39,315 nt of DNA from Gemmatimonadota bacterium (GCA_023249375.1 JAHFCT010000030.1:1-39315), one strand, 5' to 3'; positions 1-39,315 are shown, counted from the first letter of the stretch. Notes: a model not told the origin generated them from the sequence alone. Translations and numbers: made by a program.

Positions 1-1008
1 GGAATGCTCGACCGCGTCGCGCCCGATGAAGCCGAAGTGGTCGCCGCGGCCGCGCTGCTCCACGACGTCGGCCACTACCCCTTCTCGCACGCGCTCGAAG
101 AAATCGGCGCCATGCACCACGAGGCGGTCGCCGAGCCGATGATCACCGGTGGCGAGGTCGCCAAGATCCTGCGCACCGAGATTGCCCAGGATGCGCCGGA
201 ACGCATCTACGCGCTGATGCGTGGCGAAAGCGCTTCGCCCCTGCAGGGACTCATCAGCGGTTCGCTCGACCTCGACAAGACCGACTACCTCAAGCGCGAC
301 GCGCTCATGTGCGGCGTGCCGTACGGCGAGATCGACGTCGACCGCCTGCTGCACGCCCTCGTCATCGTCGACGATCCCCACCTCGGCCACGCCGCCGTCG
401 GCGTGCTCGAAAAGGCGCTGAGCGCGCTCGAGTCGCTGCTCTTCGCCAAGTACCAGATGTACCGCAACGTCTACTGGCACCACGCGGTGCGCAGCCCGAC
501 GGCCATGTACAAGCGGCTCGTCGATGATGCGCTCCGCGCCGGCGCGCTGCAGTCCAGCGAGCTCGTCGCCCACACCGATGAAGGGCTGCTGCACGCCCTG
601 CGCGCGCGTACGCCGAGCGCGCTGCTCGAAGCCATCCTGTCGCGCCGGCTCTACAAGCGCGCCATGGAGTGTCCCGCCGCGGAACTCGACGGCATCGACC
701 TCGAGTGGATCGCCGAGGATCGCGAGCGGTCGCGCCGCGCCGAGGATGCCATCGCGGCGTCGCTGGGCATGGCGCCGGGCGAGGTACTGCTCGACTATCC
801 GCAGAAGGAGCAGATGCTCGGCCTCGATATTCCCGTCCTCACACGCGACGGGCGTGTCGAGCGGCTGACGAGCGAGGGAATGGCCGGCGCCATCAACCTG
901 CCGATGCTCGCGGACCAGCTGTATCGCTCGGCCCGCTGGCTGCGTGTGTTCACCGTGCGGCGCGTGGCGATCGCCAAGGACGATGTGCTGCGGATGCTAG
1001 AGGCGTAG
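1..1008 (+). CDS. HD-domain phosphohydrolase (dNTPase-like), 5' partial
   Basis: This is the C-terminal 334-plus residues of an HD-superfamily metal-dependent phosphohydrolase of the COG1078 / dNTP triphosphohydrolase-like type. The HD signature LLHDVGHYPFSH lies about 20 residues into the visible part. A later SLDLDKTDYLKRDA segment supplies the second conserved acidic cluster. Family members carry a further metal-binding His (an HS-type motif) before the HD pair. It is absent here, and the frame is open to the window edge, so the first codons lie outside the window; the ATG at position 4 is probably internal. By family knowledge these proteins hydrolyse nucleotides, often dNTPs, in the cytoplasm. 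The exact substrate cannot be read from the sequence. It ends in TAG and is convergent with the methyltransferase operon. Confidence 0.85.
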   Translation, partial: GMLDRVAPDEAEVVAAAALLHDVGHYPFSHALEEIGAMHHEAVAEPMITGGEVAKILRTEIAQDAPERIYALMRGESASPLQGLISGSLDLDKTDYLKRDALMCGVPYGEIDVDRLLHALVIVDDPHLGHAAVGVLEKALSALESLLFAKYQMYRNVYWHHAVRSPTAMYKRLVDDALRAGALQSSELVAHTDEGLLHALRARTPSALLEAILSRRLYKRAMECPAAELDGIDLEWIAEDRERSRRAEDAIAASLGMAPGEVLLDYPQKEQMLGLDIPVLTRDGRVERLTSEGMAGAINLPMLADQLYRSARWLRVFTVRRVAIAKDDVLRMLEA

Positions 1009-1101
1009 CGCCCACGCCAACGGCTCGCGACAACGTCATGAAGGGCACGAAGACACGCCAAGAGAACGACTCGTCGCGCCCTTAGCCCGTCGCGGTAACG
1101 G
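1009..1101. other. Short convergent intergenic region
   Basis: About 90 bp lie between the convergent HD gene and the methyltransferase gene. The segment near 1037-1062 (CATGAAGGGCACGAAGACACG) resembles the CACGAAG-type decayed repeats scattered between genes in many bacteria. No clear terminator hairpin with a T-run is visible. Confidence 0.3.
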
Positions 1102-1953
1102 TTATCGAGGCGTCAGCAGCAGCCACGACTGCGGCGGCGTGCGGTGCTCCTGCATCAGTTCCTCGAGCGTCTGCGGCATCCGCGAGCGCCACGGCTCCGC
1201 CACACCGGCGGGCAGGTGCGCGAGCACCCGCTCCTCCGTTGCGATGCGCCGCACCTCGTGCGTCGGCAGGAACCGCAGCACCATCACCGCTTCGGTGGGC
1301 GACTCCGCCGGGCCGTGGCACTCCACCAGGATCGTCGCGCGCGTGAGCGCCGGCACCTGCGCCGGATCGAGCAGCGGCACTTCGCCGCCGTCGATGTCGC
1401 AGACCAGCAGGACGCTGTCGCCCGCACCGAGCGCCTCGGCCAGATCGGGCGTGTTGCAGAACCCCTCCACCCGCACACGGTCCGCAACGCCGTTCGCCGC
1501 CACCGCCGCGGCAAACATCCCGCGCGCCTCGCCATCGCCCTCGTACGCGCGCACCAGTACCGACGGCATGAGGCGCGCCATGCCGATGGCGTAGTAGCCG
1601 TAGCGCGCCCCGACGTTCACCACGGCACGAAACGGCCGCTGCGCAAGCTCGCGAACGACGTCGAACAGTTCGTGCTCATACGTGCCGAGGAGTTCCGGGG
1701 CCGCGGGATACCCCGTGAGCTGCATGCCGACAAATGGCCCGCTGAGCACGCGGTCACGCGACAGCGCGCGCAGCCGCCCAAAGAGAAAGCGTCGCTGCGG
1801 CCGCACAATCCAGCGCACGACGCCCCGGATCGGCGCCGGCATGTCGATGAAGGCTTGCAGCAGCGGACCGCTGCGTTCCACCGGCCGGCGGCCGGTGACC
1901 GTCTCCCACAGGAGGCGCAGCGCTCCCGGATACGCGTCCCAGCGGCCGCTCAC
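1102..1953 (-). CDS. FkbM-like SAM-dependent methyltransferase
   Basis: A 283-residue protein with a class I methyltransferase core. The SAM-binding glycine-rich motif is VNVGARYGYYAIG, about residues 112-124. An acidic YEGD segment follows, and the DIDGGEVPLLDP segment resembles the D-x-E-G-x-E motif of FkbM enzymes. FkbM proteins O-methylate sugars or secondary metabolites; the acceptor here is unknown. The start is GTG at 1953, which overlaps the upstream small gene's TGA as GTGA, the usual sign of translational coupling. The N-terminal 90 residues are basic and of unclear function. It is the last gene of the ABC-FHA-PP2C unit. Assignment to the methyltransferase fold is firm; the FkbM subfamily is likely. 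Confidence 0.75.
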   Translation of the reverse strand: MSGRWDAYPGALRLLWETVTGRRPVERSGPLLQAFIDMPAPIRGVVRWIVRPQRRFLFGRLRALSRDRVLSGPFVGMQLTGYPAAPELLGTYEHELFDVVRELAQRPFRAVVNVGARYGYYAIGMARLMPSVLVRAYEGDGEARGMFAAAVAANGVADRVRVEGFCNTPDLAEALGAGDSVLLVCDIDGGEVPLLDPAQVPALTRATILVECHGPAESPTEAVMVLRFLPTHEVRRIATEERVLAHLPAGVAEPWRSRMPQTLEELMQEHRTPPQSWLLLTPR

Positions 1954-2129
1954 TCCGCCTTCGATCGGCCGTGCGCTTCCGCCAGCTTGCGCGCGATGCC
2001 GCGGTAGAATGCCGCGTCCGTGGGCTTCCCCTGTTCGTCGAGCGCGAGCGCGCAGGTCTCGAGCGCGTAGAGAATGTTGCCCAGGTACAGCTGGGAGAGG
2101 GAACCGACGGTCTCGGGCTGGTCGCTCAT
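1950..2129 (-). CDS. Small conserved-looking hypothetical protein (59 aa)
   Basis: An ATG-started 59-codon frame reading MSDQPETVGSLSQLYLGNIL and ending in ARKLAEAHGRSKAE. It begins 13 nt after the PP2C stop and its TGA overlaps the methyltransferase GTG by 4 nt. This gap-free placement supports it as a real gene. The middle (about residues 10-30) looks like an amphipathic helix and the C-terminus is basic. I recognise no family. Its position suggests a small accessory of the phosphatase/FHA module, but that is inference. Confidence 0.6.
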   Translation of the reverse strand: MSDQPETVGSLSQLYLGNILYALETCALALDEQGKPTDAAFYRGIARKLAEAHGRSKAE

Positions 2130-2142
2130 CGCGCCCCCAGCG

Positions 2143-2898
2143 TTAAGAACGATCGCCTGGCTCGGTGCCGACTATCTGAACGACGATGGCCGTGATGTTG
2201 TCGAGTCCGCCGCGGCCGTTCGCTTCGGCAATCAGTGTATCGACAATGCGCCCCGGGCCCGAGCGGGCCAACAGGATCTGCTGCAGGCGCCGGTCATCGA
2301 CCATGCCGGTGAGACCGTCGGACGCCACGAGGAAGACATCGCCGTTCTTCGCGTCGCCCGCATAGAGGTCGGGCTCCACGGCTTCGCTCGCGCCGACGCA
2401 GCGCGTGATGACGTTGCTGTACGGGTGGTAGCGCGCCTGCTCCGGCGTCAGCAGCCCGGCGTCCACCTGCTCTTGCACGTACGAATGATCCTTGGTGATC
2501 TGACTCAGCGCGCCGTCACGCAGCATGTAGATGCGCGAGTCGCCAATCTGTCCGATCAGGTAGCGGTCATCCGAAAGTACGAGCACCGAGGCGGTGGTCC
2601 CCATCCCCTGCTTGTCGTTCTCGGCGAGCATGCGGTCGTAGATCGCGCGATTGGCGTCGCGCAGCGACTGCGCGGTGCGCTCGGCGGCATCCGGCTGCAC
2701 GACGCTTTCGAGCTGCAGGAGAGCGCGCGCGACGATCTGCACGGCCATCTCGCTCGCCACTTCGCCCGCAGCGTGGCCGCCCATGCCATCGGCGACCATG
2801 AACGCGCCACGGCGAGCGTCCGCCTCAGCGAAAAACGAATCTTCATTGCCCGACCGGACCATCCCGACATCCGAACGAGCGGCTACAGCGAGATGCAC
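2143..2898 (-). CDS. PP2C-family Ser/Thr protein phosphatase
   Basis: A 251-residue single-domain PPM/PP2C phosphatase of the bacterial Stp/PrpC type that removes phosphate from Ser/Thr. All metal-site motifs are visible: RSGNEDSF (Asp20), MVADGMGGHAAGE (Asp37), GTTASVLVL, IGDSRIYMLRDG, VASDGLTGM and GLDNITAIVV. There is no membrane segment, so it should act in the cytoplasm. The start is GTG at 2898, three nt after the FHA gene stop, so translation is probably coupled. The partner FHA protein upstream binds phosphothreonine, and together they suggest Ser/Thr phosphosignalling. No Ser/Thr kinase is present in the window. Confidence 0.92.
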   Translation of the reverse strand: MHLAVAARSDVGMVRSGNEDSFFAEADARRGAFMVADGMGGHAAGEVASEMAVQIVARALLQLESVVQPDAAERTAQSLRDANRAIYDRMLAENDKQGMGTTASVLVLSDDRYLIGQIGDSRIYMLRDGALSQITKDHSYVQEQVDAGLLTPEQARYHPYSNVITRCVGASEAVEPDLYAGDAKNGDVFLVASDGLTGMVDDRRLQQILLARSGPGRIVDTLIAEANGRGGLDNITAIVVQIVGTEPGDRS

Positions 2899-2901
2899 GC
2901 G

Positions 2902-4362
2902 TTATCGTCCCGTAGAAAGAAGCGCCACTAGCATAGAGGCGCCGACGGCCGCGAAAGCCATGATGAATGCAATCATCGCCGCGCAGCCCTTCTTCTTAGT
3001 CTCGGCAGGAACCGCGGCAGACTTGGCAGCCGGCGCCTTGCGCGCCTGGTCCACCGTCACCGCAGCGATCGCCCGCGTCCCGCCACTCTCGTCACCCGCG
3101 GTCGCGATGGGGCGGAACGTCATCTTGATGCCGCCAAAGCGGACGTCCGGCGCGCCTTCGACGCGCTGTTCACCCTGCACCCGGCGGCCACCGACGTACG
3201 TCCCGTTGGTCGAGCCCTGATCGACGATGAACCACCCGCCCTCACGCTTCTGGATCTTGGCGTGCGAGTCCGAAACGCTTTCGTCGTTCAGCACGATGTC
3301 ATTGTGTTCGCCGCGACCGACGTTGGTCAGCGCCGAGTGAATATCAAACTTGTTTCCCTTCTGCGGCCCTTCGTTGATCACCTCGAGCGTCGCCAGTGGC
3401 GCGCGGCCCGACGGAACGGACTTCGCCGCGGCGGGAGCCGGTGGCGCAGCGAGTGGCGCAACGGGCGGCGGTGCAACCGGGGGTGCCGGCGGCGCGGGTG
3501 CAACTGGCGCCGCGGGTACGGCGGCCGAGGCGATGGCCGACTCGAGATCCATGATGATCTCGGGCATCTTGGGCGGCGCCGGCGGAGCTGCGGGCGGAGC
3601 TGCCAGCGGAGCTACCGGAGCGGGAGGTGCGACCTGCTCCGCCGGGGCTACCGTTGCGGCAGGGGCGACAGGCGCGGCGCTCGGCGGTGGCGGCGGGGCC
3701 GCCTTCGCTTGGTCGGCGTAGAAGCGGAACTCCTCGGGCCCAATCTTCAGCACGTCACCGCGGCCCAGCACCTGCGTGTGCTCAATCCGGACGCCGTTGA
3801 CGAAGATGCCGTTTGTGCTCAAGTCGTTCAGGTGATAGCCGCCGGGCATCGGCACGATTTCGCAGTGCTTGCGCGACACCTCGGACGACGAGATCACCAC
3901 GTCGTTGCCCACTTCGCGTCCCACGCTGATCCCGTCATCGGGCACGGTGTATTCGCGGCCGTCAGTGAGCGAGACCAGCCGTCCTCCGCGCGCGAGCGTC
4001 GGCTTGGCCGGCGCCCCCGCCGCACGGGCGCGCGCCATTTCGGCGACCTGCGCCCCCGACACAAACTGTGTGCTCCCACCCTGCTTGATGTCGCCGTAGC
4101 GCAGTTCCTCGCCCGCCATCTCCACCTTGTCGCCGTGCAAGATCGGGCTGGGCTCTACGCCGAGTTGCACCCCGTTGACGAGAATCGCGGCGTCTTGGGC
4201 GTCGCGCCGGATCAGCGCGCTGCCGTCGGCCGTGACCGTCACGACTGCGCGAGCCGACGCCTCGTCCCCGGGAAGGCGGAGTGCGGCACCGTCGTAGCAG
4301 CCGACCGTCAGCCCTTCGGCTGGGACGGGATACTGTTGACCGTGGAACTGGAGGTACGCCAT
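2902..4362 (-). CDS. Tail-anchored multi-FHA protein
   Basis: A 486-residue protein with two clear forkhead-associated phosphothreonine-binding domains. FHA-1 covers about residues 128-214, with ISVGREVGNDVVIS, SRKHCEI and LSTNGIFVNG. FHA-2 covers about 330-415, with TNVGRGEHNDIVL, SDSHAKI and GSTNGTYVGG. Residues 1-90 also look like a degenerate FHA fold (ILVNGVQLG) but lack the GR and SxxH residues. A long Ala/Pro linker (about 218-330) separates the two domains. A single hydrophobic segment close to the C-terminus, after KKKGC, predicts tail anchoring with the FHA domains in the cytoplasm. The ATG lies 12 nt after the ABC gene stop. The product probably gathers phosphorylated proteins at the membrane, with the PP2C as the opposing enzyme. 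Confidence 0.88.
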   Translation of the reverse strand: MAYLQFHGQQYPVPAEGLTVGCYDGAALRLPGDEASARAVVTVTADGSALIRRDAQDAAILVNGVQLGVEPSPILHGDKVEMAGEELRYGDIKQGGSTQFVSGAQVAEMARARAAGAPAKPTLARGGRLVSLTDGREYTVPDDGISVGREVGNDVVISSSEVSRKHCEIVPMPGGYHLNDLSTNGIFVNGVRIEHTQVLGRGDVLKIGPEEFRFYADQAKAAPPPPPSAAPVAPAATVAPAEQVAPPAPVAPLAAPPAAPPAPPKMPEIIMDLESAIASAAVPAAPVAPAPPAPPVAPPPVAPLAAPPAPAAAKSVPSGRAPLATLEVINEGPQKGNKFDIHSALTNVGRGEHNDIVLNDESVSDSHAKIQKREGGWFIVDQGSTNGTYVGGRRVQGEQRVEGAPDVRFGGIKMTFRPIATAGDESGGTRAIAAVTVDQARKAPAAKSAAVPAETKKKGCAAMIAFIMAFAAVGASMLVALLSTGR

Positions 4363-4374
4363 GGCACGCTGAAG

Positions 4375-6246
4375 CTACCCGCCGCCAACAGGGGTGGCAA
4401 CCCTGTTTGCCCCCCCAGAACCCTGCCCCTCCAACCTATAGAGGCGAGAGTACAGTCCCCCCGCGTCCAGCAGCCGTTCGTGCGTCCCCCGTTCGCGCAC
4501 TTCGCCGTGGTGCATCACCAGGATTTCCGTCGCTTCGGTGATGGTGCTGAGGCGATGCGCAATCGCGATGGTGGTACGCCCCGCCATCAGTTCCCGCAGG
4601 GCGCGCTGGATGTCCGCCTCGATCCGGCTGTCCACCGCGCTGGTCGCTTCGTCCAGCACCAGCAAGGCAGGATCGGCGGCCACCGCCCGCGCAAAGGACA
4701 GCAGTTACCGCTCGCCGACCGACACCGACGCTCCGCGCTCCGAAAGCCGGTGCTCGTAGCCGCCCGGCAGCTGCGCGATGATCCGGTCGGCGCCCACGCG
4801 GGTCGCCGCGGCGGCGACCGCCTCCGCTGAGAGCGGCGACGAGAGGCGGATGTTGGTAGCCACATCGTCAGCAAACAGGAAGATGTCCTGCTGCACGTAC
4901 CCAACCAGCGACCGCAACTCGGCGACGGGAAGCTCGCGAATATCGATGCCGTCAATCGTGATCCGCCCGCGCTGCGGGTCGTAGAAGCGCAGCAGCAGAT
5001 TGACGACCGTCGTCTTGCCGGCGCCCGTGTGGCCGATCAGCGCGAGCGTCTCCCCGGGCCGCACGCGGAACGACACATCGCGCAGCACCCATCGCGTGTC
5101 GTCGTCGGGCGCCGCGCTGGCCGGTGACGCGTCGGCCGCTGGGTCCGCGCTCCCCCGTTCCGGGTAGCTGAACCAGACGCCCTCGAACGCGACAGTGACG
5201 CCGCTCCCGGACGGGCGCGCCAGTCTTCTGCTGCCGGCATCGGCGACGGTCGGCCGCGTGTCAAGCAGTTGGAAGATGCGCTCGGCTGACGCCATCGCCT
5301 GCTGCAGGATGTTGTATTTGTCCGACAGATCCTGCAGCGGCTGGAAGAAGCGGCGTGAGAGCTGCAGGAATGCCGCCACGGTGCCCACGGTCACCATGCC
5401 CGCATGCACGCGCGAGACCGCCGTGACGATGAGCATCGCCAGCGCGATGGTCGTGAGCAGTTCGATGGCCGGAAAGTAGAGCGCGTAGACCCGCACCGAC
5501 TTGAGCTGCGAGTCGAGATGCGCGTCGTTCAGCGCCGCAAACGCAGCGCCCTCGTCCCGCTCACGACCGAAGAGCTGGACCACGCGAATGCCCGTCAGCC
5601 GTTCCTGGAGGAATGCATTCATGCGCGCCACGCGCATACGGATATCGCGGTACAGATTGCGCACCCGCGACTGGAACACGTGCGACACGAGGTAGATGCC
5701 CGGCACCACCGTGAATGCGGCGAGCGTGAGCCGCCAGTCGATGCTGAACATCAGCACGCCAATCGCCAGCAGCGACGCGAGATCGCCGACACCGGCAATC
5801 ACGCCCGCCGTGAACAGCTCGTTCAGGGACTCGACGTCGGACGTGACGCGCGTGACCAGCCGCCCAACGGGTGTGGCGTCAAAGAACGCGATGGAGAGTC
5901 GCTGCAGATGATCGAAGAGCTCGCGCCGCAGGTCGTGCATCGCACGCTGGCCAAGCAGGCTGGTCAGCACCATCTGGCCGTAATCGGTGGCGAACTGCGC
6001 CCCCAATGCCGCCACAAACAGCACGGTGAGACGCCCGACGGCGGCAAAGTCGCGCGCCGGCAGCGCCACATCGATGACCTCACGCGTCAGCAGCGGTCCA
6101 ACCAGCTGCAGCAGTCCCTCGATGAGGAGCAGCACGAGTGCGCCCGACACGAGCCGCGCGTGCGGCCGCACGTAGCCGGCAAGCCGGCGCGCAATGCGGC
6201 CGTCAAGGACTCGGGCGACGCGGTCTTCGTCGTGCGAAGCTGGCAT
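4375..6246 (-). pseudogene. ABC exporter (MsbA/LmrA type) with in-frame TAA
   Basis: This encodes a fused membrane-plus-ATPase half-exporter of normal length (622 sense codons) interrupted by a TAA at 4705-4707 (codon 514). The N-terminal ABC transmembrane domain (about residues 20-310, six hydrophobic helices) is intact. Walker A is GHTGAGKTT (405-413), the Q-loop is GYVQQDIF and the signature is SVSVGER. The stop falls where Gln is normal (GERQLLSFARA). In the same frame the protein continues with Walker B LLVLDEATSAVD and the H-loop IAHRLSTI. A CAA to TAA substitution would be enough. As read, the 513-residue product lacks Walker B and cannot hydrolyse ATP. The rest of the frame is undamaged, so the change is recent or a sequencing error. 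The ATG at 6246 has a TATATT box 6 nt upstream. Confidence 0.85.
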
Positions 6247-6252
6247 GGGAGA

Positions 6253-6258
6253 AATATA
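6253..6258 (-). promoter_or_regulatory. Putative -10 box, leaderless start of ABC gene
   Basis: On the minus strand TATATT is followed by six bases (TCTCCC) and then the ATG at 6246. No Shine-Dalgarno sequence is present. This spacing puts the transcription start at or next to the ATG. No good -35 element is visible. Confidence 0.4.
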
Positions 6259-6260
6259 TC

Positions 6261-6318
6261 GGACAGCGGATCACGGATTTCGATCGAGGATGACGATTGC
6301 GGAATGGGATTTCGATTG
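6261..6318 (+). repeat. Dispersed repeat, left half copy (A)
   Basis: GGACAGCGGATCACGGATTT followed by CGATCGAGGATGACGATTGC matches the left arm of the complete copies at 28866 and 33295, with one inserted C. No right arm follows nearby. An opposite-facing half copy lies on the far side of the Omp85 gene at 7522. Confidence 0.65.
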
Positions 6319-6322
6319 CTCG

Positions 6323-6356
6323 GTGACGGCGGCGGCATGCCGCACACTTCCGTCAC
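6323..6356. promoter_or_regulatory. Nested inverted repeat upstream of barrel gene
   Basis: GTGACGG (6323-6329) pairs with CCGTCAC (6350-6356). Between them sits the perfect 12-bp palindrome GCGGCATGCCGC (6332-6343). It lies in the divergent ABC/Omp85 intergenic space and could be an operator or an RNA hairpin. It has no T-run for a terminator. Confidence 0.3.
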
Positions 6357-6461
6357 TCGGCGTATGGCGAGCGGCGCCTGAAAGCAGGATGCTTCATGTA
6401 GTCCAAGTCGCCCCCCTCGTGAAGGTTTGTCATCCACGGCCATCTCCACGCGGGAAGATCC

Positions 6462-7514
6462 ATGCGCCGCCTTGCCGCGCTCGTGCTCCTCCTCACCGGT
6501 GCGCTGCCAGCAGCCGCACAACAGGCCACGTCCAACCTCCTCGTGCTGCCCGCGATCGGGAGCGCGCCGGAGACCGGCCTCCAGTTCGGTGCCATCGTCA
6601 TGCGCGTCGATCGGCCGGCCGCGGATGCGCGGCCGACCGTCAACCAGGCGTATTTCCTGCTCACCGCCAAGCACCAGTACCAGTTCACGGTCGATCACGA
6701 TGGCTGGTCGGCCGATGGCGTCTGGCGGCATAACGCGAAGCTCGACTTTCTAGATTATCCGCTTCCCTTCTACGGCGAGGGTGCAAACGCGCCAGCAAAC
6801 GCCGAGGAGTGGTTCACGTCGCACACGGTGCAGTTGCAGGCGAAGGTCCAGCGCCGGTTCGCTGACCGCTGGTACGCCATGGCGGTCCTGCGCGCCCTGC
6901 ACACGAAGATCGGCGACACCAAACCGGGGGGCGTGGTGGCCTCGGGAACGCTGCGCGGCGCCGCGGGCGGCACCCTCGTGCAACCGGGCGTTGGCCTCGT
7001 GCACGACACGAGAGATGATGTCATCGCCACCGAATCGGGCCGCTATCTCGAAGCGTCATTCTCGGTCGCCGACAAGTCGATCGGGTCGGACTTCTCCACG
7101 AACCGCATCCTGATTGATGGACGCGCATTCCGGCGCGTGGGCCGCGGAGTGCTCGCGGCACAGGCGTACGCGGAACTCAATAGCCGCTCTCCGTCGTTCG
7201 ATCAGGAATCGCTCGTCGGCAGCGGCAGCGTTCTGCGCGGCTACCCGCGCGGCCGCTATCGCGATCACCGGCTGGCCGCTGCCCAACTTGAATGGCGCGC
7301 ACCCATCTGGGGCCCGTGGCGCTACGCCATCTTCGGCGGCGTCGGTGGCATCGGACTCTCGACGGGCAACTTCGGTTCAGTCACGCTCCCCACCTACGGG
7401 GGCGGACTTCGCTTCCGCCCGTTCAAGGCCGAGCGCACCCTGCTGCGCCTCGACTACGCCCGCGGCCGCAGCGGCTCCAGTGGCATCTACATCTCCATCG
7501 ACGAAGCCTTCTAG
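6462..7514 (+). CDS. Omp85/BamA-family outer-membrane beta-barrel protein
   Basis: A 350-residue secreted protein with a clear Sec signal peptide (MRRLAALVLLL to AAAQQ, about 1-21). Its body is of alternating polar/hydrophobic strands and matches the C-terminal surface-antigen (D15/Omp85) barrel. The lid-loop motif appears as LRGYPRGRYRD, close to the family RGF/RGY signature. The final residue is an aromatic Phe (SIDEAF), as expected for Bam-dependent barrel insertion. There is room for the barrel but no POTRA repeats, so it is a barrel-only member (compare patatin-linked or TamA-like barrels) and not BamA itself. The ATG is preceded by GGGAAG. Half copies of the dispersed repeat flank the gene in opposite orientations. 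Its role is unknown, possibly lipid or protein export. Confidence 0.75.
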   Translation: MRRLAALVLLLTGALPAAAQQATSNLLVLPAIGSAPETGLQFGAIVMRVDRPAADARPTVNQAYFLLTAKHQYQFTVDHDGWSADGVWRHNAKLDFLDYPLPFYGEGANAPANAEEWFTSHTVQLQAKVQRRFADRWYAMAVLRALHTKIGDTKPGGVVASGTLRGAAGGTLVQPGVGLVHDTRDDVIATESGRYLEASFSVADKSIGSDFSTNRILIDGRAFRRVGRGVLAAQAYAELNSRSPSFDQESLVGSGSVLRGYPRGRYRDHRLAAAQLEWRAPIWGPWRYAIFGGVGGIGLSTGNFGSVTLPTYGGGLRFRPFKAERTLLRLDYARGRSGSSGIYISIDEAF

Positions 7515-7521
7515 CTCGACC

Positions 7522-7584
7522 CATCGGAATCGGAATCCTGAATCCCGATCCTGTATCGTAATCCGTGATCCCTGTCCTAAATTC
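7522..7584 (-). repeat. Dispersed repeat, right half copy (B)
   Basis: This contains ATCGGAATCGGAATCCTGAA, then ATCGTAATCCGTGATCCCTG and TCCTAAAT. The latter part is almost identical to the right arm of the complete copy at 33360-33402. It fills nearly the whole gap between the barrel gene and uvrA, and its edge provides the TAAATT box in front of uvrA. Confidence 0.7.
7578..7583 (+). promoter_or_regulatory. Putative -10 box of uvrA inside repeat edge
   Basis: TAAATT is followed by six bases (CGAATC) and the uvrA GTG at 7590, with no Shine-Dalgarno sequence. The box is made by the CCTAAAT end of repeat copy B. The expected -35 position carries no TTGACA-like sequence, so the call rests on spacing alone. 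Confidence 0.35.
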
Positions 7585-7589
7585 GAATC

Positions 7590-10382
7590 GTGTCCAACAC
7601 GATTCGCGTCGTCAACGCTCGCCAGCACAACCTGAAAGGCATCAGCGTTGAGCTGCCGCGGCGCGCGATCACGGTGGTCACCGGCCCCTCGGGTTCAGGC
7701 AAATCGTCGTTCGCGTTCGACACCATCTACGCCGAAGGGCAGCGCCGATACGTCGAGTCGCTCTCGGCGTACGCCCGCCAGTTCCTCGACCGCATGCAGA
7801 AGCCGCTCGTGGATTCCATCGAGGGGCTCTCGCCCGCCGTCGCCATCGAGCAGAAGAACCCGGTGCGCACGTCGCGCTCCACCGTCGGCACCGCCACCGA
7901 GATCTACGACTATCTCCGCCTGCTGTGGGCACGCGTCGGTCGTACGTTGTGTCCCACGTGCGGCCGCGAACTGCGTCCCGACACGCCACAGGGCGCCGCC
8001 GACCACGTGCTTGCTCTGCCGGCCGACACTCGCATTCAGGTCACGTTTCCACTGCGCCTGTCCGACCTCGTATCGCACGCGGTGGCCGTCGAGAACCTGC
8101 GCGCCGAGGGCTTCGTGCGCGTCGTCGCCGATGGCGTCGCGTACCACGTTGACGATCTGAATGGAAAGAAACCCGACCTCACCAAGTGCGCCGAGGTGCT
8201 GGTCGTCACCGATCGTCTCACCGTCGATACCGCGTCGCGCTCACGCCTCACCGATGCCATCGAGACGGCCTTCCGCGAGGGCGATGGCGACTGCGTGGTG
8301 CTCGCCGAGGCGCCGCCCAGCCGACTCCGCTTCACCACCCGCTTCGAGTGCCCCGAGCACCATCTCCGCGCGCCGCATCCCACGCCGCAGCTCTTCTCGT
8401 TCAACAATCCGCGCGGCGCCTGTCCCACGTGCAACGGATTTGGCGCCACGCTGGAGTACGACCTCGCGCTCATCGTGCCGCACCCCGAACGCACGCTGCG
8501 CGATGGCGCCATCGACCCGTGGACCAAGCCGCGCTACGACAACAAGCGGCGCGCGCTCGCCGAGGCGTGCAAACGCGAGGGCATCCCGATGGACCGCCCG
8601 TGGCGCGATCTCGCCGACAGTCAGCGCGAGTTTTTGCTACGCGGCAAGGCCAAGGGCTTTCAAGGGATCGTGCGTCACCTGACCGCACTCGAGGAGAAGA
8701 AGTACAAGCAGTATATCCGCGTCTTTCTGCGGCAGTACCAGTCGGCGATGACGTGCACGGCGTGTCGCGGCGCCAAGCTGCAGCCGGAGGCGCTGAATGT
8801 GCGCATCGGTGGTAAGCACATCGCCGAGGTCACGGCGATGCCCGTGGAACTCCTCAACGCCTGGCTTGACGCGCTGGTGCTCACGCCCGCCGAGCAGGCC
8901 ATCGCCGCCCACATCTGGCGCGAGGCGCGCGAACGCGTGCGCTTCCTCTGCGACGTGGGCCTCACGTACCTCACGCTCGACCGCGCCACTCGCACGCTTT
9001 CGGGAGGCGAAGCCCAGCGCATCGGTCTCGCCAACTCGCTGGGATCGCGCCTCGTCGATGCGCTGTACGTGCTCGACGAGCCGAGCATCGGCCTGCACGC
9101 GCGGGATATGGATCGCCTGCTGCGCTTGCTCGCGAAGCTGCGGGACGGCGGCAACACGGTGCTCGTCGTCGAGCACGATCTCGAGGCGGTGCGCGCCGCC
9201 GACTGGATGCTCGAACTCGGCCCCGAGAGCGGCGAGCGTGGCGGGCACGTCGTGTACAACGGACCCATCGCCGAAGCGGGCGCGAGTTCGCTGACGGGCC
9301 AGTACCTCATCGGCGCGCGCAGGATTCCGCTCCCCGACAAGCGGCGCACGCCCAAGCGCTGGATGACCCTCGAGGGTGCCCGCGCCCACAACCTGCGCGA
9401 CATCGACTTTCGCGTGCCGCTCGGCCTGCTGACGGCCATCACCGGCGTCTCCGGCTCGGGCAAGAGCACGCTGGTGCACGACGTGTTCTACCACGCCCTC
9501 GAAGCCGCACTCACCGGCGAACACAGCGCGCGGCAGCACCTTGGCGAAACCGTGGGCGAGTTCCGCGCATTCAGCGGCAGCGAAGCCGTCGAGGCGGTGG
9601 TGCTCATCGATCAGGAGCCCATTGGGCGCTCGCCGCGCTCGAATCCCGTGACCTACGTGAAGGCGTACGACGAGATCCGGCGCATCTTCGCGGCACTCCC
9701 CGAGTCGCGGGCGCGACGCTACACGCCGGGCACGTTCTCGTTTAATGTGGCGGGCGGACGCTGCGAGAAATGCGAAGGAGCCGGCGCCATCGCGGTCGAG
9801 ATGGTCTTTCTCGCCGATGTCTTCGTGCCGTGCGAGGAATGCGAAGGCCATCGCTTCAAGCCCGACGTGCTGGGCGTGAAGTACTTCGGCCGCAGCATCG
9901 TCGACGTGCTCGAGATGACGGTCGACGAGGCCATTCGGTTCTTTCCGTACGAGGAGAAACTCGGCCAGGCGCTGTGGCACATCCAGCAGGTCGGGTTGGG
10001 CTACCTGCGCCTCGGCCAGCCCGCCACGACACTCTCCGGCGGCGAAGCGCAGCGGCTCAAGATCGCACGTGAACTCGCGTTCTCTTCAAAGAAGGCTGGG
10101 CGCAAGCTCTATATCCTGGACGAACCCACCACCGGCCTGCATCTCGAGGACATTCGCAAACTGGCGTTCGTGCTCGACCAGTTGGTGGAAGCGGGTCACA
10201 CCGTGGTGCTCATCGAGCACAACCTCGACGTCATCAAGCTCGCCGACTGGGTCGTTGATCTCGGTCCGGAGGGCGGCGACGGTGGCGGCAGAGTCGTGGC
10301 GACCGGCACGCCCGAGCAGGTAGCCGCGGTTGAGGCCTCTCACACCGGCCGCTGGCTGAAGGCCGTCTTGGCGCAATCGTGA
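7590..10382 (+). CDS. uvrA: Excinuclease ABC subunit A
   Basis: A 930-residue UvrA, the damage-sensing ATPase of nucleotide excision repair that loads UvrB. It has two ABC ATPase modules. The first has Walker [10 protein letters not shown] (32-40), signature LSGGEAQR and Walker [11 protein letters not shown]. The second has [21 protein letters not shown] and [10 protein letters not shown]. The UvrB-binding and insertion regions are present and the length is normal. The first zinc module reads C254-P-E-H257 ... C278-P-T-C281, so one of the usual four Cys is His. The C-terminal zinc module CEKC...CEEC is intact. The start is GTG at 7590, giving [14 protein letters not shown]. There is no Shine-Dalgarno sequence, and a repeat copy reaches the start codon. 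A rho-independent terminator follows at 10438. Confidence 0.97.
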
Positions 10383-10435
10383 TCCAGATCCAGAGTCATG
10401 ATCCGCAATCGAAATCCGTGATCCATTTCCTCAAT
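10380..10435 (-). repeat. Dispersed repeat, degenerate right half copy (C)
   Basis: GCAATCGAAATCCGTGATCC followed by ATTTCCTCAAT matches the right arm of the repeat family with several changes. It starts at the uvrA stop codon and ends just before the terminator stem. Confidence 0.55.
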
Positions 10436-10437
10436 CT

Positions 10438-10472
10438 CCCGCTTGAATTGAAGATTCAAGCGGGGTATTTTT
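10438..10472 (+). terminator. Rho-independent terminator after uvrA
   Basis: A perfect 10-bp stem, CCCGCTTGAA (10438-10447) with TTCAAGCGGG (10455-10464), has a 7-nt loop and is followed by G-TATTTTT. It lies 55 bp past uvrA and just before tRNA-Asn. Confidence 0.85.
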
Positions 10473-10481
10473 AAGATTCCT

Positions 10482-10553
10482 TCCCGAGTAGCTCAGGGGT
10501 AGAGCAGGCGACTGTTAATCGCCGGGTCGGGGGTTCAAATCCCTCCTCGGGAG
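10482..10553 (+). tRNA. tRNA-Asn(GTT)
   Basis: A complete 72-nt cloverleaf. The acceptor stem is TCCCGAG/CTCGGGA with discriminator G. The D arm is GCTCAGGGGTAGAGC. The anticodon arm is GGCGACTGTTAATCGCC with anticodon GTT. The T arm is GGGGGTTCAAATCCCTC. CCA is not encoded. Terminators sit on both sides, so it is probably transcribed alone. Confidence 0.95.
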
Positions 10554-10583
10554 CTCTGGAAACCGCAACATCTGGTCGGTATG

Positions 10584-10621
10584 ACAACGGGTTGGCCTCA
10601 CGGCCAACCCGTTGTGCTTTT
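10584..10621 (+). terminator. Strong terminator after tRNA-Asn
   Basis: A perfect 14-bp stem, ACAACGGGTTGGCC (10584-10597) with GGCCAACCCGTTGT (10602-10615), has a TCAC loop and is followed by GCTTTT. It lies 30 nt past the tRNA and can also act on transcription coming from the opposite strand. Confidence 0.85.
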
Positions 10622-10659
10622 GTCGACCCGTACCGCGATCGCCGGCGGTTTCCTCTCTT

Positions 10660-12639
10660 CTACGCGGGCCGGCTCGGGAGCCGATCCACCGCCGCTTTCA
10701 GATCGGACAGACGCACGGGCTTGTTCAGCACGGGCTGTCCCTGCGTGGCCAGAAAATCCTGGATGTCGCTGCGGAACGCCCCGCCCGTGATGAAGATGAC
10801 GCGCTCGGCCAGCGACGGATCGCGGCCCATCAACTCAAGGTAGAAGCGCTGGCCTCCCCCGTTGGGCATCACGACATCGGAGATGATGGAGTCGTAGTGC
10901 CGCCCAGCCTTGGCGAGGCCCTCATCCACGGAGCCCGCCGTGTCGACGTCAAACGCCTTCCCCAGATAGCGCGCCATCGCCATTCGCACCAACTCGTCGT
11001 CGTCGACGAGGAGTACGCGCGGCTTTGGCTTTGGCCCAGGCGCGGGCGAGCCGGTCGTTGCATCAGCCGGCCCCGTGCCGGCCGTCTCGGCGAGTTGCTC
11101 CGGTGCAAGCAGGTCAATGACTCGTATCGCGCCCGTCACGCGCGCGACGCGGGCAATGTCGGGCAGTCGGCGCGCTCCGCTGGACTCGGGCTCGCCACTC
11201 AGGCGCAGCCGGATGCACGCTTCGGTGCCCACGCCCACGATGGAGCGCAGCTCCAGCGCACCACCCATCGATTCCACCAATCCGCGAGCGACTGGCAATC
11301 CGAGTCCGCTCGAATGCCCGATTTCCTTCGTCGTGAAGAACGGCTCGAAGGCGCGTTCCACGATCTGGTCCGGCATGCCGACGCCGTTATCGCGCACTAC
11401 CAGCGACACGGTGTCCTCCTTCACGAATGCGAGCACCGACACCGCGCCCGGCCGGCCATCCGGCACGGCTTCGACCGCGTTCGTCACGAGCGCGGCGATT
11501 GCCTCGACGATCGCCGTGGACATGCCGAATACCCAGAGCCCGCGGTCGATCGACGTGATCACGTCGACGTCGGGGCGCGAACTGTCCCGCGCCGCCGACA
11601 CCGCCGCGTTCACTGCCTTCGCCAGGTGCGTGCTTGGCAGCGGGTGGTCGGAGCTCTCGGCACCCCCGGCCATCGCGCCAAACTGCCGGACGATGCGCGT
11701 CACGCGGTCCACGGCGGCCAGCGAGATGTCGATGCACGCGCCAAGTTCGGCCATCCCGCCATGGCGCATGATCTCCAGGCGTGCGTCATCGAGACTGGCC
11801 TTGATGGCCGCCGCCGGATTGTTGAGCTCGTGTGCGATGCCCGCTGCCAGGCGGCCGACCACGGCCATCCGCTCCGATCGCGACAGTTCATCGGTGCGAT
11901 GCGCCAACTCGCGCGTCCGCTCGGCGACGCGCTCTTCCAGGTCGACCCGGAGCGAGTTGAGCGCCGAGCGATCCTCCGCGATGTCACGGACGATCGCGGC
12001 CGCGAACACCAGCGCCGCAACGAAGATGCCCTCGTTCAGGAGGTACGGCGCCGGTGACAGATCGCTCACGACGAGCACGTCGGACGCCGCCGCCGCCGCG
12101 AGCACGCCGAACGCGGTGAGGAAGTACGCGGCGCGCGGCACGCCGCGGCGCCACTCGACGAGCATGCGCGCCATGATGGCAACGAGCGAGCCGACGAGCA
12201 CGCCGAACACGACGTAGCCGAATGGGGTCGGCGTCGTGTCGTAGTAGGTGCTCCCGGAGAGCGCGATCAGACGCGGCGTGATGTCGGCCGTGTAGAGCAG
12301 GCCGGGGAACAGGCTGGTGAGCGACGCGGCCACGAGCGCGCCGAACATCAGCCGGTACGCCCAGTGCCGGTCGAATCCCCGAGCGCGTGCGATATGACGG
12401 GTCGCGCTGATCAGGAAGATGCCGCTGATCGCGATGGTCGAGCTCGCGAGGTACGACCGGGTCGCGGCAGAAATCCCCGGGACATACCCGAGCCCGTCAA
12501 CGAGACCGTACCCGCCGGCGGCAATAAAGAGGTGCGACGGCAGCGCCGAGTTGCGCGCGCCCGAGGTGCGGCTCAGCGCGTACGCAAACGCGCCGATGGC
12601 GAGCGAAACTGTCGCGAGGAAGAAACTAATAAAGAGCAT
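10660..12639 (-). CDS. Membrane hybrid sensor histidine kinase with C-terminal receiver
   Basis: From the ATG at 12639 this is a 659-residue protein. Residues 1-220 form about seven hydrophobic helices, an integral-membrane sensor. A coiled linker (225-255) leads to the HisKA H-box AAGIAHELNNP (His270). The HATPase domain shows VTNAVEA, RDNGVGMP and SGLGLPVARG. The C-terminal receiver (540-655) shows RVLLVDDDE, phospho-acceptor Asp588 in SDVVMP, and Lys in NKPV. There is no output domain, so phosphate must pass to an unseen partner. The frame is open to a TTG at 12738, adding 33 polar residues, but the ATG sits right before the first helix and is preferred. It is an orphan with no adjacent regulator, and its stimulus is unknown. 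Confidence 0.85.
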   Translation of the reverse strand: MLFISFFLATVSLAIGAFAYALSRTSGARNSALPSHLFIAAGGYGLVDGLGYVPGISAATRSYLASSTIAISGIFLISATRHIARARGFDRHWAYRLMFGALVAASLTSLFPGLLYTADITPRLIALSGSTYYDTTPTPFGYVVFGVLVGSLVAIMARMLVEWRRGVPRAAYFLTAFGVLAAAAASDVLVVSDLSPAPYLLNEGIFVAALVFAAAIVRDIAEDRSALNSLRVDLEERVAERTRELAHRTDELSRSERMAVVGRLAAGIAHELNNPAAAIKASLDDARLEIMRHGGMAELGACIDISLAAVDRVTRIVRQFGAMAGGAESSDHPLPSTHLAKAVNAAVSAARDSSRPDVDVITSIDRGLWVFGMSTAIVEAIAALVTNAVEAVPDGRPGAVSVLAFVKEDTVSLVVRDNGVGMPDQIVERAFEPFFTTKEIGHSSGLGLPVARGLVESMGGALELRSIVGVGTEACIRLRLSGEPESSGARRLPDIARVARVTGAIRVIDLLAPEQLAETAGTGPADATTGSPAPGPKPKPRVLLVDDDELVRMAMARYLGKAFDVDTAGSVDEGLAKAGRHYDSIISDVVMPNGGGQRFYLELMGRDPSLAERVIFITGGAFRSDIQDFLATQGQPVLNKPVRLSDLKAAVDRLPSRPA

Positions 12640-12911
12640 CGAGGGCGTGCCGGGGGCCGAAGGGGGATGCTCTGAGTATCGGGCGCTCGGCCGCTCGTAT
12701 TGAGGTAAGTAATAATCCTCTTTTCTCCCACGCGACAACTCCGAAGCCCTGACTGCGGGCGAAGCACCAGACCGGTATTCTCCGCGCGGTCCCGGTGCGG
12801 GCTACAATGGGCCCGCACCGCGTTCCCCACTTCGAGACCGCCCCGCGCGGCCGAGGCGGCCACCATGCGTCCTGTCTCGTTTCACGCCACCCCACGCACG
12901 AGGTGATCGCT
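12640..12911. other. Divergent intergenic region with hairpin
   Basis: About 270 bp lie between the hybrid kinase and the fasciclin gene. An AT-richer patch near 12700-12725 could hold the kinase promoter. A perfect 8-bp inverted repeat, GTGCGGGC (12795-12802) and GCCCGCAC (12811-12818), encloses TACAATGG, where TACAAT resembles a -10 box for the fasciclin gene. I see no small gene. Confidence 0.4.
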
Positions 12912-13457
12912 ATGCGCACGTCCCGTATCCTGCTGCCCGCGGTGTTCGCTGTTCTTGCACTCTCAGCCTGCAGTTCAGCGGCGGACTCCGGCGCCGCTGC
13001 TGCGGACGCGGCGCCGGCGGCCGGCCAGGCCAATGTGCAGGACAACGAGTCGGTGAAGGATGTCGTCAAGATTGCGGTGGCGTCGAAGGACCACACCACG
13101 CTCGTCGCCGCGCTGCAGGCCGGTGACCTCGTGAACTCGCTCGCCAACGCCGGGCCATTCACTGTCTTTGCGCCGACGAACGCCGCGTTTGACAAGCTCC
13201 CCAAGGGGACCGTGAATGATCTCCTCAAGCCGGCGAACAAGGAAAAGCTGCGCCTCGTGCTCCAGCACCACGTCACCACCTCGGCGCTCGACCTCGACCA
13301 GTTCAGCGACGGCCAGGTGGTCTCGATGGCGGACGGCACGAACGCCACGATCCACAAGCAGGGCGCCGACACGTTCATCAATGCGGCCAAGATCATCGCC
13401 TCGGTCCGCGGTTCCAATGGCATGGTGCACGTGATCGACGCGGTGCTGCTGCCGTAG
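12912..13457 (+). CDS. Fasciclin (FAS1) domain lipoprotein
   Basis: A 181-residue secreted protein. The signal sequence (MRTSRILLPAVFAVLALSAC) ends in a lipobox-like LSAC, so Cys20 is the likely lipidated residue. An Ala-rich spacer follows, then one complete FAS1 domain (about residues 45-181). FAS1 hallmarks are visible: GPFTVFAPTNAAFDKLP, LVLQHHV, and the closing NGMVHVIDAVLLP. FAS1 domains mediate adhesion or ligand binding at cell surfaces; the ligand is unknown. The start is the ATG at 12912, preceded by GAGGTGAT at good spacing, although the frame is open further upstream. A perfect hairpin follows the gene. Confidence 0.9.
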   Translation: MRTSRILLPAVFAVLALSACSSAADSGAAAADAAPAAGQANVQDNESVKDVVKIAVASKDHTTLVAALQAGDLVNSLANAGPFTVFAPTNAAFDKLPKGTVNDLLKPANKEKLRLVLQHHVTTSALDLDQFSDGQVVSMADGTNATIHKQGADTFINAAKIIASVRGSNGMVHVIDAVLLP

Positions 13458-13479
13458 GCGCCATCGAGCAGGCACAGAA

Positions 13480-13503
13480 GGCGGCAGCGCGCGCGCTGCC
13501 GCC
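13480..13503 (+). terminator. 24-bp perfect palindrome after fasciclin gene
   Basis: GGCGGCAGCGC meets its exact reverse complement over 24 bp. The hairpin lies 23 nt past the fasciclin stop. The T-rich GTCGTTTTC starts only some 15 nt later, so it is a weak or non-canonical terminator candidate. Confidence 0.45.
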
Positions 13504-13541
13504 TGATCGCGTGTCAAGTCGTTTTCTGCCGGCGAGTGTTG

Positions 13542-13547
13542 TATTCT
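13542..13547 (+). promoter_or_regulatory. Putative -10 box, leaderless start of GT4 gene
   Basis: TATTCT is followed by seven bases (CTCCCCC) and the ATG at 13555. No Shine-Dalgarno sequence is present, which fits a leaderless mRNA. Confidence 0.4.
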
Positions 13548-13554
13548 CTCCCCC

Positions 13555-14613
13555 ATGCGGATCCTGCACGTCCTGAACCACGTTGATCGCGTCGGCAACG
13601 GCATCGTGCACGTCGCCGTGGATCTCGCGTGCGTGCAGGCGCGCGAGGGACACGACGTGTGGGTGGCCTCGGTGGGCGGCGCGTACGAGGGGCTGCTGGC
13701 TCGGCACGGCGTGCGCCACGTGCGCATTGATCAGGCCCGGCGGCCGCTCACGCTCTGGCGCGCCGCGCGCGCGCTGCGCGCCCTGCTCCGCGACGAGCGC
13801 ATCGACATTGTGCACGCGCATATGGTCACGGCCTATCTGCTCGCACGCGTGCTGCGCGTTGGAGCGAAGTGGCGCCTGGTCGCGTCCGTGCACAACGAGT
13901 GGCAGCGCAGTTCCACGCTTATGGGCGGCGCCGACCGCGTCATCACGATGAGTGAGGACGCCGTCACCCGCCTCTCGGCGCGCGGCATGCCACGCGATCG
14001 GCTGCGCGCGGTGCGCAACGGCACCGTCGGGAGTCCGCGATTGGCGGACGCGCCGCAGGACGCCGTGCAACTCAGCCAGCCCGCCATCGTCACCGTCGCC
14101 GGGATGTACGAGCGAAAAGGCATCGCGGATCTCATCGCCGCCTACGACCTCATCGCCGCCGGGCACCCGACCGCTCACCTGTATCTCGTGGGAGACGGCC
14201 CCGACCGTGCGCGCTTTGAAGCGCAGGCCCGCGCGCTGGTGGCGCACGATCGCATCCACTTCGAGGGGTTCCGCGCCTCTCCCCGCGCCTACCTGCGTGC
14301 CGCCCGTGTGTTTGTCCTGGCGTCGCACGCCGAGCCCGGCGGGCTTGTACTCCCCGAAGCACGCGACTGTGGCTGTGCGATCATCGCGACCGCGGTGGAC
14401 GGTTCGCCCGAACTGCTCGACGGCGGTCGCGCCGGCGTGCTCGTGCCGCCGCGGGACGCCGCCGCGCTCGGCGCCGCCATCACGCGTCTGCTTGACGATG
14501 CCGCCGAGTGCGATCGCTGGCGCACCGCCGCGGGCACGAATCTCGAATGGCTGCGCATCGAACGGCAGCACGAGGAAACGCTCGCCGTCTATCGCGACGC
14601 GCTCGCGCGCTAG
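13555..14613 (+). CDS. GT4-family glycosyltransferase
   Basis: A 352-residue GT-B fold enzyme that moves a sugar from an activated nucleotide donor to an acceptor, probably at the cytoplasmic membrane face. The N-terminal domain opens with MRILHVLNHVDRVGNG, with the glycine-rich acceptor loop, and contains DIVHAHMV. The C-terminal donor-binding domain has VTVAGMYERKGIADLI, LYLVGDGPDR and the E-x7-E motif in EPGGLVLPEA. Donor and acceptor cannot be read from the sequence. The ATG at 13555 is supported by the TATTCT box. Its TAG overlaps the stop of the convergent DsbA-like gene within CTAG. It is most likely involved in surface polysaccharide or glycolipid synthesis. Confidence 0.88.
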   Translation: MRILHVLNHVDRVGNGIVHVAVDLACVQAREGHDVWVASVGGAYEGLLARHGVRHVRIDQARRPLTLWRAARALRALLRDERIDIVHAHMVTAYLLARVLRVGAKWRLVASVHNEWQRSSTLMGGADRVITMSEDAVTRLSARGMPRDRLRAVRNGTVGSPRLADAPQDAVQLSQPAIVTVAGMYERKGIADLIAAYDLIAAGHPTAHLYLVGDGPDRARFEAQARALVAHDRIHFEGFRASPRAYLRAARVFVLASHAEPGGLVLPEARDCGCAIIATAVDGSPELLDGGRAGVLVPPRDAAALGAAITRLLDDAAECDRWRTAAGTNLEWLRIERQHEETLAVYRDALAR

Positions 14614-15215
14614 TCGCGCCGGAACTCGCCAGACGATCGCAGCGGCGACGAAAAGAAGTCCGCGATCTCGGCTGGCAGCGCGAGGCCCCAGAGCACGCGT
14701 CCGTCGGGACGCACGAGCCGCGGCACGCCGCCGAGCCGTCGCGTCACCCAGTCCATCTCCCACTCATCCGCGAGACGATGACCGAGCGGACCATCGAGAT
14801 CGACCCAGCCCGGGACACCGGCCCACCCGGCCACGCTGTTGATGACCGCCGGATCCGAGATGTCCTCGCCGCGCATCCACAGCGCGGTGCCCAGCGCCTT
14901 GCGAAACGCGGCCGCGCGCGGGGCATGCTGCCGGTGCACCGCGGCGACCGCCGCAATCGGACGCCGCGTGTTCGGCTTCACGGGCGGCGCCGTGATGTTC
15001 ACTTCCTGCGCCTCCCGGCGCACGACGTCCACGTCGTCCTCGAGCGCGCGCATCACGCGCCGGTCGCCGAGGCGTGGCGGCACCGGCAGCGACGGATCGT
15101 GCTGCACGCCGCGCCAGTCGCAGCGCTCCATCATGCCAAGCGCCTCGAGCCGCGCCGACAGCGCAAAGCTGAAGGGGCAGTTCAGATCCGCGTAAAGCAG
15201 CGCGGTGAAGGTCAC
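14610..15215 (-). CDS. DsbA-fold thioredoxin-like protein (CPFS motif)
   Basis: A 201-residue protein whose N-terminus TFTALLYADLNCPFSFALSA matches the first strand and active-site helix of DsbA / 2-hydroxychromene-2-carboxylate isomerase-type proteins. The motif is C13-P-F-S16, so only one Cys is present. That disfavours a disulfide oxidase and favours a GST-kappa/isomerase-like or redox-sensing role. A late GGVPRLVRPDG segment carries the cis-Pro expected in the fold (V-P). There is no signal peptide, so it is cytoplasmic. The start is GTG at 15215, overlapping the M14 gene's TGA as GTGA; the frame stays open further upstream but would run inside the M14 gene. The substrate is unknown. Confidence 0.7.
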   Translation of the reverse strand: MTFTALLYADLNCPFSFALSARLEALGMMERCDWRGVQHDPSLPVPPRLGDRRVMRALEDDVDVVRREAQEVNITAPPVKPNTRRPIAAVAAVHRQHAPRAAAFRKALGTALWMRGEDISDPAVINSVAGWAGVPGWVDLDGPLGHRLADEWEMDWVTRRLGGVPRLVRPDGRVLWGLALPAEIADFFSSPLRSSGEFRRD

Positions 15216-18016
15216 GGCTCCGGCCGGCGCCCGCCGCGCGCGGGTGGCGTGCCCGCGCCAGCGAGTGCGTTCCAGTGCACCATCGCGTTGAAGGCCATCG
15301 CCCACGCCCCCTGCGTCTGCCAGCGCCAGAAGGGACGCGTCGCGAAGAGCACAACGTGGCCATTGCCAACCGGCGCATCGATCACCGCGGCCTTGCCCGC
15401 CAGTTCGCTGCCACCGTTGAGCTGACCGGAGATGAGCAGCGAATCCGCCGTCTCGTGGAATCGCACGATCACGCGGGGCTGCGTGCGGCGCAGCGCGGCC
15501 GCGTACGCCGGATCCACGTTGTCGCCTCCGGCACCGCCGCCGCCACCGCCGCCGCCACCACCGCCCGGGCCAAAGCCACCGCCTGCCTGCAGCAGCGGCG
15601 CGTTGCTGAAGAAGAGCGGGAACTGCTTGTCCTCGTAGCCATACAGAATCGGGCTGTCGGCCGTCACCACCTGTGAACGGAAGACGCCGCCGCGTGCCTG
15701 CAGCGCGCGCGATTCCACGACGCTTACGCCGCTCGTGAACTGCATGCTCACCGGCAGATTCACGCTTCCGCCCTCGACGAGCAGCATGCCGCCGCGATCG
15801 ACGAACTTGCGAAGCGCGAGCACGCCGTCCATGCCGATGCCTTCTCGCACATCATCGGTCTCATCCACTTCGCCGAGGTTCGGCGTCGCCGCGCTCTTCT
15901 TCCACGGAATCGCCGGCCCGATCTTCGGGCGGCCGTTCACGAGCGTGTTGAGGTTGCCGGAGTTGGGATACACCACCACGTCGAACTTCTCGAGCACGCC
16001 CGCCTGCTTGAACTTCTGGTCGGCGAGAATGGTGTACGGCACACCGAGTTTGTCGAAGGTGATGCGCACCCACCCTTCCTCCTGCGTGCTGCTCCACGAG
16101 TGCGCCAGCGCAATGCGCGGCAGCTGCACCGCATGCTGCTTGACCGTCACGCTCGCGACCGCCACGGCCTTGGCGCCCAGCGCGGTAATGGCCGCACGCG
16201 CCGCCGGTGCGTCGCTCACCAGCCACGTGCCCACCGGATACGTCAGCCCGTCGATGACGAACGCCGAGTCGGCCACCGACACCGCCGAGGGTGCGACCTT
16301 GAAGGGCAGGATCGCCGACCGCCAGTCACCGAGATGCTTGACGACCAGCGTGGCGCCGCTGCCCGACACCGCGCCGGCAACCGACGCGTCGGCCGTCAGC
16401 ATCGTCATCGGCTTCGCGAAGATCGTCGAGTCCTGCACCTTCAGCGTGGTCACGTGACGCAGCAAGTCAAGCGTCCAGCCCGTGTCGTCGTACGGGTTCG
16501 GATCTTCGGGCTTGAACTTCTGGATGGCCAGCACGGTGCGCGGGAAGAGCGCGTTGGGCTGGTCGAGCCGCACAATCCAGTCGCCGCCCTTCACTGCCAC
16601 GTCCTTGCCGCCGTCCTTGAACGTGAAGTCGCCATTCGCCGATTGCACTTCCGCTCCCTGCAAGCGGAACAGATTCACGAGATCCGCCGCTTCGGCCGCG
16701 TGACGCTGGCCGCGCGGAATCACGAATGCGTACAGCGGGCCGCGCTGGCCGCGCCGCACGGTGTTCTCGTTCTTCGCGACATTGTTGGCGACAAACGTCT
16801 CACGATGGTCGGCGACGTACTTGAGGGCGACGAGCAAGCCGGACTGCTGGTAATTCTGGTTGGAGCGGATGCACCACTTCACGCCGTTCACCGGCGGGTT
16901 CGAGCGGTCCCACGTGCGCGACGTGGCCGTCGCCGGCAGCCGCACGTTGTTGATGCAGTCGGCACCGCTCGACGTGTACGTCTCGTAGAAGCGCCCCGCC
17001 GCGTTATGCAGGTTCGCGATCGCGTTCTGGTAGTTCGCCGCCCAGCCGTCGTAAAACGTGTGCGTCCAGACGCCCGGCAGGCCGCGCCGCGTCAGTTCGG
17101 TGATCTCCTGATAGGCGAGCGTGTGCCACTCGTCGATCGTGAGCGGGTCGAACTCGTCGTTGTAGGGGCCGGTCCCCGTGCTCGTGTACAGGAATGGCAC
17201 CGACTCGTGCAGGTCGTGCGTGATGGTCGGGCGCCACTCGAGAAACGTCTTGAGCCAGTTGCGCGTGAGGTTCAGCGACACCACCATGCCGTCGCGGTTG
17301 TTGTCGTGCGCCACGTACTTGCCCCAATAGGGCAGACCGCCCATCTGCTGCGCCGTGATCTTCAGGGCCTTCTGCTGGTTGTACCAGTCCACCTCGTGGT
17401 CGCGCCCATCGACTTCGAACACCGGGTTGATCATCACGATCACGTTCTTTCGGATGGCCCGGAAGTAGTCGCTTTCATCGACCGCCAGCCGATACAGCAG
17501 TTCCATCGTCATGTCCGGGCTCCCCGTTTCGGGGGAGTGGATCGACGCGCTGATGTAGTAGATGGGTTTGGCTTCCTTGATCAACTGCGCGCGCTCGGCC
17601 GCCGTGATGCCGCGCGGATCGGCCATGCGGTTGGTCATCCGCTTGAAATCGTCGAGCCGCTTGATGGTCGCCTCGTCACCCACCACCGCCACGATCATCT
17701 CGCGCCCGAGCTCAGTCTGGCCCATCGAGTACACCTTCACGCGCGGCGATTTCTCAGCGACCGTGCGGAAATACTTGTAGATCTCCGCCGAGCTTCCGAG
17801 CTTGCCGATGGTCCCGGGCACGTAGCCCAGCACGGCCAGTGGCGTCGGCACCGTCTTCGATGCGGGCAAGTGATCCACCAATTCCGTCGTGAACGTGTAG
17901 TTCGGATCCGTCGGGGTGAGTTCGCGGATCTTCGCCGTGTAGGCAGCGTCGATGGGTTGCTGGGCGCCGGCAACAGCGGCGGAGACCGCCAGCGCGGCGA
18001 GAAAGCGACGGAACAT
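15212..18016 (-). CDS. Secreted M14-family zinc carboxypeptidase-like protein
   Basis: A 934-residue exported protein with a signal peptide (MFRRFLAALAVSAAVAGAQQ). The M14 peptidase domain lies at about residues 65-370. Zinc ligands appear in ASIHSPETGSP (His160, Glu163) and THDLHESVPF (His267 or His270). Asn/Arg of the substrate pocket appear in NNRDGMVVSLNLTRNW. The C-terminal half resembles the glutamine-amidotransferase-like and beta-rich domains fused to large M14 proteins. A Gly-only run lies near residue 865. It probably cleaves C-terminal residues from peptides in the periplasm or outside. The ATG at 18016 starts the signal peptide; GTG at 18055 would add 13 residues. A TATTTT sequence upstream (18057-18062) may be the promoter. 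The product is coupled to the DsbA-like protein. Confidence 0.87.
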   Translation of the reverse strand: MFRRFLAALAVSAAVAGAQQPIDAAYTAKIRELTPTDPNYTFTTELVDHLPASKTVPTPLAVLGYVPGTIGKLGSSAEIYKYFRTVAEKSPRVKVYSMGQTELGREMIVAVVGDEATIKRLDDFKRMTNRMADPRGITAAERAQLIKEAKPIYYISASIHSPETGSPDMTMELLYRLAVDESDYFRAIRKNVIVMINPVFEVDGRDHEVDWYNQQKALKITAQQMGGLPYWGKYVAHDNNRDGMVVSLNLTRNWLKTFLEWRPTITHDLHESVPFLYTSTGTGPYNDEFDPLTIDEWHTLAYQEITELTRRGLPGVWTHTFYDGWAANYQNAIANLHNAAGRFYETYTSSGADCINNVRLPATATSRTWDRSNPPVNGVKWCIRSNQNYQQSGLLVALKYVADHRETFVANNVAKNENTVRRGQRGPLYAFVIPRGQRHAAEAADLVNLFRLQGAEVQSANGDFTFKDGGKDVAVKGGDWIVRLDQPNALFPRTVLAIQKFKPEDPNPYDDTGWTLDLLRHVTTLKVQDSTIFAKPMTMLTADASVAGAVSGSGATLVVKHLGDWRSAILPFKVAPSAVSVADSAFVIDGLTYPVGTWLVSDAPAARAAITALGAKAVAVASVTVKQHAVQLPRIALAHSWSSTQEEGWVRITFDKLGVPYTILADQKFKQAGVLEKFDVVVYPNSGNLNTLVNGRPKIGPAIPWKKSAATPNLGEVDETDDVREGIGMDGVLALRKFVDRGGMLLVEGGSVNLPVSMQFTSGVSVVESRALQARGGVFRSQVVTADSPILYGYEDKQFPLFFSNAPLLQAGGGFGPGGGGGGGGGGGAGGDNVDPAYAAALRRTQPRVIVRFHETADSLLISGQLNGGSELAGKAAVIDAPVGNGHVVLFATRPFWRWQTQGAWAMAFNAMVHWNALAGAGTPPARGGRRPEP

Positions 18017-18135
18017 GGGAGGCACCGGTGGAGTTCGGCGGGACGCGGCGGACACCCTAAAATACGCGGCGGCTCGCCAGACTGCTCGGGCACGCCAGCT
18101 TTCGGATTCAGCCGCGGCCGTTGCATCTTTCTGTC

Positions 18136-18624
18136 ATGTCAAACCAGCCGCTGGTCGGCGTCATCATGGGAAGCGCGTCGGACTACGAGCACCTCGCTCC
18201 CGCCTGCGAGATGCTCGAGCAGTTCGGCGTCCCCTTCGAAAAGGCCGTCGTCTCGGCGCACCGCACGCCTGACTGGATGTTCGAGTACGCATCAAGCGCC
18301 GAATCGCGCGGCTTGATGGTCATCATCGCCGCCGCCGGCGGCGCCGCGCACTTGCCCGGCATGGTCGCCGCCAAGACGCTCGTGCCCGTGCTGGGCGTTC
18401 CCGTCCCCGCCACCGCACTCAACGGTATCGACGCGCTGCTCTCCATCGTGCAGATGCCGGCGGGCATCCCCGTCGGCACCTTGGCCATCGGGAAGCCCGG
18501 AGCAACCAACGCCGGCATCCTCGCCGCTGAAATCGTGGGCACGCGCAATCCGGAAGTGCGCGACCGCATTCGGGCGTGGCGCGAGCAGCGCGCCGCCGCC
18601 GTGCGGGAGCAGAAACTGCCGTGA
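18136..18624 (+). CDS. purE: N5-carboxyaminoimidazole ribonucleotide mutase
   Basis: A 162-residue class I PurE. It converts N5-CAIR to 4-carboxy-AIR in de novo purine synthesis, in the cytoplasm, as an octamer in known members. Substrate-binding motifs are MGSASD (residues 11-16), SAHRTPD (40-46) and the glycine loop [12 protein letters not shown]. The length is typical. The start is the ATG at 18136; an in-frame TTG at 18121 would only add LHLSV-like residues. It is directly coupled to purK through a GTGA overlap, which supplies the N5-CAIR substrate. Confidence 0.95.
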
Positions 18625-19769
18625 GCCTCATTCTGCCGGGCTCCACCATCGGCTTTCTTGGGGGCGGTCAGCTGGGACGCATGGCCGCGATGGCCGCGCG
18701 CACGATGGGTTACGACGTCCACGTGCTCGATCCCGACACGCACTGTCCCGCGCGGCCAATTGCAACGCGCGTGATCACCGCGCCGTGGGGCGACATCGAC
18801 GCCGCTGCGCGGCTGGCCGAAGGTGCTGACGTCGTCACCATCGAAATCGAGCAGATTCCGCTCCCCGCCCTCGAAGCAGCCGAGCGGCACGCGCCGCTCC
18901 GGCCAGGCCCGAGCGTGCTGTGGACCGTGCAGGATCGCGCGCGGCAGAAGGAATGGCTGCGCGACCACGGCTTTCCGGTGGGTCCCTTCGCCGTGGTGCA
19001 CACGGCCGAGGAGACCACGACCGCCGTGCGCGCGCTCGGGGCGAGCATCATCAAGTCCACGCACGGCGGATACGACGGACGCGGCCAGGCACGCGTGACG
19101 AGCGCGGACGCGGCCGCGGCTGCCTTTGATGGCATCGGCGCACCGGTCTGCGTGACCGAGCAGTTCCTGTCGCTCACGGCGGAACTCAGCGTGATGGTTG
19201 CGCGCACGCCAAGCGGCGAGATGCGCGCCTATCCGCCGGCGCGCAATCATCACACGCAGGGCGTGCTCACGTGGTCGGTGATTCCCGGCGGATTCGAGGA
19301 CGCCGTGGTCGAGCGCGCCACCGAGATTGCGTGCGGCATCGCCGAACAGCTGAACGTCATTGGGCTCATCGCCGTCGAGCTGTTCCTGCTCGAGGACGGT
19401 GCGCTCTGCGTCAACGAACTCGCGCCGCGCCCGCACAACACGTATCACCACTCGGAGCGCGCGTGCATCACCAGTCAGTTCGAGCAGCTCGTCCGCGCCG
19501 TCTGCGGCTTGCCGCTTGGGGACACGGAGGTCGTGCGCCCGGCGGCCATCTACAATCTCCTCGGTGAACTCTGGACCGGCCCGCACGCGCCGGATGTCGC
19601 GGGCGTGCTCGGACTGCCGGGCGTGCGCGTGCACTTGTACGGCAAGCGTGACGCCCGGCCCGGCCGCAAGATGGGCCACCTGTCGGCCTGCGGCGCGAGC
19701 AGCGACGCCGCGCTCGAGCGCGTCGTCGACGCGTACCGCAGGCTCTCGATCAGCACCGCTGGCGACTGA
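18621..19769 (+). CDS. purK: N5-carboxyaminoimidazole ribonucleotide synthase
   Basis: A 382-residue ATP-grasp enzyme that makes N5-CAIR from AIR, bicarbonate and ATP, the step before PurE. The N-terminal pre-ATP-grasp motif is [12 protein letters not shown]. The ATP-binding segment is [14 protein letters not shown]. The metal-binding end is [14 protein letters not shown], followed by SQFEQ. The start is GTG at 18621 ([10 protein letters not shown]), overlapping the purE TGA by 4 nt. Upstream in-frame codons would lie inside purE. The Tyr-His after PHN differs slightly from the usual SGH but keeps the metal-site Asn. Confidence 0.95.
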
Positions 19770-19771
19770 GG

Positions 19772-20218
19772 ATGCCGGTTCAGCGCCCGACGTTTCGCAC
19801 GCTGGATGCCTTCGAGTGCGCCGCGCTGATGGGGATGCACCACGTCGGGCGCCTCGCGTTCAGCTTTCGCGACAAGGTGGACATTGAGCCTATCCACTAC
19901 GCGTGGTCCGACGGGTGGATCTATGGCCGCACCGCGGACGGCAGCAAGCTGCGCGCGCTGGCGCACAATCGCTGGGTGGCGTTCGAGATCGACGAAGTGA
20001 ACGCGCTCTTCGACTGGCGCAGCGTCGTCGTCAAAGGCTCGCTCTACATCCTGTCACCCACCGACGACGGCCCGCTGCACGGGGAGTGGGATCACGCCAT
20101 CGCGCTGCTGCAGCGCGTCATTCCGGGCGCATTTACCGAGGATGACCCCACGCCGGAGCGCGCCGTGGTCTTTCGCATTCACGCCGACCACATCACGGGT
20201 CGCGCCGCGTCACCCTAG
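19772..20218 (+). CDS. Pyridoxamine 5'-phosphate oxidase-like flavin-binding protein
   Basis: A 148-residue single-domain split-barrel protein of the PNPOx-like flavin-nucleotide-binding group. Supporting features are the HHVGRLAF start strand, the IHYAWSDGWIYGRT central strands, LRALAHNRWVAFEID, and the SVVVKGSLYIL strand that lines the FMN or F420 pocket. Members reduce or bind flavins or degrade haem; the substrate here is unknown. The ATG lies two nt after the purK stop, so it is co-transcribed with purEK. A link to purine synthesis is not shown by the sequence itself. Confidence 0.8.
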   Translation: MPVQRPTFRTLDAFECAALMGMHHVGRLAFSFRDKVDIEPIHYAWSDGWIYGRTADGSKLRALAHNRWVAFEIDEVNALFDWRSVVVKGSLYILSPTDDGPLHGEWDHAIALLQRVIPGAFTEDDPTPERAVVFRIHADHITGRAASP

Positions 20219-20220
20219 AA

Positions 20221-20247
20221 GGCCAGCGGGGCCAGCGGGGCCAGCGG
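20221..20247. repeat. Three tandem copies of a 9-bp unit
   Basis: GGCCAGCGG is repeated three times without interruption right after the flavin-binding gene stop. A GCGGCC-rich stretch follows. No function is evident. Confidence 0.6.
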
Positions 20248-20280
20248 CCGCAGCGCGCCTTCAGCGTGCCGCGGCCGCCG

Positions 20281-21408
20281 CTATTTCGGCGCCCGGCCAT
20301 AGCGCTTCAGGATCTCCCGCACCTTGTCGAGCGGGATCGCCTCGACGGTGTGGCCATTCCCCGTGACGCTCGTCGCCTGGAAGAGCGAGTTGTAGATCGC
20401 CTCCTCCGTTGCTTCCACGACGGCCTCGAAAACGCCCGACGCGTCTTCGTTGCCCAGTTCCGTCGTTTGCAGGCGCGGCGCATTGAATGCCCGGCGCACG
20501 TCCTTGGCGGTGGAGAACGCAATCACATAGTCGCCGCTCCCGTTCGATGCGGACGAACCGGTGCGGCCGAGCCCCATCATCGCCCGCGATGCCACGCGCT
20601 TGAGGTTGCGATCGCTCAGCGGCGCGTCCGTCGCCACCACCATCATGATCGAGCCGTCACCGCCGTCGCGCGATAGCGCGTCCTTGAACGCGTATTGGCC
20701 AAGCTCCTGTCCGACGGGCGCGCCCGCCACTTGCAGCACGCCGCCAAAATTCGTCTGCACGAGCACGCCCACGGTGTAACCGCCCAGTGACCTTGGCAGC
20801 ACGCGTGACGAGGTGCCGATGCCGCCCTTCCACCCGAAGGCCACCGTGCCGTGTCCGGCGCCCACACTGCCCTCGGCGACCACGCCGCTCGCCGCGCCGT
20901 CGAGCGCTTGCCGCACCTGCGCGGCAGTGACGGGGCGCGCGCGGATGTCGTTGAGTCCGCCATCGTTGGTCTCGCCCACCACCGGGTTGATTGACCGTAC
21001 GCGCTCCATGCCCGGCTTTTCCAGCATCCATTCGGTCAGGGCGTCCGCCGCCTTCCAGACGCAGAGGGTGCAGGTGAGCAGGATGGGCGTTTCGAGTTCA
21101 CCCAGTTCATTCGCCTGCGTCGAGCCAATCAGCTTGCCGAAGCCGTTGCCCACCCAGATCGCCGCCGGCACCCGATCGAGATACGCGTTGCCCTCGTGCG
21201 GCAAAATCGCCGTGATGCCAGTGCGAACGTTTGCCCCCTCGGTGACCGTGACGTGCCCAACGCGCACGCCGGCGACGTCGGTGATGGCGTTGTTGGTTCC
21301 GGGCGCAAAGACGCCGGGCGCAACGCCGAGGTCGCGGGCACGCGCCCGCTGGGCAGTAAGCGAGTTCGTCATGGCGACGCAGAGAAGAACGGCGAGAAGA
21401 GCACGCAT
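20281..21408 (-). CDS. DmpA/P1-family (S58) aminopeptidase
   Basis: A 375-residue exported member of the DmpA family, N-terminal-nucleophile enzymes that cut themselves into two chains. A signal peptide (MRALLAVLLCVAMTNSLTAQ) is present. Family blocks visible are GTNNAITDVAGVRVGHVTV, NPVVGETNDGGLNDIRARPV, GSVGAGHGTVAFGWKGGIGT, and GDGSIMMVVATDAPL. Ser253 in the last block is the expected new N-terminal nucleophile after self-cleavage at Gly-Ser. Known members release N-terminal D- or L-residues or beta-amino acids. The start at 21408 fits the signal peptide; an upstream GTG at 21483 would add 25 unlikely residues. It stands alone as a monocistronic gene. Confidence 0.9.
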   Translation of the reverse strand: MRALLAVLLCVAMTNSLTAQRARARDLGVAPGVFAPGTNNAITDVAGVRVGHVTVTEGANVRTGITAILPHEGNAYLDRVPAAIWVGNGFGKLIGSTQANELGELETPILLTCTLCVWKAADALTEWMLEKPGMERVRSINPVVGETNDGGLNDIRARPVTAAQVRQALDGAASGVVAEGSVGAGHGTVAFGWKGGIGTSSRVLPRSLGGYTVGVLVQTNFGGVLQVAGAPVGQELGQYAFKDALSRDGGDGSIMMVVATDAPLSDRNLKRVASRAMMGLGRTGSSASNGSGDYVIAFSTAKDVRRAFNAPRLQTTELGNEDASGVFEAVVEATEEAIYNSLFQATSVTGNGHTVEAIPLDKVREILKRYGRAPK

Positions 21409-21731
21409 TGAGTTTGGTGTTGAATCTGGACGCAGCGGGTCGTAGGCGCTTCTACAGCATACCACGAATGACGCGTATGACACGGATTCACGCGAATGAT
21501 CTCAGATACAATCCCTGATTCGGGAAACGGTAACCGCGATCGCAGGTGCAGTTCCCCCAAGCGGTTGCTTGATCCGTGTCCATCCGTTCAATCCGTGTCA
21601 TCCGTGGTAGTCTGTTGAAGCTGCCATGCACAAATGCCTCCAGAGAAACTGGTGCAAGGCCCGCCAAGCGTCTATCGTCAGGGTGCGCGTTCCCCGTCTG
21701 ACTGCCGCCGTCGGTCCCTGCCGCCACACCC
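21409..21731. other. Intergenic region with decayed inverted repeat
   Basis: This 323-bp gap lies between the divergent DmpA-type gene and holB. It holds the repeat described at 21461-21609. It is less GC-rich than the surrounding genes. I see no small gene, tRNA or terminator, and no clear promoter in front of holB. Confidence 0.5.
21461..21609. repeat. Imperfect inverted repeat of the CACGAATGAC type
   Basis: The left arm (21461-21500) starts ACCACGAATGACGCG and contains ATGACACGGATT. The right arm (21570-21609) contains AATCCGTGTCATCCGTGGT, and its reverse complement reads ACCACGGATGACACGGATT. Each arm is internally built of ACGGAT/ACGAAT-type units of about 8-10 bp. Similar intergenic repeats are known in many bacterial phyla. 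It is a different family from the GGACAGGGATCACGG repeat. Confidence 0.6.
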
Positions 21732-22790
21732 GTGCCCCTTCTTCCGCTCATCGGCCATACCGCCCTCTGCGATCGCTTCGCCGCGCAATTCGCGGCCGGA
21801 CGATTGCCGGCTTCGATACTGCTCCACGGCCCTGAAGGCGTGGGCAAGCAGCGCCTGGCGCTCTGGATCGGCCAGATGCTGCTCTGTACCGGTGAGTCCA
21901 AGCCGTGCGGCGAATGTCAGGGCTGCCGCTATGCGCTCGAAGGCCAGCATCCCGATCTGCGCTGGATCTTCCCTCGCCCCAAGCTCTCCAACGATCCCGG
22001 CCCCGAGGATGTCAAGGAGGATCTCGATCAGACCGTCGCTGATCGCCTCAAGGCTCAGGGCCTGTATAAACGGCCCGGCGGCAGCGAGGGGATTTACGTG
22101 TATGTCGGCCGCCTGCTGGTGCAGCAGGCCGCGCTCTCGCCCGCCATCGCTCGTCGCAAGGTCTTCATCATCGGTGACGCGGAACGCATGGTCCCGCAGG
22201 CCTCCAGCCCCGAGGCCGCCAACGCGTTCCTCAAGCTCCTCGAGGAACCGCCGGCAAACACCACGTTCATCCTGACATCCAGCGAACCCGCGTCCCTGCT
22301 GCCGACGATACGCTCGCGCGTCGTCGCGTTTCGCGTGCCGCGGCTCAGCGACGCCGAGATGCGCCGCTTCCTCGCTCAGCCCGCCGTCCGCGAACGACTC
22401 GGCGCCGGCGGCAGTGACGAGGAGCGCCTCCGCATGTGCGACGGCGCACCTGGCCGGCTCCTCGCGCACGACGAGCAGGCCGCCGTATTCGCCCGTGCGC
22501 GCGCTTTCATCGAGGCCGCGCAGGGCGGTCGCGATCGCTGGCTGCGTGCGGCGTTCGGCCAGGGCGGCAAAGGAGCGCGCGGGGCATTTTCCGATGTGCT
22601 CGATGCCGTCAGCGTGCTGCTGCACGAGCGTTCGCGAACGGCAGCCGCGGCCGGACACGATCAGGCCGCGCTCGCCGCGGCGCGCGCCATGCGCGCCGTC
22701 GAAGAGGCAAAGGCGGCAACCCAACAGAACGTTTCGCCGCAGCTGCTCAGTGCGCGCCTGATGCGCGAACTCTCACACCTCGGCGCATGA
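21732..22790 (+). CDS. holB: DNA polymerase III delta' subunit
   Basis: A 352-residue clamp-loader AAA+ subunit. The P-loop-like segment is HGPEGVGKQ (32-40). The four-Cys zinc module uses Cys52, Cys59, Cys62 and Cys65 ([14 protein letters not shown]). Sensor and arginine-finger regions follow in [19 protein letters not shown] and [15 protein letters not shown] (SRC-like SR motif). The clamp loader places the beta clamp on primed DNA. Gln40 replaces the usual Thr/Ser after the P-loop Lys, consistent with delta' not hydrolysing ATP. The start is GTG at 21732, giving PLLPLIGH; no good Shine-Dalgarno sequence precedes it. The stop overlaps moaC (ATGA). Confidence 0.92.
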
Positions 22791-23278
22791 GCGACTTGTC
22801 ACACGTCAATCGCGCCGGCGAAGCGTCGATGGTGGATGTCTCGGCCAAACCGGCCACCGCGCGTACCGCACGCGCCGCCGGGCGCATTCGCATGTCGGCT
22901 GCGGCACTGCGGGCCATTCGCGACAACGCGCTGGCCAAGGGCGACGTGCTCGCGGTCGCGCGCGTCGCCGGCATTCAGGCCGCCAAGCGCACAGCCGATC
23001 TCATCCCGCTCTGCCACCCGCTGCCGCTCACCGATGTGCAGGTGCGGTTCACGCTCGATGACGCACTGCCCGGCATTCTGTGCGAAGCCGAGGCGCGCAC
23101 GGTCGCGGCGACGGGCGTGGAAATGGAAGCCGTCACCGCCGTCGCGATTGCGCTCGTGACCGTGTACGACATGGCCAAGAGCGTCGACAAGGGCATGCAG
23201 ATCGAGGGTGTGCGCCTGCTCGAGAAGAGCGGCGGCAAGTCCGGCACCTGGCGCGCGCCGGAGTCAGCGGCGCCCTAG
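22787..23278 (+). CDS. moaC: Cyclic pyranopterin monophosphate synthase
   Basis: A 163-residue MoaC that, with MoaA, turns GTP-derived cyclic intermediate into cyclic pyranopterin monophosphate in molybdenum cofactor synthesis. Family motifs are complete: [52 protein letters not shown] and [13 protein letters not shown]. The last contains the catalytic Asp and Lys. The start ATG lies inside the holB stop (ATGA). No other moa gene is nearby. The TAG shares a CTAG with the convergent transglycosylase gene. Confidence 0.95.
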
Positions 23279-25074
23279 CGGGGCGGAGACTTCTCGGCTG
23301 GTTTCTTCGTTGCCGTGCCGGTCTTTGCAGCGCCCGCCTTGGCAGCGCCCGCCTTGGATGCGCCGGACTTCGCTTTCTTCACGCTCTTCCCGGCGCCGGC
23401 GCTTGCTGCGCCCGATTTCGCTCCGCCCGATTTCGCCGTTGCCGCCTTCGCCGCACCACTCTTCGCCCCCGACGCGGCGCGCCCCGACACCACGAGCGTC
23501 TGTCCCGGCGTTACCCGCTCGCTCGTGAGGCCGTTCAGCTTCATCAGCGTCGGCACGCTCACGCCGTACTTCGTCGCGATCCCCGAGAGCGATTGGCCGT
23601 TCGTCACCTTGTGACGTTTGACGCCGCCGCCGCGCCGCGGAAAGCGCTCGATCGACGGATTCGGGATGTCGCGCGCGAGCGCCGCCACGTCGCGCCGCGG
23701 CACCAGGATGTCCTGCCCCGCGCGCAGCGCCCCACTCTTGAGTCTCGCCGCCTTCGGGTTGTACCACGCGAGCTGCTTCGCCGTGATGCCGTGCGCCTTG
23801 GCGAGCGACTGCATCGTCTGGCCCTTCTTGCTCTCGACGCGGAGCAGCGCGCGCCGCTCGTCGGCATCAAGGGCGCTAAACCGTTCATCAAAATCGGCGG
23901 AGCGCCCCGCCGGAATGCGCACCCACATCGAGTCGGAAGGCGGCGTCATGCCGCGCAGGAGATGCGGATTCAGTTCCGATACCACCGCGCCCTCGACGCC
24001 CAGCGCGTTCGCCACCGCGGCCAGCGGCGTGCCGCCGCGCACGCGCACCGAGTCATAGCTGTACGGCGGCAGCGAATCGACGTGCACCCCATAACGAAGC
24101 GGCTCTTCACCCACGAGCGCCGCGGCAATGATCTTGGGCACGTAGTCACGCGTTTCGGGGCGGAGATAGTTCTTCTCCGAGAGCGCGAAAAACCGGTCCT
24201 CACCTTCCACGCCATCGAGCGCATCTGCATACCGGGCCAGCCCGCGTGCGACTCGCCCGTCGCCCCCGTTGTAGGCGGCCGCGGCCAGGTAGAGCGAGCC
24301 GAACTTGTCGCGCAGGCCCAGCAGCAGGCGCGCCGCGGCCTCGGTGGAACGCACCGGATCACGGCGCTCGTCCACCCACCAGTCCACGCGCAGCCCCATT
24401 CCGCGCCCCGTGCTCGCCATGAATTGCCAGAAACCCACCGCCGCGGCGCGCGAGTACGCATGCGGGTTGAACCAGCTCTCGACGAGTGCCAGATACGTGA
24501 GGTCCTCGGGCAGGCCCACGCGGCGCAACCGATCGCGAATCATCGGGCCGTATCGAGTCTGGCGCTGCAGCGCGATCGCAAACACCTCCTTCACTCGGCC
24601 GCTGAAGATGCGCACATAGTCTTCCACGCGTTTGCGCGTCTCGTACGAATGCACGTCGATGTCCCATACCGGCGCGCCCGGTGCGACCGCGCTGTCCGCG
24701 ACCGGCGGCGCTTCGCCATTGCCAAAGACGCGGGTTGACTCGCGCGACACGTCCGCCGCCGACACGCTGTCGCCGACGGGGCGCGGCGTACCGGGCGGCA
24801 AGGAGGGACGCGCCGGCGCCGGACGCACCGTATCCCGCACCGCCGAACCGCCCGAGATCCGCGAGACGTTCGTCACCATCAGGACGCCGCCGCTCGCTGA
24901 CCCTTGCCGCGTCGCTGCCGCCGCCGAGGCGGTCGCGGCCGGCGCCGTCGCTGGCGCCGCAGTTGGCGCCGCCGATGGCTTAACGAGCGGTGCCGCCTCG
25001 CGTCGCGACGTCGCGTGTACGCACGCACTCGCAAACATGGCGGCCACGAGCACGGAAAAGTCAGGGCGACGCAT
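23275..25074 (-). CDS. MltD-like lytic transglycosylase with LysM domains
   Basis: A 599-residue envelope protein. The N-terminus is a lipoprotein-like signal ending ASAC (Cys18, imperfect lipobox). An Ala/Pro-rich linker runs to about residue 135. The SLT catalytic domain lies at about 165-320, with Glu199 in [16 protein letters not shown], the [11 protein letters not shown] segment and AAAAYNGG. Two LysM-like domains follow: a weak one near [20 protein letters not shown] and a clear one at [18 protein letters not shown]. It should cut the MurNAc-GlcNAc bond of peptidoglycan, forming 1,6-anhydro ends. The last 60 residues are an unusual Ala/Lys/Ser/Gly repeat tail. The ATG at 25074 has a TAGGTT box 6 nt upstream. 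It is divergent from the beta-lactamase-like gene. Confidence 0.9.
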
Positions 25075-25080
25075 CCGTGT

Positions 25081-25086
25081 AACCTA
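25081..25086 (-). promoter_or_regulatory. Putative -10 box of transglycosylase gene
   Basis: On the minus strand TAGGTT is followed by six bases (ACACGG) and the ATG at 25074, without a Shine-Dalgarno sequence. Confidence 0.35.
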
Positions 25087-25107
25087 CCCCGCCGGCCCCG
25101 CGGCGCA

Positions 25108-25113
25108 TATACT
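25108..25113 (+). promoter_or_regulatory. Putative -10 box of beta-lactamase-like gene
   Basis: TATACT is followed by six bases (CGCGAT) and the ATG at 25120. It is the best -10 match among the leaderless candidates. The divergent transglycosylase -10 box is only 21 bp away. Confidence 0.45.
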
Positions 25114-25119
25114 CGCGAT

Positions 25120-26037
25120 ATGCGCCGCTTCCTCGCTATTCTCACCCTCGGCTGTGCGTCCGCCTGCGCTTCCATCACCGGCCGGCACGCGCCATACGCC
25201 TCCCCCGCAGCCCTCGCCGCGCTGCGCGCCACCATTGAACAGCGCATCGCCGCCGTGCCGGGTGCGCAGGCCGCCATCTGGCTGCAGGACCTCGCGACAG
25301 GCGACACGCTAGCCATCAACGCCGCGGCGTCGTTTCACGCGGCAAGCACCATGAAAGTGCCGGTGATGATCGAGCTCTTCCGCCGCGCCGACGCCGCTAC
25401 GATTTCGCTCGACAGCGCGGTCCCGCTGCGCAATCAGTTCACGTCGATCGTCGACGGTTCGCCGTTCGCGCTGAATGCCGGCGACGACTCGGATTCCTCA
25501 CTGTACTTGAAAGTCGGCCAGCGCGTCTCGCTGCGCGAGCTCAACGAGCACATGATCACGCGCTCCAGCAACCTCGCCACCAACGCGGTCATCGAACTGC
25601 TCGATGCCCGCACGGTGAACAGCACCGCGCACGCGCTTGGCGCCTCCACCATCCAGGTGCGCCGCGGCGTGGAAGACACCAAGGCCTTCAACGCCGGCCT
25701 CAACAACACCACGTCGGCGCGCGACCTCGGCGTGCTGATGGCAGCCCTCGCGCAGGACCACGCGGCGTCCAGGCGCGCCTGCGAAGCGATGCGCGCGATC
25801 TTGCTGAAGCAGGAATTCAATGAGGAGATTCCCGCGGGACTGCCCAAGGGAACGCCCGTGGCGCACAAGACGGGATGGATCACCGCAACCACGCATGACG
25901 CCGCCATCATCTACCCGCCGCGGCGGCCGCCCTACGTGCTGGTCATTCTCACTCGTGCGATTCCCGAACGCGCCGTCGCCCAGAAACTCATGGCCGGCAT
26001 CTCACGCGATGCGTGGCAGGTGATGACTAGCCGCTGA
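25120..26037 (+). CDS. Class A beta-lactamase-like serine hydrolase
   Basis: A 305-residue exported protein of the beta-lactamase/transpeptidase fold (PF13354 type). A hydrophobic signal (MRRFLAILTLGCASAC) carries two Cys that could serve a lipobox. Active-site motifs are S76-T-M-K79, S149-S-N151 in place of the classic SDN, Glu185 in RGVEDTKAF as the likely deacylating Glu, and K250-T-G in AHKTGWI. All needed catalytic residues are present, so it is probably active on beta-lactams or on peptidoglycan peptides. Resistance cannot be claimed. The ATG at 25120 is supported by the TATACT box; upstream in-frame codons would run into the transglycosylase gene. Confidence 0.87.
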   Translation: MRRFLAILTLGCASACASITGRHAPYASPAALAALRATIEQRIAAVPGAQAAIWLQDLATGDTLAINAAASFHAASTMKVPVMIELFRRADAATISLDSAVPLRNQFTSIVDGSPFALNAGDDSDSSLYLKVGQRVSLRELNEHMITRSSNLATNAVIELLDARTVNSTAHALGASTIQVRRGVEDTKAFNAGLNNTTSARDLGVLMAALAQDHAASRRACEAMRAILLKQEFNEEIPAGLPKGTPVAHKTGWITATTHDAAIIYPPRRPPYVLVILTRAIPERAVAQKLMAGISRDAWQVMTSR

Positions 26038-26085
26038 CGGCACGCCGCCGCGCCCCTTCGCGCTCTTCTGGCTTCGCGGCCGCTC

Positions 26086-27747
26086 CTAACGAGTCGCGGG
26101 CAGCGCCACAAAGAACGCCGCGCCCTCGCCCACCGCGCTCTCCACCCAGATGCGCCCGCCGTGCGCTTCCACGATGCCGCGCGCAATTGAGAGGCCGAGC
26201 CCCGAGCCGCTCTTGTTCGCACTGCGCTTGCGCGTGTAGTAGCGCTCGAAGATGCGCGGCAGCTGCTCCGCGGGGATGCCGCTCCCCGTATCGCGCACGG
26301 TCAGCAGCACTTCGTCGCCCGTATCGCGCACCGTCACTGACACCGTGCCGCCGCGCTCCGTGTACTTGAGGCTATTGCCCAGCAGGTTCGTCAGCACCTG
26401 AATGAGACGCGCCGCGTCGCCGTGCACCGCCGGCACGCCTTCCGCCACCGACGACGTCAGCAGCACGCCGCGCTGTTGCGCCTGCGGGCCCACCATCGCC
26501 AGCGCCTGGCGCACAATCGGCCCCACCTGCTCCGTGCGCCGCTCCACCGAGAGCTTGCCCACCTCGATGGTCGACACATCGAGCAGATCCTGAATCAGAC
26601 GCGACATCCAGTCGGCCGAGTTCCCGATGGCTTGCATCAGGTGCCGCTGCTCCAGCACGTCCGTCGGCGGCGCCTCCAGCAGCGCCGCGGCGCACAGCCG
26701 AATGGCCGCCAGCGGATTGCCAAGGTCGTGCGACACGACGCTGAGCACGTCCTCGCGCGCACGCGTGGCGCGCTGCGCCATCGTGTACAACCGCGCGTTG
26801 TCCAGCGCGTACGCGGCGCGCGTCCCGAGCGCTTGCGCCAGCGCCACCTGGTCGGGCGTGAACGGCGCTTTGCTCACACGGAACAGCGTCAGGGCGCCAA
26901 GCACGTGATCACGCGCGATGAGCGGAACGAACAGCGCCGACTTCGCGTTCATCGCCTTCAACCGCCCCAGCTCCGCCGGCGTCTCGGTGTGCCCCTCGAG
27001 CCAGTCGTCGGAGATGTTCGCCACCACTTCTACCTTCCGCCCGCGCATCGCGTCGATCGCGCGCCACGGGCTGTCCCACGTCAGGACGTCGCGGGCCAGC
27101 ACTTCCAGCGCCGCCTGCAGGCCCGCGTCCTCACTCTTGCTCGCTTGCCGCTGCCACGTGCCGTCGGGGCCGACGACGTCCACAATGCACGCCTCGGCGA
27201 GATACGGCACCGGCACGTTGGCCAACCCCTGCAGCGTGCGCCCCACATCGAGCGAGGTGCCGAGCAGTCCGCCCGCGTCGGAAAGGAACTTCTCGTTGCG
27301 CTCGCGCAGCGTGCGTTCCGTGATGTCGCGCAGCACCACCGTGTAGATGGGGCCATGCCGCGTCTCGAGCCTCGAAATGGACGCCTCGGCCGGAAACTCG
27401 ATGCCGTCCTTCCGCACCCCGTAGATCTCGCGGCGCTCGGCCATCCGGCGCGCGCGCTCGGCGCCGCGACGAAATCCCTCAACATGTGTGCCATGCGCGC
27501 CGCGGTACCGTTCGGGCATCAGGTCGGCGAGCGGACGCCCCACAACTTCCTCGGGCAAATACCCAAACACCTGCGACGCGCCCTGATTGAAATGCAGGAT
27601 GTGCTGCGACGACGAGACCACGATGATGGCGTCCGCGGCGATGTCCAGGATACTCGCGAACAGCGCATCCGGTGCGGCGATCGTGGCGACGGCTTCGTCG
27701 TCGGGCAAGGCGGCTCCGCGTGCGGCTTTGGGGGGACGAGGGTCCAT
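26086..27747 (-). CDS. PAS-GAF sensor histidine kinase
   Basis: A 553-residue cytoplasmic kinase. The PAS domain is at about 30-145 (ADAIIVVSSSQHILHFNQGA, FGYLPEEVVGRPLADLMP, then a PAC DITER). The GAF domain is at about 158-316 (SALFVPLIARDHVLGALTLF). HisKA has VVSHDLGNPLAAIR (His340). HATPase has TNLLGNSLKYTE, VRDTGSGIP and GSGLGLSIARGIVE. There is no transmembrane helix and no receiver, so it signals an internal cue to an unlinked regulator. The frame is open far upstream into the divergent stress-protein gene; ATG 27747 (MDPRPPK) is preferred and ATG 27807 is the alternative, adding 20 residues. No Shine-Dalgarno sequence fits either start. Confidence 0.88.
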   Translation of the reverse strand: MDPRPPKAARGAALPDDEAVATIAAPDALFASILDIAADAIIVVSSSQHILHFNQGASQVFGYLPEEVVGRPLADLMPERYRGAHGTHVEGFRRGAERARRMAERREIYGVRKDGIEFPAEASISRLETRHGPIYTVVLRDITERTLRERNEKFLSDAGGLLGTSLDVGRTLQGLANVPVPYLAEACIVDVVGPDGTWQRQASKSEDAGLQAALEVLARDVLTWDSPWRAIDAMRGRKVEVVANISDDWLEGHTETPAELGRLKAMNAKSALFVPLIARDHVLGALTLFRVSKAPFTPDQVALAQALGTRAAYALDNARLYTMAQRATRAREDVLSVVSHDLGNPLAAIRLCAAALLEAPPTDVLEQRHLMQAIGNSADWMSRLIQDLLDVSTIEVGKLSVERRTEQVGPIVRQALAMVGPQAQQRGVLLTSSVAEGVPAVHGDAARLIQVLTNLLGNSLKYTERGGTVSVTVRDTGDEVLLTVRDTGSGIPAEQLPRIFERYYTRKRSANKSGSGLGLSIARGIVEAHGGRIWVESAVGEGAAFFVALPATR

Positions 27748-27915
27748 GTCGGGTTGAGAGAGCCTCTCACTCTGAAAATGCACTGCGGACGCGCTAACGC
27801 AAGGCATTTTCGGGTCCCGCGTCGGGGGAATTCCCGCACTTGATTTTGGAACGTTGCCCGACTGTCCGACCCTTGCCGGTGCCGTAGGCTGAAGTTGAGA
27901 TCCTTTGGAGCCGAC
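27748..27915. other. Divergent promoter region, kinase and stress protein
   Basis: This is 168 bp between divergent starts. It should hold both promoters. GGAG at 27907-27910 serves as the ribosome binding site for the stress protein. I see no clear -35/-10 pair. Confidence 0.35.
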
Positions 27916-28869
27916 ATGTCCGTCATTGCTGACACGCACGACGCCCTGACGTCCACCGTGAGACATCCGCAGCCCGAGCACTTACTCGACGGACACCTCC
28001 TGCTGGCCACTGACGGCTCCGCGAGCGCCGACGGCGCCGTGGGGCTCGTTGCTGAGCTGCGCCGGCGTGGATCGTGTCAGGTGAGCGTGCTCGCCATCTT
28101 CGAGCCGGCACCCATGGCCGTGCCCAGCGCGGATCCATCGCTGGCCGCCATGACGACCATGTCCGGTGATGCGGCCCTGCGCGATGAGTTCTTCGGGCGC
28201 GTGGACCGCCAGTTGGAACGCTGCTTTGGAGCAGCCGCTCCCGTCGGCGTCGAACGCATCGAAGGCTCGCCGGTGCGCAGCATCGTCGAGACGGCGGTGA
28301 GCGGAGACTTCGACTTGATCGTGACGGGTCTCCGCGTGCACTCGCTCATGGATCGCCTCGTCGGGGACGAGACGGCGCTGCGCGTCACGCGCGCCGCCGA
28401 CCGGCCTGTCTTCGCGGTCGCGCCGACGCTGGCGCAGATCCCGGTGCGCGCGGTCGTCGGCATCGACTTCTCCCGCGCGTCGATGCGTGCCGCGGCGGTT
28501 GCGGCCGGTATGCTCGCCAAGGACGGCACGCTGACGCTGCTGCACGCCCGGCCGCGGCTGGACGTCGCGGCCGCCGGGAATGACGGTATCGACGTGCCGT
28601 ACGTGCGCGGCGTCACCGCGGCGCTCGAAGGACTGCGCGCCTCCATCGCCGCCTCGCATCCCGAAATTCACGTCGAGATTGAACGGCGTGACGGCGAGGC
28701 CTCCGAGGCCGTGATGAACTTCGCGATCGCCGAGCAGGTCGATTTCGTCGCCGTGGGCCGCCACCGCCGCAACGCCATCGCCCACGCCGTGCTCGGCAGC
28801 GTCGCCACGTCGCTCCTCCGCAAGGCGACGATGTCGGTGCTCGTGCTGCCTCCGGGGGAGGCAGATTGA
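27916..28869 (+). CDS. Tandem universal stress protein (two UspA domains)
   Basis: A 317-residue protein with two Usp folds. The first (about 25-152) starts HLLLATDGSASADGAV and ends DLIVTGLRVHSLMDRLVGDE. The second (about 160-313) starts RAVVGIDFSRASM and ends VDFVAVGRHRRN...VLGSVATSLLRKATMSVLVL. The second domain ends with the typical G-2x-G-9x-G-S/T-like loop (GRHRRNAIAHAVLGSVATS), suggesting nucleotide binding. Usp proteins help survival under stress or starvation; the ligand is unknown. ATG 27916 has GGAG at proper distance. The TGA stop lies at the very edge of a complete dispersed repeat copy. Confidence 0.88.
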   Translation: MSVIADTHDALTSTVRHPQPEHLLDGHLLLATDGSASADGAVGLVAELRRRGSCQVSVLAIFEPAPMAVPSADPSLAAMTTMSGDAALRDEFFGRVDRQLERCFGAAAPVGVERIEGSPVRSIVETAVSGDFDLIVTGLRVHSLMDRLVGDETALRVTRAADRPVFAVAPTLAQIPVRAVVGIDFSRASMRAAAVAAGMLAKDGTLTLLHARPRLDVAAAGNDGIDVPYVRGVTAALEGLRASIAASHPEIHVEIERRDGEASEAVMNFAIAEQVDFVAVGRHRRNAIAHAVLGSVATSLLRKATMSVLVLPPGEAD

Positions 28870-29010
28870 GGACAGGGATCACGGATCTCGATCTGTGAAC
28901 TCGATGGAGGATTGCGAATGCGATGAGGGGGTGCCGACTGCGGCACCCCCTCTCGCTATCGAAATCAAGAATCGAGATCCGTGATCGAAATCCGTGATCC
29001 CTGTCCTCAA
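28866..29010. repeat. Dispersed repeat, complete inverted copy (D)
   Basis: The left arm 28866-28886 (TTGAGGACAGGGATC, then ACGGAT) and right arm 28990-29010 are perfect reverse complements over 21 bp. A second inner pair, CGGATCTCGAT (28883-28893) and ATCGAGATCCG (28971-28981), is also perfect. A strong GC hairpin sits at the centre. It fills the whole gap between two convergent genes. Confidence 0.85.
28925..28952. terminator. Central hairpin, likely bidirectional terminator
   Basis: GAGGGGGTGCCG (28925-28936) pairs perfectly over 12 bp with CGGCACCCCCTC (28941-28952), with an ACTG loop. It lies between convergent genes. No T-run follows on either side, so termination is inferred from position. 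Confidence 0.6.
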
Positions 29011-29017
29011 TCCGCGG

Positions 29018-29683
29018 CTACGCCTCCGGCGTGAGCAACCCCAGCCTCAACGCCAGCTGCACATACTCGTGGCGGTGCGACAGTCCGAGCTTGTCCTGGA
29101 TGCGCTGCTTGTAGGTGTCCACCGTCTTGGGGCTGATAAAGAGCTTCTCGCCGATCTCCGGCGCGCTGAAGCCCTGCGCGGTCAGGCGCAGCACGTCGCG
29201 CTCGCGCTCCGTGAGCTTCTCAAAGCGCGTGCGCTCCTCATGCAGCGGATCCTTGCGCGTGTAGCCCTTGGCGAGAATCCTCGCCGCGTCGGGCCGCACG
29301 TACACTTCACCGCGCGCCACGGTCCGCACGGCGTCGAGCAGTTCGCGATCGGCCGCGGTCTTAAGGACGTAGCCCGCGGCCCCTGCTTCGAGCATAGGGA
29401 CCAGATAGTCCTCTTCGGCGTGCATCGTCAGAGTGAGCACCCGCGACGGCATCCCCTTGGCGACGAGCTGGCGCGTGACCGCCATGCCGTCCATGTCGCC
29501 CAGGGAGATGTCCATCACCATCACGTCAGGCTTGAGACGCTCGGCCATGGCGAGTGCTTCCGCCCCCGAGCCCGCCTCCCCCACGACGTGCACATCCTTG
29601 GCCGCACCAAGCACTGCCTTGACGCCAGCCCGCACGACCGCATGGTCGTCCACCAGCAGCACGCGAATCAGGTCTCCGGTCAT
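29018..29683 (-). CDS. NarL/FixJ-type response regulator
   Basis: A 221-residue two-domain regulator. The receiver (about 5-125) has acidic pair VDDH, phospho-acceptor Asp58 in VMVMDISLGDMDG, and Lys in YVLKTAADREL. The LuxR-type DNA-binding domain (about 152-217) has LTERERDVLRLTAQGFSAPE and ISPKTVDTYKQRIQDKLGL. It should bind DNA after phosphorylation by the upstream kinase. The ATG overlaps the kinase TGA as ATGA. Target genes are not identifiable. Confidence 0.95.
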   Translation of the reverse strand: MTGDLIRVLLVDDHAVVRAGVKAVLGAAKDVHVVGEAGSGAEALAMAERLKPDVMVMDISLGDMDGMAVTRQLVAKGMPSRVLTLTMHAEEDYLVPMLEAGAAGYVLKTAADRELLDAVRTVARGEVYVRPDAARILAKGYTRKDPLHEERTRFEKLTERERDVLRLTAQGFSAPEIGEKLFISPKTVDTYKQRIQDKLGLSHRHEYVQLALRLGLLTPEA

Positions 29684-30771
29684 CGTCCGTCCTCGTCATC
29701 GAGAGCGACTGTGGCCACGACACGCGTGCCGAGGCCTGGCCGGCTCTCCAGTTCAAAAGTCCCATTGACCAACGCCACGCGCTCGCGCATGGAGAACAAC
29801 CCGAAGCCGCCGCGCTCGGCCTCGCCGACGTTCATGCCTTGCCCGTCGTCCCGCACGTCCAGCCGTGCTTTCCCCTGCTCCGTCGTGAGGTGCAGTTCCA
29901 CGTGCGCCGGAGCCGCATGGCGAGCGGCATTCGCCACCGCCTCGCGCGCCACGTCGTAGAGCACGCTCGCCAGATGCGGCGGGATGCGCGCGTCAGCGCC
30001 GGCCGTATCGGCCGTTGTCGAGATGCCCCGCTCGGACGTCTTGCGCGCCAAATGCTGCAGCGCGGGCGCCAATCCGAGATCATCGAGCACGCGTGGATGC
30101 AGCGTCTCCGACAGCGTGCGCACCTGCTCCATCACCTGCTGCGCGGTGCTCTGCATCCGCGTCAGCTGCGCGCGCATCTCAGGCTCCGCGTTGTCGCGCG
30201 CCATCGCCGCGAGTTCAAGCGACAGTCCGGCCAGCCACTGCGCGGACGATTCATGCAGTTCGCGCCCAACGCGCGCCCGCTCACGGTCGCCGACCGTGAT
30301 GGCGTGCAGCGCGAGCCGGCGCATCCGCGCGCGGTCGTGGTGCAGGCCGTCGAGCAGCAGGTTGATGGCCGAACGGACGCGACCAAGGTCCGGATCCTCC
30401 GTTCCCGACGGCCGCGCGCGTACGGTCAGGTCACCCGCCCACACGCGATGCGCGGTGCGCTCGAGTTCGCGCAATGGCCGCAGCGCGACCGTGACGAGCG
30501 CAATATTCGCCACGATCGAGAACGCGACCGCAGCCACGGCGACCACCAAACTCTGCGTCAGGGTTTCGCCGCTGTTGCGCGCAAAGAACAGCGAGCCCAT
30601 GGCAATGAGCCCCACCAGCAGGTTCGCCCCGAGGAGCTTTCCCGACAGCGGAACCCTGAAGACCACGTCCAACCATCCCGCAGACGGTTGGCTCATTCGC
30701 ACCTGCGAATCAGCCCCCTGCGTTGACGGCGGGGTCTCGGTGAGTTCGTGGATTACTTTGGCTCCCGACAT
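29680..30771 (-). CDS. NarX-type membrane sensor histidine kinase
   Basis: A 363-residue kinase from ATG 30771. Two close transmembrane helices (about 46-64 and 73-96) leave almost no periplasmic sensor, so the cue is probably in the membrane or cytoplasm. HAMP covers 97-145. The HisKA_3 dimerisation block has RARVGRELHESSAQWLAG (His173). The HATPase region has VAREAVANAARHA, DVRDDGQGM and GGFGLFSMRERV. It pairs with the overlapping NarL-type regulator. ATG 30771 has TAAGCT 8 nt upstream. ATG 30696 is a possible later start and TTG/GTG codons further up are less likely. Confidence 0.9.
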   Translation of the reverse strand: MSGAKVIHELTETPPSTQGADSQVRMSQPSAGWLDVVFRVPLSGKLLGANLLVGLIAMGSLFFARNSGETLTQSLVVAVAAVAFSIVANIALVTVALRPLRELERTAHRVWAGDLTVRARPSGTEDPDLGRVRSAINLLLDGLHHDRARMRRLALHAITVGDRERARVGRELHESSAQWLAGLSLELAAMARDNAEPEMRAQLTRMQSTAQQVMEQVRTLSETLHPRVLDDLGLAPALQHLARKTSERGISTTADTAGADARIPPHLASVLYDVAREAVANAARHAAPAHVELHLTTEQGKARLDVRDDGQGMNVGEAERGGFGLFSMRERVALVNGTFELESRPGLGTRVVATVALDDEDGR

Positions 30772-31022
30772 AACGATGTAGCTTATCGGGAAACGCCCCG
30801 CACGAGCCATAAGGGGGTGTCGGAATTTCCCTGAGGCATTACCCGACTCGATCTCCGGAATTGCCTTACGTATCCCCTACAACGCTTACGGCAGTAATCC
30901 TGTAAACGTATGGAGCGCGGTCGACTAGGTCGGCCGCGCTCCGAGCGTGCTCCAGGAAGACGCCTCAACGCCCTCACAGGGCGCCCACCACCCGCCATCC
31001 GCCATCACCATCTCTCGCTTCA
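30772..31022. other. Intergenic region between kinase and tRNA-Lys
   Basis: 251 bp. TAAGCT on the minus strand (30780-30785) lies 8 nt before the kinase ATG and may be its -10 box. The hairpin at 30912-30942 probably ends tRNA-Lys transcription. The rest (30943-31020) shows nothing recognisable. Confidence 0.4.
30912..30942 (-). terminator. Hairpin downstream of tRNA-Lys
   Basis: GGAGCGCGG (30912-30920) pairs with CCGCGCTCC (30934-30942), and CGAC/GTCG extends the stem inside, separated by a T-G pair, to a three-base loop. It is about 80 nt past the tRNA on the minus strand. It has no T-run. Confidence 0.45.
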
Positions 31023-31095
31023 TGACCCGGGTGGGAATCGAACCCACGACCTGGCGGTTAAAAGCCGCATGCTCTACCGACTGAGCTACCGGGTC
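31023..31095 (-). tRNA. tRNA-Lys(TTT)
   Basis: A complete 73-nt cloverleaf on the minus strand. The acceptor stem is GACCCGG/CCGGGTC with discriminator A. The D arm is GCTCAGTCGGTAGAGC. The anticodon arm is GCGGCTTTTAACCGC with anticodon TTT. The T arm is GTGGGTTCGATTCCCAC. CCA is not encoded. A 7-bp tandem repeat begins about 10 nt before its 5' end. Confidence 0.96.
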
Positions 31096-31104
31096 TCGTA
31101 CTCC

Positions 31105-31181
31105 TGCCACGTGCCACCTGCCACCTGCCACCTGCCACCTGCCACCTGCCACCTGCCACCTGCCACCTGCCACCTGCCGCA
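31105..31181. repeat. 7-bp tandem repeat (TGCCACC), about 11 copies
   Basis: Nine perfect TGCCACC units run from 31112 to 31174. One unit with a single change precedes them (TGCCACG, 31105) and one degenerate unit follows (TGCCGCA, 31175). It lies in the 5' leader or promoter side of tRNA-Lys. Such a tract is prone to copy-number change. Confidence 0.95.
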
Positions 31182-31221
31182 CGCTGCCTAAAGATAATGC
31201 CCAACAGGCGCTGCCGGACGG

Positions 31222-31227
31222 TATCTT
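31222..31227 (+). promoter_or_regulatory. Putative -10 box before 13-codon leader ORF
   Basis: TATCTT is followed by seven bases (CGAGCCC) and the ATG at 31235. This spacing matches the other leaderless candidates in the window and suggests that translation begins at 31235. Confidence 0.35.
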
Positions 31228-31234
31228 CGAGCCC

Positions 31235-31276
31235 ATGCCAATTCGCGCCCGCCGCACCGTTGGGAGGCCCACCTGA
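31235..31276 (+). other. 13-codon leader ORF overlapping GT39 start
   Basis: ATG at 31235 encodes MPIRARRTVGRPT and stops at TGA 31274-31276. That TGA overlaps a CTG codon (31273) in the GT39 frame as CTGA. It is either a coupled leader peptide or the true N-terminus of the next gene separated by a frameshift. Confidence 0.4.
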
Positions 31277-32757
31277 GTTCCAGTCTCGATAGGCCCTCAG
31301 CGCCCAGACGGTCCACGCTCGCTGATCTGAACCGTCGCATCGAGTGGGCACTGCCGGCGCTCGCCGCACTGGTCTTTGGCGTCGTCAGACTGCCAGAGCT
31401 TACGCGCAGTCCACTCTGGTTTGACGAGTTGTTCTCCGTCGGCGTTGCCAGCCTCCCCATCGGCGAATCGCTGCGGCGCATCGTGGCGGACCATACCAAT
31501 CCACCCCTGTTCTATCTGCTCCTGAAGGGGTGGATGGCGGTCGGCGGCGACGGCGATCAGTGGGTGCGGCTGCTCCCTTGCCTCTTCGCCATGCTGCTCG
31601 GCGCGGCACTCGTCTGGCTTGCGCGCGAATCGCGTGTTGGTGGATGGACGGCGACGCTCGCCGTGGCGCTCGCCGCGGCCAGTCCGCTCTCGGTGGATCT
31701 GGCCAACGAAGTGCGCGCCTACTCGCTGCTCGCGCTGCTCGCCTGCCTCTCCATCGCCGCTACATTGTGCGACCGGCGTCTGCGCACCCGCGATTCGTTC
31801 GCGCTGCTGACGATCATCAACGTCGCCCTCGTGCACGCGCACTACTTCGGGTGGCTGACCGTGGGCGCCGAGTGTGCGCTGGTGTGCGCAAGCTGGCCGA
31901 GGGATGTTGCACGGCGCGTCGGCCGCAGTGTGGTGTACACGATGCTCGCGTTTCTCCCGTGGGCGCTGATGGTCGCGGTGCACGCGCTGTCCAACCCCGC
32001 GCCGCTGCGAAACGTGGCGTGGATTGCACCGCCCGAGTTCGCCGCGCCGCTCTGGCTGATGCGCGATTTCACGGGGCGCAGCGGCAATGCCGTGGCCGAT
32101 CTCGTCTGGCTGTCCGTGGTCGGCATCGCGCTCGCTGCGCTGGCGGCCGCGGAGTGGAATCGCCGGCGCGCGCGCACGGGTGCGGACGCCGCATCGTCAG
32201 TGGACGCAAGCGTGGTGCTGCTGCTCGCCGTGGCTGGGCTCGGCGTGCCGCTCGCCATATGGTCTGTCTCGCTCGTCGGCGGACACTCCATCTGGGTGCA
32301 GCGCTACCTCGTGGGCGCCGCGGGGCCGGTCGCGCTGCTGGCCGCCATCGCCATCACCTCGCTCCTGCCGCAACGCGCCGCCGCAGCCGCCGTCGGTGGG
32401 CTGCTGTGGACCGCGGTGGCGTTCGCAGCGCTTCCGGGACGCGCGCCGACCAAGTTCGACTGGCGGCGCTTCGCGCGCCGCATTGATCTCGCTGTCGGAA
32501 GCCCGAGCGACATCTACGCGCTCGAGGCGTACACCGCCGCGCCGCTCCAGCGCTATGCGCGCGCCGGCATGCGCGTTCATGTCGTCACGGCGCTCGATCA
32601 GCTGCCTGCCGGCGACGCGTGGCTCGTCTACCGCCGCGAGTCGTTTGCTGCGGGTTCACCCGCGGAGCCGCTGCACGCGCTCGGCTTCTCGACCGTGACC
32701 GCGCTCTCGGCAGAGACCGCGGGACAGCGCATCGTGGCGGTGAGGATCAGACGGTAG
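31273..32757 (+). CDS. GT39-like membrane glycosyltransferase (GT-C fold), CTG start proposed
   Basis: A polytopic protein of about 494 residues of the ArnT/PMT (GT39) kind, which moves sugars from polyprenyl-phosphate carriers outside the membrane. After the first helix (ALPALAALVFGVVRL) comes RSPLWFDELFSVG, with the Asp-Glu pair typical of GT-C active sites. NPPLFYLLLKGWMAVGG and about ten further hydrophobic helices follow. The first ordinary start codon is TTG 31429, but that would remove the first helix and the WFDE motif. CTG 31273 is preceded by GGGAGG at 5 nt and overlaps a 13-codon ORF as CTGA. The alternative is an N-terminal frameshift. Donor and acceptor are unknown. Confidence 0.75.
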   Translation: MSSSLDRPSAPRRSTLADLNRRIEWALPALAALVFGVVRLPELTRSPLWFDELFSVGVASLPIGESLRRIVADHTNPPLFYLLLKGWMAVGGDGDQWVRLLPCLFAMLLGAALVWLARESRVGGWTATLAVALAAASPLSVDLANEVRAYSLLALLACLSIAATLCDRRLRTRDSFALLTIINVALVHAHYFGWLTVGAECALVCASWPRDVARRVGRSVVYTMLAFLPWALMVAVHALSNPAPLRNVAWIAPPEFAAPLWLMRDFTGRSGNAVADLVWLSVVGIALAALAAAEWNRRRARTGADAASSVDASVVLLLAVAGLGVPLAIWSVSLVGGHSIWVQRYLVGAAGPVALLAAIAITSLLPQRAAAAAVGGLLWTAVAFAALPGRAPTKFDWRRFARRIDLAVGSPSDIYALEAYTAAPLQRYARAGMRVHVVTALDQLPAGDAWLVYRRESFAAGSPAEPLHALGFSTVTALSAETAGQRIVAVRIRR

Positions 32758-32771
32758 TTCGCGGTACGAGC

Positions 32772-33284
32772 TCAGGTCGGTCTGAAACGCAGCTGCACCA
32801 CGTAGCGTCCCGGTGCGACTTTGGCTCCGGGGAGCAGCTTCCAAGCCTGCGGCGCCTTGTCCACCAGGCACGCGTTCACGGCTTTGCCCGCCTTCGATGA
32901 CCAGTCATCGGCGCCAACCCGTGCCGACCAAATCTTGCCGGCGTCGAACACCACAACGAGCGCCACAGCGCCGACCAGCTTCGGGTCGGACTTTTGCCCA
33001 AACTCCTGATAGCAGAAACGAGAGATGCCCTCCTCGCGCTGCACCGCGTCCATCAATGCCTCGGGCGCATCCGGAATCTTGTCGATGCGAAGGCGCGGCG
33101 CCTTGCTGGGGGCGACGAATGTGTCATTCACCGCCGGCGGTAAGCTCGTCTTGACGGCGCCGAGGTCGACTTTCTGCGTGTCGGCGGCGGGCCATGCGGC
33201 CGCGGACTGGCTGTGTTGCGGCTTGGGGTCGCCGGAGCACGCGAGAGTACAGAGCGTCAGCAGGATGGGTGCGAGCGGTCGCAT
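32772..33284 (-). CDS. Putative lipoprotein with AgmX/PglI-type C-terminal domain
   Basis: A 170-residue exported protein. The signal MRPLAPILLTLCTLAC fits a lipoprotein with Cys16. The C-terminal half (about 85-168) contains RFCYQEFG, DPKLVGAVALVVVFDAG, SARVGADDWS and a conserved Cys in AVNACL. It aligns by eye with the C-terminus of the larger TonB-like protein encoded at 33409: the same FCYQE, NP/DP-x-L-x-G, ARVG, W-S and A-C positions at the same spacing. So it is a stand-alone paralogue of that domain. It lies downstream in the same direction, separated by a repeat element. It probably acts in the same envelope complex. Confidence 0.65.
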   Translation of the reverse strand: MRPLAPILLTLCTLACSGDPKPQHSQSAAAWPAADTQKVDLGAVKTSLPPAVNDTFVAPSKAPRLRIDKIPDAPEALMDAVQREEGISRFCYQEFGQKSDPKLVGAVALVVVFDAGKIWSARVGADDWSSKAGKAVNACLVDKAPQAWKLLPGAKVAPGRYVVQLRFRPT

Positions 33285-33294
33285 GGGATTACCA

Positions 33295-33402
33295 GACAGG
33301 GATCACGGATTGCGATGAAGGATATCGATCGAGGATTCCGATCGCGATCGAATTCCGCAATCGGAATCCTGAATCGCAATCCGTGATCCCTGTCCTAAAT
33401 CC
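33295..33402. repeat. Dispersed repeat, complete inverted copy (E)
   Basis: The left arm 33295-33316 (GACAGGGATCACGGATTGCG then AT) and right arm 33373-33394 are perfect reverse complements over 22 bp. A second nested pair, AGGATTCCGAT (33332-33342) and ATCGGAATCCT (33360-33370), is also perfect. The unit ends CCTAAATCC like copy B. It fills the gap between two genes of the envelope cluster. Confidence 0.88.
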
Positions 33403-33408
33403 GGCTTC

Positions 33409-34275
33409 TCATTTGTTAAAAACAAATGAGAAGCCGTACGTCTCATTCCCCGCCGCAGCCGACGCCGGAAAGCTCCAGCCGCGGATGCGCTGCAGAATGC
33501 ACGCCTCCGCTTCAGGCACGCCCGCGCCCGACCACGTGCGGTCGCCCACGCGCGCCGCCGCCACGGCACCGCCCGGCGCGATCGTCACCTCGACGCTGAT
33601 CGAGCCGGCGAGTGCAGGGTTGATCAGCAGCCCCTGCTCCTGATAACAGAACTGAAGCTGTGCCTGTCGCGAACGCACAAACGTACCGAGCTGCGTCATG
33701 TCGCGGCTGGCGCGCTCACCGGGGCGCGCGACCACCTGCGGCGCCGCGACGCGGATGCTGGCACGAGACACGCCGCCGGTCGCGTTCACCTTGCCGATGC
33801 CCGACGCGGCCGCCGCGGCCGCCGCATCGAATCCCTTGCCCGGCGTTCGCGCGCCGACCCCGCCTTGCCCATAGCCGATGACGGCCTTTCGGCCGCCAGC
33901 GCCGCTTTTGTCACCCTTTGCCACCTCGACGCCACGCAGCGCATTCGTGACGTCGCCGACGAGTGCGTTGGTGTTGCCGCCTCCGAATGCGTCGCCGATG
34001 TCCTTCTCCTCCTTCGCCACCCGCTGCTTCTCCTTCTCCACGGGGGTTGGCGGCGGCTCCTTCGTATTCGGCGCGGACTCGGGTGGCGGTGCTTCCCGCT
34101 TCGGCGGCGGCGGATCGTCGAACTGCACGGAAATCGACGCCGCTTCTTCGGGGCGCAGCAGTGCGATGGTCGGCGGTGGGGCGGGCGTCAGATAGACGAG
34201 CGCCAGCCAGCTCGCACCCATCCCGACGGCCAGCGCGTGCGAGACCGTGAGCGCGCGCGTCTCGGACGCAATCAT
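33409..34275 (-). CDS. TonB-like periplasm-spanning protein, AgmX/PglI C-terminal domain
   Basis: A 288-residue protein of TonB-like design. A short cytoplasmic N-terminus leads to one membrane anchor (about 12-30, HALAVGMGASWLALVYL). A Pro/Glu/Lys-rich rod (33-92) and a Gly/Ala-rich flexible part follow. A globular C-terminal domain (about 192-288) has LQFCYQEQGLLINPALAGSI, EVTIAPGGAVAAARVG and WSFPAS. The C-terminus matches the AgmX/PglI domain of Myxococcus proteins rather than classic TonB. It should carry force from the ExbB/ExbD motor across the periplasm. The ATG overlaps the upstream exbD-like stop (ATGA). Confidence 0.8.
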   Translation of the reverse strand: MIASETRALTVSHALAVGMGASWLALVYLTPAPPPTIALLRPEEAASISVQFDDPPPPKREAPPPESAPNTKEPPPTPVEKEKQRVAKEEKDIGDAFGGGNTNALVGDVTNALRGVEVAKGDKSGAGGRKAVIGYGQGGVGARTPGKGFDAAAAAAASGIGKVNATGGVSRASIRVAAPQVVARPGERASRDMTQLGTFVRSRQAQLQFCYQEQGLLINPALAGSISVEVTIAPGGAVAAARVGDRTWSGAGVPEAEACILQRIRGWSFPASAAAGNETYGFSFVFNK

Positions 34276-34802
34276 GGCGCGCCTGCCACGCGCTGCACTT
34301 GCAGCGACAGATGCGTGAACCCCGCCAGACGTGCGGTGGCCATGAAGCGCGACAGCAGGTCGTAGCGCATCGTGCGGTCGCCCTGGATGGCGAGCGCCAC
34401 CTTGAGATCCCCATCTGGCGCCACGCCCTGCGCCTTGCGCAGCGAGTCGGCCAGCGATCGCATGGCGCGGTACAGCGTCGGAACCTTAAGCGGATGACGC
34501 GTATCGTTGCTCGGCTCGGCGGCCGCGTCCAACGTGTTCATCACGGGATGATTGGCCAGCGTCACCGTGGCGCCGATGCCAAGCGTGAGCTGCGACAGCG
34601 CGGGCGTGCCCACCGTTGCCTGCGGCAGCGTCACGCCGGGCACCACGGGTGCGAGTTCACCCACGGTGGTCGTCGTGAGCGTGAAGAACACAATCGACAC
34701 GAACGTATCGACGAGCGGCACCAGGTTGAGCTGCGTCACGCGGAACTTCCGGAACTGCTGGGCACGCCGCGCGGCGCGCAGATCGCGCGTGCGGTTCTTC
34801 AT
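34272..34802 (-). CDS. ExbD/TolR-family protein (second copy)
   Basis: A 176-residue biopolymer transport protein. A basic cytoplasmic N-terminus (KNRTRDLRAARRAQQFRKFR) leads to the single helix LNLVPLVDTFVSIVFFTL with the conserved membrane Asp32. A periplasmic domain follows, ending GDLKVALAIQGDRTMRYDLL and LQVQRV. The extra stretch after the helix (residues 48-115) is longer than in usual ExbD. It forms the stator/rotor with ExbB and uses the proton gradient. The ATG overlaps the first exbD-like gene (ATGA). Confidence 0.87.
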   Translation of the reverse strand: MKNRTRDLRAARRAQQFRKFRVTQLNLVPLVDTFVSIVFFTLTTTTVGELAPVVPGVTLPQATVGTPALSQLTLGIGATVTLANHPVMNTLDAAAEPSNDTRHPLKVPTLYRAMRSLADSLRKAQGVAPDGDLKVALAIQGDRTMRYDLLSRFMATARLAGFTHLSLQVQRVAGAP

Positions 34803-35344
34803 GGCGGCGTCACCGGCGTCGCGCGCGCCTTGGTCCCGAGTGAGATGCCGCTGAACCGTGACTTCTTGAGCCGCTCAAGCACGCGGACGATATCATCGTA
34901 CGACACTTCGTCGGCGGGAATCACCACCACGTCGCGGTTCTGCGGATAGCGCGCGCGGATCTCCGTCATCAGCGCCTGCAGTGAATCGAGCGAGGTGGCG
35001 CTCAGGCTGTCGATGCGCGTGTGAAAGCCGCCCTCTGCCGAATGCTCGATTTCGAGGTGGTCGTTGGTGACGCGCACCGCGAGCAGCAGGTTCAGCACGT
35101 CGTCTTCCTTCTTGAGCTGCTTCACTTCGTCGGGGCTCGTCACTACCACCGGCGGCAGCACGAGGTCGAAGCTCGTGAGCGCGGCGAGCGCCGTCCCGGT
35201 GTACGTCAGCAGCGAGAAGAAGACGATGGACGTGAGAATGTCGACGAGCGGCACCAGGTTGAGGTGCCCGCCCTCGTGCCCGCCCATCCCCGTGCCGCGT
35301 TCGGAGCGGCGAAGACGGGTGCGGTGGAGATAGCTCGACGCCAC
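34799..35344 (-). CDS. ExbD/TolR-family protein (first copy)
   Basis: A 181-residue protein. A basic N-terminus leads to the helix LNLVPLVDILTSIVFFSLL with membrane Asp35. A periplasmic ExbD domain follows, with LAVRVTNDHLEIEH, ARYPQNRDVVVIPADEVSY and DDIVRVLERLKKSRFSGISL. It shares the LNLVPLVD core with the next gene but differs elsewhere, so the two are old paralogues with distinct jobs. The start is GTG at 35344; ATG 35287 would remove the basic part and is less likely. It lies 21 nt after the exbB-like gene. Confidence 0.88.
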   Translation of the reverse strand: MASSYLHRTRLRRSERGTGMGGHEGGHLNLVPLVDILTSIVFFSLLTYTGTALAALTSFDLVLPPVVVTSPDEVKQLKKEDDVLNLLLAVRVTNDHLEIEHSAEGGFHTRIDSLSATSLDSLQALMTEIRARYPQNRDVVVIPADEVSYDDIVRVLERLKKSRFSGISLGTKARATPVTPP

Positions 35345-35365
35345 GCGCGGTCCGTCCGCTCGCGC

Positions 35366-35992
35366 CTACTCGGCGCGCCGTGCGGTGAGCGCGTTGATCA
35401 AGCGCACCGAGAACTCATCGACGCGTTCAATCATGCCCTCCGCCTGGCTCGAGAGCCACGCGTGCGCCACCGACAGCGGCACCGCGGTGAGCAGGCCGAA
35501 GCCCGTCGCGTTCAGCGCAATGGCGATGCCCGCCGCCAGCTTGCCGGAGCGCTCGGCGGCCGACACCATCGCGACGGACGAGAACGCTTCGCGCAGGCCG
35601 AAGATGGTGCCGAGCAAGCCGAGCAGCGTGGCCACGTTGGCGAGCATCGGGAGATAGTGCAGGCGGCGCGTCAGCCCGGGAATGACCGCGAGTCCTGCCG
35701 CGTCGGCGACGTTTTGCAGATCGGACTCGGTGCGGCTCTGCGACTTGAGCACGTAGTCGCCGATGTGCGGAATGGCGCCGGTGGTGCCGCCGCAGATCTT
35801 GGCAGCCTCCGCGTCCTTGCCGCTCTCCACCAGCTTGAGCACGCGTTCAACGAACTCGCGCGAGTTCCCCTTGGACCGCAGCACCAGCACATAGACGCGC
35901 TCGAAGAAGACAGCGAGCCCGAGCACCGCCACCGCGAGGATGGCGTGCATGATGGGTCCACCGCTGCGGTAATACTCGAGCAAGGTGCTCAT
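35366..35992 (-). CDS. ExbB/TolQ/MotA-family proton channel protein
   Basis: A 208-residue protein with the three-helix TolQ layout. TM1 is about 13-34 (IMHAILAVAVLGLAVFFERV). A large cytoplasmic loop is rich in Lys/Glu. TM2 is about 113-132 (LPMLANVATLLGLLGTIFGL), with the family LLGLLGTV-like motif. TM3 is about 148-172 (GIAIALNATGFGLLTAVPLS), with the conserved Thr/Pro. With the two ExbD-type proteins it should form a proton-driven motor in the inner membrane. The ATG lies in the stop of the preceding small gene (ATGA). Confidence 0.93.
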   Translation of the reverse strand: MSTLLEYYRSGGPIMHAILAVAVLGLAVFFERVYVLVLRSKGNSREFVERVLKLVESGKDAEAAKICGGTTGAIPHIGDYVLKSQSRTESDLQNVADAAGLAVIPGLTRRLHYLPMLANVATLLGLLGTIFGLREAFSSVAMVSAAERSGKLAAGIAIALNATGFGLLTAVPLSVAHAWLSSQAEGMIERVDEFSVRLINALTARRAE

Positions 35993-36411
35993 GGCGTGCG
36001 TGTCCTCCGGTCGGAAGCCGCGGCAGCCCGCACTTCGGCGCTGGCCGGAGCGGGCACCACCACGCCGGCGCGCGCGGCGCCGGCGGAATCGGCAAAGGTG
36101 AGCAGCGATGGCGCGAGCAGGCGACGCGTGTACTGCGGCACCTCACGCGGACGCACGGTGATGACTTCTGGAGCCGGGGCTTGCGCGCGAATCTCAACGG
36201 TGCGGCGCGACTTTGGATCGATCGGTGCGCCCGGCACTGGCGCCGTCGCGGCGGAAGCACTGGCGGGAGCAGCGGCGGGTGTCGACGCGGGCACCGCCGC
36301 GGGCGGCGCTGCTGGCGACGCGGTTGGCTGCTGCGCGCGCGCCACGGCCGGCGCCACCACCGCAATGGCGAGCGCCGCGAGCAGTCGCGGGGGCTGAGTG
36401 AAGAGACTCAT
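35989..36411 (-). CDS. Small Ala/Pro-rich exported protein
   Basis: A 140-residue protein with a Sec signal (MSLFTQPPRLLAALAIAVVA to VARAQQ). A low-complexity Ala/Pro stretch (25-65) is followed by a more ordinary region, with RRTVEIRAQAPAPEVITVRP and REVPQYTRRLLAPSLLTF. I recognise no family. It ends in the exbB-like start codon (ATGA) and follows the TPR gene by 19 nt, so it belongs to the motor operon. The VITVRPREVPQY part could be an interaction peptide. The start is ATG 36411; an in-frame TTG two codons upstream is unlikely. Confidence 0.65.
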   Translation of the reverse strand: MSLFTQPPRLLAALAIAVVAPAVARAQQPTASPAAPPAAVPASTPAAAPASASAATAPVPGAPIDPKSRRTVEIRAQAPAPEVITVRPREVPQYTRRLLAPSLLTFADSAGAARAGVVVPAPASAEVRAAAASDRRTRTP

Positions 36412-36430
36412 GGGCAATCGTGAAATGTAG

Positions 36431-39315
36431 TCACCTCGACACTCCGTAGCCGGACTTGGGCAGGTTCGCCGCGGGCGGTTTCGTCGAGTCCGGCGGCGGT
36501 TTCACGGCGGGCGCCAGCGGTGGCTTCGTCGAGTCCGTGGGTACCTTCGATGAATCCGGCGGAGTAGCGAGTTCACGCGGCGGCACACCCTTTCCCTCGA
36601 GGGCATCCTTGGCACGCGTCACCCACGCATTCTCAAATCCGCCCTTCGTGGCCTTTTCTGCGAGCGCTTGCCACGTCGTGCGCGCCGCATCGAAGTACTG
36701 CTGCGCTTGCTGCGCCGATCCGCGCTGTGCCGCGGTTCGTTGGCCTTCGGTGAGCTCGGCCGGGAGCTGCACGTCGCGCAGGAACAGGCCGTAGTGCCAC
36801 TGCGCGAGTCCTGTCTGGAATGACGAGGCCGACAGCCACTCGGGGGCGCCGGCCGCGATTGCCCGGCCGAACGTCTGGCCGAGCTGACGCAGCAACTGCA
36901 ACTTGGCCGCCGACGCCTTGTCCACGCCGGCGCGCGTCAGGTCGGCGCGGGTCGCGATCACCAGCTTCATCCCCTCGTAGCGCGGCCACAGCGCCATGCC
37001 TTCGCGGTACGCACTCTCGGCGGTGCGCGCGGCACAGCGGTCGGTGAGCACGGCGGACGGACGCACGCAGAGCTTGGTCAGCTCGGCGGCGGCGGTTGCC
37101 GAATCGCCAGCGAGCGCCAGTTGATCGAGGCGCAGGCGCTGCGCGTCGGGCACGCGCGGATCGCGCGGGAATCGCTGGACGAACGTCGCCAGCGTCCGCG
37201 CCGCATTCGGCGCGTCCTTGGCGTCGCCGTACGTCACGGCCGCGTTGTATGCCGCATCGGCCGCGCGCTTGTCCTGTGGATACGCCAGGCTCACTTGCTC
37301 GTACGCCGCGGCTGCTTCGGCGCGACGGCCAAGTGAATCGAGCAGCACCGCCGTGCGCACCATCGCATCGGCGCGCCCCGGCCACGTCGGGTTGGAAGTC
37401 GTCAGCTCGCGCAACGCGACCACGGCGCCCGGTGCATCGCCGATGTCGGACAACAGTCGGGCGCGCACTGTGCGATACGTGAACGTGTGCTGGTACGCCG
37501 GGAAGTCCTGCGCCAACACGGCGATGATGTCCACCGCGCGCCGGCGCGCGGCGAGCGAGCCCGCGGTGTCGCTCTTCAGCCGCAGCGAGCTGTCGGCGGC
37601 AAGCTGCACTTCGATCGCGTTGCGAAGGGCGTCGCCAGCTCGCGTCGGATCGCCGATATCCTTGGCCAGCGGCAGATACACCTCGTTCGCCGCGCGCGCG
37701 TACTCGCCTGCCTTCACCAGCGAATCGGCGACGCGCGCCGCCGCGCCAATCCGCGCGCCCGCAATCGAATCCACCAGCGGCTTGCGTCCCGACGCAACGG
37801 CCGCGCGCTGCGCCGTCCCCCACTCCTGCTGCGCCTGCGCATACTGACCGAGCTTGAAGCGCGCGTCGCCCACCAGCTTGCGCGCATCGGTCGCGAACGG
37901 ATCGCCTGGCCACCGCACCGCAAATTCGTCGAAGGCCTGTGCCACGACTTCCCATCGACCCGCTTCGGACGCGCGCCGCCCCTTGGCGATCATCACCTGC
38001 CGCGCATCGGCCTCTGATGCCTGTGCCACGAAGCGGTCCGCTGCCGCGAAGAGCGAATCCTGTACCGCACGATCGGCCGGTGCGCGCACAAACGCCGAGT
38101 CGAGCGCCACGATCGCGTTGCGCCGCGCGGCCGCGGCCATCGTCGTATCGCCCCGCTGCGCGGCGCGCGAGTACTCGACCCCCGCCTGCGCAAACTCGCC
38201 CGCGCCAAACAGCGCCTCCGCGTACAGCACGTTCATGCGAGGCGCGCTGTCCGCCTTCGCAAACTCGCGCTGATACCGCGCCAGGAGATCCGCGGCGCTC
38301 GTGAAGACCGGCTTCCCGCCCTTGGCCGCGCGCGCCAGCTCAAACTGCGCCGCATCGCGGAGCATCTGCTCGCGCACCACCGCGGTCATCGCGGCGCGCG
38401 CCGCATTGGCGCGTCCCCACGGCGTTTCCGGTCCGTACGTCTCGACCAGCGTCAGGCGCGCCTGCTGCGCGCGTTCCTGCTCAAGCATCCGGTTCTGGTA
38501 CAGGTCAACCAGTTCCACCTGTGCATTTAGCGCGAGCGTGTCGAGTGGCGCCTGCTCCGCCACCGCGCGGAACGCCAGTGCCGCACTCGAGAACTCGCCC
38601 TGCTCGCGCAGCGCGCGCGCCGTGCGGCGCAACACGAGCATGCGCGTCTGCAGGTCGGGAAGCGTCGCCAGATACTGAATGGCGTCGTTCGGGCCGCCAA
38701 TCTGCGTCAGCGCGATCGCCATGTAGTCGATCGCCTCCTTTCGCAGCGCGAGGCGCGCCTGGCGGTCGGCCGTCAGCCGGTCGTACTCCACCACGAGCCG
38801 CGCAAACACCTCGACCGCGCGACGGTACTCGTCCGACGCCTGCCGCTCCGCCTGCACGTAGCTCGACCAACCCAGCTTGTACATCGCGAGGTAGTAGATG
38901 TCGCCGTCACGCGGGGAGAGCTCAATCGCCCTGCCGTACGCCGTGGAAGCCGTCGCCAGCAGCGCCCGACGCGCATCGCCCGCCTGACGGATGGCCATCT
39001 CAAACCGCGTCTCGCCCAAGCGGTAAAAGGCTTCCGAGCGGTAGTGCGAGCGTTCGTCGGCAATCACCCACTCCCACGCGCGCGACGACTCGTCCCAGCG
39101 TTGCGCCGTGAAATTGAGCGACCCCAATGTGTACGCCGCCGCGTCTGCTTCCACGTCGCCGGGATACATCGTGAGGAAGTCATCCAGTCGCGCGATCGCT
39201 TTCGAGTAGTCCGGGCGGTCGAGCGCCGTCCCGCCGGCGCGCTGCGACGCCGCATATTCGGCATCCGCCGCCCGCGCCAAGAGCTCGGCCAGATGCAGCA
39301 CGGTGCGCGGACGCA
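36431..39315 (-). CDS. Large TPR-repeat protein, 5' partial
   Basis: At least 960 residues, open at the window edge, so the N-terminus and any signal peptide are missing. It is built from many tetratricopeptide-like helical repeats, for example YSKAIARLDDFLTMYPGDVE, RWDESSRAWEWVI, DEYRRAVEVFARLVVEYDRL and AAYEQVSLAYPQDKRAADAA. The repeat style (tryptophan-poor, YPxD/FPxD turns) is that of BamD/YbgF/CpoB-like periplasmic TPRs. The C-terminus is a Pro/Ser/Thr/Lys tail with DSTKPP repeats, ending GYGVSR. TPR proteins are scaffolds. As the first visible gene of the motor operon it probably organises the periplasmic or outer-membrane side. No enzyme motif is visible. Confidence 0.85.
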   Translation of the reverse strand, partial: RPRTVLHLAELLARAADAEYAASQRAGGTALDRPDYSKAIARLDDFLTMYPGDVEADAAAYTLGSLNFTAQRWDESSRAWEWVIADERSHYRSEAFYRLGETRFEMAIRQAGDARRALLATASTAYGRAIELSPRDGDIYYLAMYKLGWSSYVQAERQASDEYRRAVEVFARLVVEYDRLTADRQARLALRKEAIDYMAIALTQIGGPNDAIQYLATLPDLQTRMLVLRRTARALREQGEFSSAALAFRAVAEQAPLDTLALNAQVELVDLYQNRMLEQERAQQARLTLVETYGPETPWGRANAARAAMTAVVREQMLRDAAQFELARAAKGGKPVFTSAADLLARYQREFAKADSAPRMNVLYAEALFGAGEFAQAGVEYSRAAQRGDTTMAAAARRNAIVALDSAFVRAPADRAVQDSLFAAADRFVAQASEADARQVMIAKGRRASEAGRWEVVAQAFDEFAVRWPGDPFATDARKLVGDARFKLGQYAQAQQEWGTAQRAAVASGRKPLVDSIAGARIGAAARVADSLVKAGEYARAANEVYLPLAKDIGDPTRAGDALRNAIEVQLAADSSLRLKSDTAGSLAARRRAVDIIAVLAQDFPAYQHTFTYRTVRARLLSDIGDAPGAVVALRELTTSNPTWPGRADAMVRTAVLLDSLGRRAEAAAAYEQVSLAYPQDKRAADAAYNAAVTYGDAKDAPNAARTLATFVQRFPRDPRVPDAQRLRLDQLALAGDSATAAAELTKLCVRPSAVLTDRCAARTAESAYREGMALWPRYEGMKLVIATRADLTRAGVDKASAAKLQLLRQLGQTFGRAIAAGAPEWLSASSFQTGLAQWHYGLFLRDVQLPAELTEGQRTAAQRGSAQQAQQYFDAARTTWQALAEKATKGGFENAWVTRAKDALEGKGVPPRELATPPDSSKVPTDSTKPPLAPAVKPPPDSTKPPAANLPKSGYGVSR

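Follow-up and report, generated by a model that had tools for sequence, protein, structure and literature searches.

Among the known machines that most resemble the locus described here are the Agl-Glt gliding machinery of Myxococcus xanthus and its spore-coat paralogue, Nfs (PMC3169522; PMC3858216; PMC4488436). According to a proposal of Luciano et al., possession of AglRQS together with GltA, B, C, D, E, F and G marks an organism as a potential glider (PMC3169522); in the published Agl-Glt model, AglR contacts GltG and a TonBC domain makes cyclic contacts with TonB boxes (PMC3169522; PMC5349195). A "core complex", with aglRQS and gltC, D, E and G in one region, is found in Gammaproteobacteria and Geobacter, in organisms of which most are not known to glide, and what it does in non-gliders is still an open question (PMC3169522). 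In Fibrobacter succinogenes, the genes FSU_2396-2403 run OmpA, TPR (84 kDa), TPR (147 kDa), x, ExbB (23 kDa), ExbD, ExbD, TonB; they are raised on cellulose, and OmpA and one TPR protein occur with cellulases in an outer-membrane-vesicle complex (PMC6851124; PMC4619616). The order of its genes makes it probable that this locus is the core complex that Luciano et al. describe for Fibrobacter.

The DNA that we analyzed, the window, is a stretch of 39,315 nucleotides from a member of the Gemmatimonadota, and constitutes one whole contig (C79) of a 3.81-Mb genome assembled in 120 contigs. It carries a gene cluster whose layout resembles those of the Myxococcus gliding and spore-coat motors, a likeness of gene layout that does not by itself point to gliding. 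Like Agl-Glt and Nfs, it combines a single TolQ-type motor protein and two of the TolR type with a TonB-like transducer of one transmembrane (TM) helix, a pair of paralogous outer-membrane barrels, exported TPR proteins and a small exported protein. The sequence-only reading of this DNA had listed seven genes, from a giant TPR protein to a lipoprotein, and all seven open reading frames are present on the minus strand in the order that it gave; where it counted four 4-nt ATGA overlaps, we count three, at the junctions small protein/ExbB, ExbD 1/ExbD 2 and ExbD 2/transducer, the other junctions between the window's cluster genes measuring +13, +21 and +124 nt. Nor does the cluster begin with the TPR gene, as had been supposed. 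Taken as its reverse complement, the window's right end shares 121 bases, all identical, with the end of contig C20, an overlap that looks like an assembly-graph cut, and C20 carries the remaining cluster genes, reading into the window. There the TPR gene is preceded by two paralogous outer-membrane barrel genes (about C20:86850-88004 and 88004-89173) and a gene for a coiled-coil exported protein (about C20:89270-89941). The full cluster therefore comprises ten genes, in the order barrel, barrel, coiled-coil, TPR, small protein, ExbB, ExbD, ExbD, transducer, lipoprotein. It is these first three products, and not tolB, pal or a TonB receptor gene, that lie directly upstream of position 39315, the place where the sequence-only reading had set its own possible refutation.

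The channel subunit, an ExbB/TolQ-type protein of 208 aa (35366..35992, minus strand), matches PF01618 at 1.6e-19, and its T129 and T163 align with the threonines of the TolQ motifs GLFGTVWG and ALIATAIGL. ExbD 1 (181 aa; 34799..35344, minus strand) and ExbD 2 (176 aa; 34272..34802, minus strand) match PF02472 at 1.9e-11 and 3.7e-11, and their TM motifs, LNLVPLVDILTSIVFF and LNLVPLVDTFVSIVFF, include the proton-binding Asp; the PLVD motif with this Asp is present in 17 of the 18 ExbDs checked, the other lying outside the search pattern. A search of the PDB by sequence with the channel protein returned TolQ/ExbB matches only. By family profile and proton-path residues, then, these proteins read as a proton motor of the MotA/TolQ/ExbB - ExbD/TolR type, in keeping with the assignments first made for all three. 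The same genome encodes a complete Tol-Pal operon (TolQ-TolR-TolA-TolB-Pal-YbgF, on C104) and another ExbB-ExbD-ExbD set (on C120). The cluster is a third motor, distinct from both, and the idea that it encodes a dedicated force-generating envelope machine has held up to that extent; in a midpoint-rooted ExbB/TolQ tree, the cluster ExbBs make up one side of a branch (support 100/99), with the other included ExbB/TolQ proteins across it. Since the C120 set also has two ExbDs, a pair of ExbDs beside a single ExbB is not diagnostic of an Agl-type motor, and the weight that had been placed on it as a pointer to Agl is lost.

Downstream of the motor genes lies the gene for a GltG/TonB-like transducer of 288 aa (33409..34275, minus strand). 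The label AgmX-type given to it earlier is borne out by the AgmX/PglI C-terminal domain model NF033768, which it matches at 3.6e-17 and 62.2 bits, above the cut-off of 40. The predicted structure has a TM helix at residues 3-29, a long, low-confidence linker rich in Pro and Gly, and a folded C-terminal domain at approximately 186-288; mean pLDDT is 66.9 overall, with the C-terminal domain mostly above 90. When this domain is compared with solved structures, the C-terminal domains of TonB and TolA occupy ranks 1-13 of the VIA list, ahead of unrelated rows, at Z 6.4-7.5, a middling score that is accompanied by Foldseek E-values of only about 0.01. With one predicted TM helix, a flexible linker and a TonB-CTD fold in the model, the protein would belong to the TonB/TolA type. 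The TM helix of TonB and TolA contains a His that binds the motor. In the transducers compared across genera this His is not conserved, the residue following the invariant Ser12 being His in the window's genus and Trp in other genera. The last gene of the cluster encodes a lipoprotein of 170 aa (32772..33284, minus strand) with a LACS lipobox and, as had been noted, a second AgmX-like C-terminal domain, linked to the AgmX family through its alignment with the transducer only; two Cys residues conserved in the transducer domain (210 and 259) are conserved as a pair in the lipoprotein domain as well. Searched by sequence against the PDB, the transducer, the barrels and the coiled-coil protein gave nothing convincing.

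The TPR gene (36431..39313, minus strand) is open at the contig end. It does encode an exported protein with TPR/YbgF-type repeats, as first described, but what the window holds is its C-terminal 960 aa, and the N-terminal part is on C20; the full-length protein is about 1,540 aa, the same as in sister genomes. In many loci of other genera the TPR part is split into two genes, whose products are about 750 and 1,010 aa. The small exported protein (35989..36417, minus strand, TTG start) is of low complexity and aligns poorly among loci save for one island of roughly 20 residues, VEIRAQAPAPEVITVRPREVPQY. The pattern of this island, IEIRGQVPTPQVVTVRPRxxPxY, occurs in 27/27 of the small-protein sequences inspected, and a scan of the loci with this search pattern picked up no other occurrence. 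It does not appear to match the TonB-box consensus. Its conservation suggests a candidate docking peptide for the transducer domain, an idea that we take from the analogous TonB-box contacts proposed for Agl-Glt (PMC5349195; PMC9389320). One barrel, the second of a sister genome, was modelled, and on it rests the predicted barrel fold: 12 strands and a C-terminal helical pair, at a mean pLDDT of 73.7. Among solved structures, KdgM (Z 16.5, rmsd 2.0, 159 residues aligned) and FapF (Z 16.3) come nearest to it.

The gene neighborhood, whose conservation had been proposed earlier as a check, is conserved among related loci. The complete order OMP-OMP-CC-TPR-small-ExbB-ExbD-ExbD-GltG is found in 15 of 27 related loci in named genomes, and the remaining 12 are mostly interrupted by contig ends; at L125 the small protein falls under the score threshold, yet the motif is present. 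Among sufficiently long loci none has the core genes in a different order, except for a solitary-ExbB type (L080 and L127, the latter with ExbB alone beside TPM, nucleotidyltransferase and LemA genes), and for this reason we regard the order as conserved far beyond chance. Genes of the same three kinds are interspersed in the cluster in other genera, not in the window's genus. ExbB of the cluster clade is present in 26 of 395 sampled genomes of the phylum, all 26 in one family; four of them belong to a single genus (g14), and the one inspected (G023) has ExbB without ExbDs. The cassette is present in a minority of Gemmatimonadaceae and is absent from close relatives. Two genomes, G004 and G010, belong to the same genus as the window; in both, a PMT-type glycosyltransferase gene and a Big_2 lipoprotein gene that flank the cluster stand 265 and 333 bp apart, with zero cluster genes between them. 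Because the flanks adjoin with the entire block missing, the whole run of genes, first barrel through lipoprotein, behaves as one unit that is gained or lost together. The two flanking genes were themselves considered as members and set aside, since they persist side by side in the cluster-free genomes. A scan of genome contigs with the ExbB alignment placed the closest relatives in records labelled Gemmatimonadetes, Gemmatimonas sp. and Gemmatimonadaceae MAGs, and it returned Gemmatimonadota only, which reflects the choice of lineage-specific peptide patterns; the scan is therefore no proof that the cluster is absent from other phyla. A tblastn search of plasmids with the transducer gave no match. 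PADLOC and PHROGs scans were empty, so that nothing hints at an anti-phage motor of the Zorya kind.

On balance, we lean toward the view that the cluster encodes a dedicated trans-envelope transducer, driven by the proton motive force and working like the Agl-Glt/Nfs class. Such a machine most likely spans the envelope from the inner membrane to the outer-membrane barrel pair and is proton-powered. Protons would pass through an ExbB pentamer and its ExbD dimer, the latter perhaps built from one copy of each ExbD, and the flow would drive the single-TM transducer, whose flexible linker would let the TonB-like C-terminal domain cross the peptidoglycan. Beyond it the domain could engage a module consisting of the two 12-stranded helical-hairpin barrels, the coiled-coil protein, the giant TPR scaffold and the small protein's motif, and the lipoprotein, which probably sits at the outer membrane, would contribute the domain a second time. 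The resulting pull might move or gate the barrel complex, and a surface polymer or adhesin would be a likelier cargo than iron, and its handling a likelier task than envelope maintenance. For every contact, for the direction of force, for the cargo and for any movement, we infer from the behavior of ExbBD and TolQR and from the published Agl-Glt model.

Among the rivals, the one that survives best, though we consider it unlikely, is a dedicated Ton-like system that energizes the transport of a poly- or oligosaccharide across the outer membrane by way of a neighboring SusC-type receptor or the two barrels. The TonB-CTD fold predicted for the transducer would suit such a system, but ordinary Ton systems are not known to carry a conserved giant TPR scaffold together with a paralogous barrel pair, and the genome already holds another ExbB-ExbD-ExbD set. 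The statement that the locus has no TolB, Pal or TonB receptor is true of the window's genome; it does not extend to several other genera, where SusC-type TonB-dependent receptor genes lie on the same strand and start about 0.2-1.1 kb past the cluster's last gene. These receptors, however, sort into groups that share only about 25-30% identity and do not form one orthologous group, and the window's genus has no receptor at the locus, nor have the other loci of that type (L101, L102, L104, L108 and L125). The modelled barrel does resemble the oligosaccharide porins KdgM and NanC, as well as the amyloid exporter FapF, and the Fibrobacter counterpart has been interpreted as importing cellodextrin by a TonB system (PMC6851124). 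The points that sit least comfortably with the reading we favor are the receptor near the cluster in several genera, the low confidence of the transducer model, its middling Z and the lack of a conserved TM His.

A gliding motor orthologous to Agl-Glt appears improbable. The inventory is near-colinear with the glider set AglRQS plus GltA-G (PMC3169522), and the transducer matches the GltG equivalog NF033760 at 9.8e-17, but this match amounts to 60.7 bits against a cut-off of 650, a domain search found no FHA domain in the transducer, and the GltE model NF033758, run on 12 genomes, gave no match in the cluster among those listed, only unrelated TPR proteins. The coiled-coil protein, unlike GltC, has no TPR match in a profile search, and the modelled barrel looks different from GltA and GltB as these are described. 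Homologues of MglA are present in 8/8 genomes tested; they occur regardless of the cluster, and we rejected MglA as a marker of gliding. Of 17 papers returned by a full-text literature search for Gemmatimonadota and gliding motility, none is, judged by title, about gliding in the phylum, and a 2026 review of gliding does not mention the phylum. We also hold it unlikely that the Agl/Glt class has a separate Gemmatimonadota branch, represented by the cluster and lying outside the Proteobacteria, Myxococcota, Bdellovibrionota and Fibrobacterota, in which a surface-transport or gliding engine has taken up its own 12-stranded barrel pair and docking-peptide protein and a TonB-like arm delivers proton force to the mobile pair. 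Envelope maintenance of the Tol-Pal kind, already disfavored, is very improbable: the channel and TPR proteins match TolQ, TolR and YbgF models, but a complete Tol-Pal operon lies elsewhere in the genome, the cluster contains neither TolB nor Pal, and it must be dispensable, since most relatives are missing it.

The cassette is a compact, single-operon version of such a machine, in which motor, transducer, scaffold and outer-membrane part are encoded together. Because it is present in some sister species and absent from others, a comparison of isolates, or a single deletion, would suffice to test what it does. The small protein offers a specific contact to test, its 20-residue motif being conserved while the rest of the protein is not.

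The channel type and the TonB/TolA-type C-terminal fold ally the cluster with Tol-Pal and ExbBD-TonB; it differs from them in having no TolB, Pal or obligatory receptor (tolA, tolB and pal are absent from the operon in the window's genome and in related loci) and in its additional barrels, TPR scaffold and coiled-coil protein. Compared by description, FSU_2396-2403, the most informative of the described parallels, has a parallel gene order and proteins of broadly similar size, with an OmpA-family protein before the TPR genes where the cluster has the coiled-coil protein and barrels; the parallel indicates handling of a surface polymer or adhesin as much as movement. The core complex of Gammaproteobacteria and Geobacter is without gltA and gltB, whereas two barrels belong to the unit here. 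In Nfs, genes A-H lie in one region and the motor genes elsewhere; here the motor genes are inside the operon. Relative to Agl-Glt, the transducer has under half the length and no FHA domain, there is an extra AgmX-type lipoprotein, and the third protein beside the barrels is a coiled-coil protein without the TPR of GltC. The two paralogous barrels occupy the position of GltA and GltB, which are described as OmpA-like proteins of 256-275 aa; the modelled one has 12 strands and C-terminal helices. We do not file the cluster under Agl-Glt, because the GltG equivalog, FHA, GltE and GltC-TPR tests fail and the barrels look different. Even so, the extended operon comes close to colinearity with the Agl/Glt/Nfs inventory, its transducer is GltG/AgmX-like, and it is best read as a system that would work like Agl-Glt and Nfs.

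At two related loci, L080 (11418-12074, in G023, a genome of genus g14) and L127, an ExbB of the cluster clade has neither an ExbD nor a transducer alongside it and adjoins genes for a TPM-domain protein, a nucleotidyltransferase and LemA that lie within the cluster in other genera; this solitary ExbB is possibly a remnant or a re-used channel. Several genera have genes for SusC-type TonB-dependent receptors immediately past the end of the cluster that carries LemA (L112:16571-19576; also L111, L107, L114, L118, L122, L126 and L079). Immediately upstream of the first barrel gene, on contig C20 of the window's genome, is a gene for a 1,074-aa lipoprotein with Big_2 Ig-like repeats (L130:3416-6640), and this gene is retained at its site in cluster-free sister genomes.

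The window also contains a dispersed intergenic repeat in copies approximately 80% identical (28871-29014 and 33295-33403), one of which sits between the transducer and lipoprotein genes, as well as 11 intergenic tandem copies of the 7-mer CCTGCCA (31103-31178).

Two close homologues of MglA, the polarity GTPase of Myxococcus, were identified in genome G000 (G000:C116:1632-2108 and G000:C61:4275-4859), with approximately 74% and 58% identity, respectively, to the MglA query. Seven of the eight Gemmatimonadaceae tested, both with and without the cluster, encode two such homologues, and the second copy often shares a contig with large TPR genes.
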